Positions 1 through 64,000 are shown, counted from the first letter of the stretch. The stretch is 64,000 nucleotides of DNA from Desulfobulbaceae bacterium (GCA_026988015.1 JALSMA010000011.1:1-64000); one strand, 5' to 3'. Numbers and translations: made by a program. Notes: generated by a model from the sequence alone, not told the origin.

Positions 1-356
1 ATCGAACCCATCTATTTTCTGGATTGAGTTTGCCGCCAAATGGAAGATGAAAACCCTCCAGGCTGAGTTGTCGGTTACTTTTGTAACGTATCATGTGCAA
101 GCCTTTTGTTGAGTATTGCTCTGTATGTTTGCATATAGTACTACCTTTTTAAAGTCTTTACTCTACAATAACAGTTGGTTGTGACTTTTTGAGGACAATC
201 TATATACTGTATTTCAGTATCCTACCCAATCCCACCCTGCAAAGTAGTCACGAATCAAGAAATAGTTATGACAAACCTATCAGATTCCAGAATTGCTGGA
301 TGTGAGTTTATCCCGCATTATAGCCACTGTCGACTGTAGAAACACTGGAACCAGAG
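1..356. other. Array-distal flank without recognisable genes
   Basis: No reading frame of convincing length or codon character is seen on either strand. The stretch lies on the trailer (leader-distal) side of the CRISPR array. No degenerate repeat copies were found in it. A small hairpin GTTAC-TTTT-GTAAC occurs near 85-98 and has no obvious role. Confidence 0.5.
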
Positions 357-522
357 GTTTCAATCCACGCCCCCGCGAGGGGGGCGACCAGGTCAGATCA
401 GGCAGATGCTCTCTGTTTTAGGGGTTTCAATCCACGCCCCCGCGAGGGGGGCGACCCATGCGCAACACCTTTGCTGATGCCCTTTCTGCGGTTTCAATCC
501 ACGCCCCCGCGAGGGGGGCGAC
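357..522 (-). CRISPR. Type I-C CRISPR array, three repeats and two spacers
   Basis: Three identical 32-bp repeats lie at 357-388, 424-455 and 491-522, separated by two unrelated 35-bp spacers (389-423 and 456-490). Read on the minus strand the repeat begins GTCGCCCCCC and ends in ATTGAAAC, the typical type I-C pattern. Transcription is therefore expected from right to left, with the leader at 523-704 next to cas2. The inner part of each repeat is a GC-rich palindrome, the stem that Cas5c cleaves beside. All three repeats are perfect, including the leader-distal one, which is usually the most degenerate. The array is very short, which fits a locus in which cas2 is interrupted. Confidence 0.97.
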
Positions 523-704
523 TGTCAAGTTGCAGCGTTACACTATACTTGAGCAAAACATACTCTTTCCGCGAATCGACGTTTCCCGGAGCTGAGTACT
601 AATAAAAATCATTTTAAAAATACTACATTCCCCTTACTTCTCAACATGTAAAACAATATTGCGAGCCTCCAGCAATTCAATGGCTGCTAGAGGTTCGCAA
701 AACT
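523..704 (-). promoter_or_regulatory. CRISPR leader
   Basis: This 182-bp non-coding stretch lies between the cas2 stop codon and the first repeat, exactly where a type I-C leader is expected. It is AT-rich and has no open reading frame of note. A TATAGT hexamer on the minus strand (547-542) lies about 20 bp before the first repeat and could be a -10 element, but no good -35 was seen. Confidence 0.7.
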
Positions 705-968
705 TCAGATAATTAAAAGTCCATCCATATCAAGTGACTGTTTTGCCCCAACATGCTCCACTTTATGTTTCCAGTTAGAACCAAGAAAATAAAAGCGGAG
801 GCTATCAAGATCCGGATCCATTTCATTTATGAGTTGTTGCCGGAAAACAGTCCATTGAGCCGGATCAACAATACATTCAAACACGGAGAACTGTACACGC
901 TGTCCATGGTTACAACAAGCTTTAGCAATACGCCGCAACCTTCTTGGTCCACCAGGCTTGCTGGTTTT
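705..968 (-). pseudogene. cas2: cas2, 3' part (split by element insertion)
   Basis: Reading from 968 leftward gives KTSKPGGPRRLRRIAKACC, then the conserved type I-C Cas2 body with GQRVQFSVFEC, SLRFYFLGSNW and VEHVGAKQS up to the stop at 705-707. This is the small metal-dependent nuclease-fold protein that forms the Cas1-Cas2 integrase. The first nine codons are missing here; the frame continues upstream into element DNA (residues IADV). The missing start lies at 11219-11245, just after cas1. Joined at the shared dinucleotide, the two parts give 291 nt, or 96 codons plus stop, the usual family length. The open frame that begins at an ATG at 938 would lack the first beta strand and catalytic Asp region, so a functional product is unlikely while the element is integrated. 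Confidence 0.95.
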
Positions 969-991
969 AACGTCGGCGATTGGTTTTATAA
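944..991. other. attL, left junction of the integrative element
   Basis: The cas2 body ends and element DNA begins here. The element half is AACGTCGGCGA (969-979) followed by TTGGTTTTATAA (980-991). The latter is the exact reverse complement of TTATAAAACCAA at the right end (11194-11205). The inferred crossover dinucleotide is TT at 967-968, AA in the cas2 sense. GT, GA and AC are also shared between the junctions, but only AA makes both attP half-sites the same length (11 bp to the arms). Confidence 0.8.
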
Positions 992-1156
992 TTTGTCTTT
1001 TCGGGTTCGCGCTGATATATAGTCTGGAAAATTAGACAGTTACGTTTGTTTTTTTTAAAATGAGTGCACCCAATTGCTATAGCTAAAAAAATATTATATC
1101 AAAAGTAATCGTATTGTTGAGGAAAAAATTTATATACTTTCCTTGCTTATGTGGGG

Positions 1157-1267
1157 TTACGTTGTTGGCCGCCGATGAAAGTTGATAATATTCTTTGGGT
1201 AACCATCAAAGTCAGCGTAGCATAAGATTCCACCGGGGCCAGACTTGTAACAAATGTAGTCTTGCAT
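1157..1267 (-). CDS. Possible 36-aa small protein
   Basis: A short minus-strand frame reads MQDYICYKSGPGGILCYADF followed by DGYPKNIINFHRRPTT and a stop. Its composition looks protein-like, with balanced residues and Cys, Tyr and Gly-Pro turns. It could also be the tail of a decayed gene. No Shine-Dalgarno sequence is seen before the ATG. The motif DFDGYP recalls the DLDGYP near the end of the neighbouring Cas1, but eight residues are too few to claim homology. Confidence 0.25.
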   Translation of the reverse strand: MQDYICYKSGPGGILCYADFDGYPKNIINFHRRPTT

Positions 1268-1332
1268 AGGCACAAGATGCAGATGACAGACAAATTGATT
1301 ATTTCCTGTGTGAGGAACTTTGTTTTTTCATG

Positions 1333-1370
1333 TTAAGAACCACCGTATTTTGCCCCCTATGTGACGAATA
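1333..1370 (+). repeat. Short repeat, copy 1 (second copy 3251-3290)
   Basis: The 13-mer TATTTTGCCCCCT occurs at 1346-1358 and again at 3264-3276, with similar flanks (AAGAACCACCG here, GAGAACCGCCT there, and TGACG on the right in both). At the second site it joins a truncated HsdR_N-like frame to the 3' end of the GIY-YIG gene, so it may mark a recombination joint between cargo modules. Confidence 0.5.
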
Positions 1371-1589
1371 GGAAATGGGGTGTAGGATAGGGTGTTCTTT
1401 CGAGTTCTGCGGAGAGAAGTGTGTATTGTTCCCGGCTATTGAATGCAGGATGTAAGAAACTGGCTCCCAATCGAATTCTTTTTGAGATTGCATAGAAAGG
1501 CAGTATAGTAAAAACAGTATGATATTGAGAAGTTTAACCAACAACCAGAGGGCTGTATGACTTAACGACTGAATAACGATTTTTAAATA

Positions 1590-1781
1590 TAGAACGCTTT
1601 TTGCGTTTCGTAGAATCATCCTATCCGAAAACCGCCAAATTTTTAACTCAAGGATTGATACCAACGAAACTGCGCCCCGGTTGGGCGTGGCTTTCGTTCG
1701 TTCTCCTTGGGTGGGTGCTTGGCGGTACCTCGGATAGGGTTCGGCGTTAGTTGCGCCCATTTTTTTCGGGAGCGATCAAGT
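1590..1781 (+). promoter_or_regulatory. Structured 5' leader, family alpha copy 1
   Basis: This stretch is an inverted, diverged copy of 4151-4340, and each copy lies directly upstream of a gene in the same relative orientation. Possible stems: CCTATCCG (1620-1627) with CGGATAGG (1731-1738); ACCGCCAA (1631-1638) with TTGGCGGT (1719-1726); a GCGCCC/GGGCGT hairpin (1672-1688); and TGGGTGC (1712-1718) with GCGCCCA (1753-1759). The last would be a pseudoknot or an alternative pairing and is followed by seven Ts, like an intrinsic terminator. The paired positions change together in the other copy. The Shine-Dalgarno GGGAG and the ATG of the zinc-ribbon gene follow at once, which suggests attenuation. 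Confidence 0.65.
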
Positions 1782-2750
1782 ATGGAGTGTCCCAAGTGCG
1801 GGTATCAAAGAACAGAAGAAGATCAAGACAAACCAAAATCCTATTGCCCTTCTTGCGGGGTTATCTATGAAAAGGCTCAATCGGCTCACCTCAAGAAAGT
1901 AGCCGTTCAACAGAAAGCGAAAGAAGAGGAACTGCAACGCCGGGAGCAGGAACTCAAGAAAAGGGAAGCGACCCTTCAAGGTAAAAACTCCCCGGCCATA
2001 GAAAAAGGTACACAGTCCGACACGCCTATCACGCCGCCCCCAGTAAAACAAAAGACCAAACCACCCGCTACATACCAGAAACCAACAAAGGTCGGAGCGT
2101 TTACCCGATACTTTGTTTTTGTACTTGTTGGAATTCCGTGTCTTTTTGCCTTGGGCGGAGCTGTTGAGGATGGTTTTTCCGAAAACTGGGTCACAGTCTT
2201 TATCACCGGTTCTCTATTCTTTTTCCTCTTGATTCAATTACCTCCTATCCAAAATGCAATAAACAAAAACGAAGCAAAATCTTTGGCCTCTGGAAGAGTC
2301 GTTGAAGCTCCGACCACGAAGGGATATTTGTCCGGGTTGTTTGGATTTGGTATTGTCGCTGTGGTCGCCTTTTTCTGCCTATCCTTCCTCAAAACCTGTT
2401 TTGCTCCTATGGCGATTGATATTGAAAACGGGATAGCCAAACGGGAAGTTATAGTCTCCCCCCTATACAACGTCGGAGTCGTAGCGGATACCATCAATAA
2501 CCAAGCGTGCAAAATAGTAGAAGAAAACTCGGGTATAAAAGGTGTTGAGCTTACCGTGTATCTGGACGGGGAGTCTGTGAGCGATAAGTACGGAAATAAG
2601 GCCGATACAAACCTGTATATGGGTACCGTGAAAATAGATGATCTTGCAGAGGTACGAAAATATAAATCCTGCTCTGACTATTCTTATGCAATGAGATCGA
2701 AAATTATTGCGAAGGTAAATACTATGAAATTTGCAGGTTCACTCAAGTAG
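1782..2750 (+). CDS. Zinc-ribbon, coiled-coil membrane protein of unknown function
   Basis: The 322-residue product opens with a zinc ribbon (CPKCGY near residues 3-8 and CPSCGV near 24-29). A highly charged coiled-coil stretch (about 40-75) and a Pro/Thr/Lys linker follow. Hydrophobic segments lie near residues 110-132, 138-155 and 188-212, and a soluble C-terminal domain of about 110 residues ends the protein. ATG 1782 was chosen over an upstream ATG at 1707 because GGGAG precedes it and the ribbon starts at once; the upstream codons overlap the structured leader. Such architectures are often sensors or anchors, but the family is not recognised. A terminator hairpin follows the gene. Confidence 0.75.
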   Translation: MECPKCGYQRTEEDQDKPKSYCPSCGVIYEKAQSAHLKKVAVQQKAKEEELQRREQELKKREATLQGKNSPAIEKGTQSDTPITPPPVKQKTKPPATYQKPTKVGAFTRYFVFVLVGIPCLFALGGAVEDGFSENWVTVFITGSLFFFLLIQLPPIQNAINKNEAKSLASGRVVEAPTTKGYLSGLFGFGIVAVVAFFCLSFLKTCFAPMAIDIENGIAKREVIVSPLYNVGVVADTINNQACKIVEENSGIKGVELTVYLDGESVSDKYGNKADTNLYMGTVKIDDLAEVRKYKSCSDYSYAMRSKIIAKVNTMKFAGSLK

Positions 2751-2763
2751 GCTTGTTCTTGTC

Positions 2764-2807
2764 CGGCGGGAAGATAACAGTTCCAATCCTTCCCGCCGAT
2801 TCTTTTT
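2764..2807 (+). terminator. Rho-independent terminator after the zinc-ribbon gene
   Basis: A 10-bp stem, CGGCGGGAAG (2764-2773) with CTTCCCGCCG (2789-2798), is followed by a T-rich run. It lies 13 bp past the stop codon of the zinc-ribbon gene. Confidence 0.85.
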
Positions 2808-2910
2808 CCCTTCCCTTCGAGACCAATCCCTCTTAAATAAATTTCCCGCCCGGAAGACTCCTTGCAAGTCCACCCGGAAAGCTTTAGTATTGTCGGATAT
2901 ATGTCTATAT

Positions 2911-2935
2911 TCTCGGGGGTGTTCTCTGCCCTTTA
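2911..2935 (+). repeat. Short motif gamma, copy 1 (second copy 7071-7094)
   Basis: TCTCGGGGGTGTTCTCTGCC here resembles TTCGGGGGTATTTCGTGCCC at 7071-7090. The first copy lies about 25 bp upstream of the HsdR_N-like fragment, the second downstream of the 5856 gene. The role is unknown and the match is short. Confidence 0.35.
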
Positions 2936-2956
2936 ATTGTTCCGTTTCTTGATACT

Positions 2957-3280
2957 ATGACCAAAGATAAACAGAAAGAAAAAGAGCTGCCGACCGTTGA
3001 AGAGATTTTACGGGGTACGTCTCACGCTCTTACCATTTTTAAATCCGATGCCTCGGATAGTTTGGAGTTTTTCTTTAAACGAGGGAAGCCTTATCTAAAA
3101 TGTTATGCAAGCGGGAAAGACCGCCCAGCCAAGCCAGAAGAGATCGTTCGGCAATTGTACCTCAGAATGTTGATGGATGATTACGGCTACCCGGCGGAAA
3201 GGATTGCTATAGAGAAACCGGTTCAATTTGGTTCGGCGGTGCAAAGGGTCTTGAGAACCGCCTTATTTTGCCCCCTCTGA
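2957..3280 (+). pseudogene. Truncated HsdR_N-like fragment (type I restriction/methylase N-terminus)
   Basis: The first 95 residues match the pattern of the N-terminal domain of type I restriction-modification-type proteins: a short basic start, then KPYLKCYASGKDRPAKPEEI, VRQLYLRMLMDDYGYPAERI and IEKPVQFGSAVQR. In intact members the continuation carries the nuclease or anchoring core (a KRADIV-like segment and later E-x-K). Here the frame runs after VQR into unrelated residues VLRTALFCPL and stops. The break coincides with the short repeat at 3251-3290, and the frame overlaps the 3' end of the convergent GIY-YIG gene by 18 bp. It is most likely the remnant of a restriction cargo gene replaced by recombination. 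Confidence 0.65.
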
Positions 3281-3290
3281 CGCATTCAAC
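3251..3290 (+). repeat. Short repeat, copy 2 (first copy 1333-1370)
   Basis: Shares the exact 13-mer TATTTTGCCCCCT (3264-3276) and similar flanks with 1333-1370. It lies at the junction between the truncated HsdR_N-like frame and the last codons of the GIY-YIG gene. Confidence 0.5.
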
Positions 3291-4150
3291 CCAAAGGCTC
3301 TTGTACCCAATTTTTTCTTATAGAGATTTTCATAGTTGAGAACCTCTTTGTTGGTAAGCGTTTTCGGTAGGGTTTGCAAAATTGTAAACTGAAAATGTTT
3401 TGCAGCGGTTCGGTCTTTTTTCAATATCTTTTTGAGTAATTTGTTCCCGCCATGACCTTTTGTTGCAGAATATTCTTTCCAGCGGCCTAAAATTCCTTTT
3501 TTTCCGTAAGCAGAACCAACATATTGCTTTCCACTCTCGGTATCCATAATCAAGTAAATACCGGCGACGGAAGATAACATTGTGTGCCACTCCCGGTTTG
3601 CTTCGGGATTGTTTACAATAGTCTTCAATTCATCGTAACGAATTACAAAATCAAGAAAGCCGGGGAATTCTTTTACATATCCTGTCGGTAGAATTTCAGT
3701 TACTTCTTTATCTTTTAATTCTCCTGTACCGTTTTTTCTTACCCATTGACTCCACGCTAATGCACCCTTACCCCAATCAACGACAACTCTATTTTTTAGA
3801 TCATCGAAATCGTCAACTTCTTCCAGGTCGTAAAATACACTTGTATCACTAACTATATTAAAATCTTGGTAAATAAAATCCTTTGGAAGAGAGACTTCTG
3901 ATGCCGATCGCTGCTTAAGGACTTTATAGACGCCGTAGAAGAGAGCCTTCATGTTTTCTTGCCCTATAAATACGACAATATAATTGCAATCCTTGAAAAT
4001 TGGCTTTTCTTGATACCGTTGGTAAGTCTCAAGTTGGTTCGCTCGTATCAATTCAGTGACATCATACCTTTTGTCTTGATGTCGAACATATTTTATTTTT
4101 GCGTTTAAGTTTAAGCCTCTATTTTTTAATAACTCAAGAATCCCTATCAT
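3263..4150 (-). CDS. GIY-YIG nuclease-domain protein
   Basis: The 295-residue protein has an unfamiliar N-terminal region of about 190 residues and a C-terminal GIY-YIG domain: AGIYLIMDTESGKQYVGSAY (GIY followed by YVG), then GILGRWKEY with the conserved Arg, HGGN, and a Glu in NYENLYKKKLGTRAFGLN. GIY-YIG domains cut DNA in homing, repair, restriction and mobile-element proteins. This arrangement resembles stand-alone phage- or island-associated GIY-YIG proteins. The start at 4150 (MIGILELL) is preferred over upstream ATGs because those overlap the structured leader. The leader at 4151-4340 matches the one before the zinc-ribbon gene, so the two are probably regulated alike. Confidence 0.8.
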   Translation of the reverse strand: MIGILELLKNRGLNLNAKIKYVRHQDKRYDVTELIRANQLETYQRYQEKPIFKDCNYIVVFIGQENMKALFYGVYKVLKQRSASEVSLPKDFIYQDFNIVSDTSVFYDLEEVDDFDDLKNRVVVDWGKGALAWSQWVRKNGTGELKDKEVTEILPTGYVKEFPGFLDFVIRYDELKTIVNNPEANREWHTMLSSVAGIYLIMDTESGKQYVGSAYGKKGILGRWKEYSATKGHGGNKLLKKILKKDRTAAKHFQFTILQTLPKTLTNKEVLNYENLYKKKLGTRAFGLNASEGAK

Positions 4151-4340
4151 ATTTTCCCGAATAAAATGGGTGCGACTAATGCATGCCCATCCAAGGTATC
4201 GCCAAACACCCATCCAGAAACAAACAGAAGACGCACCCAACTCGGGGTGCGTTTCCGCAAGACTCGGTTTCTGGATAAAAAATTGGCGATTTTTGGACAG
4301 AACGACTCTACGAAATACGCAAAGATATGTTTATTTGTTA
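4151..4340 (-). promoter_or_regulatory. Structured 5' leader, family alpha copy 2
   Basis: An inverted, diverged copy of 1590-1781, directly upstream of the GIY-YIG gene. In plus-strand coordinates the stems are: 4293-4298 with 4189-4194; TTGGCGAT (4283-4290) with ATCGCCAA (4198-4205); a perfect 8-bp hairpin ACGCACCC (4231-4238) with GGGTGCGT (4245-4252); and CACCCAT (4207-4213) with ATGGGTG (4166-4172). Compared with copy 1 several pairs change on both sides (a C-G pair in one copy, T-A in the other), which supports a real RNA structure. A T-rich run and GGGAAAAT precede the ATG. Confidence 0.65.
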
Positions 4341-4678
4341 TTTGCTGTTTAAGTCATAAGTTGCTCGCACTGATTATTGGTTAAAAACCCTTTCTTTATC
4401 TTTCGGATTAGACAACAGCCGTGGGAAATTGTCAAATAGATAAAAGGGGTTGCTTATAGCTATTAAGAAGGAATTTTATCAGATCGGAAAACAGCTAATA
4501 TTTCAATCCTTTGCGCTCCTACGCTCTTGAGAGCTTTCGCACATTCATTACCAGTACAAGCAACATTTCCTCTTACTGCGAAAAATATTTCTTTAGATTT
4601 ATTTTAAAAATATCTCGACTTCCCCCACTGGTTCAGGGTATAAGAGTCTTATAAACTTTTCATAACGGTGAGGGATAC
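4341..4678. other. Non-coding stretch before the small serine recombinase
   Basis: No gene recognised. The stretch separates the GIY-YIG leader from the small recombinase and presumably holds divergent promoters; no strong promoter match was found. GGTGAGGG lies just before the recombinase ATG. Confidence 0.4.
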
Positions 4679-5404
4679 ATGGACGCATACGGATATTTAC
4701 GGGTAAGCACCAAGGGGCAAATTGAGAAAGACGGATTCAAGAGACAGCGGGAAACAATTTCCAAATTCGCTACCGAATCCAATATCAACATTCCCCGGTA
4801 CTACGAAGAACAGGGAGTATCAGGAACCAAGGGAGAAGACGACCGCCCCGCCTTGCAAGAAATGATTACCGACATTTTATCAAACGGAGTTAATACCGTT
4901 ATTGTAGAACGTCTCGACCGGTTGGCCCGTGAGTACGTGGTGCAGGAACAACTCCTCATCTATCTTGCAAGTAAGGGTATAGTCCTTCTCAACGCTTCCA
5001 CCGGGGAAAATATTACAGAGGCTATCAATTCCGACCCGATGAAGAAGGCCATTATCCAGATTCAAGGGGTATTCTCGGAACTGGAAAAATCCTTATTGGT
5101 AAAGAGGCTCAAGAAAGCCCGGCAACGGAAGAAAGAGGAAACCGGGAAATGTGAGGGAACAAAGGGGTGGAATGAGATCGACCCGGAACGGAAAGTTGAA
5201 GTCTTGAAACTGGTTCGCCGGTTACGTCGGAAACCAAGAGGTGGAGGAAGACAAAAAAGTTATCAAGAAGTATCCGACCATCTCAATAGAAAAGGGATAA
5301 AAACCCTTCGGGGCGGTGAGTGGAGTCCTCAACTGGTCAGGGCTTTTCATAAAGCAGGAGCGACCAAAGCCAAAAAATCAAACACACAAGAGAGGAAACT
5401 ATGA
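4679..5404 (+). CDS. Small serine recombinase (resolvase/invertase family)
   Basis: The 241-residue protein has an N-terminal serine recombinase catalytic domain. The nucleophile Ser lies in YLRVSTKGQ near residue 10. Also visible are EEQGVSGTKGEDDRPALQEM, VIVERLDRLAR with the catalytic Arg motif, and the long helix SELEKSLLVKRLKKAR. A short C-terminal DNA-binding region follows (SYQEVSDHLNRKGIKTLRGG), similar to the start of the Recombinase domain. It is far shorter than the large integrase at the other end of the element and lacks a zinc ribbon and coiled coil. It could resolve multimers, invert a segment or act in excision. It overlaps the next gene by 4 bp (ATGA), so the two are translationally coupled. 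Confidence 0.9.
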   Translation: MDAYGYLRVSTKGQIEKDGFKRQRETISKFATESNINIPRYYEEQGVSGTKGEDDRPALQEMITDILSNGVNTVIVERLDRLAREYVVQEQLLIYLASKGIVLLNASTGENITEAINSDPMKKAIIQIQGVFSELEKSLLVKRLKKARQRKKEETGKCEGTKGWNEIDPERKVEVLKLVRRLRRKPRGGGRQKSYQEVSDHLNRKGIKTLRGGEWSPQLVRAFHKAGATKAKKSNTQERKL

Positions 5405-5700
5405 AACTTGTACACATGACCGCCAGTAAAATGAACGGCAGCTATTACATAATGGTACTGGACGAAGACGCCGAAGAGTATATTTACATGGTGGTGGTTC
5501 CGGGCGAACCGGACAATATCATGGCCAAGTACCCAGTATCAGAATACAAAGACCGGGAACACTTCGCCGGGGTAATCGGAAAGTTTATGCCCTACACGTG
5601 GATATTGAGCGAAGAAGCTGAAATTGAAATTGAAGAACCGAGTCTGCCGGAATTGAGGCGGGCGGAAGCTATCTTGAAAAAGAGGAATAAATCTCTTTAA
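5401..5700 (+). CDS. 99-aa protein of unknown function, coupled to the small recombinase
   Basis: The product is acidic and compact (ASKMNGSYYIMVLDEDAEEY, later SEEAEIEIEEPSLPELRR), with a predicted beta-rich first half and a helical end. No family is recognised. The start overlaps the recombinase stop (ATGA) and AGAGGAAAC serves as Shine-Dalgarno. The size, acidity and coupling make it a candidate recombination directionality or accessory factor; this is inference only. Confidence 0.7.
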   Translation: MKLVHMTASKMNGSYYIMVLDEDAEEYIYMVVVPGEPDNIMAKYPVSEYKDREHFAGVIGKFMPYTWILSEEAEIEIEEPSLPELRRAEAILKKRNKSL

Positions 5701-5759
5701 GCCTCACGCCTTGCTTTTGTAACTCGAAATTGAATATAACTTGAGGGGGGTTAAAGATA

Positions 5760-5855
5760 TTGGACGGATAGGTTTAGCGACCGAAAAAGAAGCGTTCTGG
5801 GCTTCCCTGCCGTCCGATTTTGTTTTTCCAGAGGTCACTACAGAGGTGATAGAAA
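5760..5855 (+). promoter_or_regulatory. Structured 5' leader, family beta copy 1
   Basis: Matches 7940-8034 in sequence and layout. An outer stem GGACGG (5762-5767) with CCGTCC (5810-5815) encloses a hairpin GAAGC (5789-5793) with GCTTC (5801-5805). A T-rich run follows, then a second hairpin TCAC (5835-5838) with GTGA (5846-5849) that holds the Shine-Dalgarno GAGG next to its 3' arm. The second copy has GGGCGG/CCGCCC and CCGC/GCGG at the same places, so both stems are preserved by paired changes. This looks like a terminator plus an SD-sequestering hairpin, a possible autoregulated leader. Confidence 0.65.
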
Positions 5856-7046
5856 ATGGCGAGAAAAGCGCGAATTGCTGCTGATACAAAGAAGAAAAAA
5901 GAATCAGAAGAGAAGCAATCCAAAATAGAGGGTGATAAGGGAGTCGGCCGGGGGGGAAAAAGAAAGAGGGCGGTCAAGGGCAGACTTACAGAAACCATAA
6001 AAAAGAAAACAATAAAAGGTGTTGAGGAAGGAAAAGGCCGGGGAAGAAAAAAGAAGTTTTTGCAAGGTGTAACAGTTAGAGAGTTTCTGAGTTTTTATGA
6101 ACAGTTTTATGAATTAACTTATGGAGAAGAACCTGAATGGAGGTGGCAAATAAATAAATATAGAGATGATGAACGGATGGTGACTACCGTTATATCTTTA
6201 GCGAAAAACGATGTTGAAGACGATTTAATTGAATTGCTTGAAAATGAATTTTTTGAAACGGTAGAATATTGGTGCCGTGTAAGCCATAAAATTACCCTTG
6301 AATTACGGGCTACAAATCTCTTTGATTATGATCAGATACCCGATGTTTGGAAGAAAATTCTTGCGGAGAATATGAGTACGTTTAGATCATGGTATTACCG
6401 ACTATATCGCCTCACGTATATTGAAGAAGAAATGAGGGTTCAAGAAGAAAGGTTTCTTCTTAATTATACAAAAAAAGTTCAAGACAATGATGATAAAGAA
6501 ATAACCGTAGAAGATATTGACCTGCTTGTTGAACGTGCCGCTTTAAAGGAAATGAAAGAAATCCTTGGCAGTCGGCAAAAGGCGATAGATAGACGATTGA
6601 AGAAGAAAGATAAAGTCTGGCCTGTTGACTATAAGTGGTGGATAAATTACCCGGACGCAAGCCTCACCAGCCGTCGGTTTAGATATTTTGAGCCATTGTT
6701 GATCGAACTATACAAGCTCATTTTACCTTACCCGAAGTCCAAAGAATTGAATGTTAAGCATAGGCTTGAACCGCCTGAAAAGAATAGGATTTGGGCTGTT
6801 ATAGATTTGTCGAGAATTCAACACGTACTGAACGTAAACGGGATACCGCCAAAGACTTATGTGAAATACAGAAGTGGCTTTTTTAAATGTGGTATTTTGA
6901 AAAAATTGAAAAAAACTAAAGATGGGCCTGCATTGATAGCGATTGGTACTTATCGAGACTTAGAGAAACATCCAACGGCCTCCCCTCAACTTAGTCGATT
7001 TTTAAAAAGCGATACCAGAGGGATGATTTCTCGCTTTAAACTTTAA
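5856..7046 (+). CDS. Basic protein with a possible C-terminal DNA-binding domain
   Basis: The 396-residue protein starts with about 70 residues very rich in Lys, Arg and Gly (KRKRAVKGR, GRGRKKKFLQG), then a helical middle region with aromatic motifs (FLSFYEQFYELTY, WYYRLYRLTYIEEEMR). The C-terminal region (about 310-396) resembles a winged helix (LSRIQHVLNVNGI, PKTYVKYRSGFFKCGILKKL) and ends in SRFKL. The gene at 8035 has the same outline (basic start, C-terminal wHTH, FKLK end) and the same leader type, so the two may be distant paralogues. Replication or partition control is possible. Shine-Dalgarno GAGGTGAT (5843-5850) sets the start. Confidence 0.65.
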   Translation: MARKARIAADTKKKKESEEKQSKIEGDKGVGRGGKRKRAVKGRLTETIKKKTIKGVEEGKGRGRKKKFLQGVTVREFLSFYEQFYELTYGEEPEWRWQINKYRDDERMVTTVISLAKNDVEDDLIELLENEFFETVEYWCRVSHKITLELRATNLFDYDQIPDVWKKILAENMSTFRSWYYRLYRLTYIEEEMRVQEERFLLNYTKKVQDNDDKEITVEDIDLLVERAALKEMKEILGSRQKAIDRRLKKKDKVWPVDYKWWINYPDASLTSRRFRYFEPLLIELYKLILPYPKSKELNVKHRLEPPEKNRIWAVIDLSRIQHVLNVNGIPPKTYVKYRSGFFKCGILKKLKKTKDGPALIAIGTYRDLEKHPTASPQLSRFLKSDTRGMISRFKL

Positions 7047-7050
7047 GGAG

Positions 7051-7084
7051 GAAATACCCTTATTAAAATTTTCGGGGGTATTTC
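7051..7084 (+). terminator. Hairpin after the 5856 gene
   Basis: GAAATACCC (7051-7059) pairs with GGGTATTTC (7076-7084) in a 9-bp stem just past the stop codon. The T-run after it is weak (CCCCTTTTC at 7088-7096), so termination is likely but unproven. Confidence 0.55.
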
Positions 7085-7295
7085 GTGCCCCTTTTCTGAG
7101 GGTGCTTGAAGGAGATTATATTTGGATTAAACAAGACGAAATCCCCTTACTTCTGGCTTGGAAGATCTCTATTTTATAAGCAAATACAATCAGTTAGTGT
7201 GCTTATTGTAAAGTTGAAGACGAGGGTTATATAACTAATAAAAAACTACCTTTAACTATATAAATACTTTTAATATCGAATACCGTAGGCGGCTT
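7085..7295. other. Non-coding gap before the 148-aa gene
   Basis: An AT-rich stretch without a gene; it probably contains the promoter of the following gene. AGGCGGCTT lies before its ATG as a weak ribosome-binding site. Confidence 0.4.
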
Positions 7296-7742
7296 ATGTC
7301 GAAGAATACAGAACTACAAAAACGATTCGAGAACCATATCCCATTGGCGATATACCCCTTCGGGATAGGAAGCAATACCGGCCCAAGGGTAATAGCGGAA
7401 GGGTTTGTATATCCCGAGGGCGTGTTCTTTTTTGATATTGGGTGGAACAACCCTATGGCCGGAACCGGTACGGATCACTTTGTTGAAGGTAAGATTGAAG
7501 GCCCATTTCCTGATTGTGAGGAAACAATGTATTGGAAGGTCGGGAAGCACGCTACCATCCACGAGATACCGGAAGATGATTACAGTTCCAGTTTCGCGAA
7601 CGAGTTGTCCGTTGGAAAAAACAATCGTGAGCGGGCGGAGAGATATCAAGGGGATAAATACAAAAGTAGAAACCGGGCTCAGGGAATAGCCGACCGGTTT
7701 ATTGATGAGCATAGGAGATACCACCAAAGTGAGGAAGAGTGA
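7296..7742 (+). CDS. 148-aa protein of unknown function
   Basis: No family recognised. The first 100 residues look like a compact beta-rich domain (IYPFGIGSNTGPRVIAEGFV, VFFFDIGWNNPMAGTGTDHF, EETMYWKVGKHATIHEIPED) and the last 40 are charged and helical (NRERAERYQGDKYKSRNRAQ). There is no signal peptide or membrane segment. It stands alone between the two leader-controlled basic-protein genes. Codon usage resembles its element neighbours. Confidence 0.6.
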   Translation: MSKNTELQKRFENHIPLAIYPFGIGSNTGPRVIAEGFVYPEGVFFFDIGWNNPMAGTGTDHFVEGKIEGPFPDCEETMYWKVGKHATIHEIPEDDYSSSFANELSVGKNNRERAERYQGDKYKSRNRAQGIADRFIDEHRRYHQSEEE

Positions 7743-7939
7743 TTTGATGGTCTGATTATTTCTGGCTTCGGGTGGTAGGGAGGCCGCCGGGTAGTAAGGC
7801 TACAGAGGGTGTTAAATTTGCCCGTAGAATGGTTTTTATGTTCTGTGCTGTAGGGAAGCTTGTAACGAGTATAAAATAACGATAGCGAGTCAAAAATCGA
7901 GGCGGGAACATTACCCCGCCGTATCAAGTAAAAGCAAGT

Positions 7940-8034
7940 TTGGGCGGATAGGCTCATTACCGAAAAGGAAGCCTTCCGAACTTCCCTTCCGCCCATTTTT
8001 TCTTTCGGAGTATCCGCTATCGGAGGCGGTGAAT
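7940..8034 (+). promoter_or_regulatory. Structured 5' leader, family beta copy 2
   Basis: The outer stem GGGCGG (7942-7947) with CCGCCC (7989-7994) encloses GGAAG (7967-7971) with CTTCC (7981-7985). ATTTTTTCTTT follows, then CCGC (8014-8017) with GCGG (8026-8029), whose loop carries the Shine-Dalgarno GGAGG (8022-8026). Equivalent stems with paired changes occur at 5760-5855. The CCGCCCATTTTTT end is also close to the GCGCCCATTTTTTT end of the alpha leader before 1782, so the two leader families may share a 3' part. Confidence 0.65.
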
Positions 8035-9036
8035 ATGACCAAGCGAAAACGAGCCAATAAAAGCCAGTTCAAAAAAACATCAGACTATAAGAAGAAAAAA
8101 CAATCCAATACAAACGGACTTGAGCAGTACCTCAGCATCATAGACGATCTTTACGGCAAGCTCCTCAATACCGCCAAGTATCCCGATATATCAAAAACAG
8201 ATGAAGAGGAAATTCTTACAATAGCGAGGTGGTGTGATTTCGATGACTTCGAGAAATCAAAGCTCTGGAGCGGTGACGATATTCCCGAGGACACGCCTCA
8301 AATCCTCAAAGACCGGATCATCAACACTTACCAATCTTGGGGTGATTGGATTCAGGGTTCTATCTATACAGACCGTTATCTTGAATTCGTCGAATCCCTC
8401 CACCCGGCTACTCTCAATTCCCTTCCCAAGATCGTCCCAGAGTTTCAAACCCCAGGTCAAATCCGAGTATCCATTGATCTGGAAACGGCCTATGACTGTG
8501 CCCCTGAAAAGTATTCTAAATATGGTTGTTTGGATATTGGGCAGTTAAAGGAAGTAGAACCTGCACGATACAGAAAGTTGCTTAATGATCGGATTTTCTA
8601 CCATAAAAGGATGTTCGATTCTCTTAACAAGGAAAAGGAACGGGTGGATGTGTGGCCTCGTAGCTGGATGCAGGAAAAAGCTATACAGGAAAACCTTTCT
8701 CAGAGAAAGCACCTTATTCCAATTCTCAACTATATTACCAATCATGCGTTTCTACGGACAGACCCCCATACCAAGGAGTATGGATCATTTTATAAAGACG
8801 GAAAAGAAGTTGATTATATCGTTGCAAAAATCAACCGAAACAAAATAGCTGATTTTCTGGGGGTGTCCCCGGATACTGTTTCCCGGTATATCCGGGCTAT
8901 GAAAAATGCCGGGTTTATCCAACCATTAAAGAATCCTTATTACTCCTTGGGGTACTGGAATAAATATAGTCGGGTTTTCTTCTTGAAAAGTTCTATTGAG
9001 AACAGAAAAAAACTTAGAGGGTTCAAGTTAAAATAA
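8035..9036 (+). CDS. Putative winged-helix DNA-binding (Rep-like) protein
   Basis: The 333-residue protein starts with a Lys-rich segment, has a helical middle, and ends with a clear helix-turn-helix: INRNKIADFLGVSPDTVSRY then IRAMKNAGFIQPL, near residues 262-295, as in winged-helix replication initiators and transcription factors. No HUH or primase motif is seen. ATG 8035 was chosen because GGAGG lies 8 nt before it; a GTG at 8029 in the same frame is too close. Directly downstream lies an AT-rich cluster of TTAGAAT heptamers, which would suit an initiator binding its own origin or an autoregulator binding operators. Confidence 0.65.
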   Translation: MTKRKRANKSQFKKTSDYKKKKQSNTNGLEQYLSIIDDLYGKLLNTAKYPDISKTDEEEILTIARWCDFDDFEKSKLWSGDDIPEDTPQILKDRIINTYQSWGDWIQGSIYTDRYLEFVESLHPATLNSLPKIVPEFQTPGQIRVSIDLETAYDCAPEKYSKYGCLDIGQLKEVEPARYRKLLNDRIFYHKRMFDSLNKEKERVDVWPRSWMQEKAIQENLSQRKHLIPILNYITNHAFLRTDPHTKEYGSFYKDGKEVDYIVAKINRNKIADFLGVSPDTVSRYIRAMKNAGFIQPLKNPYYSLGYWNKYSRVFFLKSSIENRKKLRGFKLK

Positions 9037-9097
9037 AAATTAGAATATTCTAATTTTAAAATACCCCCATTCTAAAAATCCGGCATTTTTTTAGAAT
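9036..9097. repeat. Iteron-like cluster of TTAGAAT heptamers
   Basis: Contains a perfect 22-bp palindrome (9036-9057, centre TAGAATATTCTA). Four heptamers TTAGAAT/ATTCTAA occur in 60 bp, at 9040-9046, 9047-9053, 9069-9075 and 9091-9097, in alternating orientation. The cluster follows the stop codon of the wHTH gene and is strongly AT-rich. It may be an origin or an operator. Confidence 0.6.
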
Positions 9098-9472
9098 ATG
9101 ATGTTTTTGGAATCAATGGGTTTACTTATTGTCTTTCTGTAAATTTTAACAAATTCAAGTGGGTGCTGATTTCCAGATTCTATTAGAGTCCACTCTCGTG
9201 TACCCGTTAAGGGATCAAGAATTGTTACCTGTTATTTGGAGATACGTTTTATTTGAATAGTAAGTAATAAAAATGGAAGTGAAAGAGAACATAGCGGGTT
9301 TTCCCCGAAGGGGAAAACTCTAAGCCCTTTCCAAAGAAAGTTATAGAATTTTTCCTTCGGAAAAACCCGCTGTTTGTTTTTTGAAAGACTTTTGCTCTTC
9401 TGGAAACAACATCCAGTAAAAAAATATATGATGTTTCGACCGGTAGAAAGCCAATAGGAGAAAAAATACATT
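9098..9472. other. Non-coding region before the large recombinase
   Basis: No gene recognised. The stretch holds the pair of inverted hairpins at 9293-9371 and presumably the promoter of the recombinase. ATAGGAG (9455-9461) lies 11 nt before its ATG. Confidence 0.5.
9293..9371. repeat. Pair of inverted hairpins with a common outer stem
   Basis: AGCGGGTTTT (9293-9302) is complementary to AAAACCCGCT (9362-9371). Inside, GTTTTCCCC-GAA-GGGGAAAAC (9298-9318) and TTTTTCC-TTC-GGAAAAA (9349-9365) form their own hairpins that compete with the outer stem. The unit AGCGGGTTTT..CC..GAAGG..AAAA is thus present twice in inverted orientation. It may be a bidirectional terminator, a single-strand origin or a regulatory switch. 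Confidence 0.6.
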
Positions 9473-11284
9473 ATGAAACAAGCCGTCGGATATGTACGGG
9501 TGTCCACCCACCATCAAGTCAAGGAAGGGGAATCACTCACCACCCAAAGAAAAGCTCTTACGGATTACGCCAAATGGAACAAATATGAGCTTGTAGAAAT
9601 ATACGCTGATGAGGGTATTTCTGGTGGTTCGGTAGAAAAACGTCCCGGCCTTCAAGCCCTGTTACGGGATGCTCAAAATCAAGGCTTTTCTTTTGTCCTC
9701 GTTCACCGTTTATCCCGGTTGGGTAGGAACGCCCGTGAACTCCTTAACAACGTCCAATTGCTCAAAGAGGCCGGGGTAAGCGTTATGTTCTTGAAAGAGA
9801 ATATCGACCTGTCCAATGCCTACGGAAACTTTATGTTGACGATGCTTGCGGCTATGGCGGAATTGGAAAAGGATATTTCCGGGGAATCCTCTGTAGAAAA
9901 TAAGATTGCATTGGCAAAGAAAGGGGTTCCGTCCATTGGTAAGTATCCTTTTGGCCGCCGGTTCGACCGAAAAACCGGGGAATGGTACCTTGAACCGCCT
10001 GATATAAAAGAGGTGATAAACGATATAGCAGACCGGTATTTGGACGGTGAAGGGTTGAAAGACATTGCTGATACAATTGACCCTTCCTATCAATTGTCCT
10101 ACTCTAATATTTTGAGAGTCCTGCGTGATCGATGCGGAGGTACTTGGGAGTTAAAATTTAAGAAAGAGAACGAGCCAATTGTTTTTGAGGTTCCCCGACT
10201 ATTGAGTGAGAGAAAAATAGAGGCGATCAAAAAAAGGTTAGAATTCAATCGTTCTTACACCAAAGCAGGAAATAAAGAGAGTTTGTTACTACTTAGCGGT
10301 TTCGTTCGCTGTATGGCTTGTGGTAAGGCTTTAACCGCTCAATGCCAGAAGGCAAAGAGATCAAAAGGAAAGACATATACTTACCATTTTTACAGACATC
10401 CCGGTGGTAAGAGAGAAAAGTGCCGAAGCCTAAATTCGATAAGAAGTCACAGATTGGAAGAAGCTGTGTTAACTGCTATCTGGGATAATTTGAGTGATGA
10501 GGATAGCGGTTTGGAAAAGGCTTGGGCAGACAATTATCCAGACCAAAACAAGATTGATGAATTGATAAAAAGGATTCAGATAAACCGGGGGAAATTGATA
10601 AAAGCGAAAGCTGACCGAGATAAGTTGGTTGATGCAGTGTTGACCGGTGTTCTATCTGAGGATGCAATCAAAAGGAAAAGTGATATCCTGTCTTGTGAGA
10701 TTGGCCGACTTACAGACAAACTGAAAGGAGATGAAGAAAGACTATCTCGAACCCCTTCCCCTGAAGAGATCGGACTGGAACAAGAAAAACTTAAAATGGC
10801 CTTTCAGGATTATTTTTACTCACGAGAACGGTTTGATTCTATGAGCTTCGAAGAAAAACGAGCCTTGATGTTCTCGATATTTGATGGAAAAGATGAGGAT
10901 GGTGATTTCTTGGGAGTTTATGTGAAGAGGATAAGCCCCGCAAGAAAGCAACCTGTCCGATACGAATTTTATATCAACGCCCGTTTTTTTGCTGGACACA
11001 TTGATTCTGAGCCGGAAACTGGTTCCGGCTCTCCACCTCAAGGAACACCGGGCAATAGCTCCCCTCCGAACTCCACAAAGAAACAAAGTAAAAAATCTAC
11101 GTTATTACATGGGTTAGCAGGTTGCAGAGGTGTAGTCCTCCCTGAACACCGACCTACCCCCAGATATATCAGTACACAACGCAAGAGAAATAGTTATAAA
11201 ACCAAAACCGGTCGTCTTCACATCATAGCTGACAAGAACAAGCATTTTTTTTCACCTCCAGATCATAGGCGGATAACCATCTAA
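9473..11284 (+). CDS. Large serine recombinase (element integrase)
   Basis: The 603-residue protein has a catalytic domain with the nucleophile Ser in YVRVSTHHQ (near residue 11), DEGISGGSVEKRPGLQALL, VLVHRLSRLGRNARELL and AELEKDISGESS. A Recombinase domain (about 155-260) follows, then a zinc ribbon with CMACG and a Cys in KREKC (about 280-325), a coiled coil (about 360-430) and a C-terminal tail. It integrates and excises the element at attP/attB. Residues after 582 are encoded by host DNA antisense to cas2 and cas1, because the frame runs through attR. In the excised circle the frame would continue at 969 and end at 1022, giving a different 17-residue tail and a 599-residue protein. The Shine-Dalgarno is AGGAG. 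Confidence 0.95.
   Translation: MKQAVGYVRVSTHHQVKEGESLTTQRKALTDYAKWNKYELVEIYADEGISGGSVEKRPGLQALLRDAQNQGFSFVLVHRLSRLGRNARELLNNVQLLKEAGVSVMFLKENIDLSNAYGNFMLTMLAAMAELEKDISGESSVENKIALAKKGVPSIGKYPFGRRFDRKTGEWYLEPPDIKEVINDIADRYLDGEGLKDIADTIDPSYQLSYSNILRVLRDRCGGTWELKFKKENEPIVFEVPRLLSERKIEAIKKRLEFNRSYTKAGNKESLLLLSGFVRCMACGKALTAQCQKAKRSKGKTYTYHFYRHPGGKREKCRSLNSIRSHRLEEAVLTAIWDNLSDEDSGLEKAWADNYPDQNKIDELIKRIQINRGKLIKAKADRDKLVDAVLTGVLSEDAIKRKSDILSCEIGRLTDKLKGDEERLSRTPSPEEIGLEQEKLKMAFQDYFYSRERFDSMSFEEKRALMFSIFDGKDEDGDFLGVYVKRISPARKQPVRYEFYINARFFAGHIDSEPETGSGSPPQGTPGNSSPPNSTKKQSKKSTLLHGLAGCRGVVLPEHRPTPRYISTQRKRNSYKTKTGRLHIIADKNKHFFSPPDHRRITI
11194..11241. other. attR, right junction of the integrative element
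   Basis: The element half is TTATAAAACCAA (11194-11205) followed by AACCGGTCGTC (11206-11216). The inferred core TT is at 11217-11218, and the first nine codons of cas2 begin at 11219 (minus strand). The 12-bp arm is the exact inverse of 980-991 at the left end. Confidence 0.8.
11217..11245 (-). pseudogene. cas2: cas2, 5' part (nine codons)
   Basis: On the minus strand, six bases after the cas1 stop codon (11252-11254), an ATG at 11245-11243 opens MLVLVSYDV, the hallmark first strand of type I-C Cas2 with its conserved Tyr-Asp. The frame then enters element DNA (KTTGFGFITISLAL). The rest of the gene is at 705-968. Together they restore 96 codons with the natural YDVKTSKPGG sequence. Confidence 0.95.
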
Positions 11285-12280
11285 ATCACCGCGGAGAAAT
11301 CGTGCCAACAACAAGGCCTGGGTATGAAAAAGTAACCCTATTAGCATTTTCTCCTCAATGAATGGATGAACCAAAACATCCTGTTTTTTCTTCTGGTAAA
11401 CCGTCAATACAAGCTTTCGAGCATCATCACTCATCCTCACTCCCCCACCATCACTCTTCTTAAAGTCCCTACCCTTCACTTGACCTAGGTTGACGAGCGA
11501 AAGGACAATACGATCAGCCCAAGGCCTGAACTCCTCCATCATATCCAATGCTAACCCAAACCTGCCGGGCCGATCCCGATGTAAAAAGCCCACCCCAGGA
11601 TCTAGACCGACACTCTCCAAAGCTGAACGCACATCATTCATCAGCATCATATACACGAAAGAGAGCAGACAATTAATCAGGTCAAGGGGTGGTCGCCTGG
11701 ATCTTCTTTTAAAAAAGAAATCACCTTTATTGGTAAGAATAAGCTCATTAAAGACTTGGAAATAGACATGACTGGCATCACCTTCAACTCCACGAACAGT
11801 ATCAAGATCAAGATCCCTTTTCAGGCACTCCAAACTATTTCCAAGGCGAGAGTTTGCCTTACTAAGTAAGTTCCGATCTACACAATCACCATGATCCCGG
11901 ATAACACGTTTGAGCAGATGGCGACTGTTGGCTATCTTTCCCGTGACAAAAAAGGCAGCAAGCTTTGCAGAAAAACGGCGGTCATCAGCAAAACGATACT
12001 GCTGACGACGAAGCAGAACATTACCGGAGACTGGCCCCTGAACACACGCTAAGAATTTACCATATTCCGTCAAAAAACTGAAAGTGATACCTTTGTCACC
12101 ACAAAACCCCAAAAGGAACGGACTGGCACCCACATTACCAAAACAAACTATTGACTCCAAAGTGTGAATAGGCAGGCGGAGACGAACCTTCTTGTCAATC
12201 TTCACCACTACGGTCTCTCCCTCTTTTGCCAAATAAGCTCCCTGGGTAGTGACAAATAAAGTGTTTAAATGTTTTTTCAT
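11252..12280 (-). CDS. cas1: Cas1, CRISPR integrase subunit (type I-C)
   Basis: The 342-residue protein matches the length of type I-C Cas1. It forms the Cas1-Cas2 complex that integrates spacers. The N-terminal beta domain (LNTLFVTTQGAYLAKEGETV) is followed by the helical catalytic domain with Glu in GVEGDASHVYF, His in VGFLHRDRPGRFGLALDMME and the acidic pair in the same segment. The C-terminus is DLDGYPPMIWR. The start overlaps cas4 by 4 bp (ATGA). cas2 should follow after 6 bp but is interrupted. The protein itself looks intact, so adaptation is blocked at Cas2 and not here. Confidence 0.97.
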   Translation of the reverse strand: MKKHLNTLFVTTQGAYLAKEGETVVVKIDKKVRLRLPIHTLESIVCFGNVGASPFLLGFCGDKGITFSFLTEYGKFLACVQGPVSGNVLLRRQQYRFADDRRFSAKLAAFFVTGKIANSRHLLKRVIRDHGDCVDRNLLSKANSRLGNSLECLKRDLDLDTVRGVEGDASHVYFQVFNELILTNKGDFFFKRRSRRPPLDLINCLLSFVYMMLMNDVRSALESVGLDPGVGFLHRDRPGRFGLALDMMEEFRPWADRIVLSLVNLGQVKGRDFKKSDGGGVRMSDDARKLVLTVYQKKKQDVLVHPFIEEKMLIGLLFHTQALLLARFLRGDLDGYPPMIWR

Positions 12281-12900
12281 TGGAGAACTCTGTCTAAATA
12301 GGCTGATACCGTTCTTTTCTTTCCAATACTCCTAGGAAGGCAAATAGACTCAAAGGAACAACTCTGACATTTTTTACTATATTGCGGCTTTGGAGTAAAC
12401 TTCAGGTCAAATAATTTATGTAGACGCTGGGCCGCATCCTGTGTTATCTGCCGCAACGAATCATCGAATACGACTTCCAGCCGCCGATGATTTTTCCCGT
12501 AAAATAACGCACCTTCTCTAACATCAACAGACATCATTTCTTCAAGGCAGAGTGCCTGGGCACATAGCTGGACACGATCGGAATCGTCACTTTTCGGTTT
12601 CCCTCTCTTGTATTCCACCGGATAAGGTCGCCAACCATGAGATTCCTTGTAAAATTCCACAACATCGGCCCGTCCGTAAATCCCTAACTCAAATGAGCGC
12701 AGGGGCAGGTCATACTCGATCCTTTTCGTTCTCCGAGATTCCCGACCCGCTTTATGCACCCGTTCATGTAGCAACCGCCCTTCTGCCGTGAGCCTATTTT
12801 CAAGCCATAATTGTTCCACATGGATCAAAGCACATTGGCGAGGGCAAAACAAAAGATGCTGGAGGGCGGAGAGCATAAGGAGATCATCTTCGTGATACAT
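12277..12900 (-). CDS. cas4: Cas4, RecB-like nuclease for spacer processing
   Basis: The 207-residue protein has the Cas4 layout: a first Cys in FCPRQCALIHVEQLW, then GRADVVEF and PVEYKRGKPK (the RecB-type D-x-EYK core), QLCAQALCLEE, and the C-terminal Fe-S cysteines CQSCSFESIC. Cas4 selects and trims PAM-containing prespacers for Cas1-Cas2. The gene starts three bases after the RhuM-Fic stop codon and overlaps cas1, so it is very likely transcribed with both. Confidence 0.96.
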   Translation of the reverse strand: MYHEDDLLMLSALQHLLFCPRQCALIHVEQLWLENRLTAEGRLLHERVHKAGRESRRTKRIEYDLPLRSFELGIYGRADVVEFYKESHGWRPYPVEYKRGKPKSDDSDRVQLCAQALCLEEMMSVDVREGALFYGKNHRRLEVVFDDSLRQITQDAAQRLHKLFDLKFTPKPQYSKKCQSCSFESICLPRSIGKKRTVSAYLDRVLQ

Positions 12901-12903
12901 ACA

Positions 12904-13884
12904 TTATCCCTCACTCAGTAAATTCACCACCAGTCGAATCAATAGATCTTTCTGATCTGGCGCACTTGCTGCAATGAGCAGGGTGAGGGCAACTAGCGCC
13001 CTGCTGTCAAAACTATTTTGCTCAAGTTGCGAGTTGGTTTGCAGAAAGAGGAGAAAAAGAAATGAACCAATCCGCTTATTACCATCAGTGAAGGGGTGAT
13101 CTTTAATGGTGAAATAAAGAAGATGGGCGGCTTTTTCCTCAACACTGGGGTACAAATCTTCCCCACCAAAGGTTTGCTGAATGGCTCCGATAATTCCAGC
13201 AAGACCATCACCCCGTTCATGACCGAAGATATCCGTGGCTTCATCTTTTCGCAGTAAATCCTGACGCAAATGGCCAATGGCTTCTTTGACACTATCGAGC
13301 TCAAACATCCCCCCGACATGGCCTTCTTTTTTGGGCAGAACCAATGAATCTTCATCGTATTGCCACAAGAGCTGCCATGTTCGGGCATAGCTTATTACAA
13401 TATTAAGCACTTCCCGCCCTTCATTATTAACCAGATCATGGCTCTCCAAAGTGTTCGCCAAAAGTGTCAACATCTGCCGTGCTTCGCCAAGACCTTGTTC
13501 AGCCAAGCGATTTTGGTTAAAGGTAACCCCCTGAACCAGATGATCCTTTAGAATTGAAGTTGCCCATATTCTAAATTTAGTTCCACGCTGTGATTTCACC
13601 CGATAGCCAACCGAGATAATCACATCAAGATTATACAGTTTTATCCTGTACCGTTTGCCGTCAGGAGCAGTTGTCAAGGAATCCTTGACAACTGCTCCTT
13701 CCACTAACTCACCTTCCCGAAACAGATTGCGAATATGAAGACTGACATTCTGTTTTGTCTTCTGAAATAACTCCACCATCTGCGCCTGGGAAAGCCATAC
13801 AGTATCGTCCTTAAGGTGAACCTCCACAGCATTCTGTCCATCTTCGGACTCGTAAAGAATTATTTCGCCTTTGTTATGATTCAT
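12904..13884 (-). CDS. RhuM-family protein with C-terminal Fic/Doc domain
   Basis: The 326-residue protein begins with a RhuM-type domain (YESEDGQNAVEVHLKDDTVW, LSQAQMVELFQKTKQNVSLH, YNLDVIISVGYRVKSQRGTK). It ends in a Fic/Doc fold with HPFTDGNKRIGSFLF near residues 270-284. The motif matches the Doc form (HxFx-D-x-NKR): GNKR replaces GNGR and the second Arg of Fic enzymes is absent, so kinase-like or other activity is as likely as AMPylation. It is placed between cas7 and cas4 and reads into cas4 with a 3-bp gap, downstream of a terminator-like hairpin. No antitoxin gene is adjacent. Such proteins are common in defence islands, but inside a type I-C cas operon it is unusual. Confidence 0.9.
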   Translation of the reverse strand: MNHNKGEIILYESEDGQNAVEVHLKDDTVWLSQAQMVELFQKTKQNVSLHIRNLFREGELVEGAVVKDSLTTAPDGKRYRIKLYNLDVIISVGYRVKSQRGTKFRIWATSILKDHLVQGVTFNQNRLAEQGLGEARQMLTLLANTLESHDLVNNEGREVLNIVISYARTWQLLWQYDEDSLVLPKKEGHVGGMFELDSVKEAIGHLRQDLLRKDEATDIFGHERGDGLAGIIGAIQQTFGGEDLYPSVEEKAAHLLYFTIKDHPFTDGNKRIGSFLFLLFLQTNSQLEQNSFDSRALVALTLLIAASAPDQKDLLIRLVVNLLSEG

Positions 13885-13961
13885 TTGCTTCCCCCTTCAA
13901 GACCTCTACCCAAACCAACCTTTTTAATCTTTGACTTGGTTCATGCAGAGCATAAATTTTC

Positions 13962-13992
13962 CAACCAAAAAGGGGGACACTTTGTCCCCCCT
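13962..13992 (-). terminator. Terminator-like hairpin between cas7 and RhuM-Fic
   Basis: GGGGGACA (13972-13979) and TGTCCCCC (13983-13990) form an 8-bp GC-rich stem with a three-base loop. On the minus strand it is followed by CTTTTTGG. It lies about 45 bp past the cas7 stop codon and would separate the interference genes from the RhuM-Fic-cas4-cas1-cas2 unit. Confidence 0.75.
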
Positions 13993-14034
13993 AACAACGG
14001 CAGCAAATAACAACGCCTTCCCCTACAGTGAAAC

Positions 14035-14895
14035 CTATGAGACCGTCACACCTTTAGGCAAATCACCAACGACTTCGATATTCTCATAATCCGAAAATGC
14101 CCTCGCTGGCTTTTCAGGGTCTTTCAACTTTGGATTTTCGACCATTTCAAAGAGTTGTTGGGCCGACGCATTGCCAAGGGCTGAGTCATGTTTAAAAATG
14201 AAAAGTTTTCGCGTACCCATAAGTCCACGGGCAGCTGAATGATCATGGTCAAACATATTACGCAGAGCCTGCCAGAAAAGTTCCAAATCCTCTTCAGTGA
14301 ACCCTGTTTGGTTTGCTAAATGGGGCGAAATAAAACCATGGGCCCGATACAAAGCATAGGGCACAGTATATTTACGACCCATTGTTCGATTGTCTCCTTG
14401 CTGTTTTTCGGCATCAGCTTCAGTCGTGACGGCCATTCGAGTAATTGAATGCTCCGTGGCAATAATTGGGTCAACCGATCTTGAAAAAGTGAGCTGAACC
14501 GGCCCCCGCACCTGCCCAGCATTTTCCCCTGTACTCATTACTGCCCCGAACGTCCTGATATCGTAATAATTAGCACACATCCATTGCCGTGCTGACTCAA
14601 TTTTTTCAGCAGGTTTTTTTTGAGCCTTAACCTCTTCTGTTGCATGAGCCTCAGCGATTAAATTATTTAACACAGCCTTTTCCTTTACGAAAATATCATA
14701 AGGCCTCTGAGCCTCCTTAACAAGATGAACAAAATTCCGAACTTTCCTCTTTAAACAAACATCCGTCACTAAACCATAGCCTGTTTCAGCATCCATTCTT
14801 GGTAGATTCCCAGCATCAGGATCACCATTGGGGTTGCCATCTTGGACGTCAAAGAACAAGACAAAGTCGTAACGGTTTTTTATAATTTCAGACAT
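14035..14895 (-). CDS. cas7: Cas7 (Csd2), Cascade backbone subunit
   Basis: The 286-residue protein shows the Cas7 type I-C opening ([49 protein letters not shown]), an RRM-like fold that polymerises along the crRNA. Also seen are [28 protein letters not shown] and [12 protein letters not shown], all typical of the family. Length is normal. It starts 14 bp after cas8c. A terminator hairpin follows. Confidence 0.97.
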
Positions 14896-14909
14896 AACAC
14901 TCTCCTTTT

Positions 14910-15263
14910 TTATGCTTTATCTTCTTTTTTGGTAAATAGATCCTGACGCTGATGATAATACCCCACAGCGAAACGAGCCTGAGCATCAAGGGGCAGGTGA
15001 GACGGTATTTCATCAATACCATCAAAGACCTCGGCCAAGATGGTTTCAAAATAAACAGCACCTCCACCTTTTATTTTAGCAAGATGGTGATTCTTTAACT
15101 TCAACAATTGTGGGAACACCGTCACAGGAGAACTAGAGGCCGCCCCATAAAACCGCTCTCGGATAGTCCCCTTACCTTGGGCACGCTGTTGGATGTTTTC
15201 CAACACGGCAAAGAGACGCCCCAATCGGTAGGCCTGATTTATATTTTTTTTATCGAGTGACAC
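14910..15263 (-). CDS. cas11c: Cas11c, small subunit from an internal start in cas8c
   Basis: Within cas8c and in the same frame, a strong Shine-Dalgarno GGAGG (15276-15272) stands 8 nt before a GTG (15263-15261). This predicts a 117-residue product starting [20 protein letters not shown] and ending with the Cas8c C-terminus. It is established for type I-C systems that the small subunit Cas11c is made this way from the 3' part of cas8c and is needed for Cascade. Size and position match that precedent. Translation here is predicted from sequence only. Confidence 0.85.
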
Positions 15264-16874
15264 AGTTATATCCTCCGTATCTTGTTTTTTATAATAACGA
15301 CTTCGACGATTGATATACGCCTTCAAAATGGCTGCCCTGTTCCTATTCACATGCCGCTCGGCACGAATCCGACGCATACACTGCTGAAAGAGAATCACTG
15401 GATATGGTTTCCCTTCTAGTATGGCCTGCATAACTGACCCAGACAGATTCGGCGGAACATTACTGATTTTAAAATCAAAGGCTGTATGTGATAATAACTT
15501 ATGCAAAGAAAAGAACTCTTGATCCTGAGGAGAACGAACAATCTCAAGATCATCAAAATGACTCTTTATCCGTTCAGCAAATTGTAACACCGTGCCCTGC
15601 GACCAAAAACGCACTGAAATCCGAGCCGCATTAGGCGAAAGACCCAAAACATAAAAAGGGATTTCATTTTCTGCGGCAAGACTTCCTGACTGAACACTTT
15701 CATAAAGAGACCGAACCGCCTTTATTCCTGCATCTGGGTCATCAGACCCCTTTGGCGGGTCATTGAAAAAAAGATTAAAATTATTCTCAATCTGATTGCT
15801 TTTTTCTGCCCAAAAAACGGTTGTCGCATCTCCCACAAACATACGGTTATCACTATTTAAAAGAGTGGTCAGAGCCGTGGTGTATGCAGCTTGAGCATAT
15901 TTCCCAACTGGAGCGTTAAACCCCTGTTCTTTACCATAAGAGTCATATCCTGATGATTTCTGAAAACTAACAAGACCTGCGGTACTCTTACCGCCAGCAA
16001 TAGCTGTAGAAGCATGCAAACGCTGGATTGGCTGTTTCTCACCCGTCACCAAGCAGTAACCATGATACGATTCAGTTTTATCAGGAACCAAGGCCATAGA
16101 TTTTTGATACTGAACCACCGCTTCCCGTTCAGCTATGACCCCAGCATCACCATCAAGACGGAACGTTAAGTTGCAGCCATTAATTTCACGACATTCTGAC
16201 CACATATCCGCCTGAAATACTTTTTCAATTTCGCAATTCTCATAAAAAGATAACACAGCCGAAACCCCTTCATCTTCACGCAACTCTGAAGGAAGTTCCC
16301 TAATTGTTTGCTTGAATGTAGCAAGCTGCTTATTGGCCATCTCATGGTCTTTTTTTACAGCGGAAATAATAGACGAAACCACTTTTGACCCGCATAATGA
16401 TTCCGGCAACTCCAACAATAATTGTCGGAAATAGCCACTTTCCCTGATTGCCAGCTTTGGGTCTTCCTCAAATACCTGCCAGAACTTGACGATCTTAACA
16501 AGGCAAGGCTCTTGCCATTTGTCATCGGCAAGTGACTCAAATTCTTTTCTCACCTGTTTTATGTTTTTAGCAACATCCTTTTGACTCTCACCTTTGGGAT
16601 GCCCCAAAACATAGCCAAAATGATCCCACAACAAGCATGCCGTTGCCCAAGAGTTCTTGCCACTACGCCCCTTGACCTTGGGCAACAAAAACTTCCTTGC
16701 CACCAGTTTTTTCGCAACCTTCTCACGGGTATCCTGCAAAGCCATAAATTTACCCTGGCGGTCAATAACAATCACAAAGGGTATTTCTTTCCAGGCAAAA
16801 CCAATGGGGGCAATTTTTGAATTTGGCTCAGCAGCTCGTCGTTCATAATATTCGCATAATGCCTGTAAAATCAT
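14910..16874 (-). CDS. cas8c: Cas8c (Csd1), Cascade large subunit
   Basis: The 654-residue protein begins [14 protein letters not shown], with [18 protein letters not shown] and a Csd1-like middle ([47 protein letters not shown]). Cas8c recognises the PAM and supports R-loop formation. The C-terminal helical region doubles as Cas11c through an internal start at 15263. The start overlaps the cas5c stop by 4 bp (ATGA). It looks intact, at the upper end of the usual length. Confidence 0.96.
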
Positions 16875-17611
16875 TTGCGAACCTCCTCGCTCTGCCAGGC
16901 AGGAACAACAATCCGACCATGTACCATCTCAGGCCGATAAAAAGCCGGAGTTGGATTCTCTGGATTGGTGAAATCCAGATCATAAAGCATAAAACCGAGG
17001 TCACGGTTGTCTGGAATTGGTCTTGCTTTCTCCTGTTCCGGGCGATCCACCAGCCTGAAAAATGCCGAGAACTCTCGGCAACCTAGATAGGGTTGAGTGA
17101 AGCATTGCCCTTTCCGCGCCCTGCGTTCAAACATGGCCAGATATTTACCGGGATTTTCATCTTTGCCATTCTGCCAGGCAGTTAAACTTTCCTGAATTTG
17201 CCCCTCTTCTTTCCTATCCCAAAGATCGACGGGGACCTGACAAAATAATTGTTTACGTTTTTGAACCGGGATATATTCAAGCCAGGCATGCAGACGATAA
17301 TGAACATCTTTTAAGAAAAGTCCCGCACGCTGCTGCCTGTTCGCTTCAATAAAAATTTCTTTTGACCGTTTGGAGGCTAAAGCACCCACCTCATTACGCC
17401 GAACAGAAGTCCAGCTAATCGGATTTAACACCTCTATTTCACGGATATGCCACCGGATTGCCGGTTTCCAAAAAATAGCCTCAAAAATTGCCCGAGCGGA
17501 AGATGGGGTAATCACATCGTAACTTACCCGCTCCACCTTCATCTCTGGACGGGTAAAACAGGCATAATCCCCCCAAACCTCAAGACAGAATGTTTGTTCT
17601 TTCTTTGCCAT
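16871..17611 (-). CDS. cas5: Cas5c (Cas5d), pre-crRNA processing nuclease
   Basis: The 246-residue protein has the Cas5d opening (CLEVWGDYACFTRPEMKVER, VSYDVITPSSARAIFEAIFW). In type I-C this protein replaces Cas6 and cuts the repeat RNA. The conserved Tyr and the Lys/His region typical of the catalytic site are compatible with the sequence, but individual residues cannot be assigned without alignment. ATG 17611 was chosen because GGAGG lies 8 nt before it; a GTG two codons earlier is too close. It is 14 bp from cas3 and overlaps cas8c by 4 bp. Confidence 0.96.
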   Translation of the reverse strand: MAKKEQTFCLEVWGDYACFTRPEMKVERVSYDVITPSSARAIFEAIFWKPAIRWHIREIEVLNPISWTSVRRNEVGALASKRSKEIFIEANRQQRAGLFLKDVHYRLHAWLEYIPVQKRKQLFCQVPVDLWDRKEEGQIQESLTAWQNGKDENPGKYLAMFERRARKGQCFTQPYLGCREFSAFFRLVDRPEQEKARPIPDNRDLGFMLYDLDFTNPENPTPAFYRPEMVHGRIVVPAWQSEEVRK

Positions 17612-17625
17612 AAACACAGCCTCCG

Positions 17626-19935
17626 CTATATTACAATTGCCCCATTATTCGGGTTCATATCCAATCCTACAAAACCGTGTATATCATCATAGGCATAATC
17701 CACCGCCTGACACCACACACCACACACCTCTTCAAATATCTTCTCTTTAATTTCCAAAAATTTCTGTTCAGGTATTGAAACTGTAAATCGTTGTAATTTT
17801 CTAAACAAATTACGATTTGGCCCATCTTGCCTTAACTGGCTTATCAACTGCTGACCACTTGTCTTTTTGCCAGAATACCAAACCACCACGGACATCTGGT
17901 TCTGATCGTCAATCAGTTTAAATTTACGGGCAGCTGTTCTAAATTGCATTTGACAACGACCAGCATCGGCAACAAGCAGCGCTTGCATATCCTTTTGGTC
18001 GAAACTACTCACCCCGTTACTGTAAAATAACTTAAAATAACGCTGAAAGATATCTGGACTAAGATTCCTGCACCCCTCCGGTTCACAACGCATAATTTCA
18101 ATTCCTGCATCAGCTCCTTTTCTAAGAAACCCAGGGGGTGCTAGTTTTGGTGATTGAAAGACCACCACTTTACCTTTTATCTTCCTGCCGTTGTCATCCT
18201 CCAAGTTACCCTCCCGATTGCACCGTCCTGCGGCTTGAGCAATGGAATCAAATCCTGCCATAGCGCGATACACCACAGGAAAATCCAGATCAACACCAGC
18301 CTCCACCAACTGAGTGCTAATTACTGTGATAGGTTCCTTATTTCTCAGACTTTTTTTAATATCCTTAATTATTTCAGTACGGTGCTCCCCACAAAGATTG
18401 GCCGAGAGTAGAACTGCACCCTCAGGTATGAGAGTATGCAGATCCAGACAATCCCGACGGGTATTTACCACACAAAGAACCTGTGAATAGGAGGCAAGAT
18501 CTGTGGCTAATCCCTGCCAATCTTCATATTTGCCAGCATCCTCAATTACAACCCGCTGCAGACGTCTACCAAGGGATTCTGGTTGGCTTATTATCTCCTG
18601 AACTTTTTCTTGGTCAATCCCGACAAATTGCGCCAGTCCAGAGCCAATTCGACCTGTTAAAACCGGTTGCGTAGCTGTGCAGAGCACAATTGAAACATTG
18701 AATGAATCAACAAGCCCCTGCATGGTCGTCAAAATGGGTTGTAAATAGTCAGTCGGCAACATTTGTGCTTCATCACAAATGATGACAGAATTCACAACAT
18801 TATGAAGCTTTCGACATTTTGAGCTTTTCGCAGCGAAGAGAGATTCAAAAAGTTGAACATTGGTTGTGACAATGATCGGTGCATCCCAATTCTCACTGGC
18901 CAATTTTGATTCATCTGTTTCCTGCTCAGGGTCAAAGCTCGAATGATGCTCTAGGACATTTTCCACCCCAAATATTTTTTTATACTCTTCCGCCGTTTGC
19001 TCAATAATTGAAGTATAAGGAATAACGATAATAATTCGTTTTTTATTGTGCTTGATGGCATGTTTTAGGGCAAAAGCCATCCCAGAAAGCGTTTTTCCGC
19101 CTCCGGTAGGCACCGACAAGGTAAAAAAACCGGGTTGTGAGTCCGCAGCACGCAAACAATCTTGCAAAACTTCCTGTCGTAATTTATTGACCTCCGTGCT
19201 TTGCGCACCAGACACCAAATCATTAATGTAAACATCAAATTTGAGATTCAGTTCAGAAATTGACTGATAGTTAGAGCGCAACAGATGCTTGTCGTTATTC
19301 ATAAATGCTTCAGTATCAAGAAAATCAGCATCAACAAGACAGGAGAAAAGCATCCTTATCCACAAATGAAAAACGTCCTGACCAACTCCTGTCAAGCATG
19401 GCGAACTATTGGGATGTTCAATACTACCTGTCATTTCCTGCAACCATCGTATAGACAACTCAGGAAGTTTAGAAATTTCATGATCAGTCAGGCGACTGCT
19501 TAGACACCCACCACTACCAGTCTCTTTATGCCAGTCCGGTAAACCGGCATGATGTCCAGCTATGATATAAGCAAGAACTTTCCCAACCTCAGGCATGTTG
19601 TTGTCAGCCCAATAAGCCCCATGGCTGGAATGGTTTGGTCCTCGAGAAGGTGCCTGGCCAATATTATTAGAACACTGAAAGCCTGTAGCTTTTCGAATAT
19701 AATTTTGAAATTCTTCTGACCCCTTCCCTAGGTCATGTAACAAACCGACGCTTCTACCCCAGTCTGCATTAGAAAAACCACTCGCAAATTTCTCAGCCAA
19801 ATCAGCAACGCCTCGTAAATGAGATTCAAGATTGTGTGGTAATATTTCATTACAAGTTTTATCAAATATTGCATGGGCAATTCTGATTTTGGACATATAG
19901 GTCAGACCTATTGAATGTTCTGCACATTTCTCCAT
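17626..19935 (-). CDS. cas3: Cas3, HD nuclease-helicase
   Basis: The 769-residue effector nuclease is recruited by Cascade to degrade target DNA. It has an N-terminal HD domain (His in NLESHLRGVADLA, HDLGKGS, HSSHGAYWAD, HHAGLPDWH) and superfamily 2 helicase motifs VPTGGGKT (I), CDEAQML (II, DEAQ form), LCTATQP (III) and QAAGRCNREG (VI). All key motifs are present, so interference looks functional. The start is ambiguous: ATG 19935 or ATG 19896 (MSKIRIAHAIF); neither has a strong Shine-Dalgarno. It is the first gene of the operon. Confidence 0.96.
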   Translation of the reverse strand: MEKCAEHSIGLTYMSKIRIAHAIFDKTCNEILPHNLESHLRGVADLAEKFASGFSNADWGRSVGLLHDLGKGSEEFQNYIRKATGFQCSNNIGQAPSRGPNHSSHGAYWADNNMPEVGKVLAYIIAGHHAGLPDWHKETGSGGCLSSRLTDHEISKLPELSIRWLQEMTGSIEHPNSSPCLTGVGQDVFHLWIRMLFSCLVDADFLDTEAFMNNDKHLLRSNYQSISELNLKFDVYINDLVSGAQSTEVNKLRQEVLQDCLRAADSQPGFFTLSVPTGGGKTLSGMAFALKHAIKHNKKRIIIVIPYTSIIEQTAEEYKKIFGVENVLEHHSSFDPEQETDESKLASENWDAPIIVTTNVQLFESLFAAKSSKCRKLHNVVNSVIICDEAQMLPTDYLQPILTTMQGLVDSFNVSIVLCTATQPVLTGRIGSGLAQFVGIDQEKVQEIISQPESLGRRLQRVVIEDAGKYEDWQGLATDLASYSQVLCVVNTRRDCLDLHTLIPEGAVLLSANLCGEHRTEIIKDIKKSLRNKEPITVISTQLVEAGVDLDFPVVYRAMAGFDSIAQAAGRCNREGNLEDDNGRKIKGKVVVFQSPKLAPPGFLRKGADAGIEIMRCEPEGCRNLSPDIFQRYFKLFYSNGVSSFDQKDMQALLVADAGRCQMQFRTAARKFKLIDDQNQMSVVVWYSGKKTSGQQLISQLRQDGPNRNLFRKLQRFTVSIPEQKFLEIKEKIFEEVCGVWCQAVDYAYDDIHGFVGLDMNPNNGAIVI

Positions 19936-20307
19936 TCTTCAGTTTCCCCAACATTTATATTTCACAAGAACGTTCTAAGTACCTCGTACAATACTCAACT
20001 GACCAACAAATAAGTATCTCATACATACACCCTAACACACTTGGGTACTCATATAGTGAGCACCCTCTGAAATTATTTATATTTTCTGGTCTTTTCTTAT
20101 TTTTCAGGTTTCCAGGGTACTTTTCCTCATTTACAGACCCGCTTTTTTAAACAACTACCTCTTAACCGACAAACAATTCCAGCAGTTTGCAGACCATAAG
20201 AAAATACCCTGACAAAAAGTATAACTTTTCCTTGACAACAGCGGTATTCAATATATTATATGAGAATGGTTTTTATTATTAATTTTTTTTCTACAGGAGA
20301 TTCTCAA
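19936..20307. other. Divergent intergenic region, cas3 / superoxide-reductase-like gene
   Basis: Must hold the cas operon promoter on the minus strand, but no convincing -35/-10 pair is seen. A perfect 10-bp palindrome AGAACGTTCT (19967-19976) lies about 35 bp before the cas3 start and could be an operator. The plus-strand promoter of the next gene is listed separately. Confidence 0.4.
20232..20259 (+). promoter_or_regulatory. Sigma-70-type promoter of the superoxide-reductase-like gene
   Basis: TTGACA (20232-20237) is followed after 16 bp by TATTAT (20254-20259). The coding start is about 50 bp downstream with AGGAG in front. AT-rich sequence after the -10 may contain a regulator site, but none was identified. 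Confidence 0.65.
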
Positions 20308-20721
20308 ATGACAGACAGAAGAACTTTTCTCAAGGGTGGATTAGTAGCAGCCTCAGCATTAGCAGTAAGCTCCGTAAATATTGCATCCGCAAGTACAGTA
20401 GCAACTCCCTTTACAAATGTGATTTATACTGCCTCAAACCCCGGTAAATGGGACAAGAAGGTTGGCAGCCATCTGCCCTCAATCACTGTTGAGGGGAGCA
20501 ATGTTACCCTTTTTACCAAGCATGGTATGTCTGAGAAGCATTTTATTGTACGCCACACCCTGGTTCTTAAAGATGGCACCGTCGTCGGCGCCAAGGTCTT
20601 CAATGGAACTGACAAAGAGGCGAAATCTAATTTTGAACTCCCTGCCGGATATAAAGGAAAAGTGTATGCAACCAGCTTCTGCAACCTTCATGATTTCTGG
20701 GTAAATGAGACCATGGTATAG
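20308..20721 (+). CDS. Tat-exported superoxide-reductase-like (neelaredoxin-type) protein
   Basis: The 137-residue precursor has a twin-arginine signal peptide (DRRTFLKGGLVAASALAVSS, cleavage probably after ASA). The mature part has the desulfoferrodoxin iron-binding fold with the expected ligands: His in GSHLPSI, two His in KHGMSEKHF, and Cys plus His in CNLHDFW. Superoxide reductases detoxify superoxide in anaerobes with a His4-Cys iron site. The Glu and Lys that normally precede the first ligand (EKHxP motif) are replaced by Gly-Ser, which may change activity. The start at 20308 is set by AGGAG. It is transcribed away from cas3. Confidence 0.85.
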   Translation: MTDRRTFLKGGLVAASALAVSSVNIASASTVATPFTNVIYTASNPGKWDKKVGSHLPSITVEGSNVTLFTKHGMSEKHFIVRHTLVLKDGTVVGAKVFNGTDKEAKSNFELPAGYKGKVYATSFCNLHDFWVNETMV

Positions 20722-20834
20722 TTCCTTCCTGAATCCGTAACAGTCCAGTAATTATTTTTTTGATAACATACTGAAATGCAATTATGAAATTTGCAATCAG
20801 GTGAGTTCGAAAAGAAAATCATTCTTCTCCCTCT

Positions 20835-20868
20835 GGCAATATGCGTTCCTTGCATATTGCCTTTTTTT
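20835..20868 (+). terminator. Rho-independent terminator
   Basis: GGCAATATGC (20835-20844) pairs with GCATATTGCC (20852-20861) in a perfect 10-bp stem followed by seven Ts. It is the terminator of the superoxide-reductase-like gene. Confidence 0.92.
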
Positions 20869-20996
20869 CCGTGAGCATAAATCTCTTCTCATCAGCCCAC
20901 GACAACAAAAGATTCTTGAACAATATCCAGAAAGATGTTTGAAATGAGCAGCAGCAATAAACTATCATCTCAATCCGGATTTTTTGCTTACCTAAA

Positions 20997-22313
20997 ATGC
21001 CTGCGACTTCCTACCTTATTGAAAAACTAACAGCCACAGGACTTGGTTTCAGCCGAGATTCAGAAGGCAAAGCAACACTCATTGATGGTGTTATTCCCGG
21101 GGAAACCGTAACGGCAGGAATTATCACAACTGCAAAAAAACATAATACTGCCAGGGTGAAAGTTATAAAGACTGCCTCAAAAGACCGTACCACCCCACCC
21201 TGCCCCCATTACAAACAGTGCGGCGGATGCAATATGCAGCACATGACATACCAGCGCCAACTCAAAGAGAAGTCAGCAATATTAAACGATATCTTCAGCC
21301 AAAGCAGAAACCGTGTTCTCCAGGAGAGTACCGAAAAACTCTTACACCCTGTACTTCCCTCCCCGCAAGACAAACACTACCGACAACGAATACGATTGCA
21401 GGTGGATAGCAGACAGGTTCTGGGATTTCACAAGCGCCGCAGTCATGACTGTGTTGCCATCGACAGTTGCCTGCTGGCTCACCCTGCGATTAACAGTTGT
21501 CTCCGCAAGATCCTGGCACAACATGCTTTCAAGAAACTCCTCGACCACACAGAGTCCCTTGATTTGCTGCTGGATCCAGAAAGTCTGCTGATCTCTATTC
21601 TGCTCCATTTCAGAAGAAAACCGAGACCTACCGACGAAAAACATGGTCATGCGCTGGTCGCAGCCATTACCGAACTAAAAAGCGTCTTTTTTACGGGCAC
21701 CGGGTTTGCTGTCACCGGAAGGGACACCCTCTGCTACAGCCTTACGCCTGAGACAACTAACAGCACCCAGCCCCTGAAACTCAGCTTTGAAACAGGTGGG
21801 TTTTGTCAGGTAAATGTGTCCCAGAACAATATCCTTGTAAAAACAGTTTTGGATTTTTGTAACGTTTCGGCTAATGAGACTGTACTGGATCTCTTTTGCG
21901 GGATGGGGAATTTTTCCATACCTCTGGCTGAGCAGGCGCAATCACTCCTGGGTGTAGAGGGGCAGGGGTCAGCCATCCGCAGTGCTAGAAAAAACAGCGC
22001 TAACGCTGGACTAAAGAATACAGAATTCAGAAAGCAACCCATCCACGCGGCATGTTCAGAACTGGCAGAAAACCGTAGACACTTTGACTGTCTGGTTATT
22101 GACCCACCCCGTCAGGGGGTTCCCGGTCTGGCAAAACAACTTGCCAATCTATGTGAAAAAAAGCTGGTCTATGTTTCCTGCGACCCGGCAACCCTGTGCC
22201 GCGATCTCGGCGATCTGCTGCACCATGGCTTCCATCTCCAAAAGCTGCAGCCGATTGATATGTTTCCTCAAACCAGCCATATTGAATCCGTGGTGCTGTT
22301 AACGAGTGCCTGA
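20997..22313 (+). CDS. 23S rRNA (uracil-5-)-methyltransferase, RlmD/TrmA family
   Basis: The 438-residue protein has an N-terminal TRAM-like beta domain, a 4Fe-4S cysteine cluster (CPHYKQCGGCNMQHM near residues 69-83 and a further Cys near 155), a SAM-binding region (VLDLFCGMGNFSIPLA), and the catalytic motifs DPPRQG and VSCDPATLCRDL with the nucleophilic Cys. The family methylates C5 of uridine in 23S rRNA; which position (U1939 or U747 type) cannot be told here. It stands alone ahead of lysS. Confidence 0.9.
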   Translation: MPATSYLIEKLTATGLGFSRDSEGKATLIDGVIPGETVTAGIITTAKKHNTARVKVIKTASKDRTTPPCPHYKQCGGCNMQHMTYQRQLKEKSAILNDIFSQSRNRVLQESTEKLLHPVLPSPQDKHYRQRIRLQVDSRQVLGFHKRRSHDCVAIDSCLLAHPAINSCLRKILAQHAFKKLLDHTESLDLLLDPESLLISILLHFRRKPRPTDEKHGHALVAAITELKSVFFTGTGFAVTGRDTLCYSLTPETTNSTQPLKLSFETGGFCQVNVSQNNILVKTVLDFCNVSANETVLDLFCGMGNFSIPLAEQAQSLLGVEGQGSAIRSARKNSANAGLKNTEFRKQPIHAACSELAENRRHFDCLVIDPPRQGVPGLAKQLANLCEKKLVYVSCDPATLCRDLGDLLHHGFHLQKLQPIDMFPQTSHIESVVLLTSA

Positions 22314-22454
22314 TTCTCTAAGTTGTCCCTTCATGGGGCCTGGCTATGTAACCCACCTGAAAACCATTGACAGAACTACGCTTTGTCAGTAAACGGGGTG
22401 ATACAATAACCCCTTTCTCTCTTTAGAGATTCAGCAGAATACAGAAGAACAGTT

Positions 22455-23993
22455 ATGAGCAAAGAAAATACCCAGATATTAAAGCAACGTCGTGAAAAAG
22501 CAGATGCCTTAGCAAATCTCGGCGTCAACCTCTATAGCAACACCTTCAAACCGGCCAACCGGATCAAGGAACTCCTGCCCAAAGGGGAACACCTGGTAGC
22601 CGAAGCACAGGACGAGACCAATTACACCTATTCTGTTGCCGGACGTATCATGTCCATGCGCAAATTTGGAAAAGCCGCCTTCTTTCATCTTGTGGACAAT
22701 TCGGGGCGTATGCAGGTCTACATTAAGAAAGATTCCCTGGGAGATGAAATATTTGCCACCTTTAAAAAATGGGATATCGGTGACATTGTGGGTATCGAAG
22801 GCAAACTTTTCAAGACCAAAACCGGTGAGCTCTCCATCATGGCTGACAAACTGGTGATGATTTCTAAATCCCTGCGCCCTCTGCCCGAAAAATTTCACGG
22901 CCTCACCGATGTAGAGACACGCTATCGTCAGCGTTATGTTGATCTGATTGTGACTCCAGAAAGCCAGGAAACATTCCGTAAACGTGTGGAAATTGTCCGA
23001 TTAATGCGGGAATTCCTTGCAAACCGAGGTTTTATGGAGGTTGAAACTCCCATGATGCACCCCATCCCCGGTGGAGCCACAGCAAAACCATTCAAGACCC
23101 ATCATAACGCCCTCGACATGGATCTCTACCTGCGAATCGCTCCGGAACTGTATCTCAAGCGTCTCCTGGTGGGCGGTTTTGAGCGTGTTTTCGAGATCAA
23201 TAGAAACTTCAGGAATGAGGGTTTATCCACCCGGCATAACCCGGAATTCACCATGTTGGAATTCTATCAGGCCTATGCCACATACCATGACCTCATGGAT
23301 CTTACCGAAGAGCTGATCTCATGGCTCTCTGATGAGGTGAATGGTACCATGGAGATCGAATATCAGGGAACCAAAGTGAATCTCGCCCCGCCCTGGAAAC
23401 GAATGACCATGGATGAAGCCCTTATTGAGGTTGCCGGGATTAATCCCGCTGACCTCAACGATCCTGACAGAGTGATGGCACTTGCAAAAGAGAAAGGCAT
23501 CCAACTGGAAGAGCAGGCCGGTCCCGGCAAAGCCAAAACAGAGCTCTTTGAACTCCTTGTTGAGGAGAAACTTATTCACCCGACATTCGTGACGTCATAT
23601 CCAACCGAAGTCTCTCCCCTGGCAAGAAGAAATGAAGACAACCCCGATGTTACCGACCGTTTTGAACTCTTTGTCACCGGTCGCGAACTTGCCAATGCCT
23701 TCAGTGAACTGAACGACCCGGTTGATCAGCTGCGACGTTTTGAAAAACAGATTGCCGAAAAAGGTGATGATGAGGAAATCCACTCCGAGCTGGACGTGGA
23801 TTTCGTCCGCGCTCTCGAGTACGGCATGCCATCCGCTGCAGGAGAGGGTATCGGCATAGACCGTTTGGTAATGCTTCTTACTGATTCTCCCTCCATTCGA
23901 GATGTAATTCTCTTTCCACATCTCAAGGCCGAGGTTCTGAAACAGACCAAAAAGAAAAAGAACAAAAAAAAGTCTGTCCCTAAAGATGTTTGA
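22455..23993 (+). CDS. lysS: Lysyl-tRNA synthetase, class II
   Basis: The 512-residue protein has an N-terminal OB-fold anticodon-binding domain (VAGRIMSMRKFGKAAFFHLV) and the class II core: motif 1 around FMEVETPMMHPIPGG, motif 2 in FERVFEINRNFRNEGLSTRH with NPEFTMLEFYQAY, and motif 3 in GEGIGIDRLVML. It charges tRNA-Lys. The C-terminal extension is Lys-rich. It overlaps lolC by 8 bp and so is probably co-transcribed with the lipoprotein exporter genes. Confidence 0.98.
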   Translation: MSKENTQILKQRREKADALANLGVNLYSNTFKPANRIKELLPKGEHLVAEAQDETNYTYSVAGRIMSMRKFGKAAFFHLVDNSGRMQVYIKKDSLGDEIFATFKKWDIGDIVGIEGKLFKTKTGELSIMADKLVMISKSLRPLPEKFHGLTDVETRYRQRYVDLIVTPESQETFRKRVEIVRLMREFLANRGFMEVETPMMHPIPGGATAKPFKTHHNALDMDLYLRIAPELYLKRLLVGGFERVFEINRNFRNEGLSTRHNPEFTMLEFYQAYATYHDLMDLTEELISWLSDEVNGTMEIEYQGTKVNLAPPWKRMTMDEALIEVAGINPADLNDPDRVMALAKEKGIQLEEQAGPGKAKTELFELLVEEKLIHPTFVTSYPTEVSPLARRNEDNPDVTDRFELFVTGRELANAFSELNDPVDQLRRFEKQIAEKGDDEEIHSELDVDFVRALEYGMPSAAGEGIGIDRLVMLLTDSPSIRDVILFPHLKAEVLKQTKKKKNKKKSVPKDV

Positions 23994-25212
23994 GTGGTTT
24001 ATTAGCCTCCGCTATCTGCGGGCGCAGCATAAACAGAAATTCATCTCACTCATCTCATTTATATCCGTTGCCGGTATCACAATGGGTGTCATGGCGCTCA
24101 TTGTGGTGCTTGCAGTCTACTCTGGATTCACCAATGGTCTCCGTGACCAGATCCTTGGTATTAACTCTCATATCATTGTCCAGAAACTAGGTGGCATCAT
24201 CCCGGACTACACTCTGGTTCGGGATCGCATTGTCACCGTGGATGCAGTAACAGGTGCCACACCCTACCTCTACACCCAGACCCTGATCAGTGGGCCAAAG
24301 GGCGGTACCGGAGTGGTACTGCGTGGAATTGATCCTACCACAGCACCGGGAGTAATAGCTCTGCCGGAGCAGATGGTGGAAGGAACCATAGATGAACTTC
24401 TACAGAAAAAAGACTCCCGGGTTCCCAATATCATTTTAGGAATTGCCATGGCCTCTGACTTGCGGGTATTCGTGGGGGACAAAGTGCGTCTCATCTCGCC
24501 CTCCGGACCCCTCACCCCCATGGGAATCATTCCAAAGATAAAAACCTGCCGCATTTCTGGGATTTTTGAGTCGGGAATGTATGAATATGACTCAAGCATT
24601 GCCTATATGTCCATTCCAGATGTACAGTCTTTTCTTGAAAGTGGAGATGTGGTGCATGGTATTGAAGTCACGGTTCTGGAAAAAGAATTAAACCGGGCAG
24701 ACAGGGTTGCCGAAAAAATCGTAACGATGCTTGGAAGATCCTTTGTAGCAAAGGACTGGATGTCCATGAACCGCAATCTCTTCGCGGCGTTCAAGCTTGA
24801 AAAAATCGGCATGTTTATCTGTGTTGCTCTCATCATACTGGTGGCAGCATTGAACATCGTTTCAGCCCTTATCATGGTAGTTATGGAAAAGGAAAAGGAT
24901 ATTGCCATCCTCAAATCAATGGGCGCAACATCCGGGGTTATCATGAAAATCTTCTTCTATCAGGGACTGGTAATAGGCGTACTGGGAACATTTCTGGGTG
25001 TCGCCGGGGGACTGGGGTTATGCGAACTCCTCTCCCGTTACAAATTTATTGAGCTACCATCAAATGTCTATCCTATGAACACCCTTCCCATCAAAGTGCT
25101 GCCCATGGATGTAACCATTATTGCAATTTCTGCCTTGGTCATTACCCTGTCTGCCACCATCTACCCATCCTGGAAAGCATCCAGAGTTAAACCCGCCGAG
25201 GTCCTCTCATGA
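23986..25212 (+). CDS. lolC: LolC/LolE-type lipoprotein-releasing permease
   Basis: The 408-residue inner-membrane protein has one N-terminal membrane segment (LISFISVAGITMGVMALIVV, about 22-45), a large periplasmic domain, and three C-terminal membrane segments (about 275-300, 320-345 and 370-392): the FtsX/MacB-type topology. With the LolD ATPase it extracts outer-membrane lipoproteins and hands them to LolA. A single permease gene is present, as in species with a LolF- or LolC-only complex. It overlaps lysS by 8 bp and lolD by 4 bp. Confidence 0.93.
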   Translation: MFEWFISLRYLRAQHKQKFISLISFISVAGITMGVMALIVVLAVYSGFTNGLRDQILGINSHIIVQKLGGIIPDYTLVRDRIVTVDAVTGATPYLYTQTLISGPKGGTGVVLRGIDPTTAPGVIALPEQMVEGTIDELLQKKDSRVPNIILGIAMASDLRVFVGDKVRLISPSGPLTPMGIIPKIKTCRISGIFESGMYEYDSSIAYMSIPDVQSFLESGDVVHGIEVTVLEKELNRADRVAEKIVTMLGRSFVAKDWMSMNRNLFAAFKLEKIGMFICVALIILVAALNIVSALIMVVMEKEKDIAILKSMGATSGVIMKIFFYQGLVIGVLGTFLGVAGGLGLCELLSRYKFIELPSNVYPMNTLPIKVLPMDVTIIAISALVITLSATIYPSWKASRVKPAEVLS

Positions 25213-25898
25213 GTCAGGAGAAGCTTTTTTCGGCCCGAAATCTTCATAAGTGTTTTTACAGCGGTACGGAAAAAATTCTTGTTCTGCAAGGTCTTGAGTT
25301 CAGCATCAACACCGGAGAGATGATGGCAATTGTCGGGGCGTCAGGGTCGGGAAAGACTACCCTGCTTCAGATACTGGGTACCCTGGACACCCCTGACAGT
25401 GGTCAAATCATCTTCAAAGAGGATGATCTCACCGAAATGAGCGACAGTGAGCTCTCCTCTTTTCGGAATAAATCAGTGGGTTTTATATTCCAATTTCATC
25501 ATCTGCTCCCCGAATTTTCAGCACTCGAGAACGTCATGATGCCGGGACTTATCGCCGGAAAGTCAAAACAGGAAATGGAAGTACCTGCAAAAGAGTTGTT
25601 ACAGCAGGTGGAACTCGGACACAGAATGGACCACAGGGTAAATCAACTTTCAGGTGGAGAACAGCAACGAACAGCTCTGGCCCGCGCCCTTATCATGAAA
25701 CCTTCCCTGCTCCTTGCTGATGAGCCAACAGGGAACCTCGATGGCCGTTCCGGTTCCATGGTATTTTCCCTGATTAAAGAACTCTGTCGTGATCTAAAAC
25801 TTGCCACAATAATGGTCACTCACAACAGTGAACTGGCAGCCCAGATGGATATTTCACGTACCCTGAAAGACGGTGTATTTCTGGAGGTCCTAGTTTAG
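25209..25898 (+). CDS. lolD: LolD, lipoprotein-releasing ABC ATPase
   Basis: The 229-residue ABC ATPase has Walker A GASGSGKTT, the Q-loop in GFIFQFHHLLPEFSALENVM (Lol/MacB-type), the signature LSGGEQQR, Walker B LLLADEPTGNLD and a switch His in MVTHNSELA. It starts within the lolC stop (ATGA). Its stop overlaps the stop of the convergent helicase gene by 4 bp. Confidence 0.96.
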   Translation: MSQEKLFSARNLHKCFYSGTEKILVLQGLEFSINTGEMMAIVGASGSGKTTLLQILGTLDTPDSGQIIFKEDDLTEMSDSELSSFRNKSVGFIFQFHHLLPEFSALENVMMPGLIAGKSKQEMEVPAKELLQQVELGHRMDHRVNQLSGGEQQRTALARALIMKPSLLLADEPTGNLDGRSGSMVFSLIKELCRDLKLATIMVTHNSELAAQMDISRTLKDGVFLEVLV

Positions 25899-28408
25899 GA
25901 GATACTCGCCTTTGCTGCAAGATATGCCCGATGGGCAAGCAGCATCTTGATCTGCCCATAAGAAAACTCTTCGCCCAGCACCTCTTTTATGGCTTTAAGC
26001 GAATCATCTTCAGCAATCTCTGTTGCGGCGGCAATCTTCTCCTGCAACTCTGTTGACAGAAAGCTATCTATTGCAAGCTCCCCCTTTTCCAGAAAGGAGC
26101 AGAGATGACTTTCAATGGTTGAGATCACAAAGCCTCTCTCTCTGGCAATCTCAGCCAGATCCATTCCAGACTTCAGCATCTGCAGAGTTATTTCCCTGCT
26201 ACTGCGTTTGTCATCTTTCTTTTGTTTCGCTGTCTTCTTCTCGCTTGCTTCCTCTGGAACAGGAAGTTTCATGGGGCGTGGCAAGGATACTTCCTCAATA
26301 CCGTGTTTCCTGCGATACTCCTGTACCAGCGAGATAATATCCTCACCATACTTTTCCAGAGTCTTCTTTCCCACACCCGGAATTTGCAACAAAGCCTTCA
26401 AACTCTCCGGCAGACATACCGCAATCTGAATCAGCACCCGCTGATGCATGATTTGAAATCGTGCAACATTAAGCTCTGTGGCTTTCGCAGTCCTCCAATC
26501 CCGAAGAATACCGAAGAGTTCAGGATGCTCTATATCTGACTCCGCATACACAGGAGTCTGCTGTTTCTTTCTTTTTTCCGGCTGAAAGTCTATCTCTGCA
26601 GCTGTTACGGCACGCAAATAAACAGACGGAGAGAACCCTTTTTCACAGGCACGAATCCCCGCAAGATTTATGGCTATCTCTTTTCTGCAGTTATTCAGTG
26701 TATTATCAATTCGCTTCCCCAGTTCTTTGTTATCAGTCTCAACCTGCAAGGTCATCACCGAATCGTCAAAAATTTCAGAGAATTTGTCTGAAAACCACTC
26801 AGAGGCTTTGGTCAGTCGCTCACAAATTTGTGGATCACTCTCCGGCAACATATTTTCTGTAAAGAGACTACGTAGCTGGTTTCTGAAGTTATCACTCACC
26901 CCAAAGATAAGCTCCCGCGCCTGCTGTTCTGTACCGACCATATCAGCGGCACCCGACACCTGAACCACACTGGCATTTCTGCTAAGTAGATGCACAAGAT
27001 ATCCCAGACGTTTCGCAAGCAGTGAAAAGTCAAAGCACTGACAAATAAGCTTTTCCTGATAACTCTTTTTTGCCTTAAGGAGCATTTCATCCGTTGTGGG
27101 ATTACGGCGGCACAGTTCATCAAACTGGAGCACAGCACTATCTGTCCCTACCCCCCTTGCGGCAATGGGCGAACTGAGAACCAGTCCTTCAAGGGTTTTG
27201 CAACGACTCAGGGCCACATAGACCTGGCCATGAGTAAAAGCTGCTTCTGCATCGATGACTGCGCGCTCAAAAGTCAGCCCCTGACTTTTGTGGATGGTAA
27301 TGGCCCAGGCAAGTTTTAAAGGGTACTGCTCAAAACTGCCCACCACATCTTCTTCAATTTCTTTATGCTCTTCATTTATGGTATATTTGATGTTTTCCCA
27401 GCTCACCGGGTCCACTTCAATTGCCTCTACATCTCCCGGGCATAACACAAAAATGGTTTTAGCAATAATTGCAGTTACCCTTCCGATCTTTCCGTTATAA
27501 TAGAGTTTTTCAGAGGATGGGTCATTACGAACAAACATCACCTGGGCCCCCTCTTTCAACGTCAATTGGGGAAGGGTAGGAAATATCTGTTCTGGAAAAT
27601 CCCCTTTTATGGTGGCATTGAACTGATATTTCTTACCTTTCAGCTCCTCCAGTCTTGTCCTGTTTATGGATTCGGCACTGGCATTGTGAGTGCTGAGGGT
27701 AATATATCCTTCATCGTCATCCGGTATGAAATCGGGCATGTATCGAAGCGCAAGTCTTTCGATGGTCGCTGTACAAAGGCGATTCTCACGAACTCTGTTG
27801 AGAATACTGATAAACTCCTCATCGGACTGGCGATAAATATGTTTAAGTTCAATACTTAACAGTTCTGTCTGACCAAGAGCTCTACTCGAAAAAAAATAGA
27901 CCGACTCATAATAATCCTTCAAGAGCCGCCACTCATGTTGTCTGGCCACCGGTGAGAGCTGGTGCAGATCTCCTATCATAAGCAGCTGCACACCACCAAA
28001 GGGTTGCTGATTACGACGATACCGTCTCAATACTGCATCAACGGCGTCAAGAAGATCGGCCCGTACCATACTGATCTCATCAATCACCAACAGGTCCAGG
28101 CTCTGAATAATTTGTTTTTTCTCTTTGGAAAAACGAAATTGCCGTTGTCTGCTCTGCTCGTAGGCGTCACTTCCCGGTATATATGGACCAAATGGCAGTT
28201 GAAAAAATGAGTGCAAAGTGACTCCCCCGGCATTCATTGCAGCAACTCCGGTGGGAGCAGTAATGATCATTCGCTTTGCGGTATGCTTCTGCAGTCCATG
28301 GAGGAAAGTGGTCTTCCCGGTTCCAGCCTTACCGGTAAGAAAAATGTTGGCCCCGGTGAACTGCACAAAATCATTTGCAAGCTGTATCTCTTTATTTTCA
28401 ATTTCCAT
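25895..28408 (-). CDS. Pif1/RecD-like helicase with HRDC and helix-turn-helix C-terminus
   Basis: The protein of about 837 residues is a superfamily 1 helicase. It shows Walker A FLTGKAGTGKTTFLH, TAPTGVAAMNAGG (Ia), VIDEISMVRADLLD (II), IGDLHQLSPV (III) and the late motif WAITIHKSQGLTFERAVID with YVALSRCKTLEGL. Near residues 610-700 it has an HRDC-like segment including LLQIPGVGKKTLEKYGEDII, and the C-terminus resembles the helix-turn-helix found at RecQ ends (GMDLAEIARERGFVISTIES). It is probably a genome-maintenance helicase. ATG 28408 (GGAAAAT before it) is preferred over GTG 28417. Confidence 0.88.
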   Translation of the reverse strand: MEIENKEIQLANDFVQFTGANIFLTGKAGTGKTTFLHGLQKHTAKRMIITAPTGVAAMNAGGVTLHSFFQLPFGPYIPGSDAYEQSRQRQFRFSKEKKQIIQSLDLLVIDEISMVRADLLDAVDAVLRRYRRNQQPFGGVQLLMIGDLHQLSPVARQHEWRLLKDYYESVYFFSSRALGQTELLSIELKHIYRQSDEEFISILNRVRENRLCTATIERLALRYMPDFIPDDDEGYITLSTHNASAESINRTRLEELKGKKYQFNATIKGDFPEQIFPTLPQLTLKEGAQVMFVRNDPSSEKLYYNGKIGRVTAIIAKTIFVLCPGDVEAIEVDPVSWENIKYTINEEHKEIEEDVVGSFEQYPLKLAWAITIHKSQGLTFERAVIDAEAAFTHGQVYVALSRCKTLEGLVLSSPIAARGVGTDSAVLQFDELCRRNPTTDEMLLKAKKSYQEKLICQCFDFSLLAKRLGYLVHLLSRNASVVQVSGAADMVGTEQQARELIFGVSDNFRNQLRSLFTENMLPESDPQICERLTKASEWFSDKFSEIFDDSVMTLQVETDNKELGKRIDNTLNNCRKEIAINLAGIRACEKGFSPSVYLRAVTAAEIDFQPEKRKKQQTPVYAESDIEHPELFGILRDWRTAKATELNVARFQIMHQRVLIQIAVCLPESLKALLQIPGVGKKTLEKYGEDIISLVQEYRRKHGIEEVSLPRPMKLPVPEEASEKKTAKQKKDDKRSSREITLQMLKSGMDLAEIARERGFVISTIESHLCSFLEKGELAIDSFLSTELQEKIAAATEIAEDDSLKAIKEVLGEEFSYGQIKMLLAHRAYLAAKASIS

Positions 28409-28520
28409 ATTTTCCACTATCTTTCAATGCGATAGAACCAAGATTGCCTCCTAATCATATTCTGGTTATCGTTTAAGATACTGCACCTGCTGCCCGGATA
28501 AAACAAAAAACGTCCTTGAC

Positions 28521-31211
28521 ATGAAAGCCCCGAAATCATATCATTTTCTTAGCATTTTGAGAACTCCCGTTACCAGTTATGTTCAGAAGTCTAAAGAGAA
28601 CCAGTCTGCCCTTACCATGTCCCCCAACAACCAGCCATTCCATATCCGTCTGCATTTCAGGCTGCTACTGATTATAACTGTTCTTCTTATACACTCAGGA
28701 AATAATTCCTCACTAGCCAATCAGGATATCACAACTTCAACACCGAAAAAAGTCCTTATTATCCATTCTTTCCATAAAGGTCTCTCTTGGACAGATGGAA
28801 TCGAAGCAGGCATCCGTGACAACCTCAAAGAAACACCCAACATCCAGATCTTTACAGAGTACCTGGATTCTCAAAGATATGATTTCACTCTGTTAAAAGG
28901 CCCGTTTGGCCGATACCTGCGGAATAAATACTTCAATATCACCCTTGATCTGATCATTGTCTCAGGTGACAATGCTCTCACCTTTTTACGCAACGAACCT
29001 GTGGAAGATTTTATTGGTGTACCGGTTATTTTCTGCGGAGTTGAGACCCTGGACCCCGATGTGCTACAGGACATTAATGCTCAAAAAACCGGGATAACAA
29101 TAACATTTTCTCCCGGGGATACAATTCGAATCATCGGTCAACTGCAACCACAAAACAGGAGATTAGTTATTATCAGTGATAACACTCCTGTAGCTACCAG
29201 GATAAAAAAACAGACAGAAGAGGCCCTGGCCAGCCATCCTCAGAAAAAGGAAATCATCTGGTGGCATAACCTGGGACGGGACGACCTGGCAGAGAAACTC
29301 TCCACCCTCAGCCAAGATGATGCCGTATTACTCATTCACTTCAGCCGAGATCCTCTGGGAAATCGCTATTCTCAAGAGGAGAGCGTCCGTCTTTTCACCT
29401 CCATCACCAAGGCCCCTGTCTACGCACTCCAGGACAATTACCTTGGAACTGGTGTGGTGGGAGGCCGAATGGTCAGCTCCCAGAAACAGGGCGAGATAGC
29501 TGCGATACTAGCAAAACGCTACTTCCAAACCGGCAATCTTCAGTCTGTAATCCAGGACAGCCCTAACGAAAATCTTTTTGATGCCAAGGCATTACAAATT
29601 CACGGAATTGAAGAGAGAAGATTACCGGGAGATGCCAGAATCATTGGCACGCCTTCTACTTCACTGTCCAGGCCGTTCATCGCTATTGCAGCAGCACTTC
29701 TCATCGTCATGCTGATGCTGTTTCTCCTCTATCTTATGCGTTCACTGTTCACGTTCAGAACCAGGCTGATAACCTTCATCGGCCACAGTGTTCTCTCAAT
29801 CAGCAGCAGCTTTATTATCTGTCTGCTCCTCATTATCATTGCAGGGAAATATTCCGAATATCAGCATTCCATTTCGTTCTATTACAACCAGTTGCTTGAG
29901 ACCAAAAAGCAGACACTGACATTGCTGGTGGAACAAGCTGTTAACCTGATCAATCAAAGTAAAAAAGATATTCAAGTCCCCCTGGAACAGAGAAAACAGG
30001 CTCTGTTAAAACAGATCAGCGCCTTTTCTTTCCAGGACAAGACCCGGTACATCTTCGTTCTGGACTATAACGGTACCATTCTGGCCCATGGTGCAGATCC
30101 AGTCATGACAGGCAAAGACTCCCGAAAAATGAGTTCCCCAAACGGGATGTACCCAGCCCGTGAGATTATTCGCCTCGCCCAGCAAACTGATGGTGGTTTT
30201 ATCTCCTACCTCTGGCCCAAACCCTTTGCAAAAGGTTTCGCTCCTAAAATTACATATTCAAAAGGAATCCAAGACTGGCAATGGGCCATAGCCAGTGGAA
30301 TATATCTCGATGATATTGATCTATTGCTTGAAAAAGAAAAAGAAAAACAGTATCAATTTTTTCTTCAGGAATTCACTCTCTACATAACAATAAGTGTCGT
30401 CGGCATCCTTCTGCTCTTCATCTTCTCAAAACGCCTCAGCCAGAAAATCCAGAGAGAACTTTCCTCTCTTGAGAAGGGCCTGCTTGACCAAAACGAGAAA
30501 AGTACAAACCTTCACCCTAGACAATACAAAATAATCGAGTTCAGTACCATCGCATCAAGGGTGCGAGCCGCCTTCTCTGCTCTCGCCCGTGCAAATGCAA
30601 AACTTCTTGCCAACAAACAGCAGTTTATCGACGCCCTGCATTCCTCACCTGATGCAATGCTCCTTATTGATAAAAATAAGTTGGTGGAATGTAACCAACC
30701 AGCTGCGGCGATGCTCGGTTACACAAGCCCCGAGGAGTTGCTGAGTCTCCATCCTTCTCAGTTTTCGCCACCAGAGCAACCAGACGGACAAAAATCCAAA
30801 ACAAAAGCCATCGAAATAATAACCAGGACCATCAGCCAGGGAACCAATCGCTTTGAATGGATACATCTCCGCAAAGACGGCACTCCCATCACCATAGAAG
30901 TAACTCTTACCTTATCACCGGTAACAGGAACCAGTTCAGATCCACTTTTGCAGTGCGTCTGGCGTGACCTCACGCTGACACAAGAGCTCTCCAGACAGAT
31001 GCAACAGGTGGAAGAGCAGCGCAAAATCAGCCTCGAAGCCAGTGAACGAATGAATCACCTGATGAGTGGCCGTGAAGAACGGATCATTGAAATAAAAAAA
31101 GAAGTTAACCTGCTGTTAAAAGAACTGGGAAGACCCGCAAAATATTGCCGTAATGATTCCTTCCCCCCGGTTTCCAGGGAGAGTATCCGCAGTGAGGATA
31201 TCAAGGAATGA
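28521..31211 (+). CDS. Membrane sensor with periplasmic-binding-like, Cache and PAS domains but no output domain
   Basis: Up to 896 residues. A signal anchor lies near 45-65. An ABC-substrate-binding-like domain follows ([50 protein letters not shown]), then two membrane segments (about 390-440). Next comes a Cache-type domain ([37 protein letters not shown]), a further membrane segment (about 615-635) and a PAS domain ([20 protein letters not shown]). The protein ends in a short coiled coil without kinase, GGDEF or receiver. It overlaps the next gene, a hybrid kinase, by 4 bp and probably delivers its signal through it. A start at 28617 is possible; neither start has a clear Shine-Dalgarno. 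Confidence 0.8.
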
Positions 31212-34200
31212 GATCCAGGTACGCATTCTATATCATTCCTGTTCTTCTGATTTTAGTGGGTACTTTTGCCTCTTGGATGACATTTTCTGCACTGCAGGAA
31301 AGCGAACACCAGAAACTCGAATCATTGGTTAGCAAAACCACAAAAATATGGAGCGAAACCGTTGCACGGCAATTCAGGCTATCTAAATCCGCCCTCTCTT
31401 TTGTCCGCAACAGCTCCAGTCTGCTCACCACCATAAAAGCTGAACAGTTCAAGATCATTACCCGAACACCACTTAATGAGCACAGTGCTTTTTACTTTCT
31501 TGCGTGGGCACCTGAAATACCTGACACCATGCGCCAGGACTATGTATCCCTGTTTCAGAAGTCCAACGCAACCATCGAACTGATAACAGCTTACCAGCAA
31601 ACTGTCCTTCCACCTGAAAAAAGTATCACTCAGCAGGAATACCTGCCGATAATCTTCGTTGAACCCCCTAGTGCAGCAGAAAACCTTATAGGACACAACC
31701 TCAAAAGAATACCAGCATGGCAGGCAGTCATGACCCTCGCCATGGAGAGTGGTGTCGCAATCCCATCAGCACCCATTTCATTCAACTCAACTGACCTGTC
31801 TGGAAAAGCTTTCTTCCTTTTCACTCCTCTTTATGCACAATCTACCGGAAACACTGTCATTGAAAGACGGTCCGATTTTCGAGGCTTTATTGTTGGTTGC
31901 ATCGGCTTTCGTCCCCTTATTGAAACAGCCCTGCCGGAGCTTAACGAAAAAAATTATAATTTCTGGTTATACGACACTACAGCAAGTAACCAGCTGGTTC
32001 ATTCAGTACTGTCTACTGACTCTTCTGGAAACGATATCACAGCAAAAACTGATCTGACACAAAACCCTGCCAACCTCATTGAAGCCTCTCCTCACTCCTT
32101 TGTGAAAAGCTACACCATTACTTTTGGCGGGCGAAAATACACTATGGTCTTTGCTGCTTCACCCGATCTCATTCTTTCATATAAGACCACGACTCCAGCC
32201 GTTGCTGCAGGTCTGGTCCTTGCCTTATCCAGCCTTTTTACAATGTTCATCTTCTTCCAGACCCGAAACCGGATAATTGTTGAAGAGCAGGTTGTCATTC
32301 GCACCAGCCAACTTCAAGAAAGCGAAAACCGGTATCGCAAACTTGCAAAGTCCATGGAAGCTGGAGAGCAACAACTGCAAGTTCTCCTTGCCAATATTCA
32401 GGTCGGAATTGTTATCATCGACACCGCCAGCTATGAAATTATCTTTATCAACAGGACTGCCTCAACCATGATAGGACTTCCCCCGGAGAAGATAAGGGGA
32501 GAATCCTGCCACTCCATTCTCTGTCCCACCCAAAATGGTCTCTGCCCCTTTGAGCGTACCGATACAAACGGTGACAATTTAGAACTATCACTGCCTCGCC
32601 ATGATGGCACAGAACTGCCCATTTTGAAAACAGTCAAAAGTATTCAGTTTCAGGAACGAAACTGCCTTCTTGAATCCTTCGTGGATATTTCTTCTCTTGT
32701 CAAGGCCAGAAATCAAAACGAGGAATACCTGGATGAGCTGGAGAAAAACAGAAAAATACTCCTCAGTATGATGGAAGATGCTGAAGAAGGAAGGCAGGTT
32801 GCCATTGAGGCAAACAAAGCTCTGGCCCGAGTCAAGTTGGCCATTGACGGATCAAGTGATGCCATAGCCATGGCCTGTAAGGAAGGCCACCATTTCTACC
32901 AGAATACCACATTCACCCAACTCTTTGGCTACACCATTGAGGAAATGAAGACCTTGGACCCACTTGCACTTTACGCCGATAAAGCTCTGGCCAGGACATT
33001 GCTCAAAGATCTCATGCTGGGAAAATCCTGGCATGGTGGTGTGGAAATGATAACCAAAGACGGTCGCCAGCTTTCCGTTGCAATTCGAGCAGATGCCATC
33101 CTTGATGACAGTGGAGCAGTAACCAGTATCATCGCAGTACACCGGGATATAACCACAATCAAGAAACGTGAAAAACGGGAAACACTTCTTAATGAACTGC
33201 AGAAAAATTTATTCAGGCCAGCCTCACTGACAGACAAAATACGCCAGATTACTGATGCAATAATTCCAATGGTGGGTGCCGACTTCTGTCGAATCTGGCT
33301 TATCCAGGACGGTGACCGTTGTGAACAGGGCTGCTATCATGCAAACTCATCAGCAGACAGTGACAGATTATGCGACAGAAAAAAATGCCTCCACCTTGTT
33401 GCAAGCTCTGGAAGATACACCCATATTGATAACGAACCACACCGCCGGGTTCCCTTGGGGGTATATAAAATTGGCCTCATTGCCGCAGGAGACTGTGATC
33501 ATTTCCTGACCAACGATGTCCAAACTGATCCCAGAGTACATAACCACAAATGGGCAATAGAAGTTGGCCTGCAGTCCTTTGCAAGCTATCAGATGTTGAA
33601 CAGCAAAGATCAATGCATCGGTGTCTTTGCCCTGTTTTCGAAACAGAAATTAACAACTGAAGAAGACTTGTTTCTTGAGGGTATCGCCCATCTCAGCTCG
33701 CAGATTGTGCTGTTGAGTCATGCGGAAGAACATTTACAGACCCTTCTTCATGAAAAAGATGAAGTGAACAGAAAACTTTCCAGGCAAACTGCATTAGCAA
33801 AGCAGATGGCTGCTGAAGCAAAACAGGCCTCCCGTGCCAAAAGTGAATTTCTTGCTAATATGAGCCATGAAATTCGCACACCACTTAATGGTGTCATTGG
33901 AATGAGCGGGCTCTTACTTGATACCTCCCTTGATCAGCAACAACTCCATTTTGCAAACATAACCCACTCCAGTGCAAAAAACCTGCTCACTCTGATCAAC
34001 GACATTCTTGATTTTTCAAAGATTGAATCGGGTAAAATGGAGATTGAAAAAACCCCATTCAATATTCATACTCTTGTGGACGAACTCATAGTAACTATGC
34101 AGTTCAGTGCCGGAGAAAAAGGAATTTCGTTACTCCATGACATGGATGCCGGAATTCCCGGGATTCTCGAAGGAGACCCCACTCGACTGCGACAAATACT

Positions 34201-34945
34201 CACTAACCTTATTGGCAACAGTATCAAATTCACCGAAGAAGGAACGATCAGAGTCAACGTCACTCTGCTATCCAGACAAAACGCTCAAACGTCATTGCGA
34301 TTCAGTGTCCGCGACAATGGTATCGGTATTTCCAGAGATAAGCAGGACAAGCTTTTCATAAAATTCAGCCAGGTGGACGCATCCACTACTAGAAGGTTTG
34401 GTGGTTCCGGCCTTGGACTCGCCATCAGCAAAGAACTGGTTGAACTCATGGGCGGAGAAATAGGAGTTAACAGCCGAGAAGGAGAGGGTGCTGAGTTCTG
34501 GTTTACAGTGACCCTGATGGAAATAGCCGAACAGCCTGCGGAGACCAGGGAAATCAAAGAGTCGGTAGCAAAATCCTCTCCCCACGTTGAAAGCCTTAGT
34601 ATTCTACTGGTGGAAGATAACGAAATCAGTCAGATGGTGGCCGTTGGAATCCTAGAACCACTTGGCATCAAAGTTCGGGTGGTAGAAAATGGCCAGGGAG
34701 CCATGGATATTTCAAAAACAGAGGCCTTTGACCTGATCCTGATGGATATTGAGATGCCAGACATAAACGGATACGAGGCAACCAAATCCATCCGGATGCA
34801 CAGTACTGATGTTCCAATAATCGGCATGTCAGCACACGCCTCGGAAGAGTACCGAGGCAAATGCCTGGAGGCGGGAATGAATGATTCATTAAGCAAGCCC
34901 ATTGATGCTGCAGACCTTCTAGAGAAAGTCCGTATCTGGACATAA
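31208..34945 (+). CDS. Hybrid sensor histidine kinase (CHASE-PAS-PAS-GAF-HisKA-HATPase-REC)
   Basis: 1245 residues. A membrane segment (about 5-25), a CHASE-like periplasmic domain (about 60-300) and a second membrane segment (about 325-350) are followed by PAS (about 390-500), a second PAS with PAC (about 540-650), and a Cys-rich GAF domain (about 665-840). The kinase core has His887 in [16 protein letters not shown]-box [14 protein letters not shown]1 DNGIGIS and G2 GSGLGLAIS. The receiver has Asp1180 in [16 protein letters not shown] and a Lys in [12 protein letters not shown]. No Hpt domain is present, so phosphate must pass to a partner elsewhere. It is coupled to the receptor-like gene upstream. 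Confidence 0.93.
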
Positions 34946-35089
34946 TTTCCGCCTGTCGTCAGCCATTCCCTAAAAGGTAATGAGTGTTTCCCTAACATTC
35001 CCAATTATAAAATTACAAATGAACCTAAGCATACCACAAAAAAACACCTAGCGGGCACGGATTCAGGGTTTCTATCTTTTGTTCCTATA

Positions 35090-36006
35090 TTAAATACTCA
35101 AATAGTTCTTTAACACCTGCGCCAGCAGGGGGGCGATAGAATACACCTCAAGGAGGTCATCACTGATACGATCGGGATAACTGTCTGAACCGATCACCTT
35201 TACGATGGAGCTGTCGATAAAACGCTGCCGGGCATTTCCTGCCAGAACCAGGTGCGTTGCCAGAACAGCAATATCTGTGGCTCCAGCCTCCATACAGCGC
35301 TCAGCTGTCTGTATAATGGAACCACCAGTGCGAATCATATCATCACAGATAACGGCAGTTTTCCCCTTGACCACACTAGACACCTGACTGACAATTGTTT
35401 TGTCGGTATCATAACGGTCCTTATCCGCCGCTGTATGAGAACAACCAATGAGGCTAGCCATCTTAGCGACTTGCTTGGAAAAGCCATAATCTGGTGACAC
35501 CAAGACAAAATCACCCAGATCGATTTTTTTGAGATGCTCAACAACAAGCTCTCCGGTCCAGACATGACGGGTGGATATTTCTCCACCATGAGCATGAAGT
35601 ACAGCCTCTGAATGAAGATCAACAAATGCCACAAAATCGGGACGGGCTCGAAATATCTGCCGTGTTCTGGTAACCCCTTTAGGGATTTCAAAGTGACCGC
35701 GTTTAGCGCGCTCCATAGTGGAATAACCAAGATAAGGAATGACCACATTGACGCTTGCCGCATTCCAGTAACGTGCTCCCTGAATGAGATCCATCAACTC
35801 CTGATGGGAATTCTCTGCATGAGTACTGCCAACAATGATCAGGATTTTCCCGGAAATATCTTCCGGAAAAGCGTGGTACTGTTCATCATCAGCAAAGTGT
35901 TTGCGGATCATGGTGGTAAATTCAAGCCCCAGTTCTGCGGCTATCTTCACCCCGAGCTCAGTGGAGGCCTGATTGGCCACCACCACATATTCTTCACCTT
36001 TACTCA

Positions 36007-36007
<1 letters not shown>
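35090..36007 (-). CDS. Ribose-phosphate pyrophosphokinase-like protein, divergent
   Basis: The 305-residue protein has the two phosphoribosyltransferase-type folds of PRPP synthetases (VVVANQASTELGVKIAAELG, HFADDEQYHAFPEDISGK, VIPYLGYSTMERA, FVDLHSEAVLHAHGG). Canonical enzymes have a PRPP loop VDDMIDTxGT and a KRR-type catalytic flexible loop. Here the loop reads CDDMIRTGGS (Arg for the second acidic residue) and the flexible-loop region is AADKDRYDTDKT. It may be a paralogue with altered activity. TGATG at 36009-36005 couples it to leuB; a GTG three bases earlier is an alternative start. Confidence 0.82.
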
Positions 36008-37083
<1,076 letters not shown>

Positions 37084-37160
37084 TTAAATTTCCTTATTAA
37101 TTATTTGTTTTCACGACTACTTATATATTTATTCGACGTTTTTTTCATCTTCGAACTCTA

Positions 37161-37844
37161 CTATTGAGCACCCTCAGAGGCAGCCTTAAATAACAGGAGG
37201 TGCCGTTCTACTCCGCTCTCTGGCAGCAGAAATTCTCTATGATCACCTAATCTGAATAGTTCAACAGCACTTTTTTCATAGTCGCGCAATTCTTCCTGCC
37301 ATTTCGGGCCCTTCATACAGATCACTTGAACTCCGGGTTTCAGAAAACGTCGGCTCATCTCCAGAAACAGCTTTAATTCACTCACTGCCCTACTGGTAAT
37401 ATGAGTAAAATCACTTTGGCTTGGAATTCTCTCCCGGTCTTCAATACGGCAATCAAAAATGCTGACACCTTCAAGGTGGAGACTCCTACAGATATGGGAA
37501 AGAAATGCAACCCGCTTCTGACGTGGCTCAACTAGGGTCAGACCTATTTCAGGCTGCACTGCCTTACAGACTAGTCCGGGGAATCCTGCTCCGGTACCAA
37601 TGTCCAGAAGGTGGACATCCTGCCCTTCAAGCATATTCAGCAAGGTCAAAGAATCAAGAAAATGCTTCTCAAGAATTTCCTCGTCCGTTGCCTTCTTCGC
37701 GACAAGGTTTATCCTTCTGCTCCAGTGTTGCAATTCCCTGAAATAAACAGCAAGCCGATCCAGAGCAACTCTGTCCGGCTCCGGAAGACCAAGAGTTGTA
37801 CACCCCCTCAGCAGGTCTTCTCTGAAATCAAACACTGTTCCCAC
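37161..37844 (-). CDS. rsmG: 16S rRNA (guanine527-N7)-methyltransferase RsmG
   Basis: The 227-residue protein has the GidB/RsmG pattern: NLVAKKATDEEILEKHFLDS, the SAM-binding LLDIGTGAGFPGLVCK, LVEPRQKRVAFL and ITSRAVSELKLF. It starts at a GTG three bases after the hisD stop codon, with AGGTGAGAA in front, so it is translated from the hisD message. It is not next to gidA/mnmG or parAB as often seen. Confidence 0.95.
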   Translation of the reverse strand: MGTVFDFREDLLRGCTTLGLPEPDRVALDRLAVYFRELQHWSRRINLVAKKATDEEILEKHFLDSLTLLNMLEGQDVHLLDIGTGAGFPGLVCKAVQPEIGLTLVEPRQKRVAFLSHICRSLHLEGVSIFDCRIEDRERIPSQSDFTHITSRAVSELKLFLEMSRRFLKPGVQVICMKGPKWQEELRDYEKSAVELFRLGDHREFLLPESGVERHLLLFKAASEGAQ

Positions 37845-37847
37845 TTC

Positions 37848-39158
37848 TCACCTGTCTTTTAAACGTTCTGTGACAGATGCAGCATGAGCGGTCAGTCCTT
37901 CCAGACCTGCCAGAAGACGAATATGATCCGCATCTTCCTCCAGCGCCTGCCGGGAATAACTGATGATGGAACTCTTTTTTAGAAAAGTCTCAACACCAAG
38001 CGCTGATGAAAATTTTGCTGTTCCCATGGTGGGCAGAACATGATTAGGACCAGCAAGGTAATCGCCAGCTGCCTCAGGAGTGTTGTGCCCCAGAAAGATC
38101 GCACCCGCGTGGCGGATCTGCGGCAGAAGCTCCCACGGTTCATTCACCATCAACTCCAGATGTTCTATGGCAATGTCATTGGCTATAGCCACCGCCTCTT
38201 CCATATCTTCTGCAATCAGAATAACGCCCCGATCTCCAAGGGACTGCCTGGCAATATCTGCACGACTCAATTGTGCCAGCTGCCTGTCTAGCTCTCCAAG
38301 AATATCTGCAGCCAACTCTTCTTCGGTGCTTACAACCACAGCAAGTGCCATGGGATCATGCTCAGCCTGTGCCAGCATATCAGCGGCAACGTGGGCAGCC
38401 ACGGCACTTTTATCCGCAACAATCAACACTTCAGAAGGGCCTGCAATCATGTCGATACGCAGCATTCCTGATACCTGGGATTTTGCCTCCGTGACAAACT
38501 GATTTCCAGGGCCGACAATCACATCAACTGCTGGAATCGTTTTAGTACCATGGGCCAGAGCTGCTATTCCCCAGGCCGAACCAGCTTTGAAGATATCAAC
38601 AACGCCGATCTCCTGAGCCGCAACCAGCAGGTGTGGGCTGATCCTGCCCACTTTATTTGGTGGTGTAAGCATCACCCGTTGCCCGACACCTGCAATACCA
38701 GCCGGAATGCCATTCATAAGAACCGAAGAAACCAGAGGAGTCGAGCCCCCCTGCCCACCCGGCACATACAGGCCTGCCGCATCAACGGGACGCACTAGGC
38801 GGCCCACGATGGTTCCATTATCACGGGTCTGCATCCAGGAATCTTCCATTTCCCTTTCGTGAAAAAGCTGAATCCGGTCTATAGCCTTATTGAGGGTAGC
38901 CATAAAAGCCTCATCAACAATATCATAGGCTTCCTTCAACTCTTCAGTTGAAACCTGCAACTCCTCAACCGTGAGATCAGGTGCATCAAATTTTCTAGCA
39001 TATTGAACCACGGCCTCATCGCCCCGCTTTTTCACTTGGGCAATAATATCAGCAACCAGATCATGACAGCCACTCTCTGCGGGTTGGAAACGCTTAAGAA
39101 GGTTTTCAAGACATTTTCTGCCTTCACGGCTCCGGGTTGTAAACGGTTCTATAATCAT
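37848..39158 (-). CDS. hisD: Histidinol dehydrogenase
   Basis: The 436-residue zinc enzyme catalyses the last two steps of histidine synthesis. Visible are RPVDAAGLYVPGGQGGSTPL, VDVIVGPGNQFVTEAK, the conserved DMIAGPSEVLIVAD, the catalytic Glu-His region AIEHLELM, and the zinc/substrate region AGPNHVLPTMGTAKFSSALG. Length is normal. It forms a pair with rsmG, away from other his genes; hisB lies alone at 46787. Confidence 0.97.
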   Translation of the reverse strand: MIIEPFTTRSREGRKCLENLLKRFQPAESGCHDLVADIIAQVKKRGDEAVVQYARKFDAPDLTVEELQVSTEELKEAYDIVDEAFMATLNKAIDRIQLFHEREMEDSWMQTRDNGTIVGRLVRPVDAAGLYVPGGQGGSTPLVSSVLMNGIPAGIAGVGQRVMLTPPNKVGRISPHLLVAAQEIGVVDIFKAGSAWGIAALAHGTKTIPAVDVIVGPGNQFVTEAKSQVSGMLRIDMIAGPSEVLIVADKSAVAAHVAADMLAQAEHDPMALAVVVSTEEELAADILGELDRQLAQLSRADIARQSLGDRGVILIAEDMEEAVAIANDIAIEHLELMVNEPWELLPQIRHAGAIFLGHNTPEAAGDYLAGPNHVLPTMGTAKFSSALGVETFLKKSSIISYSRQALEEDADHIRLLAGLEGLTAHAASVTERLKDR

Positions 39159-39332
39159 AATATTCAGATTTTTATTTTTGATAGACTCGTAAAAAGGTCA
39201 CAAACAGGGTGGACTTGCAAAAACCTCCAGACGTGAATCGTGTATTTTTTATTTAATTCCGCCGTACTAGAACACATCGCAATAAAATAAAAAATGCAGC
39301 AACGAAGCAGATGAAAAGTTTTTACGACACCA

Positions 39333-40016
39333 TCATTTTTGACCCCAGTGGATGCCAATAGTCCCCATCATAAATTTCTTATATTCAACCCCTGTAAACC
39401 CCGCCTCTTTAAAAATGACAGCAAGTTCTTCTGCCTTATGAAAACCCATTGTTGAGCCGGTAAGATAACTGTAAGCTGCCTCATCACTCGCAATAAACCG
39501 ACCAAGCAGCGGAATCCCGAAGCGAAAGTAAAAACGGATAAAGGGATAGAGTATATTATTTGCAGGTGGTGTAGTATCAAGACAGACCACCCGGCCACCG
39601 GGTTTCAGAACCCGGTGAATCTCCTGTAAGACAACCAGAGAATCATCAACATTGCGCAACAGATATCCAAACGTCACCGACTCGAAGCTGTTGTCTCTAT
39701 AAGGAAGATAATTGGCATCACTTGCCTGCCACTCGATTGCCTGATCAGCAAATCTTTTTTTGGCTTCCCGCAGCATATTCAAAGAGAAATCAGCTCCCAA
39801 GTGTTTACCTCCCGGATACTGTGTTTCCATAAGGGCTGCTATGTCACCGGTGCCTGTAGCAAGGTCAAGAACTCGCCCGGAACCTGGATCACCAGCCTTT
39901 TCCACCACAAAGCGACGCCACCCCTGATCCTGCCCCATGGTCATAACCCGGTTCATCAGGTCATAATTCGGCGCAATGTCATCAAACATCTTCTGTACTG
40001 CAGGCCCTTTAGTCAC
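39333..40016 (-). CDS. menG: UbiE/MenG methyltransferase (demethylmenaquinone methyltransferase)
   Basis: The 227-residue SAM methyltransferase has the UbiE signatures: VQKMFDDIAPNYDLMNRVMT, VLDLATGTGDIAALM, a Glu/Asp-rich post-I region, FGYLLRNVDDSLVVLQEIHR and RVLKPGGRVVCLDTTPP. In an anaerobe the product is most likely menaquinone, which would feed complex I electrons. It starts at GTG 40016. It reads in the same direction as asnS with a 61-bp gap. Confidence 0.92.
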   Translation of the reverse strand: MTKGPAVQKMFDDIAPNYDLMNRVMTMGQDQGWRRFVVEKAGDPGSGRVLDLATGTGDIAALMETQYPGGKHLGADFSLNMLREAKKRFADQAIEWQASDANYLPYRDNSFESVTFGYLLRNVDDSLVVLQEIHRVLKPGGRVVCLDTTPPANNILYPFIRFYFRFGIPLLGRFIASDEAAYSYLTGSTMGFHKAEELAVIFKEAGFTGVEYKKFMMGTIGIHWGQK

Positions 40017-40077
40017 AGTTTTTTTCTACTCCGTAATTCAAACTCAGACCCTTTGCATAAAAAAAGTTGTTTCGATT

Positions 40078-41433
40078 TCAGCATGGTGCTGAACCCGGGG
40101 TTCTTGGAAAGGGAATAACCTCTCTGATGTTACTCATTCCGGTTGCAAATTGGACAAGGCGCTCAAAACCAAGTCCAAATCCGGCATGAGGTACTGTTCC
40201 GTAACGCCTGAGCTCAAGATACCAGCCGTATTCCTCTGTATCAATACCGGCCTCTTTCATGCGTTTTGTGAGAACACCCAAGCGCTCTTCACGCTGTGAC
40301 CCTCCCGCAATTTCACCAATTCCTGGAACCAGGATATCCATGGCGGCAACTGTCCTGCCATCATCACTGAGCCGCATATAAAAAGGTTTTATGGTGGCGG
40401 GATAATCAGTCACTATCACTGGACATTTATAAACTTCTTCCGCGAGATACCGTTCATGCTCAGACTGCAGATCGACTCCCCATTCAACGGGATACTCGAA
40501 CCTGTCAGCAACTGCTGTCAACTCTTCAACAGCTGCAGTGTATGTGATATGCACAAAGTCTTTGTCAACAATATCCTTCAATTTCCGTATCAAGCCTTTT
40601 TCAATAAATTTATCAAAAAGTGCAAGGTCTTCAGCACAGTTTTCAAGAACATCCGCCAGTACAAACTTCAACAGATCCGTTGCCAGCTGAACATTACAGG
40701 AAAGATCGCAAAAAGACATCTCCGGCTCAATCATCCAGAACTCGGCCAGATGTCTGGAGGTGTTTGAGTTTTCGGCCCTGAAGGTTGGCCCAAAAGTATA
40801 CACCTGTCCCAGGGACTGAGCATAGACTTCCGCCTGCAACTGGCCACTCACTGTGAGACCTGCCGGTGAGCCAAAAAACGGTTTATCATCCTTCTCGCCC
40901 GAGGCACTCACTTGAAACATTTCACCGGCCCCCTCACAATCATTGGTGGTAATAACCGGAGTATGTACCTGAATAAAATCCTGCTTTTGAAAAAAGCTGT
41001 TTACCGCCACAGTCAATCTGGCACGAACCCGGGTCACAGCACCCAGTGCATTGGTTCTGGGCCTGAGATGACTGATACTGCGGAGAAACTCCAAAGAATG
41101 GCGCTTTTTCTGCAAGGGATATGTTTCTGGATCAGCCCAGCCCAGAACCTCAACAGTTTGAGCAAGAAGCTCCACTTCCTGTCCTTTGGCCGGGGACTTC
41201 TGGAGGCTGCCACGTATAACAACACTGCAACCGGCACTCAATTGGGTGATATCTTCATTATAGTTGGCCAGTGTTTCATCTGCAATAATCTGCAGATTTG
41301 CAAGGCAGGAACCATCGTTCACCTCAAGAAATGAAAAAGAACCGGTATCACGCCGAGTTCGGATCCATCCCTTGGCAGTGACCTCTGCTCCAATCTCCTT
41401 TGTGCGGAGAATATGAACTATTCGTCTATGCAT
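40078..41433 (-). CDS. asnS: Asparaginyl-tRNA synthetase
   Basis: The 451-residue class IIb synthetase has an N-terminal OB fold (AEVTAKGWIRTRRDTGSFSF), motif 1 near IQVHTPVITTNDCEGAGEMF, motif 2 in FGPTFRAENSNTSRHLAEFW and motif 3 in HAGFGLGFERLVQFATG. The FYMRLSDDGRTVAAMDILVP region is typical of AsnRS. The start at 41433 (MHRRIVHIL) was chosen because upstream codons belong to the end of the DUF89 gene, with which it overlaps by 8 bp. Confidence 0.97.
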   Translation of the reverse strand: MHRRIVHILRTKEIGAEVTAKGWIRTRRDTGSFSFLEVNDGSCLANLQIIADETLANYNEDITQLSAGCSVVIRGSLQKSPAKGQEVELLAQTVEVLGWADPETYPLQKKRHSLEFLRSISHLRPRTNALGAVTRVRARLTVAVNSFFQKQDFIQVHTPVITTNDCEGAGEMFQVSASGEKDDKPFFGSPAGLTVSGQLQAEVYAQSLGQVYTFGPTFRAENSNTSRHLAEFWMIEPEMSFCDLSCNVQLATDLLKFVLADVLENCAEDLALFDKFIEKGLIRKLKDIVDKDFVHITYTAAVEELTAVADRFEYPVEWGVDLQSEHERYLAEEVYKCPVIVTDYPATIKPFYMRLSDDGRTVAAMDILVPGIGEIAGGSQREERLGVLTKRMKEAGIDTEEYGWYLELRRYGTVPHAGFGLGFERLVQFATGMSNIREVIPFPRTPGSAPC

Positions 41434-42337
41434 CAATCTGTTTATTTCCTTTGTGATGAAACAATACCAGCTCCCCTGCCCCTGAGAGTGTTTCCACGGA
41501 AGTCCCACTTATCTGACACAGATGTTCCCCAACCACTGAACATTTGATGGTGAGAAGGAAAAACACTTCTGCAGCTGTTTCAGAAAGAGTCTCAAAGTTT
41601 CCCTGCCCCTTGGAGAGAATAAGATCCGCTCGATTAAATTCCTGCAGCAATTCTGCCGAACAACTTTTCAAAGGTGTACCAGGACAATGGGTGCCATTTT
41701 CGATGATTCGGGCAACATCTTGCAGATCACAAGCCATGGCGTCTGCAAGCAAAGCATCGTTTATTATCGGACCACTCTTCACAGCGACGGTCACAGAAAG
41801 CCCCATGGCCGCAAGTTGCCTGACCACCAGAGAATCATACACGATTTCACCGGAGTTATCAGCCAGATAAAGTACCCGGAAATCCTTTCCAAGACCACCG
41901 ACCCGCTGAAGCAATTCGGCACTATGATCCACTGCAAAAGCACTATCCAAACATCCCATCATGGCGTTATCCACATCAAAACTGTGCATGGCGCCATAAT
42001 CAATGATGTTGCCACCGATGGCAAAACGCAGCGCGGTAAGCAAGGGTTCGTCCGACGTAGCAATTTTCTTCTCACATTCAGGTAAGTTTGCAAGAGCCTC
42101 AAGGTTGGATTGTTTTTTCAAGTTAAGATAAGGATCAGTACAGCCGGTGATTTCGGCAATGGCCTCATAAACTGCCACCGAATTTTCCGGCGGAGTCAGA
42201 TCCATATCGATCTCTGCAATAATCCCGGCCACCCGCCGCAGAGCTGCAAGGTGCAGTTTCTGGTCCCTTGTGGCTATCCGACTTACTTGCAGAGCCTGAC
42301 GTAGATAACAGGCCATACATTCCAGTGATGTTTTCAC
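41426..42337 (-). CDS. DUF89/ARMT1-like protein
   Basis: The 303-residue protein begins with a Cys pair (LECMACYLRQALQ) and has the DUF89 core: MLRVLYLADNSGE-like text (here FRVLYLADNSGEIVYDSLVV), VAVKSGPIINDALLADA, LILSKGQGNFETLSE and FLLTIKCSVVGEHL. DUF89 proteins are metal-dependent damage-control phosphatases. It starts at a GTG that overlaps the PP-loop gene stop (GTGA) and overlaps asnS by 8 bp. The substrate is unknown. Confidence 0.88.
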   Translation of the reverse strand: MKTSLECMACYLRQALQVSRIATRDQKLHLAALRRVAGIIAEIDMDLTPPENSVAVYEAIAEITGCTDPYLNLKKQSNLEALANLPECEKKIATSDEPLLTALRFAIGGNIIDYGAMHSFDVDNAMMGCLDSAFAVDHSAELLQRVGGLGKDFRVLYLADNSGEIVYDSLVVRQLAAMGLSVTVAVKSGPIINDALLADAMACDLQDVARIIENGTHCPGTPLKSCSAELLQEFNRADLILSKGQGNFETLSETAAEVFFLLTIKCSVVGEHLCQISGTSVETLSGAGELVLFHHKGNKQIDA

Positions 42338-43047
42338 AGCATGTATCCTTTACGAACATTCTTCATTGCGGCAAAAATGGATGCCTTGGAGGCTGGAATC
42401 TGCTTGTAGATTCCTTCAAGTATATTATACACATCTTCTCTTCTGGTATCCCCTGAAAGGGGACAGAGATTTTTAACAGGGGTCAAACCCAGGTCTCCTG
42501 CTGTTTTTGTCACTTCACTTTTCTCTATGTACGCCATGGGCCGGATAACCGCCAACCTTCCGGCAAAAAGTTCCTGCTTTGGCACCATGGTGGATACATT
42601 GCCACTGTAAAACATATTGAGAAACAAGGTTTCCAGCAGATCATCCTTATGGTGCCCAAAAGCAATCTTATTACATTTAAAGCGACTGGCAAGATCAAAA
42701 AGCTGCTTTCGCCGTAATTTTGAGCAACTATAACAGTTGCGTGACTCTTCTGAAATGGGAAGGCTTGTTTCCACATGCAATTCCTCTCCAATTATCCGCA
42801 TCTGCTCCTCCAGTAATAACAGGGGGGCGGGTTCATCCATGTCAGGAGTCCAGATATCCATATCAATGTGTACCGCGTGCAGTGTGTAGGAAATCGGAGC
42901 CTTTTTTTGCCAGAACTGCAACAACCACAAAAGAACAAGACTGTCAACTCCACCGGAAACAGCAACCAACACACGGTCACCATCATCAAGCATGGCATAA
43001 TCGGCCATGGCCTGGCCTATACGTTTGTTTGTCTGAGCAGTCAGCAT
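42334..43047 (-). CDS. TtcA-like PP-loop ATPase (tRNA thiolation family)
   Basis: The 237-residue protein has the PP-loop VAVSGGVDSLVLL (about 28-40), a CxxC pair (NCYSCSKLRRKQLF) and AFGHHKDDLLETLFLNMFYS, matching the TtcA family that makes 2-thiocytidine with an Fe-S cluster. A further Cys in KNLCPLSGD is the likely third cluster ligand. It is shorter than E. coli TtcA. It heads the DUF89-asnS unit. Confidence 0.88.
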   Translation of the reverse strand: MLTAQTNKRIGQAMADYAMLDDGDRVLVAVSGGVDSLVLLWLLQFWQKKAPISYTLHAVHIDMDIWTPDMDEPAPLLLLEEQMRIIGEELHVETSLPISEESRNCYSCSKLRRKQLFDLASRFKCNKIAFGHHKDDLLETLFLNMFYSGNVSTMVPKQELFAGRLAVIRPMAYIEKSEVTKTAGDLGLTPVKNLCPLSGDTRREDVYNILEGIYKQIPASKASIFAAMKNVRKGYML

Positions 43048-43378
43048 AATTATACAATGGTTGAAGAATGAACGAAAGACTTACCCCAGTTATGGCTCCA
43101 TGATCGTCTTTTTTGAGAACATATTGACAACTGACGTGTAGAGTTTCTACGCTAATACGATCTGTCGTCCAACTCAAATTGCATCAGCATAAAACATTAA
43201 ATTTAAACAAAAATACCACAGTAATACACTGACACAACAACACAATAGCAGTGGCCACACTTTCTTCAACAAAAAGGTGAGAAGGCTGGCTGTCAGAAAC
43301 CACGATTTTGCTTACGATCTAAGCCCAGATATTCTTCTGGGAAAATTTTATACTAACTGACTCCAAATCCTTGATTGC

Positions 43379-43561
43379 CTAAAGCAATTCAGCACGAAAC
43401 AAATTGCTGGGGAAAATATTCCGCATGACTAGGCTATAACCGGAATAAGACAATAGCTGGTTGATGATCTTATCATCGACCAGAACATCAACACAGCGGA
43501 GCTCTTCATCTTTGGCAAATAGGGGAGAGCACTTGTAACTACTGAGCTTTATGGTACTGTT
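43379..43561 (-). pseudogene. Remnant of an unidentified gene (C-terminal part)
   Basis: A minus-strand frame of about 60 codons reads STIKLSSYKCSPLFAKDEEL, RCVDVLVDDKIINQLLSYSG and YSLVMRNIFPSNLFRAELL before a stop. The composition is protein-like, but there is no start codon upstream before an in-frame stop (43562-43564). It is probably the end of a decayed gene. The family is not recognised. Confidence 0.4.
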
Positions 43562-43998
43562 TTAGTAGACGGACCCATAAAAAGTTAGCACTTTTCAGGC
43601 CATTTTTTTTAGCCTTGCGATTGAGACGGTGACAGTGTGGATATTAATTTTTCAGTTGTTTTCGTACGCCACGCCTGCCCCCCCATACGATGTGTGAAAT
43701 ATTCCGTTTTAATTGAATTTTATTTGGTAAGAAGTTTCAACTACCATAGAGGCTATGGTGCTATATGCCATAGTTTTTACAGAGTGATTTTTAATTATTT
43801 CCAACACCTTTTATCAAAAACAATCCAATCACTCGCCTCCTTCGGACCTTCACTGACACGGACCACAATAATCAAAAAGGACTCAAAGGAACACGACAGC
43901 ATCAGCATCAAAGACAATGGGTTCGCAGAAGGAACCCAAGCCGCCTCCATTTACCAGTGGCCGGTTACATATTTCGACAAAAAAGCCCGGATGAACAC

Positions 43999-44039
43999 AA
44001 AAAAAGGCTGTAAAACCCATTAAAAAGAATTTTACAGCC
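43999..44039 (-). terminator. Terminator of the chemoreceptor gene
   Basis: GGCTGTAAAA (44006-44015) and TTTTACAGCC (44030-44039) form a perfect 10-bp stem. On the minus strand it is followed by a run of seven or more Ts. It lies 29 bp past the chemoreceptor stop codon. Confidence 0.92.
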
Positions 44040-44068
44040 GAGGTAGCATAACAGGAAAATCTATAAAA

Positions 44069-45712
44069 TCAGGTTTTGAACTTCCCAACTCTTCCAGATA
44101 ATGTGCTGGCCATTTGACTCAAACCACCAGCCTTCCTGGAAAGATCTACACTTGAGGCACTTATTCCGCCAATATCCTGGTTAACAGAAGAGAGATCCAC
44201 AGCCACTTCCTGTGAAACGGCCGAACTCTGAGCAACATTTTCTGTGACCTCCATGATGCCAGCTGAAGCCTGTTCAACATTCTCAGAAATCCCAGTTGCA
44301 GTTTCGGCCTGTTCCTCAAGGGCCACCGCTACCCCTCCCACTAAACTGTCAACCGTATTAATAATGGCAACAATGGAATTAATCTCTGCAACAGTATGGT
44401 CCGTTGAAATCTGAATGGACTCAATCTTTGAACGGATATCAAGCGTTGCCTCAGCGGTCTGTTTTGCAAGATCCTTTATTTCATTTGCAACAACGGCGAA
44501 CCCCTTCCCGGCCTCCCCTGCACGGGCAGCCTCAATGGTGGCATTCAGGGCAAGAAGGTTTGTCTGCTCAGAGATTTCAGTGATAGCCTCTGTAACCTTA
44601 CTGATCTGCGTTGCAGCGACACCAAGTTCATCAACTCTGGTTGATGCTGACTGTGACTGATCAACCGCCTCACTGGTCTTGACACGGGCCTGTTCAGTAT
44701 CACTGGTTATAACTTTGATGGTCTCTGTCATGGCAGATACCGATTCAGCTATCATTGATACGTTGGCAGCTGTCTCCTCTACTGCCGCAGCAACGGAATT
44801 CATATTGACACTCATCTCCTCAGTGGCAGCGGCCACAGAATTAGATCGCCCTGAACTGTTTTCACACTCCTCAGACACACTATTTGATATCTGTAGCAAC
44901 GCGTCTGACATACCATCCAGATTATCAGCATCTTTACCGATCTCAGAAATGGTCTCCTGAAGACTCATTGCCATATTATCGAGGCTTTTCCCCATCTGCC
45001 CAAGTTCATCACTCCCTGAAATTTCTGATCTGGCACAAAGATCCCCCTGACCGAAGAACTGGCAGAACCCCTGCATCCGAGCAATCCTACTGCTTATATC
45101 TCTGATGATAAATACCACCCACACCATAAAGGCAAGTCCCATGACCACCATTATCATCTGAGTTTTAAGAAGCACGCCAATGGATGTCTCTGCCTTTTGT
45201 TGCATCATGATTACCACAGCATTCATCTCTTTGAGCAAGCGGATACTTTCAACATCGACAGTTTTCAGATCAACATCGCTGTACCGATTGCTCAGGACAA
45301 CTTCAATGATTGATGAAAAGTCTGTCCACTGAGCCGAGACCTTCTGTAACTGCAAAAGAATTTCACCTTCAGCCGCGGGTGCAAAACGGAATTCTGTATT
45401 GTTTAGATCCAGTTCCACAGGAGCTTTCCCAGAATCCTTCAGAGCAGACAAGGACATATCGAAAATCTTCATGGTCATACGAGTGGCCTTCATAAATTCC
45501 TGATCAGGTTTGCCGGATCTCTCAGTGGCCACCACAAATCTAAAAAGCTCCTTGGTCATCTTCTGGCTCAACATTCTCTGACGACCAGCCAGGTTAATCA
45601 AAAAACCATCATTTTCCTGTTTCCGAACATTCACATATGTTGCGATAAACATAATAACAATAATTGCAGTAAAAACACCTGCGACAAGGCATAATTTCAG
45701 TTTAATGCTCAC
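44069..45712 (-). CDS. Methyl-accepting chemotaxis protein with PilJ-type sensor
   Basis: About 547 residues. An N-terminal membrane segment ([20 protein letters not shown]) is followed by a PilJ/NIT-like helical sensor with [21 protein letters not shown] second membrane segment ([20 protein letters not shown], about 190-210), a HAMP-like linker and the signalling domain follow, with the conserved hairpin [40 protein letters not shown]. It has no C-terminal CheR-binding pentapeptide. The GTG at 45712 is preferred over GTG 45718 because AGGAG is 8 nt before it. It signals to CheA/CheW, which are not in the window. Confidence 0.93.
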
Positions 45713-45966
45713 TTTCACCTCTCCTGGAAAGCTTTTTTCAGTACCATATACAATCCAAACATACTCATATCACGGCCTGAATCCGTGACAAATTCAGGTG
45801 CGAGACATTGTTCACAAATCAGACTGTATGAGCTGAACACTTTAAAAGCAAGGACAATTCAAAAATAACCAAACAGCTTTCAAAAAAAAATCCCCAGGCT
45901 GTGACAAGCAGATCCTGTGGACTAAATAGAAGACACAATGCCTCGAAATTGCAAAAAAGGTAGCAG

Positions 45967-46605
45967 TTACTCTGCAGCGTCTTCTTTGAAAAAAGGAATC
46001 TCTTTGAGACGATTCTTTAATCCGTCACCACTCAACTCCTCGACTGAAAGCCATTTAAAACCTCTCTTCTGCGCTTTATCAAAAGAAAAGATATCTTCAA
46101 ACAGAGCCTTCTGGGTTTCATCAAAAGATGATGTCCAGAGTACCACCCCGCTTGTCGCGTCCATCAGCTCCATGGAAAAGGCTGCAGAAGCTGGCGTCTC
46201 TGCAGACATAGGCGTACCGACACGATCTCTATACCTGGTAAGACTGGTCTCAAGAACAGCGCCACATCGAGTTGCATCTCCAATTATTTTAACCTGATGT
46301 TCTCGCCCCCCCCATGGGTCACCCAAGATGGCATCAAGCTGATTTTCTGTGAGTAGTTTATACTCTGTACCGTCACCAAACTCTGTAGCCATAACAGAGT
46401 TCAGGTAACTCGCCCCGGCAAGGAGTACTTTTTTACGATCTGCAGTGAGACGACTGCTCTCAGCCACGGGAACCATGACAGGTAGCACAGCGAGACAAGT
46501 CACCTCCGGGAGAGGCGCAAGTTCTCTGCTTTGGTTATCTTCGGATCCGGAACAAGCTGATAGAAAAAACACACAGACACACAAAATAGAGAAGAATTTT
46601 CCCAC
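45967..46605 (-). CDS. Predicted lipoprotein of unknown function
   Basis: The 212-residue protein has a signal peptide with lipobox (ILCVCVFFLSACSGSEDN), so it is probably membrane-anchored. The mature part has LAVLPVMVPVAESSRLTADR, YLNSVMATEFGDGTEYKLLT, ENQLDAILGD, CGAVLETSLTRYRDRVG and MELMDATSGVVLWTSSFDET. This pattern resembles GNA1162/CsgG-like assembly lipoproteins, but the match is weak. GTG start. It stands alone between the chemoreceptor and hisB. Confidence 0.75.
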   Translation of the reverse strand: MGKFFSILCVCVFFLSACSGSEDNQSRELAPLPEVTCLAVLPVMVPVAESSRLTADRKKVLLAGASYLNSVMATEFGDGTEYKLLTENQLDAILGDPWGGREHQVKIIGDATRCGAVLETSLTRYRDRVGTPMSAETPASAAFSMELMDATSGVVLWTSSFDETQKALFEDIFSFDKAQKRGFKWLSVEELSGDGLKNRLKEIPFFKEDAAE

Positions 46606-46786
46606 AGGAGACCTCTTTGGTACAATGTAATTGATTAGTATGGGAGGCCAGATGGGAAAAAGCCCCCTTCTGGCCTCTGTAAACAGCCGTTTTTCTGAAT
46701 TAATTACTCAAGTTCACTGTAATCAACCTGCCACAAAAAAATCAGGCTGCACCACCATCGTGACGATCACAGATTCAGAGCAAATA

Positions 46787-47386
46787 TTACAGTAATCCTT
46801 TGGAAGATAAAGTTCCAGTAAGACCGTCAATCTTTACCGTTGCCTGGTTCATAGCACGGGCAAGTCCCTTGAAAACAGCCTCAATGATGTGATGACTGTT
46901 ACTGCCATGAATCAGATCTACGTGAAGCGTCACCCCGGCATGCTGGGCAAAGGCCCGCATAAACTCCTGGGCCAGGGCAGTATCAAAAGTGCCAAGCTTC
47001 TGATCAGACACCTGAACGTCATAGTGGAGAAATGGACGATTGGAAATATCCACAACCACACGAACTAGAGTCTCATCCATGGGCAGGTAGCAGAGACCAT
47101 ACCGGGCGATACCGCTCTTATCTCCAAGTGCCTCGGAAAACACCTGGCCCAGACAGATGCCGATATCCTCAACTGTATGATGATCATCCACTTCGGTATC
47201 CCCTGTTGCTTTCAACGACAAATCATAAAAACCGTGTACTCCGAAGAGGGTGAGCATGTGATCCAGAAAGGGCACGCCGGACTTGATTTCTGTCTGACCA
47301 CTGCCATCAATCACAAGTTTAAGATTGATATCCGTTTCCCTAGTCGTACGCTGTACAGAACCCTGCCTCTTTTTTTCATCACCCAT
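46787..47386 (-). CDS. hisB: Imidazoleglycerol-phosphate dehydratase
   Basis: The 199-residue monofunctional enzyme of histidine synthesis shows the two metal-binding His-rich motifs DDHHTVEDIGICLG and GSNSHHIIEAVFKGLARAM, plus FLDHMLTLFGVHGFYDL and YLPMDETLVRVVVDISNRP. There is no phosphatase domain. It is transcribed away from the tRNA-Gly and separate from hisD. Confidence 0.97.
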   Translation of the reverse strand: MGDEKKRQGSVQRTTRETDINLKLVIDGSGQTEIKSGVPFLDHMLTLFGVHGFYDLSLKATGDTEVDDHHTVEDIGICLGQVFSEALGDKSGIARYGLCYLPMDETLVRVVVDISNRPFLHYDVQVSDQKLGTFDTALAQEFMRAFAQHAGVTLHVDLIHGSNSHHIIEAVFKGLARAMNQATVKIDGLTGTLSSKGLL

Positions 47387-47529
47387 TGGTGCCTCACAGA
47401 ATATAGTAATTGAAAAATAATTGAATTAAGATAAGATTATAGCATACTTTCAATATCCAAGACCATCTCTTTTTTCATTTCATCTTTGACTCTTTTTGCT
47501 TTACCTGATAGATTAGTTTAATTTTTCTG

Positions 47530-47559
47530 TTGACAAGCCACCTCATTCATGAGTATTTT
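47530..47559 (+). promoter_or_regulatory. Promoter of tRNA-Gly
   Basis: TTGACA (47530-47535), an 18-bp spacer and TATTTT (47554-47559) lie 24 bp before the tRNA 5' end. Confidence 0.65.
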
Positions 47560-47583
47560 GAATGCCGTTTTGTCAATACATGA

Positions 47584-47658
47584 GCGGGAATAACTCAGTG
47601 GTAGAGTGTAACCTTGCCAAGGTTGAAGTCGCGAGTTCGAATCTCGTTTCCCGCTCCA
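47584..47658 (+). tRNA. tRNA-Gly(GCC)
   Basis: Acceptor stem GCGGGAA/TTCCCGC, anticodon loop TTGCCAA with anticodon GCC, T-arm with GTTCGAAT, and an encoded CCA end (47656-47658). All arms can be folded. It lies directly ahead of the ribosomal protein genes with a terminator between. Confidence 0.97.
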
Positions 47659-47670
47659 TTAAAAGTTCAA

Positions 47671-47699
47671 AAGGTTCGACACTGCTCGAACCTTTTTTT
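47671..47699 (+). terminator. Terminator of tRNA-Gly
   Basis: AAGGTTCGA (47671-47679) pairs with TCGAACCTT (47686-47694), followed by Ts. Confidence 0.85.
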
Positions 47700-47738
47700 A
47701 TTATTATTTGCACTATCCCTAGAGGACAATAGAAGAAC

Positions 47739-48167
47739 ATGAAAACCTATCTTACTCCGGTCAACGAGATCGAAAGAAAATGGCACCATGTAAATGCCGA
47801 AGGTAAGATCCTTGGTCGTCTGGCTACTGAAATAGCTGCCAGACTGCGTGGTAAGCATAAGCCGACCTTCTCCACTTTCATTGATAATGGGGATTTTGTA
47901 GTAGTTACCAATGCCGACAAGATTCGTCTTACCGGTAGAAAATGGGACCAGAAGAAATACTATCACCACACCGGATACATAGGTGGAATTAAAGAGGCTA
48001 CAGCCAAAGAGCTTCTGGTGAAACATCCCACAGACCTTCTGTTTAAAGCTGTAAAAGGTATGCTTCCCAAAAACAAGCTGGGTCGTGCGCAGCTAAAGAA
48101 ACTGAAACTGTATGCCGGTTCTGAGCATCCTCACGCAGCACAGATGCCTGCCGAGCTAGATATATAA
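47739..48167 (+). CDS. rplM: 50S ribosomal protein L13
   Basis: The 142-residue protein is of standard length, with YLTPVNEIERKWHHVNAEGK, ILGRLATEIAARLRGKHKPT and the YYHHTGYIGG motif. It is followed by rpsI after about 40 bp, the conserved bacterial pair. Confidence 0.98.
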   Translation: MKTYLTPVNEIERKWHHVNAEGKILGRLATEIAARLRGKHKPTFSTFIDNGDFVVVTNADKIRLTGRKWDQKKYYHHTGYIGGIKEATAKELLVKHPTDLLFKAVKGMLPKNKLGRAQLKKLKLYAGSEHPHAAQMPAELDI

Positions 48168-48207
48168 AAATAATTAGGAACTTTAGAGATAACGGAGATA
48201 TAGAATC

Positions 48208-48600
48208 ATGGCTCAAGATCGTTTTTACGCCACCGGTAAGAGAAAAAGTGCTGTCGCAAAAGTATGGCTCACCCCGGGAACTGGAAAAATTCTGGTAAAC
48301 AAAATGACCCCGGAAGATTATTTTGGTGGAACATTTAAAATCCAGAAAATTGATAAGCCTTTCAAAGTTACCGAAACTTTCGAGGACTTTGACGTTATGG
48401 CCACTCTTCTTGGTGGAGGAAAATCTGCTCAGGTAGATGCTCTTACCCATGGAATATCCCGTGCTCTGTTGGAAGTGAATCAGGAAAACAGAATGACCCT
48501 GAAAAAATCAGGCCTTCTAACCCGTGACCCTCGTATGAAAGAGCGTAAGAAATACGGCCAGAAAGGCGCCCGCGCCAAATTTCAGTTCTCTAAACGTTAA
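48208..48600 (+). CDS. rpsI: 30S ribosomal protein S9
   Basis: The 130-residue protein has YATGKRKSAVAKVWLTPGTG, GGGKSAQVDALTHGISRALL and the C-terminal KKYGQKGARAKFQFSKR tail that reaches the P site. A terminator follows at 48687. Confidence 0.98.
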   Translation: MAQDRFYATGKRKSAVAKVWLTPGTGKILVNKMTPEDYFGGTFKIQKIDKPFKVTETFEDFDVMATLLGGGKSAQVDALTHGISRALLEVNQENRMTLKKSGLLTRDPRMKERKKYGQKGARAKFQFSKR

Positions 48601-48686
48601 TCCGTTTTATGGTTTTTTGCTCTCTTCCGGAAAACCCGAAGGAGCGGAGAATGAAGGTAAAAAACGAAGTCGTTTCTGGATTTAAA

Positions 48687-48722
48687 GGGAATAACAGGTT
48701 AACTGTTATTCCCTTTTTTTTA
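48687..48722 (+). terminator. Terminator after rpsI
   Basis: GGGAATAACA (48687-48696) pairs with TGTTATTCCC (48704-48713), followed by nine Ts. Confidence 0.93.
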
Positions 48723-48822
48723 TTTGATGAGCTCATAAAAACTCACCATCTTCTTCGTTATGCGCCCCGCAGGAAGTACCCTTGGGGTACAAATTTCTTA
48801 TCTTTTTTATCAGGAAAATGTC

Positions 48823-49863
48823 ATGCTACGAGTCGCCATCATAGGGGCATCCGGCTATACCGGTGTGGAACTTGCTCGAATTCTCTGCAATCACCCTAAG
48901 TTTGAGCTGACAGCAGCCACATCCAGGCAGTATGCAGGAATAGCTCTCTCTGAGGTATTCCCGAACCTTCGTGGGAAAACCGAGCTGATCTGTGAAAATC
49001 TCACAATCAACGAACTCTGCAAGCAGGCTGATCTCTTTTTTGCTGCAGTGCCACATAAAACGGCCATGGACCTTGTCCCGCAGCTTCTTAAGAAGGGAAA
49101 GAAGGTCGTGGACCTTTCCGCAGATTTCCGATTACGTGATGTAGCCGTTTACGAGGAGTGGTACCAAGAGCACTCCTCTCCAGAGTTTATTAACGAGGCG
49201 GTATACGGTCTCCCGGAACTATATCGTGAGAAGATAAAAAATGCCCGGCTTATTGCCAATCCAGGCTGTTATCCGACTTCTATTGTTCTTGGACTCGCAC
49301 CATTAGTAAAGAGCGGTCTCATTGATCCAGCAAGCATTATTGCAGACTCAAAGTCAGGTACCACCGGAGCCGGTCGAGCTGCAAGTGTGGGTACCCTCTT
49401 TTGTGAGGTTCATGATGGCTTCAAGGCCTATAAAGTTGGAGGCACACATCGACATCTACCTGAAATTGAGCAGGAACTGAGTGTTTTAAATCAGAAGGAC
49501 ATAACTATCTCCTTCACTCCTCACTTACTTCCCATTGCCAGGGGCATCCTCAGCACCAGTTACGCAGATCTCAGCACAAATATTTCGGAGCAAGAAATAC
49601 GCAAACTCTACATAAAGATGTATGTTAATGAACCTTTTGTTCGATTGCTCCCTCAGGGAAGTTTTCCATCCACTCAGCATGTGAGGGGATCAAACTTCTG
49701 CGATATCGGGTTTACAATAGATGCTCGCACCAAACGTATTATTGTTGTTTCAGCGATCGACAACATTGTAAAAGGTGCAGCAGGTCAGGCCATTCATAAT
49801 ATGAACCTGATGTGTGGAATTGAAGAAACGGCAGGACTGGAAGGAGCACCATTCTTCCCCTGA
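48823..49863 (+). CDS. argC: N-acetyl-gamma-glutamyl-phosphate reductase
   Basis: The 346-residue enzyme catalyses the NADPH-dependent third step of arginine synthesis. The N-terminal Rossmann motif is [18 protein letters not shown]. The catalytic Cys is in [19 protein letters not shown]. Also seen are [11 protein letters not shown], the [13 protein letters not shown] motif and GSNFCDIGF. Length is normal. The start at 48823 has CAGGAAAA in front; an upstream ATG at 48760 is unlikely. Confidence 0.97.
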
Positions 49864-49870
49864 TCCATTG

Positions 49871-50635
49871 ATGCGCAATATAAAGCTCACCATAGCCTAC
49901 GATGGCACTGGTTTCTCAGGATGGCAGAAGCAGCTCAATGCTCCCACCATCCAGGGTAAGCTTGAAAAAGTTCTCAGTACCATTACAAACTGTACAGTCA
50001 CACTGAACGGCGCAGGGCGTACCGATGCCGGAGTTCATGCTCTTGGAATGGTCGCAAATTTTAAAAGTAATTCTTCCATATCATTGCCCAGACTTCAAAC
50101 TGGTGCCAATTCCATTCTCCCTGCAGCCATTCGTATCCTCGGCATCGAAGCAGCCCACCCCGACTTCCATGCGCGTTTCACATCCCTTTCCAAATCCTAC
50201 ACCTATACCATTGAGACAGGAGCTATACAGTCTCCCATCGGGCGCCTCTATGCCGTTCACATCCCGCAGTCTTTATCACTATCTTCCATGCAGCAATGCC
50301 TGAAAATAATTACAGGAACCCATGATTTCGCGAGTTTTGAAGCCTCAGGCTCTAGGGACAAAACAGTCAGCACAGGAAAGGGCAGTGTTCGCACGCTGTA
50401 CTCAGCCACCCTTACTGAAAACGCCCCAGACCAGCTGCAGTTTCAATTTACAGGTGATGGTTTTCTCCGTCATATGGTACGAAATATGGTAGGGTCAGTT
50501 CTGGAAGTTGGAAAAGGAAGAAAAACAGTGGCAGATTTTATTGTAATTCTGGATGCCAGAGATCGGTCAAAAGCCTGTGCCACTGCACCTGCCCATGGAC
50601 TATTCCTGGAGGAAATCAACTACCCCCCGACATGA
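49871..50635 (+). CDS. truA: tRNA pseudouridine(38-40) synthase TruA
   Basis: The 254-residue protein shows NIKLTIAYDGTGFSGWQKQL, the catalytic Asp in GAGRTDAGVHALGMVANF, and FTGDGFLRHMVRNMVGSVLEVGKG. It modifies the anticodon stem-loop of tRNAs. It starts 7 bp after argC (ATG 49871). Confidence 0.96.
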   Translation: MRNIKLTIAYDGTGFSGWQKQLNAPTIQGKLEKVLSTITNCTVTLNGAGRTDAGVHALGMVANFKSNSSISLPRLQTGANSILPAAIRILGIEAAHPDFHARFTSLSKSYTYTIETGAIQSPIGRLYAVHIPQSLSLSSMQQCLKIITGTHDFASFEASGSRDKTVSTGKGSVRTLYSATLTENAPDQLQFQFTGDGFLRHMVRNMVGSVLEVGKGRKTVADFIVILDARDRSKACATAPAHGLFLEEINYPPT

Positions 50636-50955
50636 ATCTGTCTCAAAGCAACGTGGAGAACATAGCATGAATCGCATCATTCCGGAAGCAATCAGATGCC
50701 ATCCTGGAACTGACACTCCCTTGTATGGTCTTACAGCTGATCTATCCTAACCCGGTTCTCACCAGGTATTATTCATGAATTGAAGAACTCTAAATAGTTA
50801 CGGAACAGGCCTTATAAAGAAATCATTCGCAGCACAAAACATTGAAAATGAATTATCCTGCAAGGAGAGAGATAATCGATCCCATCATGGTACTTATTTC
50901 AGTTCAATAATACAGGTGGAACCGATCACAAACTTCGATTTATTGAGATGTTGGC
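50636..50955. other. Intergenic region truA / aminotransferase
   Basis: Convergent genes on both sides. No gene or clear terminator is seen. A 28-codon frame (50667-50750) is not supported by a ribosome-binding site. Confidence 0.4.
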
Positions 50956-52149
50956 CTACTTCATAGCAGCAGCTACTGACTGAACCACATAATCGATATT
51001 GGAGGTGGTAAGGCCGGCGAGGTTAATCCGGCCACCGCCAACAATGTAAATATTGTTGTTTTTTCTCAAACTTACGACCACATCATCTGACCAGCCACTG
51101 AATGAAAACATGCCACGTTGTTTTTCAATAAAAGAGAAATCTCCATCAACACCCTGGGCCACAAGCCCTGCAACCAGTGAGCGACGCATGTCAACAATGC
51201 GATCACGCATGGAGGAAAGTTCCTCCAGCCACATTGTTCGCAGATCTGGGGTATCAAGAATCATAGTTGCCACGAAACCACCATGAGCAGGAGGGTTTGA
51301 GTAGTTGGTACGAACCACTGTTTTCAAGTGACTCATGGCAACTTCAGCGTCATTTTTTGCAGGAGTTACTACCGTTATGGCACCGGTACGCTCATTGTAA
51401 AGACCAAAGTTTTTAGAGAAAGAACTCGCCACAAAGAAATCAACGCCAGCGGCTGCAAACTGTTCCACAGCGATCCTGTCCTCATCAACCCCGTCACCAA
51501 ACCCCTGATAAGCGAAATCAAGAAAAGGCAGCCAGCCCTTGCCGACCGCAACCTCAGCTATCTGTTGCCACTGTGGACCATCGAGGTCTACCCCGCTTGG
51601 ATTATGACAACATGCATGGAGTACCACCACATCACCCGCTGGTACTTTTTCAAGATCCTCTATCATTCTGTTAAAATCAAGTCCTTTAGTTGTCGCATCA
51701 TAATAACCGTACCGGGAAATCTGGAACCCGGCTGCACCAAAAATTCCATTATGATTGGCCCAAGTCGGAGAACTGACCCACACTTTCGCATCACCATTGA
51801 ATTTATGGATAAGATCAGCACCCACCCTCAGGGCACCAGTTCCACCCGGCGCGTGAATGGTTACCGCACGACGACTGGATAGGACATCGCTTTTTGCACC
51901 AAAAATCAGACGCTGCACAGCTGCAGCATAGGCAGGATCACCGGAAATAGGGAGATAGCTTTTTGAGGACTGAGTTTCAAGGAGCAGTTTTTCAGCAGCC
52001 TTCACGCAACGCAATACCGGAGTATTTCCAGCATCATCTTTATACACACCAACGCCAAGATTGACCTTCTGCGGATTCTGATCTTTTTTAAATTCTTCGG
52101 TGAGACCCAGAATGGAGTCAGGAGGGGCAGGCTGAACACTTTTCCACAT
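50956..52149 (-). CDS. Aspartate/aromatic aminotransferase (class Ib-type)
   Basis: The 397-residue PLP enzyme has the AspC/TyrB pattern: DSILGLTEEFKKDQNPQKVN, LGVGVYKDDAGNTPVL, VLHACCHNPSGVDLDGPQW, and the PLP Lys in FVASSFSKNFGLYNERTGAI. The final third has the substrate Arg region GGGRINLAGL. It interconverts aspartate or aromatic amino acids and 2-oxoacids; the exact preference cannot be told from sequence. Transcribed towards truA. Confidence 0.93.
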   Translation of the reverse strand: MWKSVQPAPPDSILGLTEEFKKDQNPQKVNLGVGVYKDDAGNTPVLRCVKAAEKLLLETQSSKSYLPISGDPAYAAAVQRLIFGAKSDVLSSRRAVTIHAPGGTGALRVGADLIHKFNGDAKVWVSSPTWANHNGIFGAAGFQISRYGYYDATTKGLDFNRMIEDLEKVPAGDVVVLHACCHNPSGVDLDGPQWQQIAEVAVGKGWLPFLDFAYQGFGDGVDEDRIAVEQFAAAGVDFFVASSFSKNFGLYNERTGAITVVTPAKNDAEVAMSHLKTVVRTNYSNPPAHGGFVATMILDTPDLRTMWLEELSSMRDRIVDMRRSLVAGLVAQGVDGDFSFIEKQRGMFSFSGWSDDVVVSLRKNNNIYIVGGGRINLAGLTTSNIDYVVQSVAAAMK

Positions 52150-52325
52150 GATATTTTCCTTATATATTATTGGACAATAAGTCCCTAGTTTCTAAATTCC
52201 TTGATAACGCGTCTTAAGCATTGTGCAAGCTTTTTCTGACAAACTATACAGAGAGAAACAAAAAAAACCGGCTGCGGGGAATCATAACCGGTATTCAGAT
52301 AAGCCTTCACGGATTCAGGATCCTG

Positions 52326-53297
52326 TTATTTTTTCTGCACAGACTGTTTGGCAAGAAGAGACTGTAATTTCCAGGGCGAAGACAAACAGGCCCGAGATTG
52401 AGAGCAGGTGGACATGATATCACAAAAGGCCAGAAACTCAGCAAGTGTATCATTTATTTTCTGATTTTTTCGCGAGATTACCTGGAGCTTACGTTTCATA
52501 TCCACCCCATCAAACTGCAGGGTTTTCAACCAGCCATGTTCCACCTCACGGCAGACAGTGAGAGAAGAGAGACAAGCCAGACCAACTCCAGACTCAACTG
52601 CCTTCTTAATAGCTTCGGGATGCCCCATTTCCATAATTACATTTATCTGATCAAGATAATCTTTCATTTTTTCACGAAAAATAGCAACGGTTCCCGACCC
52701 TTCTTCCCGCATGATCCAGCGAGTATTCGTAAAATCATTCTTCACGTCAAAGAGACTCTTATGGGCCAGGGGATCAGTGGGGCCTGCAACCACCACAAGC
52801 TCATCCTCAAACCAAAGCCGTTTCACGGTATCAGGATTGTTCACTTGGCCCTCAACAAAACCGACCTCAACCTTACCATCCAGCACCAGACTTTCAGCAT
52901 AACGGGTATGATACACCAGCATATTAATATGAACCTGGGGATGCATACGCTTAAAAGCACCTATGAGATAAGGTAGAATATAATCACCAATGGTTGTCGA
53001 GGCCACCACGTTTATCTTGCCACTCAGAGTGTCATTTTTCTCCGACATGATATTCTCAACATTGCCAACCTGACAGATTATCTCCTTGGAAAGAGGAAGA
53101 AGATAGCGCCCACGCTCATTAAGGAGTAAACTCCGTCCGTGTCGATCAAACAGGGAGCCCCCAAGCTGATTTTCAAGCTCGGCCAGTGCCATACTCACTG
53201 CAGACTGGGTCACAAAAAGCTTCTTACTGGCTTTTGTCACCTGCGCTGTCTCGGCAACAGCTATAAATATTTCCAATTGTCTCAAGGTGATAGACAT
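52326..53297 (-). CDS. LysR-family transcriptional regulator
   Basis: The 323-residue protein has an N-terminal winged helix (ITLRQLEIFIAVAETAQVTK, KLFVTQSAVSMALAELENQL) and a C-terminal periplasmic-binding-type effector domain (INVVASTTIGDYILPYLIGA, MREEGSGTVAIF). It resembles CysB/CbbR-type regulators. It is divergent from the nuo operon across a 270-bp region with a strong palindrome, but the palindrome is not of LysR type. The C-terminus is slightly long and has two Cys in FLAFCDIMSTCS. Confidence 0.92.
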   Translation of the reverse strand: MSITLRQLEIFIAVAETAQVTKASKKLFVTQSAVSMALAELENQLGGSLFDRHGRSLLLNERGRYLLPLSKEIICQVGNVENIMSEKNDTLSGKINVVASTTIGDYILPYLIGAFKRMHPQVHINMLVYHTRYAESLVLDGKVEVGFVEGQVNNPDTVKRLWFEDELVVVAGPTDPLAHKSLFDVKNDFTNTRWIMREEGSGTVAIFREKMKDYLDQINVIMEMGHPEAIKKAVESGVGLACLSSLTVCREVEHGWLKTLQFDGVDMKRKLQVISRKNQKINDTLAEFLAFCDIMSTCSQSRACLSSPWKLQSLLAKQSVQKK

Positions 53298-53435
53298 AGT
53301 AAAAGCCTTTGATCAAATATTTTTATGATTCATATCGTTTTTTTTAATTAGGGAATTATCACCATATCATTTATATACTTTTTCTCAATACTTTTCATGT
53401 GGGGATCTAAAATTTAAATTCGTTTTAACAAGTGA

Positions 53436-53515
53436 GTGAATGAAGGATCACTCAGCAACAGAAGTGAATGGTCATTCACTTTTAAGTTGACAAGAACTGA
53501 TGATTTCATTAGTTA
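53436..53515 (+). promoter_or_regulatory. Operator-like palindrome and promoter upstream of nuoA
   Basis: AAGTGAATG-GT-CATTCACTT (53462-53481) is a perfect 9-bp inverted repeat. A further half-site GTGAATG lies at 53436-53442. TTGACA (53487-53492) with TAGTTA (53510-53515) after 17 bp is a candidate promoter. Palindromes of the TGAATG-CATTCA kind are typical of TetR-family operators, so a TetR-type repressor of nuo is possible. Confidence 0.6.
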
Positions 53516-53570
53516 ACTTGTGTACATATCAGAAAGTCATCCGACTAACTCAACTGTAAGGAGCCTTTAG

Positions 53571-54005
53571 ATGGAGCTTCAATTTTCTGATTTTCTCTAC
53601 CGTGATAATATTTTATGGATCACGGCTTTCACCCTTGGGGGGCTGGCATTCGCCCTTGGCCCTATTATCATTGTCTATCTCCTGATGCCCCGTGGCACCA
53701 GACAGTTCAACAACAAAAACAGTCAATTTATTGAATGTGGAATGGAACCGATTGGTGATTCCTGGGTTCGATACAATTCGGTATTTTTTCTCTACGCTCT
53801 CATCTTTCTCGCATTTGATGTGGATGTTCTATTTCTTTTTCCCGTTGCCGTGGCTTACAACAGCCAGGAACTTCTGGACATGGGGATAAAATACCGGGAT
53901 TTGGTTGAGGTCATCATTTTTGTTGGAATCTTATCACTCGCAATTGTTTACGCATGGATCAAGGGAGTCTTCAAGTGGGAACGCAGAACGTACCTTCGCC
54001 GTTAG
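53571..54005 (+). CDS. nuoA: NADH-quinone oxidoreductase-type subunit A
   Basis: The 144-residue membrane protein has three hydrophobic segments (about 15-38, 68-93 and 109-130) and the family motif [20 protein letters not shown] with [13 protein letters not shown]. It opens the complex I operon; GGAG lies upstream of the ATG. Confidence 0.96.
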
Positions 54006-54493
54006 AACCGATACCCCCGTCAGTTGTTCAATTTGCAGCTGCCGACAAACTCATTAATATAGGTCGGGTAAACTCATTCTGGCCCCTGACTTTTGGTATT
54101 GCCTGCTGCGCCATCGAGATGATGGCCACTGGTTGTGCCAGATTTGACATGTCTCGGTTTGGTGCTGAGGTATTTCGTCCCTCTCCTAGGCAATCGGATG
54201 TCATGATCGTTGCCGGCACTGTCACAAAGAAGATGATGCCCGGGATCAAAGTCCTTTATGACCAGATGCCGGAACCAAAATGGGTGATAGCTTTGGGCAA
54301 CTGTGCCATATCTGGTGGTCCTTTTGTCTTCGACGGTCAATATTCCATTGTCCTGGGAGCTGACACCTTCCTTCCTGTTGATATCTATATCCCCGGCTGT
54401 CCTCCACGCCCCGAAGCACTGCTTGAAGGAATCCTCCAACTTGAAAACAAGGTCTCCGGCTGGAATCGCTGGAAAGATCCCGAAAAGGCCTGA
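53975..54493 (+). CDS. nuoB: Complex I subunit B (N2 Fe-S cluster)
   Basis: About 172 residues. It carries the N2 [4Fe-4S] ligands: the Cys pair in [18 protein letters not shown], Cys in [12 protein letters not shown] and Cys in [16 protein letters not shown]. It passes electrons to quinone. GTG 53975 is preferred because GGGAG lies 7 nt before it; an ATG at 53954 is in frame but inside nuoA without a good Shine-Dalgarno. It overlaps nuoA by 31 bp. Confidence 0.95.
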
Positions 54494-54507
54494 AGAGGAA
54501 TACAATA

Positions 54508-55056
54508 ATGATTAAAGACACTGTCCTGCAGTTGATCCGGGAACTGTTCCCTGACCCCGATCCTGTTGTTGAAGAGATTGTTGCCGAACCAGCTGAAGGA
54601 GACGAGGCAGAAGACGCGAAGAAAAAACCGGCAAAAAAGAAAGAGAAACCCAGAGAGAATGGTGTCATTGAACGAGATCATGCCCAATACGGATATGACA
54701 TTGACGTTCAGCTTGCCCCCGGCGAGTTGCTTGCCACAGTGGTGATTCTCGACAAAGCTGGTTTCTTTTTGGAAAGTGTCACTGGAGTCGACTGGATCAA
54801 GGAAGATCAGCTTGAGGTTGTTTATGATTTCAGTCGCTACGACTTTGATACCTGTCGGGCTGTTATCCGCACCCGTACTCCACGGGCAGAACCTAAGGTA
54901 CCTACTATCTCAAAGATCTTTCCTGGTGCTGGCTGGCACGAACGAGAAACACATGATTTTTTTGGCATTAAGTTTGATGGACATCCCCACCTTGTCCCTC
55001 TGCTCCTTCCTGAAGATGCAGACTTCCATCCCCTCCTAAAGGATTTCAAACCATGA
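54508..55056 (+). CDS. nuoC: Complex I subunit C
   Basis: The 182-residue peripheral-arm subunit starts with an acidic and Lys-rich extension of about 50 residues that is unusual for the family. The NuoC core follows (FLESVTGVDWIKEDQLEVVY, WHERETHDFFGIKFDGHPHL, LLLPEDADFHPLLKDF). It is not fused to NuoD. The stop overlaps nuoD by 4 bp (ATGA). Confidence 0.95.
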   Translation: MIKDTVLQLIRELFPDPDPVVEEIVAEPAEGDEAEDAKKKPAKKKEKPRENGVIERDHAQYGYDIDVQLAPGELLATVVILDKAGFFLESVTGVDWIKEDQLEVVYDFSRYDFDTCRAVIRTRTPRAEPKVPTISKIFPGAGWHERETHDFFGIKFDGHPHLVPLLLPEDADFHPLLKDFKP

Positions 55057-56171
55057 GCGGACCAATTCATATCCAACCGGGCGAGACCTTTACCCTGAAC
55101 GTGGGCCCGCAGCATCCTGCAACCCACGGTGTTCTTCGTGTAAAAATGGAAATGGATGGTGAGTATATTGTCAAGGCTGAAACCGTACTTGGCTATATTC
55201 ATCGTATGCATGAACTGATGGGTGAAAACAGAACCTATCCCCAGGTTCTCCCGAATCTCAGCCGCCTCGACTACCTAGGAGCACTTGGTTATACCCATGG
55301 CCATGTTTTAGCCGTTGAACGTGCTGCTGGCATTGAGGTTCCGGAGCGGGCTGAATATATCAGAGCGATCACTGTCGAACTCAACAGGGTCGCCTCGCAT
55401 CTTTTCTGGTTTGGCGCCTTTGTCATGGATCTTGGCGGCTTTACCCCTCTCATGTACGCCATTGAAGATCGCGAATACATCCTTGACATGCTTGAAGCTG
55501 TCACCGGATCACGCCTCACGTACTGCTATTATCGTTTCGGTGGTCTTTATAACGACATTGACGATGAGTTTGTTGATCGTGCCCGGGCCTTTATCCCCCG
55601 AATGCGCAAATCCCTGAAAAAATATGATGCCTTGGTCACCGGAAATATCATATTCAGAAAACGTCTTGACGGAATCGGCCCCATCTCTGCAGAAATGTGC
55701 CGTAAATACGGCGCAACCGGCCCTGTTGCCCGTGGGGCTGGAATCGACTTTGATGTTCGCAAAAATGAGCCATATTCAGTCTATCCGGAATTTGACTTTG
55801 ATGTTCCTGTCTATGATGAATGTGACTCCCTTGCTCGCTACAATGTACGTATGGATGAGATGGAGCAGTCACTGCGTATCATCGAACAAGGACTGGACAA
55901 ACTCCCAGATGGGCCCATCATGCCAAAGAAGAAACCTAAGCTGATTAAACCTCCTGCCGGTGACTACTACCAGGCCGTGGAAACAGCACGAGGCAGTTTC
56001 GGTATCAGGATAGTGAGTGATGGTACCAAAAACGCCTACCGCTTCAAACTTCGCTCCCCTACATATTCCAATATGTCCCTCTTTGACGAGGCCTGCGAAG
56101 GCATGATGATCATGGACGCACTGGCCCTTATGGGCAGCTTGGACCTTGTTATCCCTGAAATAGACAGGTAG
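55053..56171 (+). CDS. nuoD: Complex I subunit D (quinone-binding, 49-kDa type)
   Basis: 372 residues. GPQHPATHGVLRVKMEMDGE has the conserved His of the quinone site; YIHRMHELMGENRTYPQ, a conserved LDYLGALGYTHG, and a Tyr/Asp-containing core follow. The C-terminus ends DLVIPEIDR, typical of NuoD (DPVFGEVDR in E. coli). It forms the quinone cavity with NuoB. Confidence 0.97.
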   Translation: MSGPIHIQPGETFTLNVGPQHPATHGVLRVKMEMDGEYIVKAETVLGYIHRMHELMGENRTYPQVLPNLSRLDYLGALGYTHGHVLAVERAAGIEVPERAEYIRAITVELNRVASHLFWFGAFVMDLGGFTPLMYAIEDREYILDMLEAVTGSRLTYCYYRFGGLYNDIDDEFVDRARAFIPRMRKSLKKYDALVTGNIIFRKRLDGIGPISAEMCRKYGATGPVARGAGIDFDVRKNEPYSVYPEFDFDVPVYDECDSLARYNVRMDEMEQSLRIIEQGLDKLPDGPIMPKKKPKLIKPPAGDYYQAVETARGSFGIRIVSDGTKNAYRFKLRSPTYSNMSLFDEACEGMMIMDALALMGSLDLVIPEIDR

Positions 56172-56266
56172 AGGTTGCGGGCATAACTACTTATAGAAAA
56201 GATGTTCTTTTTTCAACATAGAGTATCACCTCCTATGATTGTTTACACAGGTAAGGGAGAAGCCGT
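56172..56266. other. Short gap nuoD / nuoH
   Basis: A 95-bp gap, the longest within the first part of the operon. No hairpin with a T-run is seen. GGGAGAAGCC before nuoH is the ribosome-binding site. Confidence 0.4.
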
Positions 56267-57253
56267 ATGAGTCTAACAATACTAAATGTAGTTATCGCAG
56301 TGGTCATAGCCATTGCTTTTGCCGCACTGAATGCTGCCTACCTTGTATGGGCAGAGCGTCGGGGAGCCGGCCGAATTCAGCGTCGTCCCGGCCCTAATGT
56401 AAATGGTCCGCTTGGTCTTCTACAGCCTCCAGCCGATGGTCTGAAACTTATGACCAAACAACTGGTAATTCCGGGAGGAGCTGACAAGGCTCTGTTTGTG
56501 GTCGCGCCTGTACTTGCCATGGTACCTGCTATCATGAGTTTTGTGACCATTCCCTTCAGTGAAAATGTCGTTGCCCGCTCCATGAACATCGGGGTATTGA
56601 TGATCTTCGCCTTTGCCTCCCTTGGCGGCATGGCAATCCTTTTTGCTGGTTGGGGTTCACGAAACAAATACGGAGTCATGGCTGCAGTTCGTGCCGTGTC
56701 ACAAAACATCTCTTATGAGATTCCCATGCTGATCACAGTCATCACCATCGTAATGATGACAGGTACTATGAATCTCAAAGAACTGGTTGCCGGTCAGTCA
56801 GGTGGAATATGGAACTGGAACCTGCTCCCTTCACTGAGCAGCCCGCTGATGCCTGTTGCGTTTCTTATCTTTTTCGTCTGTACCCTGGCTGAAACAAACC
56901 GCGCCCCATTTGACCTTGGAGAAGCTGAAAGTGAACTGGTCGCAGGTTTTCATACTGAATATGGCAGCATGGGGTTTGGGCTCTTCTTCATGGGTGAGTA
57001 CGCCAACATCGTGATAGGTGCCAGCCTCATCACTATCCTCTTCCTTGGTGGCTGGGGCTGCCCCCTCGGACTTTTCCCTAGCGTCTGGTGGTTTCTTCTT
57101 AAAATTTATCTCCTTATATTCTCTTTTATCTGGATTCGCTGGACCTTTCCACGGACCACAATATATGGACTGCTCAATCTCAGCTGGAAGATATTGATCC
57201 CAATCTCACTGTTTAACCTGCTGCTCACAGCCGGATTACTGAAGGTATTTTAA
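56267..57253 (+). CDS. nuoH: Complex I subunit H (membrane, quinone entry)
   Basis: The 328-residue protein has about eight membrane segments and the signatures WAERRGAGRIQRRPGPNVNG, KLMTKQLVIPGGADK, ETNRAPFDLGEAESELVAGF and EYANIVIGASL. It links the peripheral arm to the antiporter modules. It lies 1 bp before nuoI. Confidence 0.97.
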   Translation: MSLTILNVVIAVVIAIAFAALNAAYLVWAERRGAGRIQRRPGPNVNGPLGLLQPPADGLKLMTKQLVIPGGADKALFVVAPVLAMVPAIMSFVTIPFSENVVARSMNIGVLMIFAFASLGGMAILFAGWGSRNKYGVMAAVRAVSQNISYEIPMLITVITIVMMTGTMNLKELVAGQSGGIWNWNLLPSLSSPLMPVAFLIFFVCTLAETNRAPFDLGEAESELVAGFHTEYGSMGFGLFFMGEYANIVIGASLITILFLGGWGCPLGLFPSVWWFLLKIYLLIFSFIWIRWTFPRTTIYGLLNLSWKILIPISLFNLLLTAGLLKVF

Positions 57254-57254
57254 T

Positions 57255-57725
57255 ATGGGTGCCTATTTTAGCGAAATATTCCGTGGACTGCAGTCCCTGG
57301 CCACTGGCCTCGGTATAACGTTCAAGGAATTCTTCAAACCAGTGGTTACTGTTCCCTACCCGTTCGAGACCATCAAAATGAGCGAGAGGTATCGTGGTCA
57401 TATTGAACTGATCGAAAGCGAGGAAGGGACACCCAAATGTGTCGCCTGTGGAATGTGTCAGCGTGCCTGCCCATCCGGATGCATCAGCCTTGCTTCAAAA
57501 TCAGTTGAATATGAGGTTGAAGTGAAGGGTGAAGTGAAAACAAAAAAAAGGAAGGTTCTCACCAAATACAACCTCAACTTCACCACCTGCTCACTCTGTG
57601 GTCAGTGTGTTGAGAGCTGTAACTTTAATGCCATCACCTTCTCTAAAGAATATAATCTTGCTTCTGGCCGTAAGGAAGATTTCCACTTCGACCTTCTCAA
57701 CAGACTGGAGGAAAGAAACTCATGA
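57255..57725 (+). CDS. nuoI: Complex I subunit I (2x[4Fe-4S] ferredoxin)
   Basis: The 156-residue protein has two ferredoxin motifs, CVACGMCQRACPSGC and CSLCGQCVESCNFN, for clusters N6a and N6b. Since nuoE, nuoF and nuoG are absent, NuoI is the likely point of electron entry, for example from ferredoxin or a partner protein. The second motif has Asn where Pro is common. The stop overlaps nuoJ by 4 bp. Confidence 0.96.
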   Translation: MGAYFSEIFRGLQSLATGLGITFKEFFKPVVTVPYPFETIKMSERYRGHIELIESEEGTPKCVACGMCQRACPSGCISLASKSVEYEVEVKGEVKTKKRKVLTKYNLNFTTCSLCGQCVESCNFNAITFSKEYNLASGRKEDFHFDLLNRLEERNS

Positions 57726-58288
57726 ACCCTTCTGATACCACAACCATTATCGGTTTCTTTACTGGTGATGGCTTTGCGGGCTATGCCGACGCCATCGCCG
57801 GTATCGTTTTCCTTGTCATGCTTGCGACAACACTTGTCGGTGGGATTATAGCATGTACTGCTGAACGTCTGGTCCGGGCAGTGGCAGGTCTTGCGCTCTC
57901 TTTTATTGGAGTAGCAGCCATTTACTACTACCTTAACTCTCCTTTTGTTGCCATGATGCAGATGCTCATCTATGTAGGAGCTGTCTGTGTAACAATCGCC
58001 TTTGCTATCATGCTGGCTGCACCTGAAGACACCAAAAAAAATGGCCCTTCTGGTCCGTTAAGCGGTCCTCTAGGCTTGATTACTGCCGGTCTGGTTACAA
58101 TGGGCATGACGGGACTTGCCGTAAACACCACTTTTTCAGTCCTGCCAAAAGAAAATATGGGAGAAGTTAAACTCATTGGTATTGAACTGCTCACCAGCTA
58201 CTCCATGGTCTTTGAACTGGTCTCCATTGTCCTGCTCATTGCCATCATCGGGTCGCTTGTTATTGCACGTCACGGAAGGAGCAAATAA
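57722..58288 (+). CDS. nuoJ: Complex I subunit J
   Basis: The 188-residue protein has five membrane segments, with MLIYVGAVCVTIAFAIML matching the family motif (pi-bulge helix region) and MVFELVSIVLLIAIIGSLVIARHG at the C-terminus. nuoK follows directly. Confidence 0.95.
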   Translation: MNPSDTTTIIGFFTGDGFAGYADAIAGIVFLVMLATTLVGGIIACTAERLVRAVAGLALSFIGVAAIYYYLNSPFVAMMQMLIYVGAVCVTIAFAIMLAAPEDTKKNGPSGPLSGPLGLITAGLVTMGMTGLAVNTTFSVLPKENMGEVKLIGIELLTSYSMVFELVSIVLLIAIIGSLVIARHGRSK

Positions 58289-58615
58289 ATGTCCATACTT
58301 AATCTTCACAACAGTCTGAACACCTACCTCATCCTTGCAGCAATCCTGTTTGGCATGGGAGTGTATGGTCTGGTTACCCGCCGAACTCTGGTTGGAATGC
58401 TTATTTCCTCGGAACTTATCCTGGTGGCAGCATCCATCAACTTTATGGCCTTTAACAGGTTCACCGCTCCAGACCCAACCGTTGGACAGATCTTTACTCT
58501 GTTTATTATGGCCATCGCCGCCGCAGAAGCTGCCATTGGCCTCAGTATCACCATTGCAGTATACAGAAATTACAAATCAGTCGACACCGAAGATCTAGTC
58601 GACCTTAACGGTTAG
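58289..58615 (+). CDS. nuoK: Complex I subunit K
   Basis: The 108-residue protein has three membrane segments, with the conserved Glu residues in LVGMLISSELILVAASINFM and AIAAAEAAIGLSITIAVYRN that form part of the proton channel. Length is normal. Confidence 0.96.
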   Translation: MSILNLHNSLNTYLILAAILFGMGVYGLVTRRTLVGMLISSELILVAASINFMAFNRFTAPDPTVGQIFTLFIMAIAAAEAAIGLSITIAVYRNYKSVDTEDLVDLNG

Positions 58616-58633
58616 GAAAGAGGAACATCTGTC

Positions 58634-60115
58634 ATGGAAATACAAACGGTCAGTTCCGTAAAACTTCTCATAGCACTTCTCGTCCCGCTCTTTGGCACCC
58701 TTGGCGTGATGTTTGTCGGGAAAAACGAGAATATACGTGAGGGCGTCTCATCAGCAGCTTCTGTTATCCTGCTGATGATCGTAGCCTCAATGATCCCGGC
58801 AGTCCTGGATGGCAAGACTCTGGTGTACCACATGTTCACAGTGTTACCCGGAATCACGGTCACCCTCCGGGCAGATGGCATGTCAATGATCTTTGCCCTC
58901 GTTGCCTCTTCACTCTGGACCATCGCTGTCTACTACTCCATGGGGTATATGCGGGCTCACCAGGAACACGCCCAGACACGCTTTAATGCCTGTTTTGCCC
59001 TCGCTATTTTCGGAGCTATCGGTGTTGCATTCTCTGATAATCTCTTCACCATGTATCTTTTCTACGAGATTGTTTCAGTCTGTACATACCCACTGGTTGC
59101 CCATGCACAAGATAAGGATGGCTATGCAGGTGCCCAGAAGTACATTGTCTACCTGACCACAACGGCCAAACTCTTCCTGTTGCCAGCACTTATTCTCATC
59201 TATGTCATCACAGGGACTCTGGATTTCCCTCACAACATTTCAGAGGGACTCTTTACCGGTGACACTCAGAGCTGGATTGTTATCATGCTCTACATCTTCT
59301 GTCTGTTCGGGTTTGCCAAAAATGGTGTCATGCCATTCCATCACTGGCTGCCGGGTGCCATGGTTGCCCCCACCCCTGTTTCTGCACTGCTCCATGCAGT
59401 GGCTGTTGTTAAGGTCGGTGTTTTCTGTACTACTCGTACCATGCTCTATGTATTTGGCGTGGACACCATGCACGCCTTGAACCTTGGAATTCCGACAGCC
59501 TATTTTGTTGGCTTTACGGTACTTGCAGCATCTGTACTCGCCCTTTCAAAAAATAACTTAAAGGAACGCCTAGCCTATTCAACCATCTCCCAGCTTTCTT
59601 ACATCATCTTAGGTGTAGCCCTGCTCACGCCCTCAGGGATCGACGGTGGCCTCATTCACATTGTGAATCATGCCTTTTCCAAAATCACTCTCTTTTTCTG
59701 TGCTGGCGCAATCATGATTGCGCACCACAAAAAGGATCTTTCCGAAATGGGAGGACTTGGTAAAAGCATGCCGATTACATTCGCTTGCTTCTTCATTGCC
59801 TCCCTCTCCATGATTGGAGCACCACCAGTTGCAGGTTTTGTCACTAAATGGAACCTGTTAGTTGGCTCCATCGAGGCGCATCAGATGGGAATTCTCCTTA
59901 TACTGATCGCATCCACCATGCTCAACGTCGGCTATTTTGCCCCGGTTACCTTTAAGGCTTTCTTCGGAAAGCGCCCTGAAGGTGAGACATATCAAGGTAT
60001 CCAGGAAGCACCCCTGTCCATGCTCATTCCCATTGTAATAGCATGTGCAATCTCAGTGCTCCTCGGTGTTTTTCCAAACTTTATGATGCAGTTTGTCAAG
60101 GCGGTGACGGGATGA
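58634..60115 (+). CDS. Extra antiporter-like (MrpD/NuoM-type) subunit
   Basis: The 493-residue protein has about 14 membrane segments of the proton-pumping transporter family: NLFTMYLFYEIVSVCTYPLV with the key Glu, GVMPFHHWLPGAMVAPTPVS, ALLHAVAVVKVGVF with the key Lys, and AYSTISQLSYIILGVAL. It lacks the long C-terminal lateral helix of NuoL. Canonical complex I has three antiporter-like subunits; here there are four (this one, 60353, nuoM, nuoN). It may be Na+/H+-type or add a fourth proton path. Confidence 0.9.
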   Translation: MEIQTVSSVKLLIALLVPLFGTLGVMFVGKNENIREGVSSAASVILLMIVASMIPAVLDGKTLVYHMFTVLPGITVTLRADGMSMIFALVASSLWTIAVYYSMGYMRAHQEHAQTRFNACFALAIFGAIGVAFSDNLFTMYLFYEIVSVCTYPLVAHAQDKDGYAGAQKYIVYLTTTAKLFLLPALILIYVITGTLDFPHNISEGLFTGDTQSWIVIMLYIFCLFGFAKNGVMPFHHWLPGAMVAPTPVSALLHAVAVVKVGVFCTTRTMLYVFGVDTMHALNLGIPTAYFVGFTVLAASVLALSKNNLKERLAYSTISQLSYIILGVALLTPSGIDGGLIHIVNHAFSKITLFFCAGAIMIAHHKKDLSEMGGLGKSMPITFACFFIASLSMIGAPPVAGFVTKWNLLVGSIEAHQMGILLILIASTMLNVGYFAPVTFKAFFGKRPEGETYQGIQEAPLSMLIPIVIACAISVLLGVFPNFMMQFVKAVTG

Positions 60116-60363
60116 TTATTAATCTGATTGACTATCTTCGAGACCGGTTACAGACCGTGATCTACTGTTGCTATGGGGTCATGGCCTTCATAGTTGTCTG
60201 GAGTATGTCTGTGGATACCAGCCACGCACATACCTGGGCTGAAAAAATGATACCAGGCTTCTGGTCACTCTTTGGACTTGGCAGCTGTGCCGTTGTTGTC
60301 ATGGTCGCCAGATGGTATGGCAAAAGCGGGATCCAGGCCCGGGAGGACTATTATGACAACTAG
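60112..60363 (+). CDS. Small 83-aa membrane protein within the nuo operon
   Basis: Two membrane segments are predicted (about 15-32 and 50-68) with short charged ends (INLIDYLRDRLQ, KSGIQAREDYYDN). It begins inside the stop of the upstream gene (ATGA) and overlaps the next by 11 bp, so it is tightly coupled to both antiporter-like subunits. It has no match to a known Nuo or Mrp subunit that can be recognised here. It may be an assembly factor or accessory subunit of the expanded membrane arm. Confidence 0.8.
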   Translation: MIINLIDYLRDRLQTVIYCCYGVMAFIVVWSMSVDTSHAHTWAEKMIPGFWSLFGLGSCAVVVMVARWYGKSGIQAREDYYDN

Positions 60364-62140
60364 TTTTATTCATCCGGCACTTATCATGATAGTGGGAGCT
60401 TGTTTGCTGCCACTGGTGAGAGGACCGTTCCGAAAGCCGTATATGTTTCTCATTCCGCTGCTGACTTTTATCGATGTCGTCTATTTAAGTCAACATCCAG
60501 GAACTTACGGTGTCTTTCAGTTCATGAACTGGGAACTCACCTTTGGACGCGTAGATCGCCTCTCCATGATTTTTGGATTTATCATGGCTCTTATGGCTAT
60601 CATTGGTACCATTTACGGGATGCATGTTGAAGACGAATGGCAGCATATTGCCGCCTGGTTCTACGTTGCTGGCTCACTTGGTGCCATCTTTGCAGCTGAT
60701 TACATCACCCTCTTCCTCTTCTGGGAGATGATGGCGTTTGCATCAACATTTCTCATCTGGGCCAGAAAGGATGAGGAGGCCCTTGCTGCAGGTTACCGGT
60801 ATATTCTGGTGCACACTTTTGGCGGAGTCGTCCTGCTCCTTGGATTTGTGCTTCGTTATCAAGCCACAGGAGATTTGACTTTTGATCAGTTAAACGTCTC
60901 CTCCCCTGAACTTTATACCTGGCTGATCATGATTGGCCTGATGCTGAATGCCGCTGTTCCTCCCCTTCATTCCTGGTTGCCGGACGCCTACTCCAAGGCA
61001 ACGGCGATAGGCGCAGTATTCATGTGCGCTTTCACGACCAAGACAGCGGTCTACACTCTTATCCGCAGCTGTTCCGGATTTGAGGTACTTATCTATCTTG
61101 GTGTCATCATGGCCATTTACGGTATCATATATGCTGTGATGGAAAATGATGTACGTAAACTTCTCGGTTGGGAGATTGTCTCTCAGGTCGGATACATGGT
61201 GGCCGGTGTCGGAATTGGTACCAGCCTGGCTATAAATGGTGCAGCTGCACACGCATTTGCCCATATTCTTTATAAAGGTCTGCTCTTCATGGCAGCCGGT
61301 GCAATTCTCACCAGCACCGGGCGTCAAAAACTTACCCAGCTTGGCGGCCTTTACAAAAAGATGCCTGCAACCATGGTCTTCATGCTCATAGGTGGACTTG
61401 CGGTTTCCGGACTACCCCTTATGTCCGGATTTATTTCAAAATCAATGATTATTACAGCAGCATTTGAGTCCCACCTTCTCTGGGTCGGATTTGCCCTTAT
61501 TCTGGTATCTGCAGGAACCTTCCTGGCGGCTGGATTACGACTTCCTTATCTTATCTTCTTTGGCAAGAATAATTGTTCAGAAGAGACTTGGGAAAAAGCC
61601 CATGATCCCAGCTGGAATATGCAACTCGGTATGGCAATCGGTGGCTTCCTCTGCATCTTCCTTGGTTGCTATACGCCATTTCTTTACAACATGTTGCCCA
61701 ACACTGATGTGACATTTCATCCCTACAACGCATATCACCTCAGCGAGACGCTGCAGGTCATGGCATTCACCGGATTTGGGTTCTTCATGTTACGTAAATA
61801 TGTTATGCCCCAAAATACCATCAGCCTTGACATAGACTGGTTCTACCGCATGGGAGGACGAGCTTTTCTGTGGACCGTCAAAAACCCACTGCAGTGGTTT
61901 GACACCGCTCTCGGCAAATTTTACAAAGTTGTTGGTATCAGTTGTCTGATGACTACATCTGCATTCTGGTCATGGTTTGACTGGAATGGGATTGACGGAA
62001 TCGTCGACGGTACCGCCCGTTGTGTTCGTGCAATCGGCCGCAGGGTCACCATCGTTCTTCAGCGAGGTGCTATCCAGCAGACCATTTACTATACGGTGTC
62101 CTTTGCTGCTGTTCTTCTGGTGGCCTACGTTTGGTTATAA
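60353..62140 (+). CDS. nuoL: NuoL-like antiporter subunit with C-terminal lateral-helix-type tail
   Basis: The 595-residue protein has the antiporter core (DYITLFLFWEMMAFASTFLI with the key Glu, AAVPPLHSWLPDAYSKATAI, FTTKTAVYTLIRSC, LLGWEIVSQVGYMVAGVGIG). The last 100 residues (NPLQWFDTALGKFYKVVGIS, DGIVDGTARCVRAIGRRVTI) resemble the NuoL C-terminal arm. It probably takes the distal NuoL place, although its core looks closer to MrpD. ATG 60353 was chosen (GGGAGGACTATT before it). It overlaps the small protein gene. Confidence 0.85.
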   Translation: MTTSFIHPALIMIVGACLLPLVRGPFRKPYMFLIPLLTFIDVVYLSQHPGTYGVFQFMNWELTFGRVDRLSMIFGFIMALMAIIGTIYGMHVEDEWQHIAAWFYVAGSLGAIFAADYITLFLFWEMMAFASTFLIWARKDEEALAAGYRYILVHTFGGVVLLLGFVLRYQATGDLTFDQLNVSSPELYTWLIMIGLMLNAAVPPLHSWLPDAYSKATAIGAVFMCAFTTKTAVYTLIRSCSGFEVLIYLGVIMAIYGIIYAVMENDVRKLLGWEIVSQVGYMVAGVGIGTSLAINGAAAHAFAHILYKGLLFMAAGAILTSTGRQKLTQLGGLYKKMPATMVFMLIGGLAVSGLPLMSGFISKSMIITAAFESHLLWVGFALILVSAGTFLAAGLRLPYLIFFGKNNCSEETWEKAHDPSWNMQLGMAIGGFLCIFLGCYTPFLYNMLPNTDVTFHPYNAYHLSETLQVMAFTGFGFFMLRKYVMPQNTISLDIDWFYRMGGRAFLWTVKNPLQWFDTALGKFYKVVGISCLMTTSAFWSWFDWNGIDGIVDGTARCVRAIGRRVTIVLQRGAIQQTIYYTVSFAAVLLVAYVWL

Positions 62141-62198
62141 GCTTCAAATCACTCTTAAATAGTTACAATAAATAAACTGATATCGAGGAACACTGGAA

Positions 62199-63725
62199 AT
62201 GGATCAACTACTAATCAATCCAGATTATCCACACATCCTGAGCACGCTTATTTTCCTGCCCCTTGCAGGAGCAATACTGCTGCTCTTTGTAAGGAATGAA
62301 TACTTTGCGCGATACTGGGCACTTGGTATAACCACCCTCACTGCAATACTTTCCATTCCTCTGATCAATGCTTTTGATCGCAGTACCAGCAGTTATCAGT
62401 TTGTTGAACAGGTCACTTGGGTCAAATCTCTGAATATTCAATATGTTGTAGGTATTGATGGTATATCTATTCTGCTGGTCATGCTCACCACCCTGATCAT
62501 GCCACTCTGTGTTCTCGCTTCATGGTCTTATATCAAAACCCGAGTTCAGGCATTCATGGTATGCCTGCTTATCATGGAATGTGCCATGCTCGGTGTGTTT
62601 ATGGCCTTGGATTTCATACTCTTTTATATCCTCTGGGAAGCGATGCTTATTCCCATGTACATGCTCATTGCTATCTGGGGTGGACCGAGAAAGATCTACG
62701 CTTCTATTAAGTTCTTTCTCTATACTCTTGCCGGATCTGTTATGCTTCTAGTTGCCATCATCTGGCTCTATATCCATAATGGTTATAGCTTCTTTATTCC
62801 TGATATGATGTGGCAGAATTACTCCAGTACCGCACAGATATTTCTGTTCCTGGCCTTCTTCCTGGCGTTTGCCATCAAGGTCCCCATGTTCCCTTTTCAC
62901 ACATGGCTCCCTGCTGCCCACGTTGAAGCCCCGACCGCAGGTTCTGTAATACTTGCATCGGTACTCCTTAAAATGGGTACCTATGGATTTCTTCGCTTTG
63001 CCATTCCAATAACACCTGAAGCCACCATGACACTCGCTCCGGCAATCCTGTGGCTCTCCATCGCCGGTATTATCTACGGCGGGTTCACCGCCCTTGCCCA
63101 AAGTGACATGAAGAAACTGATTGCATATTCTTCCGTAGGTCATATGGGTTTTGTGACACTTGGTATCTTTGTCCTAAACACTGCTGGGGTTGAAGGTGCC
63201 ATTCTTCAAATGATTAACCATGGTATTACCACCGGTGCCCTCTTCCTCTGTATCGGAATGATTTATGAGCGCACCCATTCCCGTGAACTGCGTGATGCTA
63301 CAGGAGTTGGTAAGCACATGCCGATATTTGTGACTTTTCTCACCTTCTTCTCGTTGTCTTCTTTTGGTTTTCCGGCAACCAACAGTTTTGTAGGTGAATT
63401 CCTCATTCTTGCAGGAACATTTGAGCATAATATCTGGCTTGCACTTGCAGCAATTCCCGGTGCTGTCCTGGCTGCTGCCTATATGCTTCGCATGCTGCAG
63501 AAAATCGTCTGGGGTGGCACTGACAACCCTGATCAGTCATGGATCAGTGATCTTAACCTTCGTGAAATCGTAACTCTTGCCCCTTTCCTCTTCTTTGTGT
63601 TCTGGATAGGACTCGGGGCAGAGCCATTTATCAACATAATCCATGTAAGCGTTGAGAATCTTTTAAATAACTACCACGGATTCCATAATCAGGTAGCAGT
63701 TGTAACAGAACTTATCATACAGTAA
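62199..63725 (+). CDS. nuoM: Complex I subunit M
   Basis: The 508-residue protein has about 14 membrane segments: VVGIDGISILLVMLTTLIMP, FYILWEAMLIPMYMLIAIWG with the key Glu, FAIKVPMFPFHTWLPAAHVE, LLKMGTYGFLRFAIPI and KLIAYSSVGHMGFVTLGIF. A standard NuoM with AGGA before the start. Confidence 0.97.
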   Translation: MDQLLINPDYPHILSTLIFLPLAGAILLLFVRNEYFARYWALGITTLTAILSIPLINAFDRSTSSYQFVEQVTWVKSLNIQYVVGIDGISILLVMLTTLIMPLCVLASWSYIKTRVQAFMVCLLIMECAMLGVFMALDFILFYILWEAMLIPMYMLIAIWGGPRKIYASIKFFLYTLAGSVMLLVAIIWLYIHNGYSFFIPDMMWQNYSSTAQIFLFLAFFLAFAIKVPMFPFHTWLPAAHVEAPTAGSVILASVLLKMGTYGFLRFAIPITPEATMTLAPAILWLSIAGIIYGGFTALAQSDMKKLIAYSSVGHMGFVTLGIFVLNTAGVEGAILQMINHGITTGALFLCIGMIYERTHSRELRDATGVGKHMPIFVTFLTFFSLSSFGFPATNSFVGEFLILAGTFEHNIWLALAAIPGAVLAAAYMLRMLQKIVWGGTDNPDQSWISDLNLREIVTLAPFLFFVFWIGLGAEPFINIIHVSVENLLNNYHGFHNQVAVVTELIIQ

Positions 63726-63765
63726 TAGCGTTCAACTTTAATAACGATCTGCAGAAGGTAAACAA

Positions 63766-64000
63766 ATGCAATTTCTCCCTGAGTTAACACTGTTGGGTGC
63801 AGGCCTTGTCATCTTTATAGCAAGTCTTCGATCCACCGGGGCAGCCACCACACGAAACCTGGCCATTGGGCTTGGATCTGCCATATTCGGTGCCACACTT
63901 CTAAGTGCCAACCAAACTGGAAAGCTCTTTTTTGATGCCTACCAGGTCGATCTTTTCTCGCAGGTATTCAAAATGCTCATCGCCGGTGCCATGCTTTTGG
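63766..64000 (+). CDS. nuoN: Complex I subunit N, start only (window edge)
   Basis: The frame from ATG 63766 (GAAGG upstream) opens MQFLPELTLLGAGLVIFIAS and continues hydrophobically to the end of the window, as expected for NuoN after NuoM. About 78 residues are visible; the gene is cut by the window and not by a mutation. Confidence 0.9.
   Translation, partial: MQFLPELTLLGAGLVIFIASLRSTGAATTRNLAIGLGSAIFGATLLSANQTGKLFFDAYQVDLFSQVFKMLIAGAMLL

Follow-up and report, generated by a model that had tools for sequence, protein, structure and literature searches.

A family of structured leaders, probably transcription attenuators, upstream of unrelated genes in Bacteroidota and Desulfobacterota

The window analysed here, a stretch of 64,000 nucleotides from a Desulfobulbaceae bacterium, carries two copies of a structured element, each of which is likely to attenuate transcription in cis from the 5' leader of the gene that follows. 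The ON state would be a rod and the OFF state a terminator helix formed by its segments C and D. Both copies belong to a family in which all the pairings, the orientation relative to the downstream gene and the U-run are established by the comparisons described below. Judged by its sequences, the family is probably a new class of transcription-attenuating leader, either an orphan riboswitch or a protein-sensed switch, and a riboswitch would be our first choice.

The two leader copies and their surroundings

Copy 1 (about 1603-1766, plus strand) and copy 2 (about 4321-4160, minus strand) are homologous, structured and inverted with respect to each other. The regions 1540-1790 (plus) and 4345-4140 (minus) can be aligned with MAFFT over about 230 columns, and a repeat finder reports the inverted pair 1585-1645/4276-4336, which is 74% alike. 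The T-run of each copy lies 9-15 nt 5' of the ATG of a gene, at 1782 (plus) and 4150 (minus). Two inverted copies, each immediately upstream of a gene, are what the original prediction had described, and both are present where it placed them. When the genome is searched by blastn with copy 1 as the query, copy 2 is not recovered, and the likeness of the two copies is therefore largely structural. Both folds are more stable than dinucleotide shuffles of the same sequence (z = -8.3 for copy 1 and -7.7 for copy 2), and none of 200 shuffles equalled either of them. The sequence TATGACTTAA, perhaps a promoter -10 region, is preserved 5' of both copies, at 1556-1565 and 4349-4358.

The features of copy 1 are as follows.

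1603-1622, plus strand: segment A, the 5' segment, complementary to segment B at 1652-1671 (GTTTCGT/ACGAAAC, TCC/GGA); stem search, prefix folds and swap tests
1618-1628, plus strand: left strand of P1, partner 1730-1740; stem search and covariation
1631-1638, plus strand: left strand of P2, ACCGCCAA, partner 1719-1726, TTGGCGGT; stem search and covariation
1646-1681, plus strand: segment B, with the left strands of P3 (1646-1654) and P4 (1664-1677) and the apical loop
1682-1712, plus strand: segment C, with the right strands of P4 (1683-1697) and P3 (1704-1712); 1682-1692 pairs alternatively with D
1714-1729, plus strand: GGT...ACC stem, 1714-1716/1727-1729, around the right strand of P2 (1719-1726); covaries from GGU/ACC to GGC/GCC
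1730-1740, plus strand: right strand of P1; stem search and covariation
1749-1766, plus strand: segment D (1749-1759, AGTTGCGCCCA) and T-run (1760-1766), a putative terminator with 1682-1692
1782-2750, plus strand: cargo gene of copy 1, 322 aa, N-terminal zinc ribbon (Pfam PF08271, E = 1.1e-4, below the curated cut-off) and hydrophobic stretches

Copy 2 has the corresponding features on the opposite strand.

4293-4301, minus strand: left strand of P1, TCTGTCCAA, partner 4194-4186; stem search
4283-4290, minus strand: left strand of P2, ATCGCCAA, partner 4205-4198, TTGGCGAT; stem search
4267-4279, minus strand: left strand of P3 (segment B), partner 4221-4209; stem search
4231-4252, minus strand: apical hairpin P4 (4252-4245/4238-4231); 4239-4232 pairs alternatively with D
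4195-4210, minus strand: GGT...ACC stem around the right strand of P2; coordinate check
4160-4174, minus strand: segment D, CGCACCCA (4174-4167), and T-rich run (4166-4160), a putative terminator
3263-4150, minus strand: cargo gene of copy 2, 295 aa, C-terminal GIY-YIG domain (Pfam PF01541, E = 1.5e-5, above the cut-off)

Of the stems drawn in the original prediction, P2 (ACCGCCAA/TTGGCGGT in copy 1 versus ATCGCCAA/TTGGCGAT in copy 2) is a true compensatory pair, and P1, drawn as CCTATCCG/CGGATAGG versus GTCCAA/TTGGAT, is correct. Both copies could form the third stem, TGGGTGC/GCGCCCA, but this pairing is not one that the family conserves. The stem employs the conserved GGGUGC next to the right strand of P2 (P2'), whereas the 3' segment of other members matches segment C and not GGGUGC. 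In the family as a whole, the 3' segment pairs instead with the 3' arm of the apical hairpin, and this C:D pairing joins 1682-1692 to 1749-1759 in copy 1 (11 bp) and 4239-4232 to 4174-4167 in copy 2 (8 bp, all Watson-Crick).

Both copies lie in a mobile element of about 10 kb (about 985-11240), which is inserted in cas2 of a type I-C-like CRISPR locus. The start of Cas2, read by eye, comes from the right junction (11205-11245, minus strand) and the remainder from the left (705-985). The element encodes a large serine recombinase (9473-11284, plus strand). A direct repeat of 29 bp, 86% alike, is found at the 3' end of the GIY-YIG gene (3251-3279) and upstream of copy 1 (1333-1361), and is possibly the end of a mobile unit. 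A fragment of an HSDR_N_2 nuclease gene (PF13588; 2957-3280, plus strand) looks as if it had been truncated by an insertion, its match stopping where the GIY-YIG unit ends. Matches to the int-alpA RNA (RF02996) occur at 5761-5834 and 7941-8009 (plus strand), with 35.5 and 39.5 bits at a cut-off of 35.8, just 5' of the genes 5856-7046 and 8029-9036; the product of the latter has an HTH domain. Like the leader, int-alpA RNA is present twice in this element, 5' of genes, but it is shorter (71 nt), differs in sequence and position, and has no match at the leader copies.

Size, spread and conserved pairing of the family

A covariance model (R1) built from the two window copies alone found one copy each in 7 of 143 further genomes from the order of the window's bacterium, with E values of 4e-21 to 1e-3. 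An exact pattern of the P2 core (ACCGCCAA, 60-90 nucleotides of any kind, GTGCTTGGCGGTAC) matched at least 119 loci in genome contigs, where we estimate that about one match would arise by chance. The matches listed come mostly from Bacteroidota (Bacteroidales, Flavobacteria, Cytophagia), and also from Desulfobacterota, Lentisphaeria and Ignavibacteria. Two of the 119 listed, L103 and L129, are apparent chance matches within coding sequence and were dropped, and the membership of L072 is doubtful. A second model (R2), built from 64 diverse members and run on genomes that had not been chosen by the pattern, detected the leader in 39 of the 296 Bacteroidota genomes sampled (E up to 1e-4), among them the pattern-found centre genome G274, and in 11 of 243 genomes close to that of the window, the latter included. 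The pattern and the second model together yield at least 110 loci beyond the same-order copies, mostly in Bacteroidota, and known carrier genomes have from 1 to 11 copies. Among the carriers are culturable ones such as Prevotella communis, a Flavobacterium and Desulfonema magnum. One locus, L084, has two tandem leaders about 130 nt apart (7491-7623 and 7754-7911, minus strand), which resembles tandem riboswitches.

Seven further members were found in viral contigs. Neither a blastn search of plasmids and phages with copy 1 nor the first exact pattern applied to viral contigs gave a match. Five matches to the pattern GGGTGCTTGGCGGTACC in viral contigs include no clear member, and the five matches to a looser viral pattern (L215-L219) are not members.

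If the original prediction were wrong, a covariance search was expected to find only the two window copies; it found a large family with covarying pairing. The family, named 'alpha' in that prediction, is indeed structured, but it is not restricted to this element, since it spans phyla. Comparison with Rfam 15 (4227 families), which had also been proposed, placed nothing on either copy in scans of the window 1-64000 at the gathering threshold and of 1-12500 at E up to 5, and nothing on the leader in 14 other loci, each scanned whole. We found no description of the leader family in the literature consulted. In a human-microbiome survey, HTH_XRE genes were a common neighbour of 5'-UTR candidates (15 candidates; Fremin and Bhatt 2021, PMC8040213), and many members of the present family also precede small XRE genes; we found no such family described in the text of that survey, and overlap with its motifs is possible. 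The leader family is large and apparently uncatalogued, and occurs mainly in Bacteroidota and Desulfobacterota.

The order of segments across members is A - P1 - P2 - B - C - P2' - P1' - D - U-run, and comparison of members demonstrates that the A:B, B:C and C:D pairings are all kept by compensatory change. G-U pairs are tolerated in the helices. In P1, seven of the eight pairs have changes on both sides in 27-41 of 64 sequences. In a model-only set of 40 sequences, including 29 from Bacteroidota loci that the pattern had not selected, 96.2% of the cells are paired, both-sided changes occur at every pair, and the covariation score is 0.772, versus 0.08-0.11 for slid partners. The P2 variants of this set have matched strands: ACCGCCAA/TTGGCGGT, ACTGGTA/TACCAGT, ACTGCGAA/TTCGCAGT and CCTAGGAA/TTCCTAGG. 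The P2 sequence is nearly constant within subgroups.

The nucleotides around P2 are largely fixed, with GAAAAC 5' and AAUUU 3' of the left strand, and GGU 5' and UACC 3' of P2'. Such a conserved core combined with variable P1, P3 and P4 is a riboswitch-like feature. P2' is framed by GGU/ACC in 90 of 104 sequences and by GGC/GCC in seven (Fisher p = 6e-10, kinship ignored), and the outer pair of the frame is reversed (C/G) once. The loop between GGU and ACC is usually 10 nt long with a P2 of 8 bp, or 8 nt with a P2 of 7 bp. Covariation is also seen on the left strand, at the base pair outside AAA/UUU (G-C, p = 3e-6). This arrangement suggests that P2 is a loop-loop helix between two small hairpins, situated at the junction with P1 and P3.

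A four-segment switch

The specificity of the pairings was examined by a swap test, in which the pairing of a segment with its own partner is compared with that of the same segment from other members. In 62 nonredundant members, P1 (z = -2.97), B with C (-3.37), A with B (-2.15) and C with D (-2.26) prefer their own partners, and the control combinations A with C (+0.24) and B with D (+0.12) do not. In 15 nonredundant model-only members the values are -4.47, -3.84, -2.86 and -1.97, respectively, with controls of +0.14 and +0.04. A pairing of A with D is absent from both sets (z = 0.03 and -0.05). An antiterminator mutually exclusive with the terminator helix is present, as B:C and C:D share strand C and both are sequence-specific.

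The folds agree with these tests. When the transcript is folded only as far as the apical loop, A:B is present in 63 of 64 cases, and P2 is part of the best fold of the full leader in 62 of 64. For the C:D helix the medians are 19 pairs and -23 kcal/mol, and the helix ends no more than 3 nt from the T-run in 61 of 64 members; four of the 29 model-only members have no clear U-run. Taken together, the swap tests and the folds therefore indicate that the leader can form either A:B and C:D (the terminator) or B:C with its P1/P2 clamp (the rod). In the absence of a ligand the computed energy favours the rod by a median of 12.9 kcal/mol (30.6 and 11.4 in the two window copies), and the OFF state thus requires kinetics or a further factor.

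The leader probably works with four mutually exclusive RNA segments in the manner of a trp attenuator, dispensing with a leader peptide. Segment A would pair with B once B is transcribed. C would then oust A and pair with B. The base of the resulting B:C rod would be clamped by P1 together with the P2 core, which is nearly invariant and would form a loop-loop helix within a GGY/RCC frame. Segment D could take C from the rod, and the GC-rich C:D helix followed by the U-run would constitute an intrinsic terminator. The rod would permit read-through, and A:B together with C:D would stop transcription. A small molecule or a protein would probably be sensed at the conserved P1/P2 junction, where its binding would most likely favour the rod and make the leader an ON switch, a sign that we put at somewhat better than even. 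The attenuator or riboswitch logic of the original prediction is borne out by A:B, B:C, C:D and the U-run in the 62-member and the independent sets, from which we infer termination, the role of the junction as receptor, the sign of control and a ligand or protein as the controlling agent.

Cargo genes, alternative explanations and significance

In 84 of 97 loci (p = 7e-14), and in 53 of 60 nonredundant ones, the leader and the nearest downstream gene share a strand; the upstream gene has only a mild strand bias. In another set of loci the downstream gene has the orientation of the leader in 32 cases and the reverse orientation in five; the five include window copy 2 (L148), whose true same-strand gene had been removed by the ORF filter. 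In some members of the Cytophagia type the next gene is 130-400 nt away. The Bacteroidota -7 motif (TAnnTTTG) peaks 95-105 nt 5' of P2. Since this peak precedes segment A, the stems should be transcribed.

The cargo is diverse. About 30 of 111 products are small XRE-type proteins (by eye), and a domain survey of 109 proteins found BspA-type leucine-rich repeats in 10 and TonB receptors in seven, along with several zinc-ribbon proteins similar to the cargo of copy 1, PAS proteins, Lcl_C and a type III methyltransferase. The survey revealed no common pathway, and the diversity is too great to name a ligand. A defence theme was considered and rejected: PADLOC gave isolated matches in the 109 proteins (mainly the type III methyltransferase and a UzuA-like protein), with no trend. 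Four Flavobacterium-type loci (L043, L054, L090, L105) have as cargo a protein of 56 aa that resembles, by eye, the C-terminal domain of the RNA polymerase alpha subunit, and integrase-like and excisionase-like genes are nearby. A Cytophagia-type subgroup (L187, L191, L194, L203, L204) has a common extended upstream sequence, TTGCGA...TTCAAATAAAATA...TGAAGCATTCGC, and its next same-strand gene, of about 400 aa, is about 250-300 nt away; its products probably include TonB-plug proteins.

The leader might be a site of protein-dependent antitermination or attenuation, recognised by a NusG paralogue such as RfaH, UpxY or LoaP, or by an RNA-binding regulator, and not a small-molecule riboswitch. 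We regard this as possible but rather unlikely, and hold the same doubtful view of its corollary, that the P1/P2 core is the binding site of the protein and the expression platform is unchanged. Large surface proteins (BspA-type repeats, TonB receptors) among the cargo are in its favour, as is P2 being nearly fixed within subgroups like a recognised site. The frequent P2' sequence GGCGGTA resembles the core of the RfaH ops site and provides no more than a lead in this direction; it is common, but it is not family-wide, being replaced elsewhere by TACCAGTA, TTCGCAGTA or TTCCTAGGTA with matching left strands. The conserved GGCGGTAG core of the ops (JUMPstart) site was not found, P2' varying with a compensating left strand, and a link to ops and RfaH was rejected, as the family does not conserve P2'. 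A free-standing small RNA, to which the downstream gene is incidental, would likewise consist of a rod with its own terminator, and a same-strand gene is lacking in the vicinity of a few members. This explanation is improbable in view of the same-strand downstream genes and the far weaker bias upstream, and a conserved alternative terminator competing with the rod would hardly be sensible for a simple small RNA.

The order of the A/B/C/D pairings is identical to that of trp-type attenuators (1:2, 2:3, 3:4), which also have four competing segments, an antiterminator opposed to a terminator, and a U-run before the gene. Government by translation of a leader peptide is nevertheless highly unlikely: no conserved reading frame was seen by eye in the 5' part of the leaders, the conserved part is the P1/P2 junction and not a run of codons, and the P1/P2 clamp with its loop-loop helix, the unrelated cargo and the phylum-wide spread are further differences. 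It is equally far-fetched that the element is folded DNA (a recombination or transposition site, or a single-strand promoter or origin) lying beside mobile-element cargo by chance. Both window copies are inside an integrated element, Flavobacterium loci are near integrase or mobile genes, and seven copies are in viral contigs; however, G-U pairs, a near-universal U-run after D, a one-sided gene orientation and three competing helices are not expected of DNA sites, and no boundary repeat linked to the leader was found. The preferred reading, a riboswitch, shares with transcriptional ON riboswitches that employ kissing loops or pseudoknots (e.g., cobalamin, guanidine-II) a conserved core, a variable terminator platform and loop-loop pairing, but no Rfam riboswitch model matches the leader and its cargo points to no pathway.

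The leader appears to be present in about one eighth of the sampled Bacteroidota species, in up to 11 copies per genome, and is absent from Rfam. It is conceivable, though we hold this tentatively, that the family is a phylum-crossing class of riboswitches for a signalling compound, whose loop-loop junction reads a shared signal and switches on unrelated cargo. If so, one signal would turn on surface repeats, TonB receptors, small DNA-binding proteins and nucleases, many of them on mobile elements. As the pairing pattern predicts base changes that would lock the leader ON or OFF, an immediate test in laboratory strains is possible. The same switch precedes unrelated genes, so that identification of the signal would expose a shared control circuit, which would cover gut and marine Bacteroidota and relatives of sulfate reducers.
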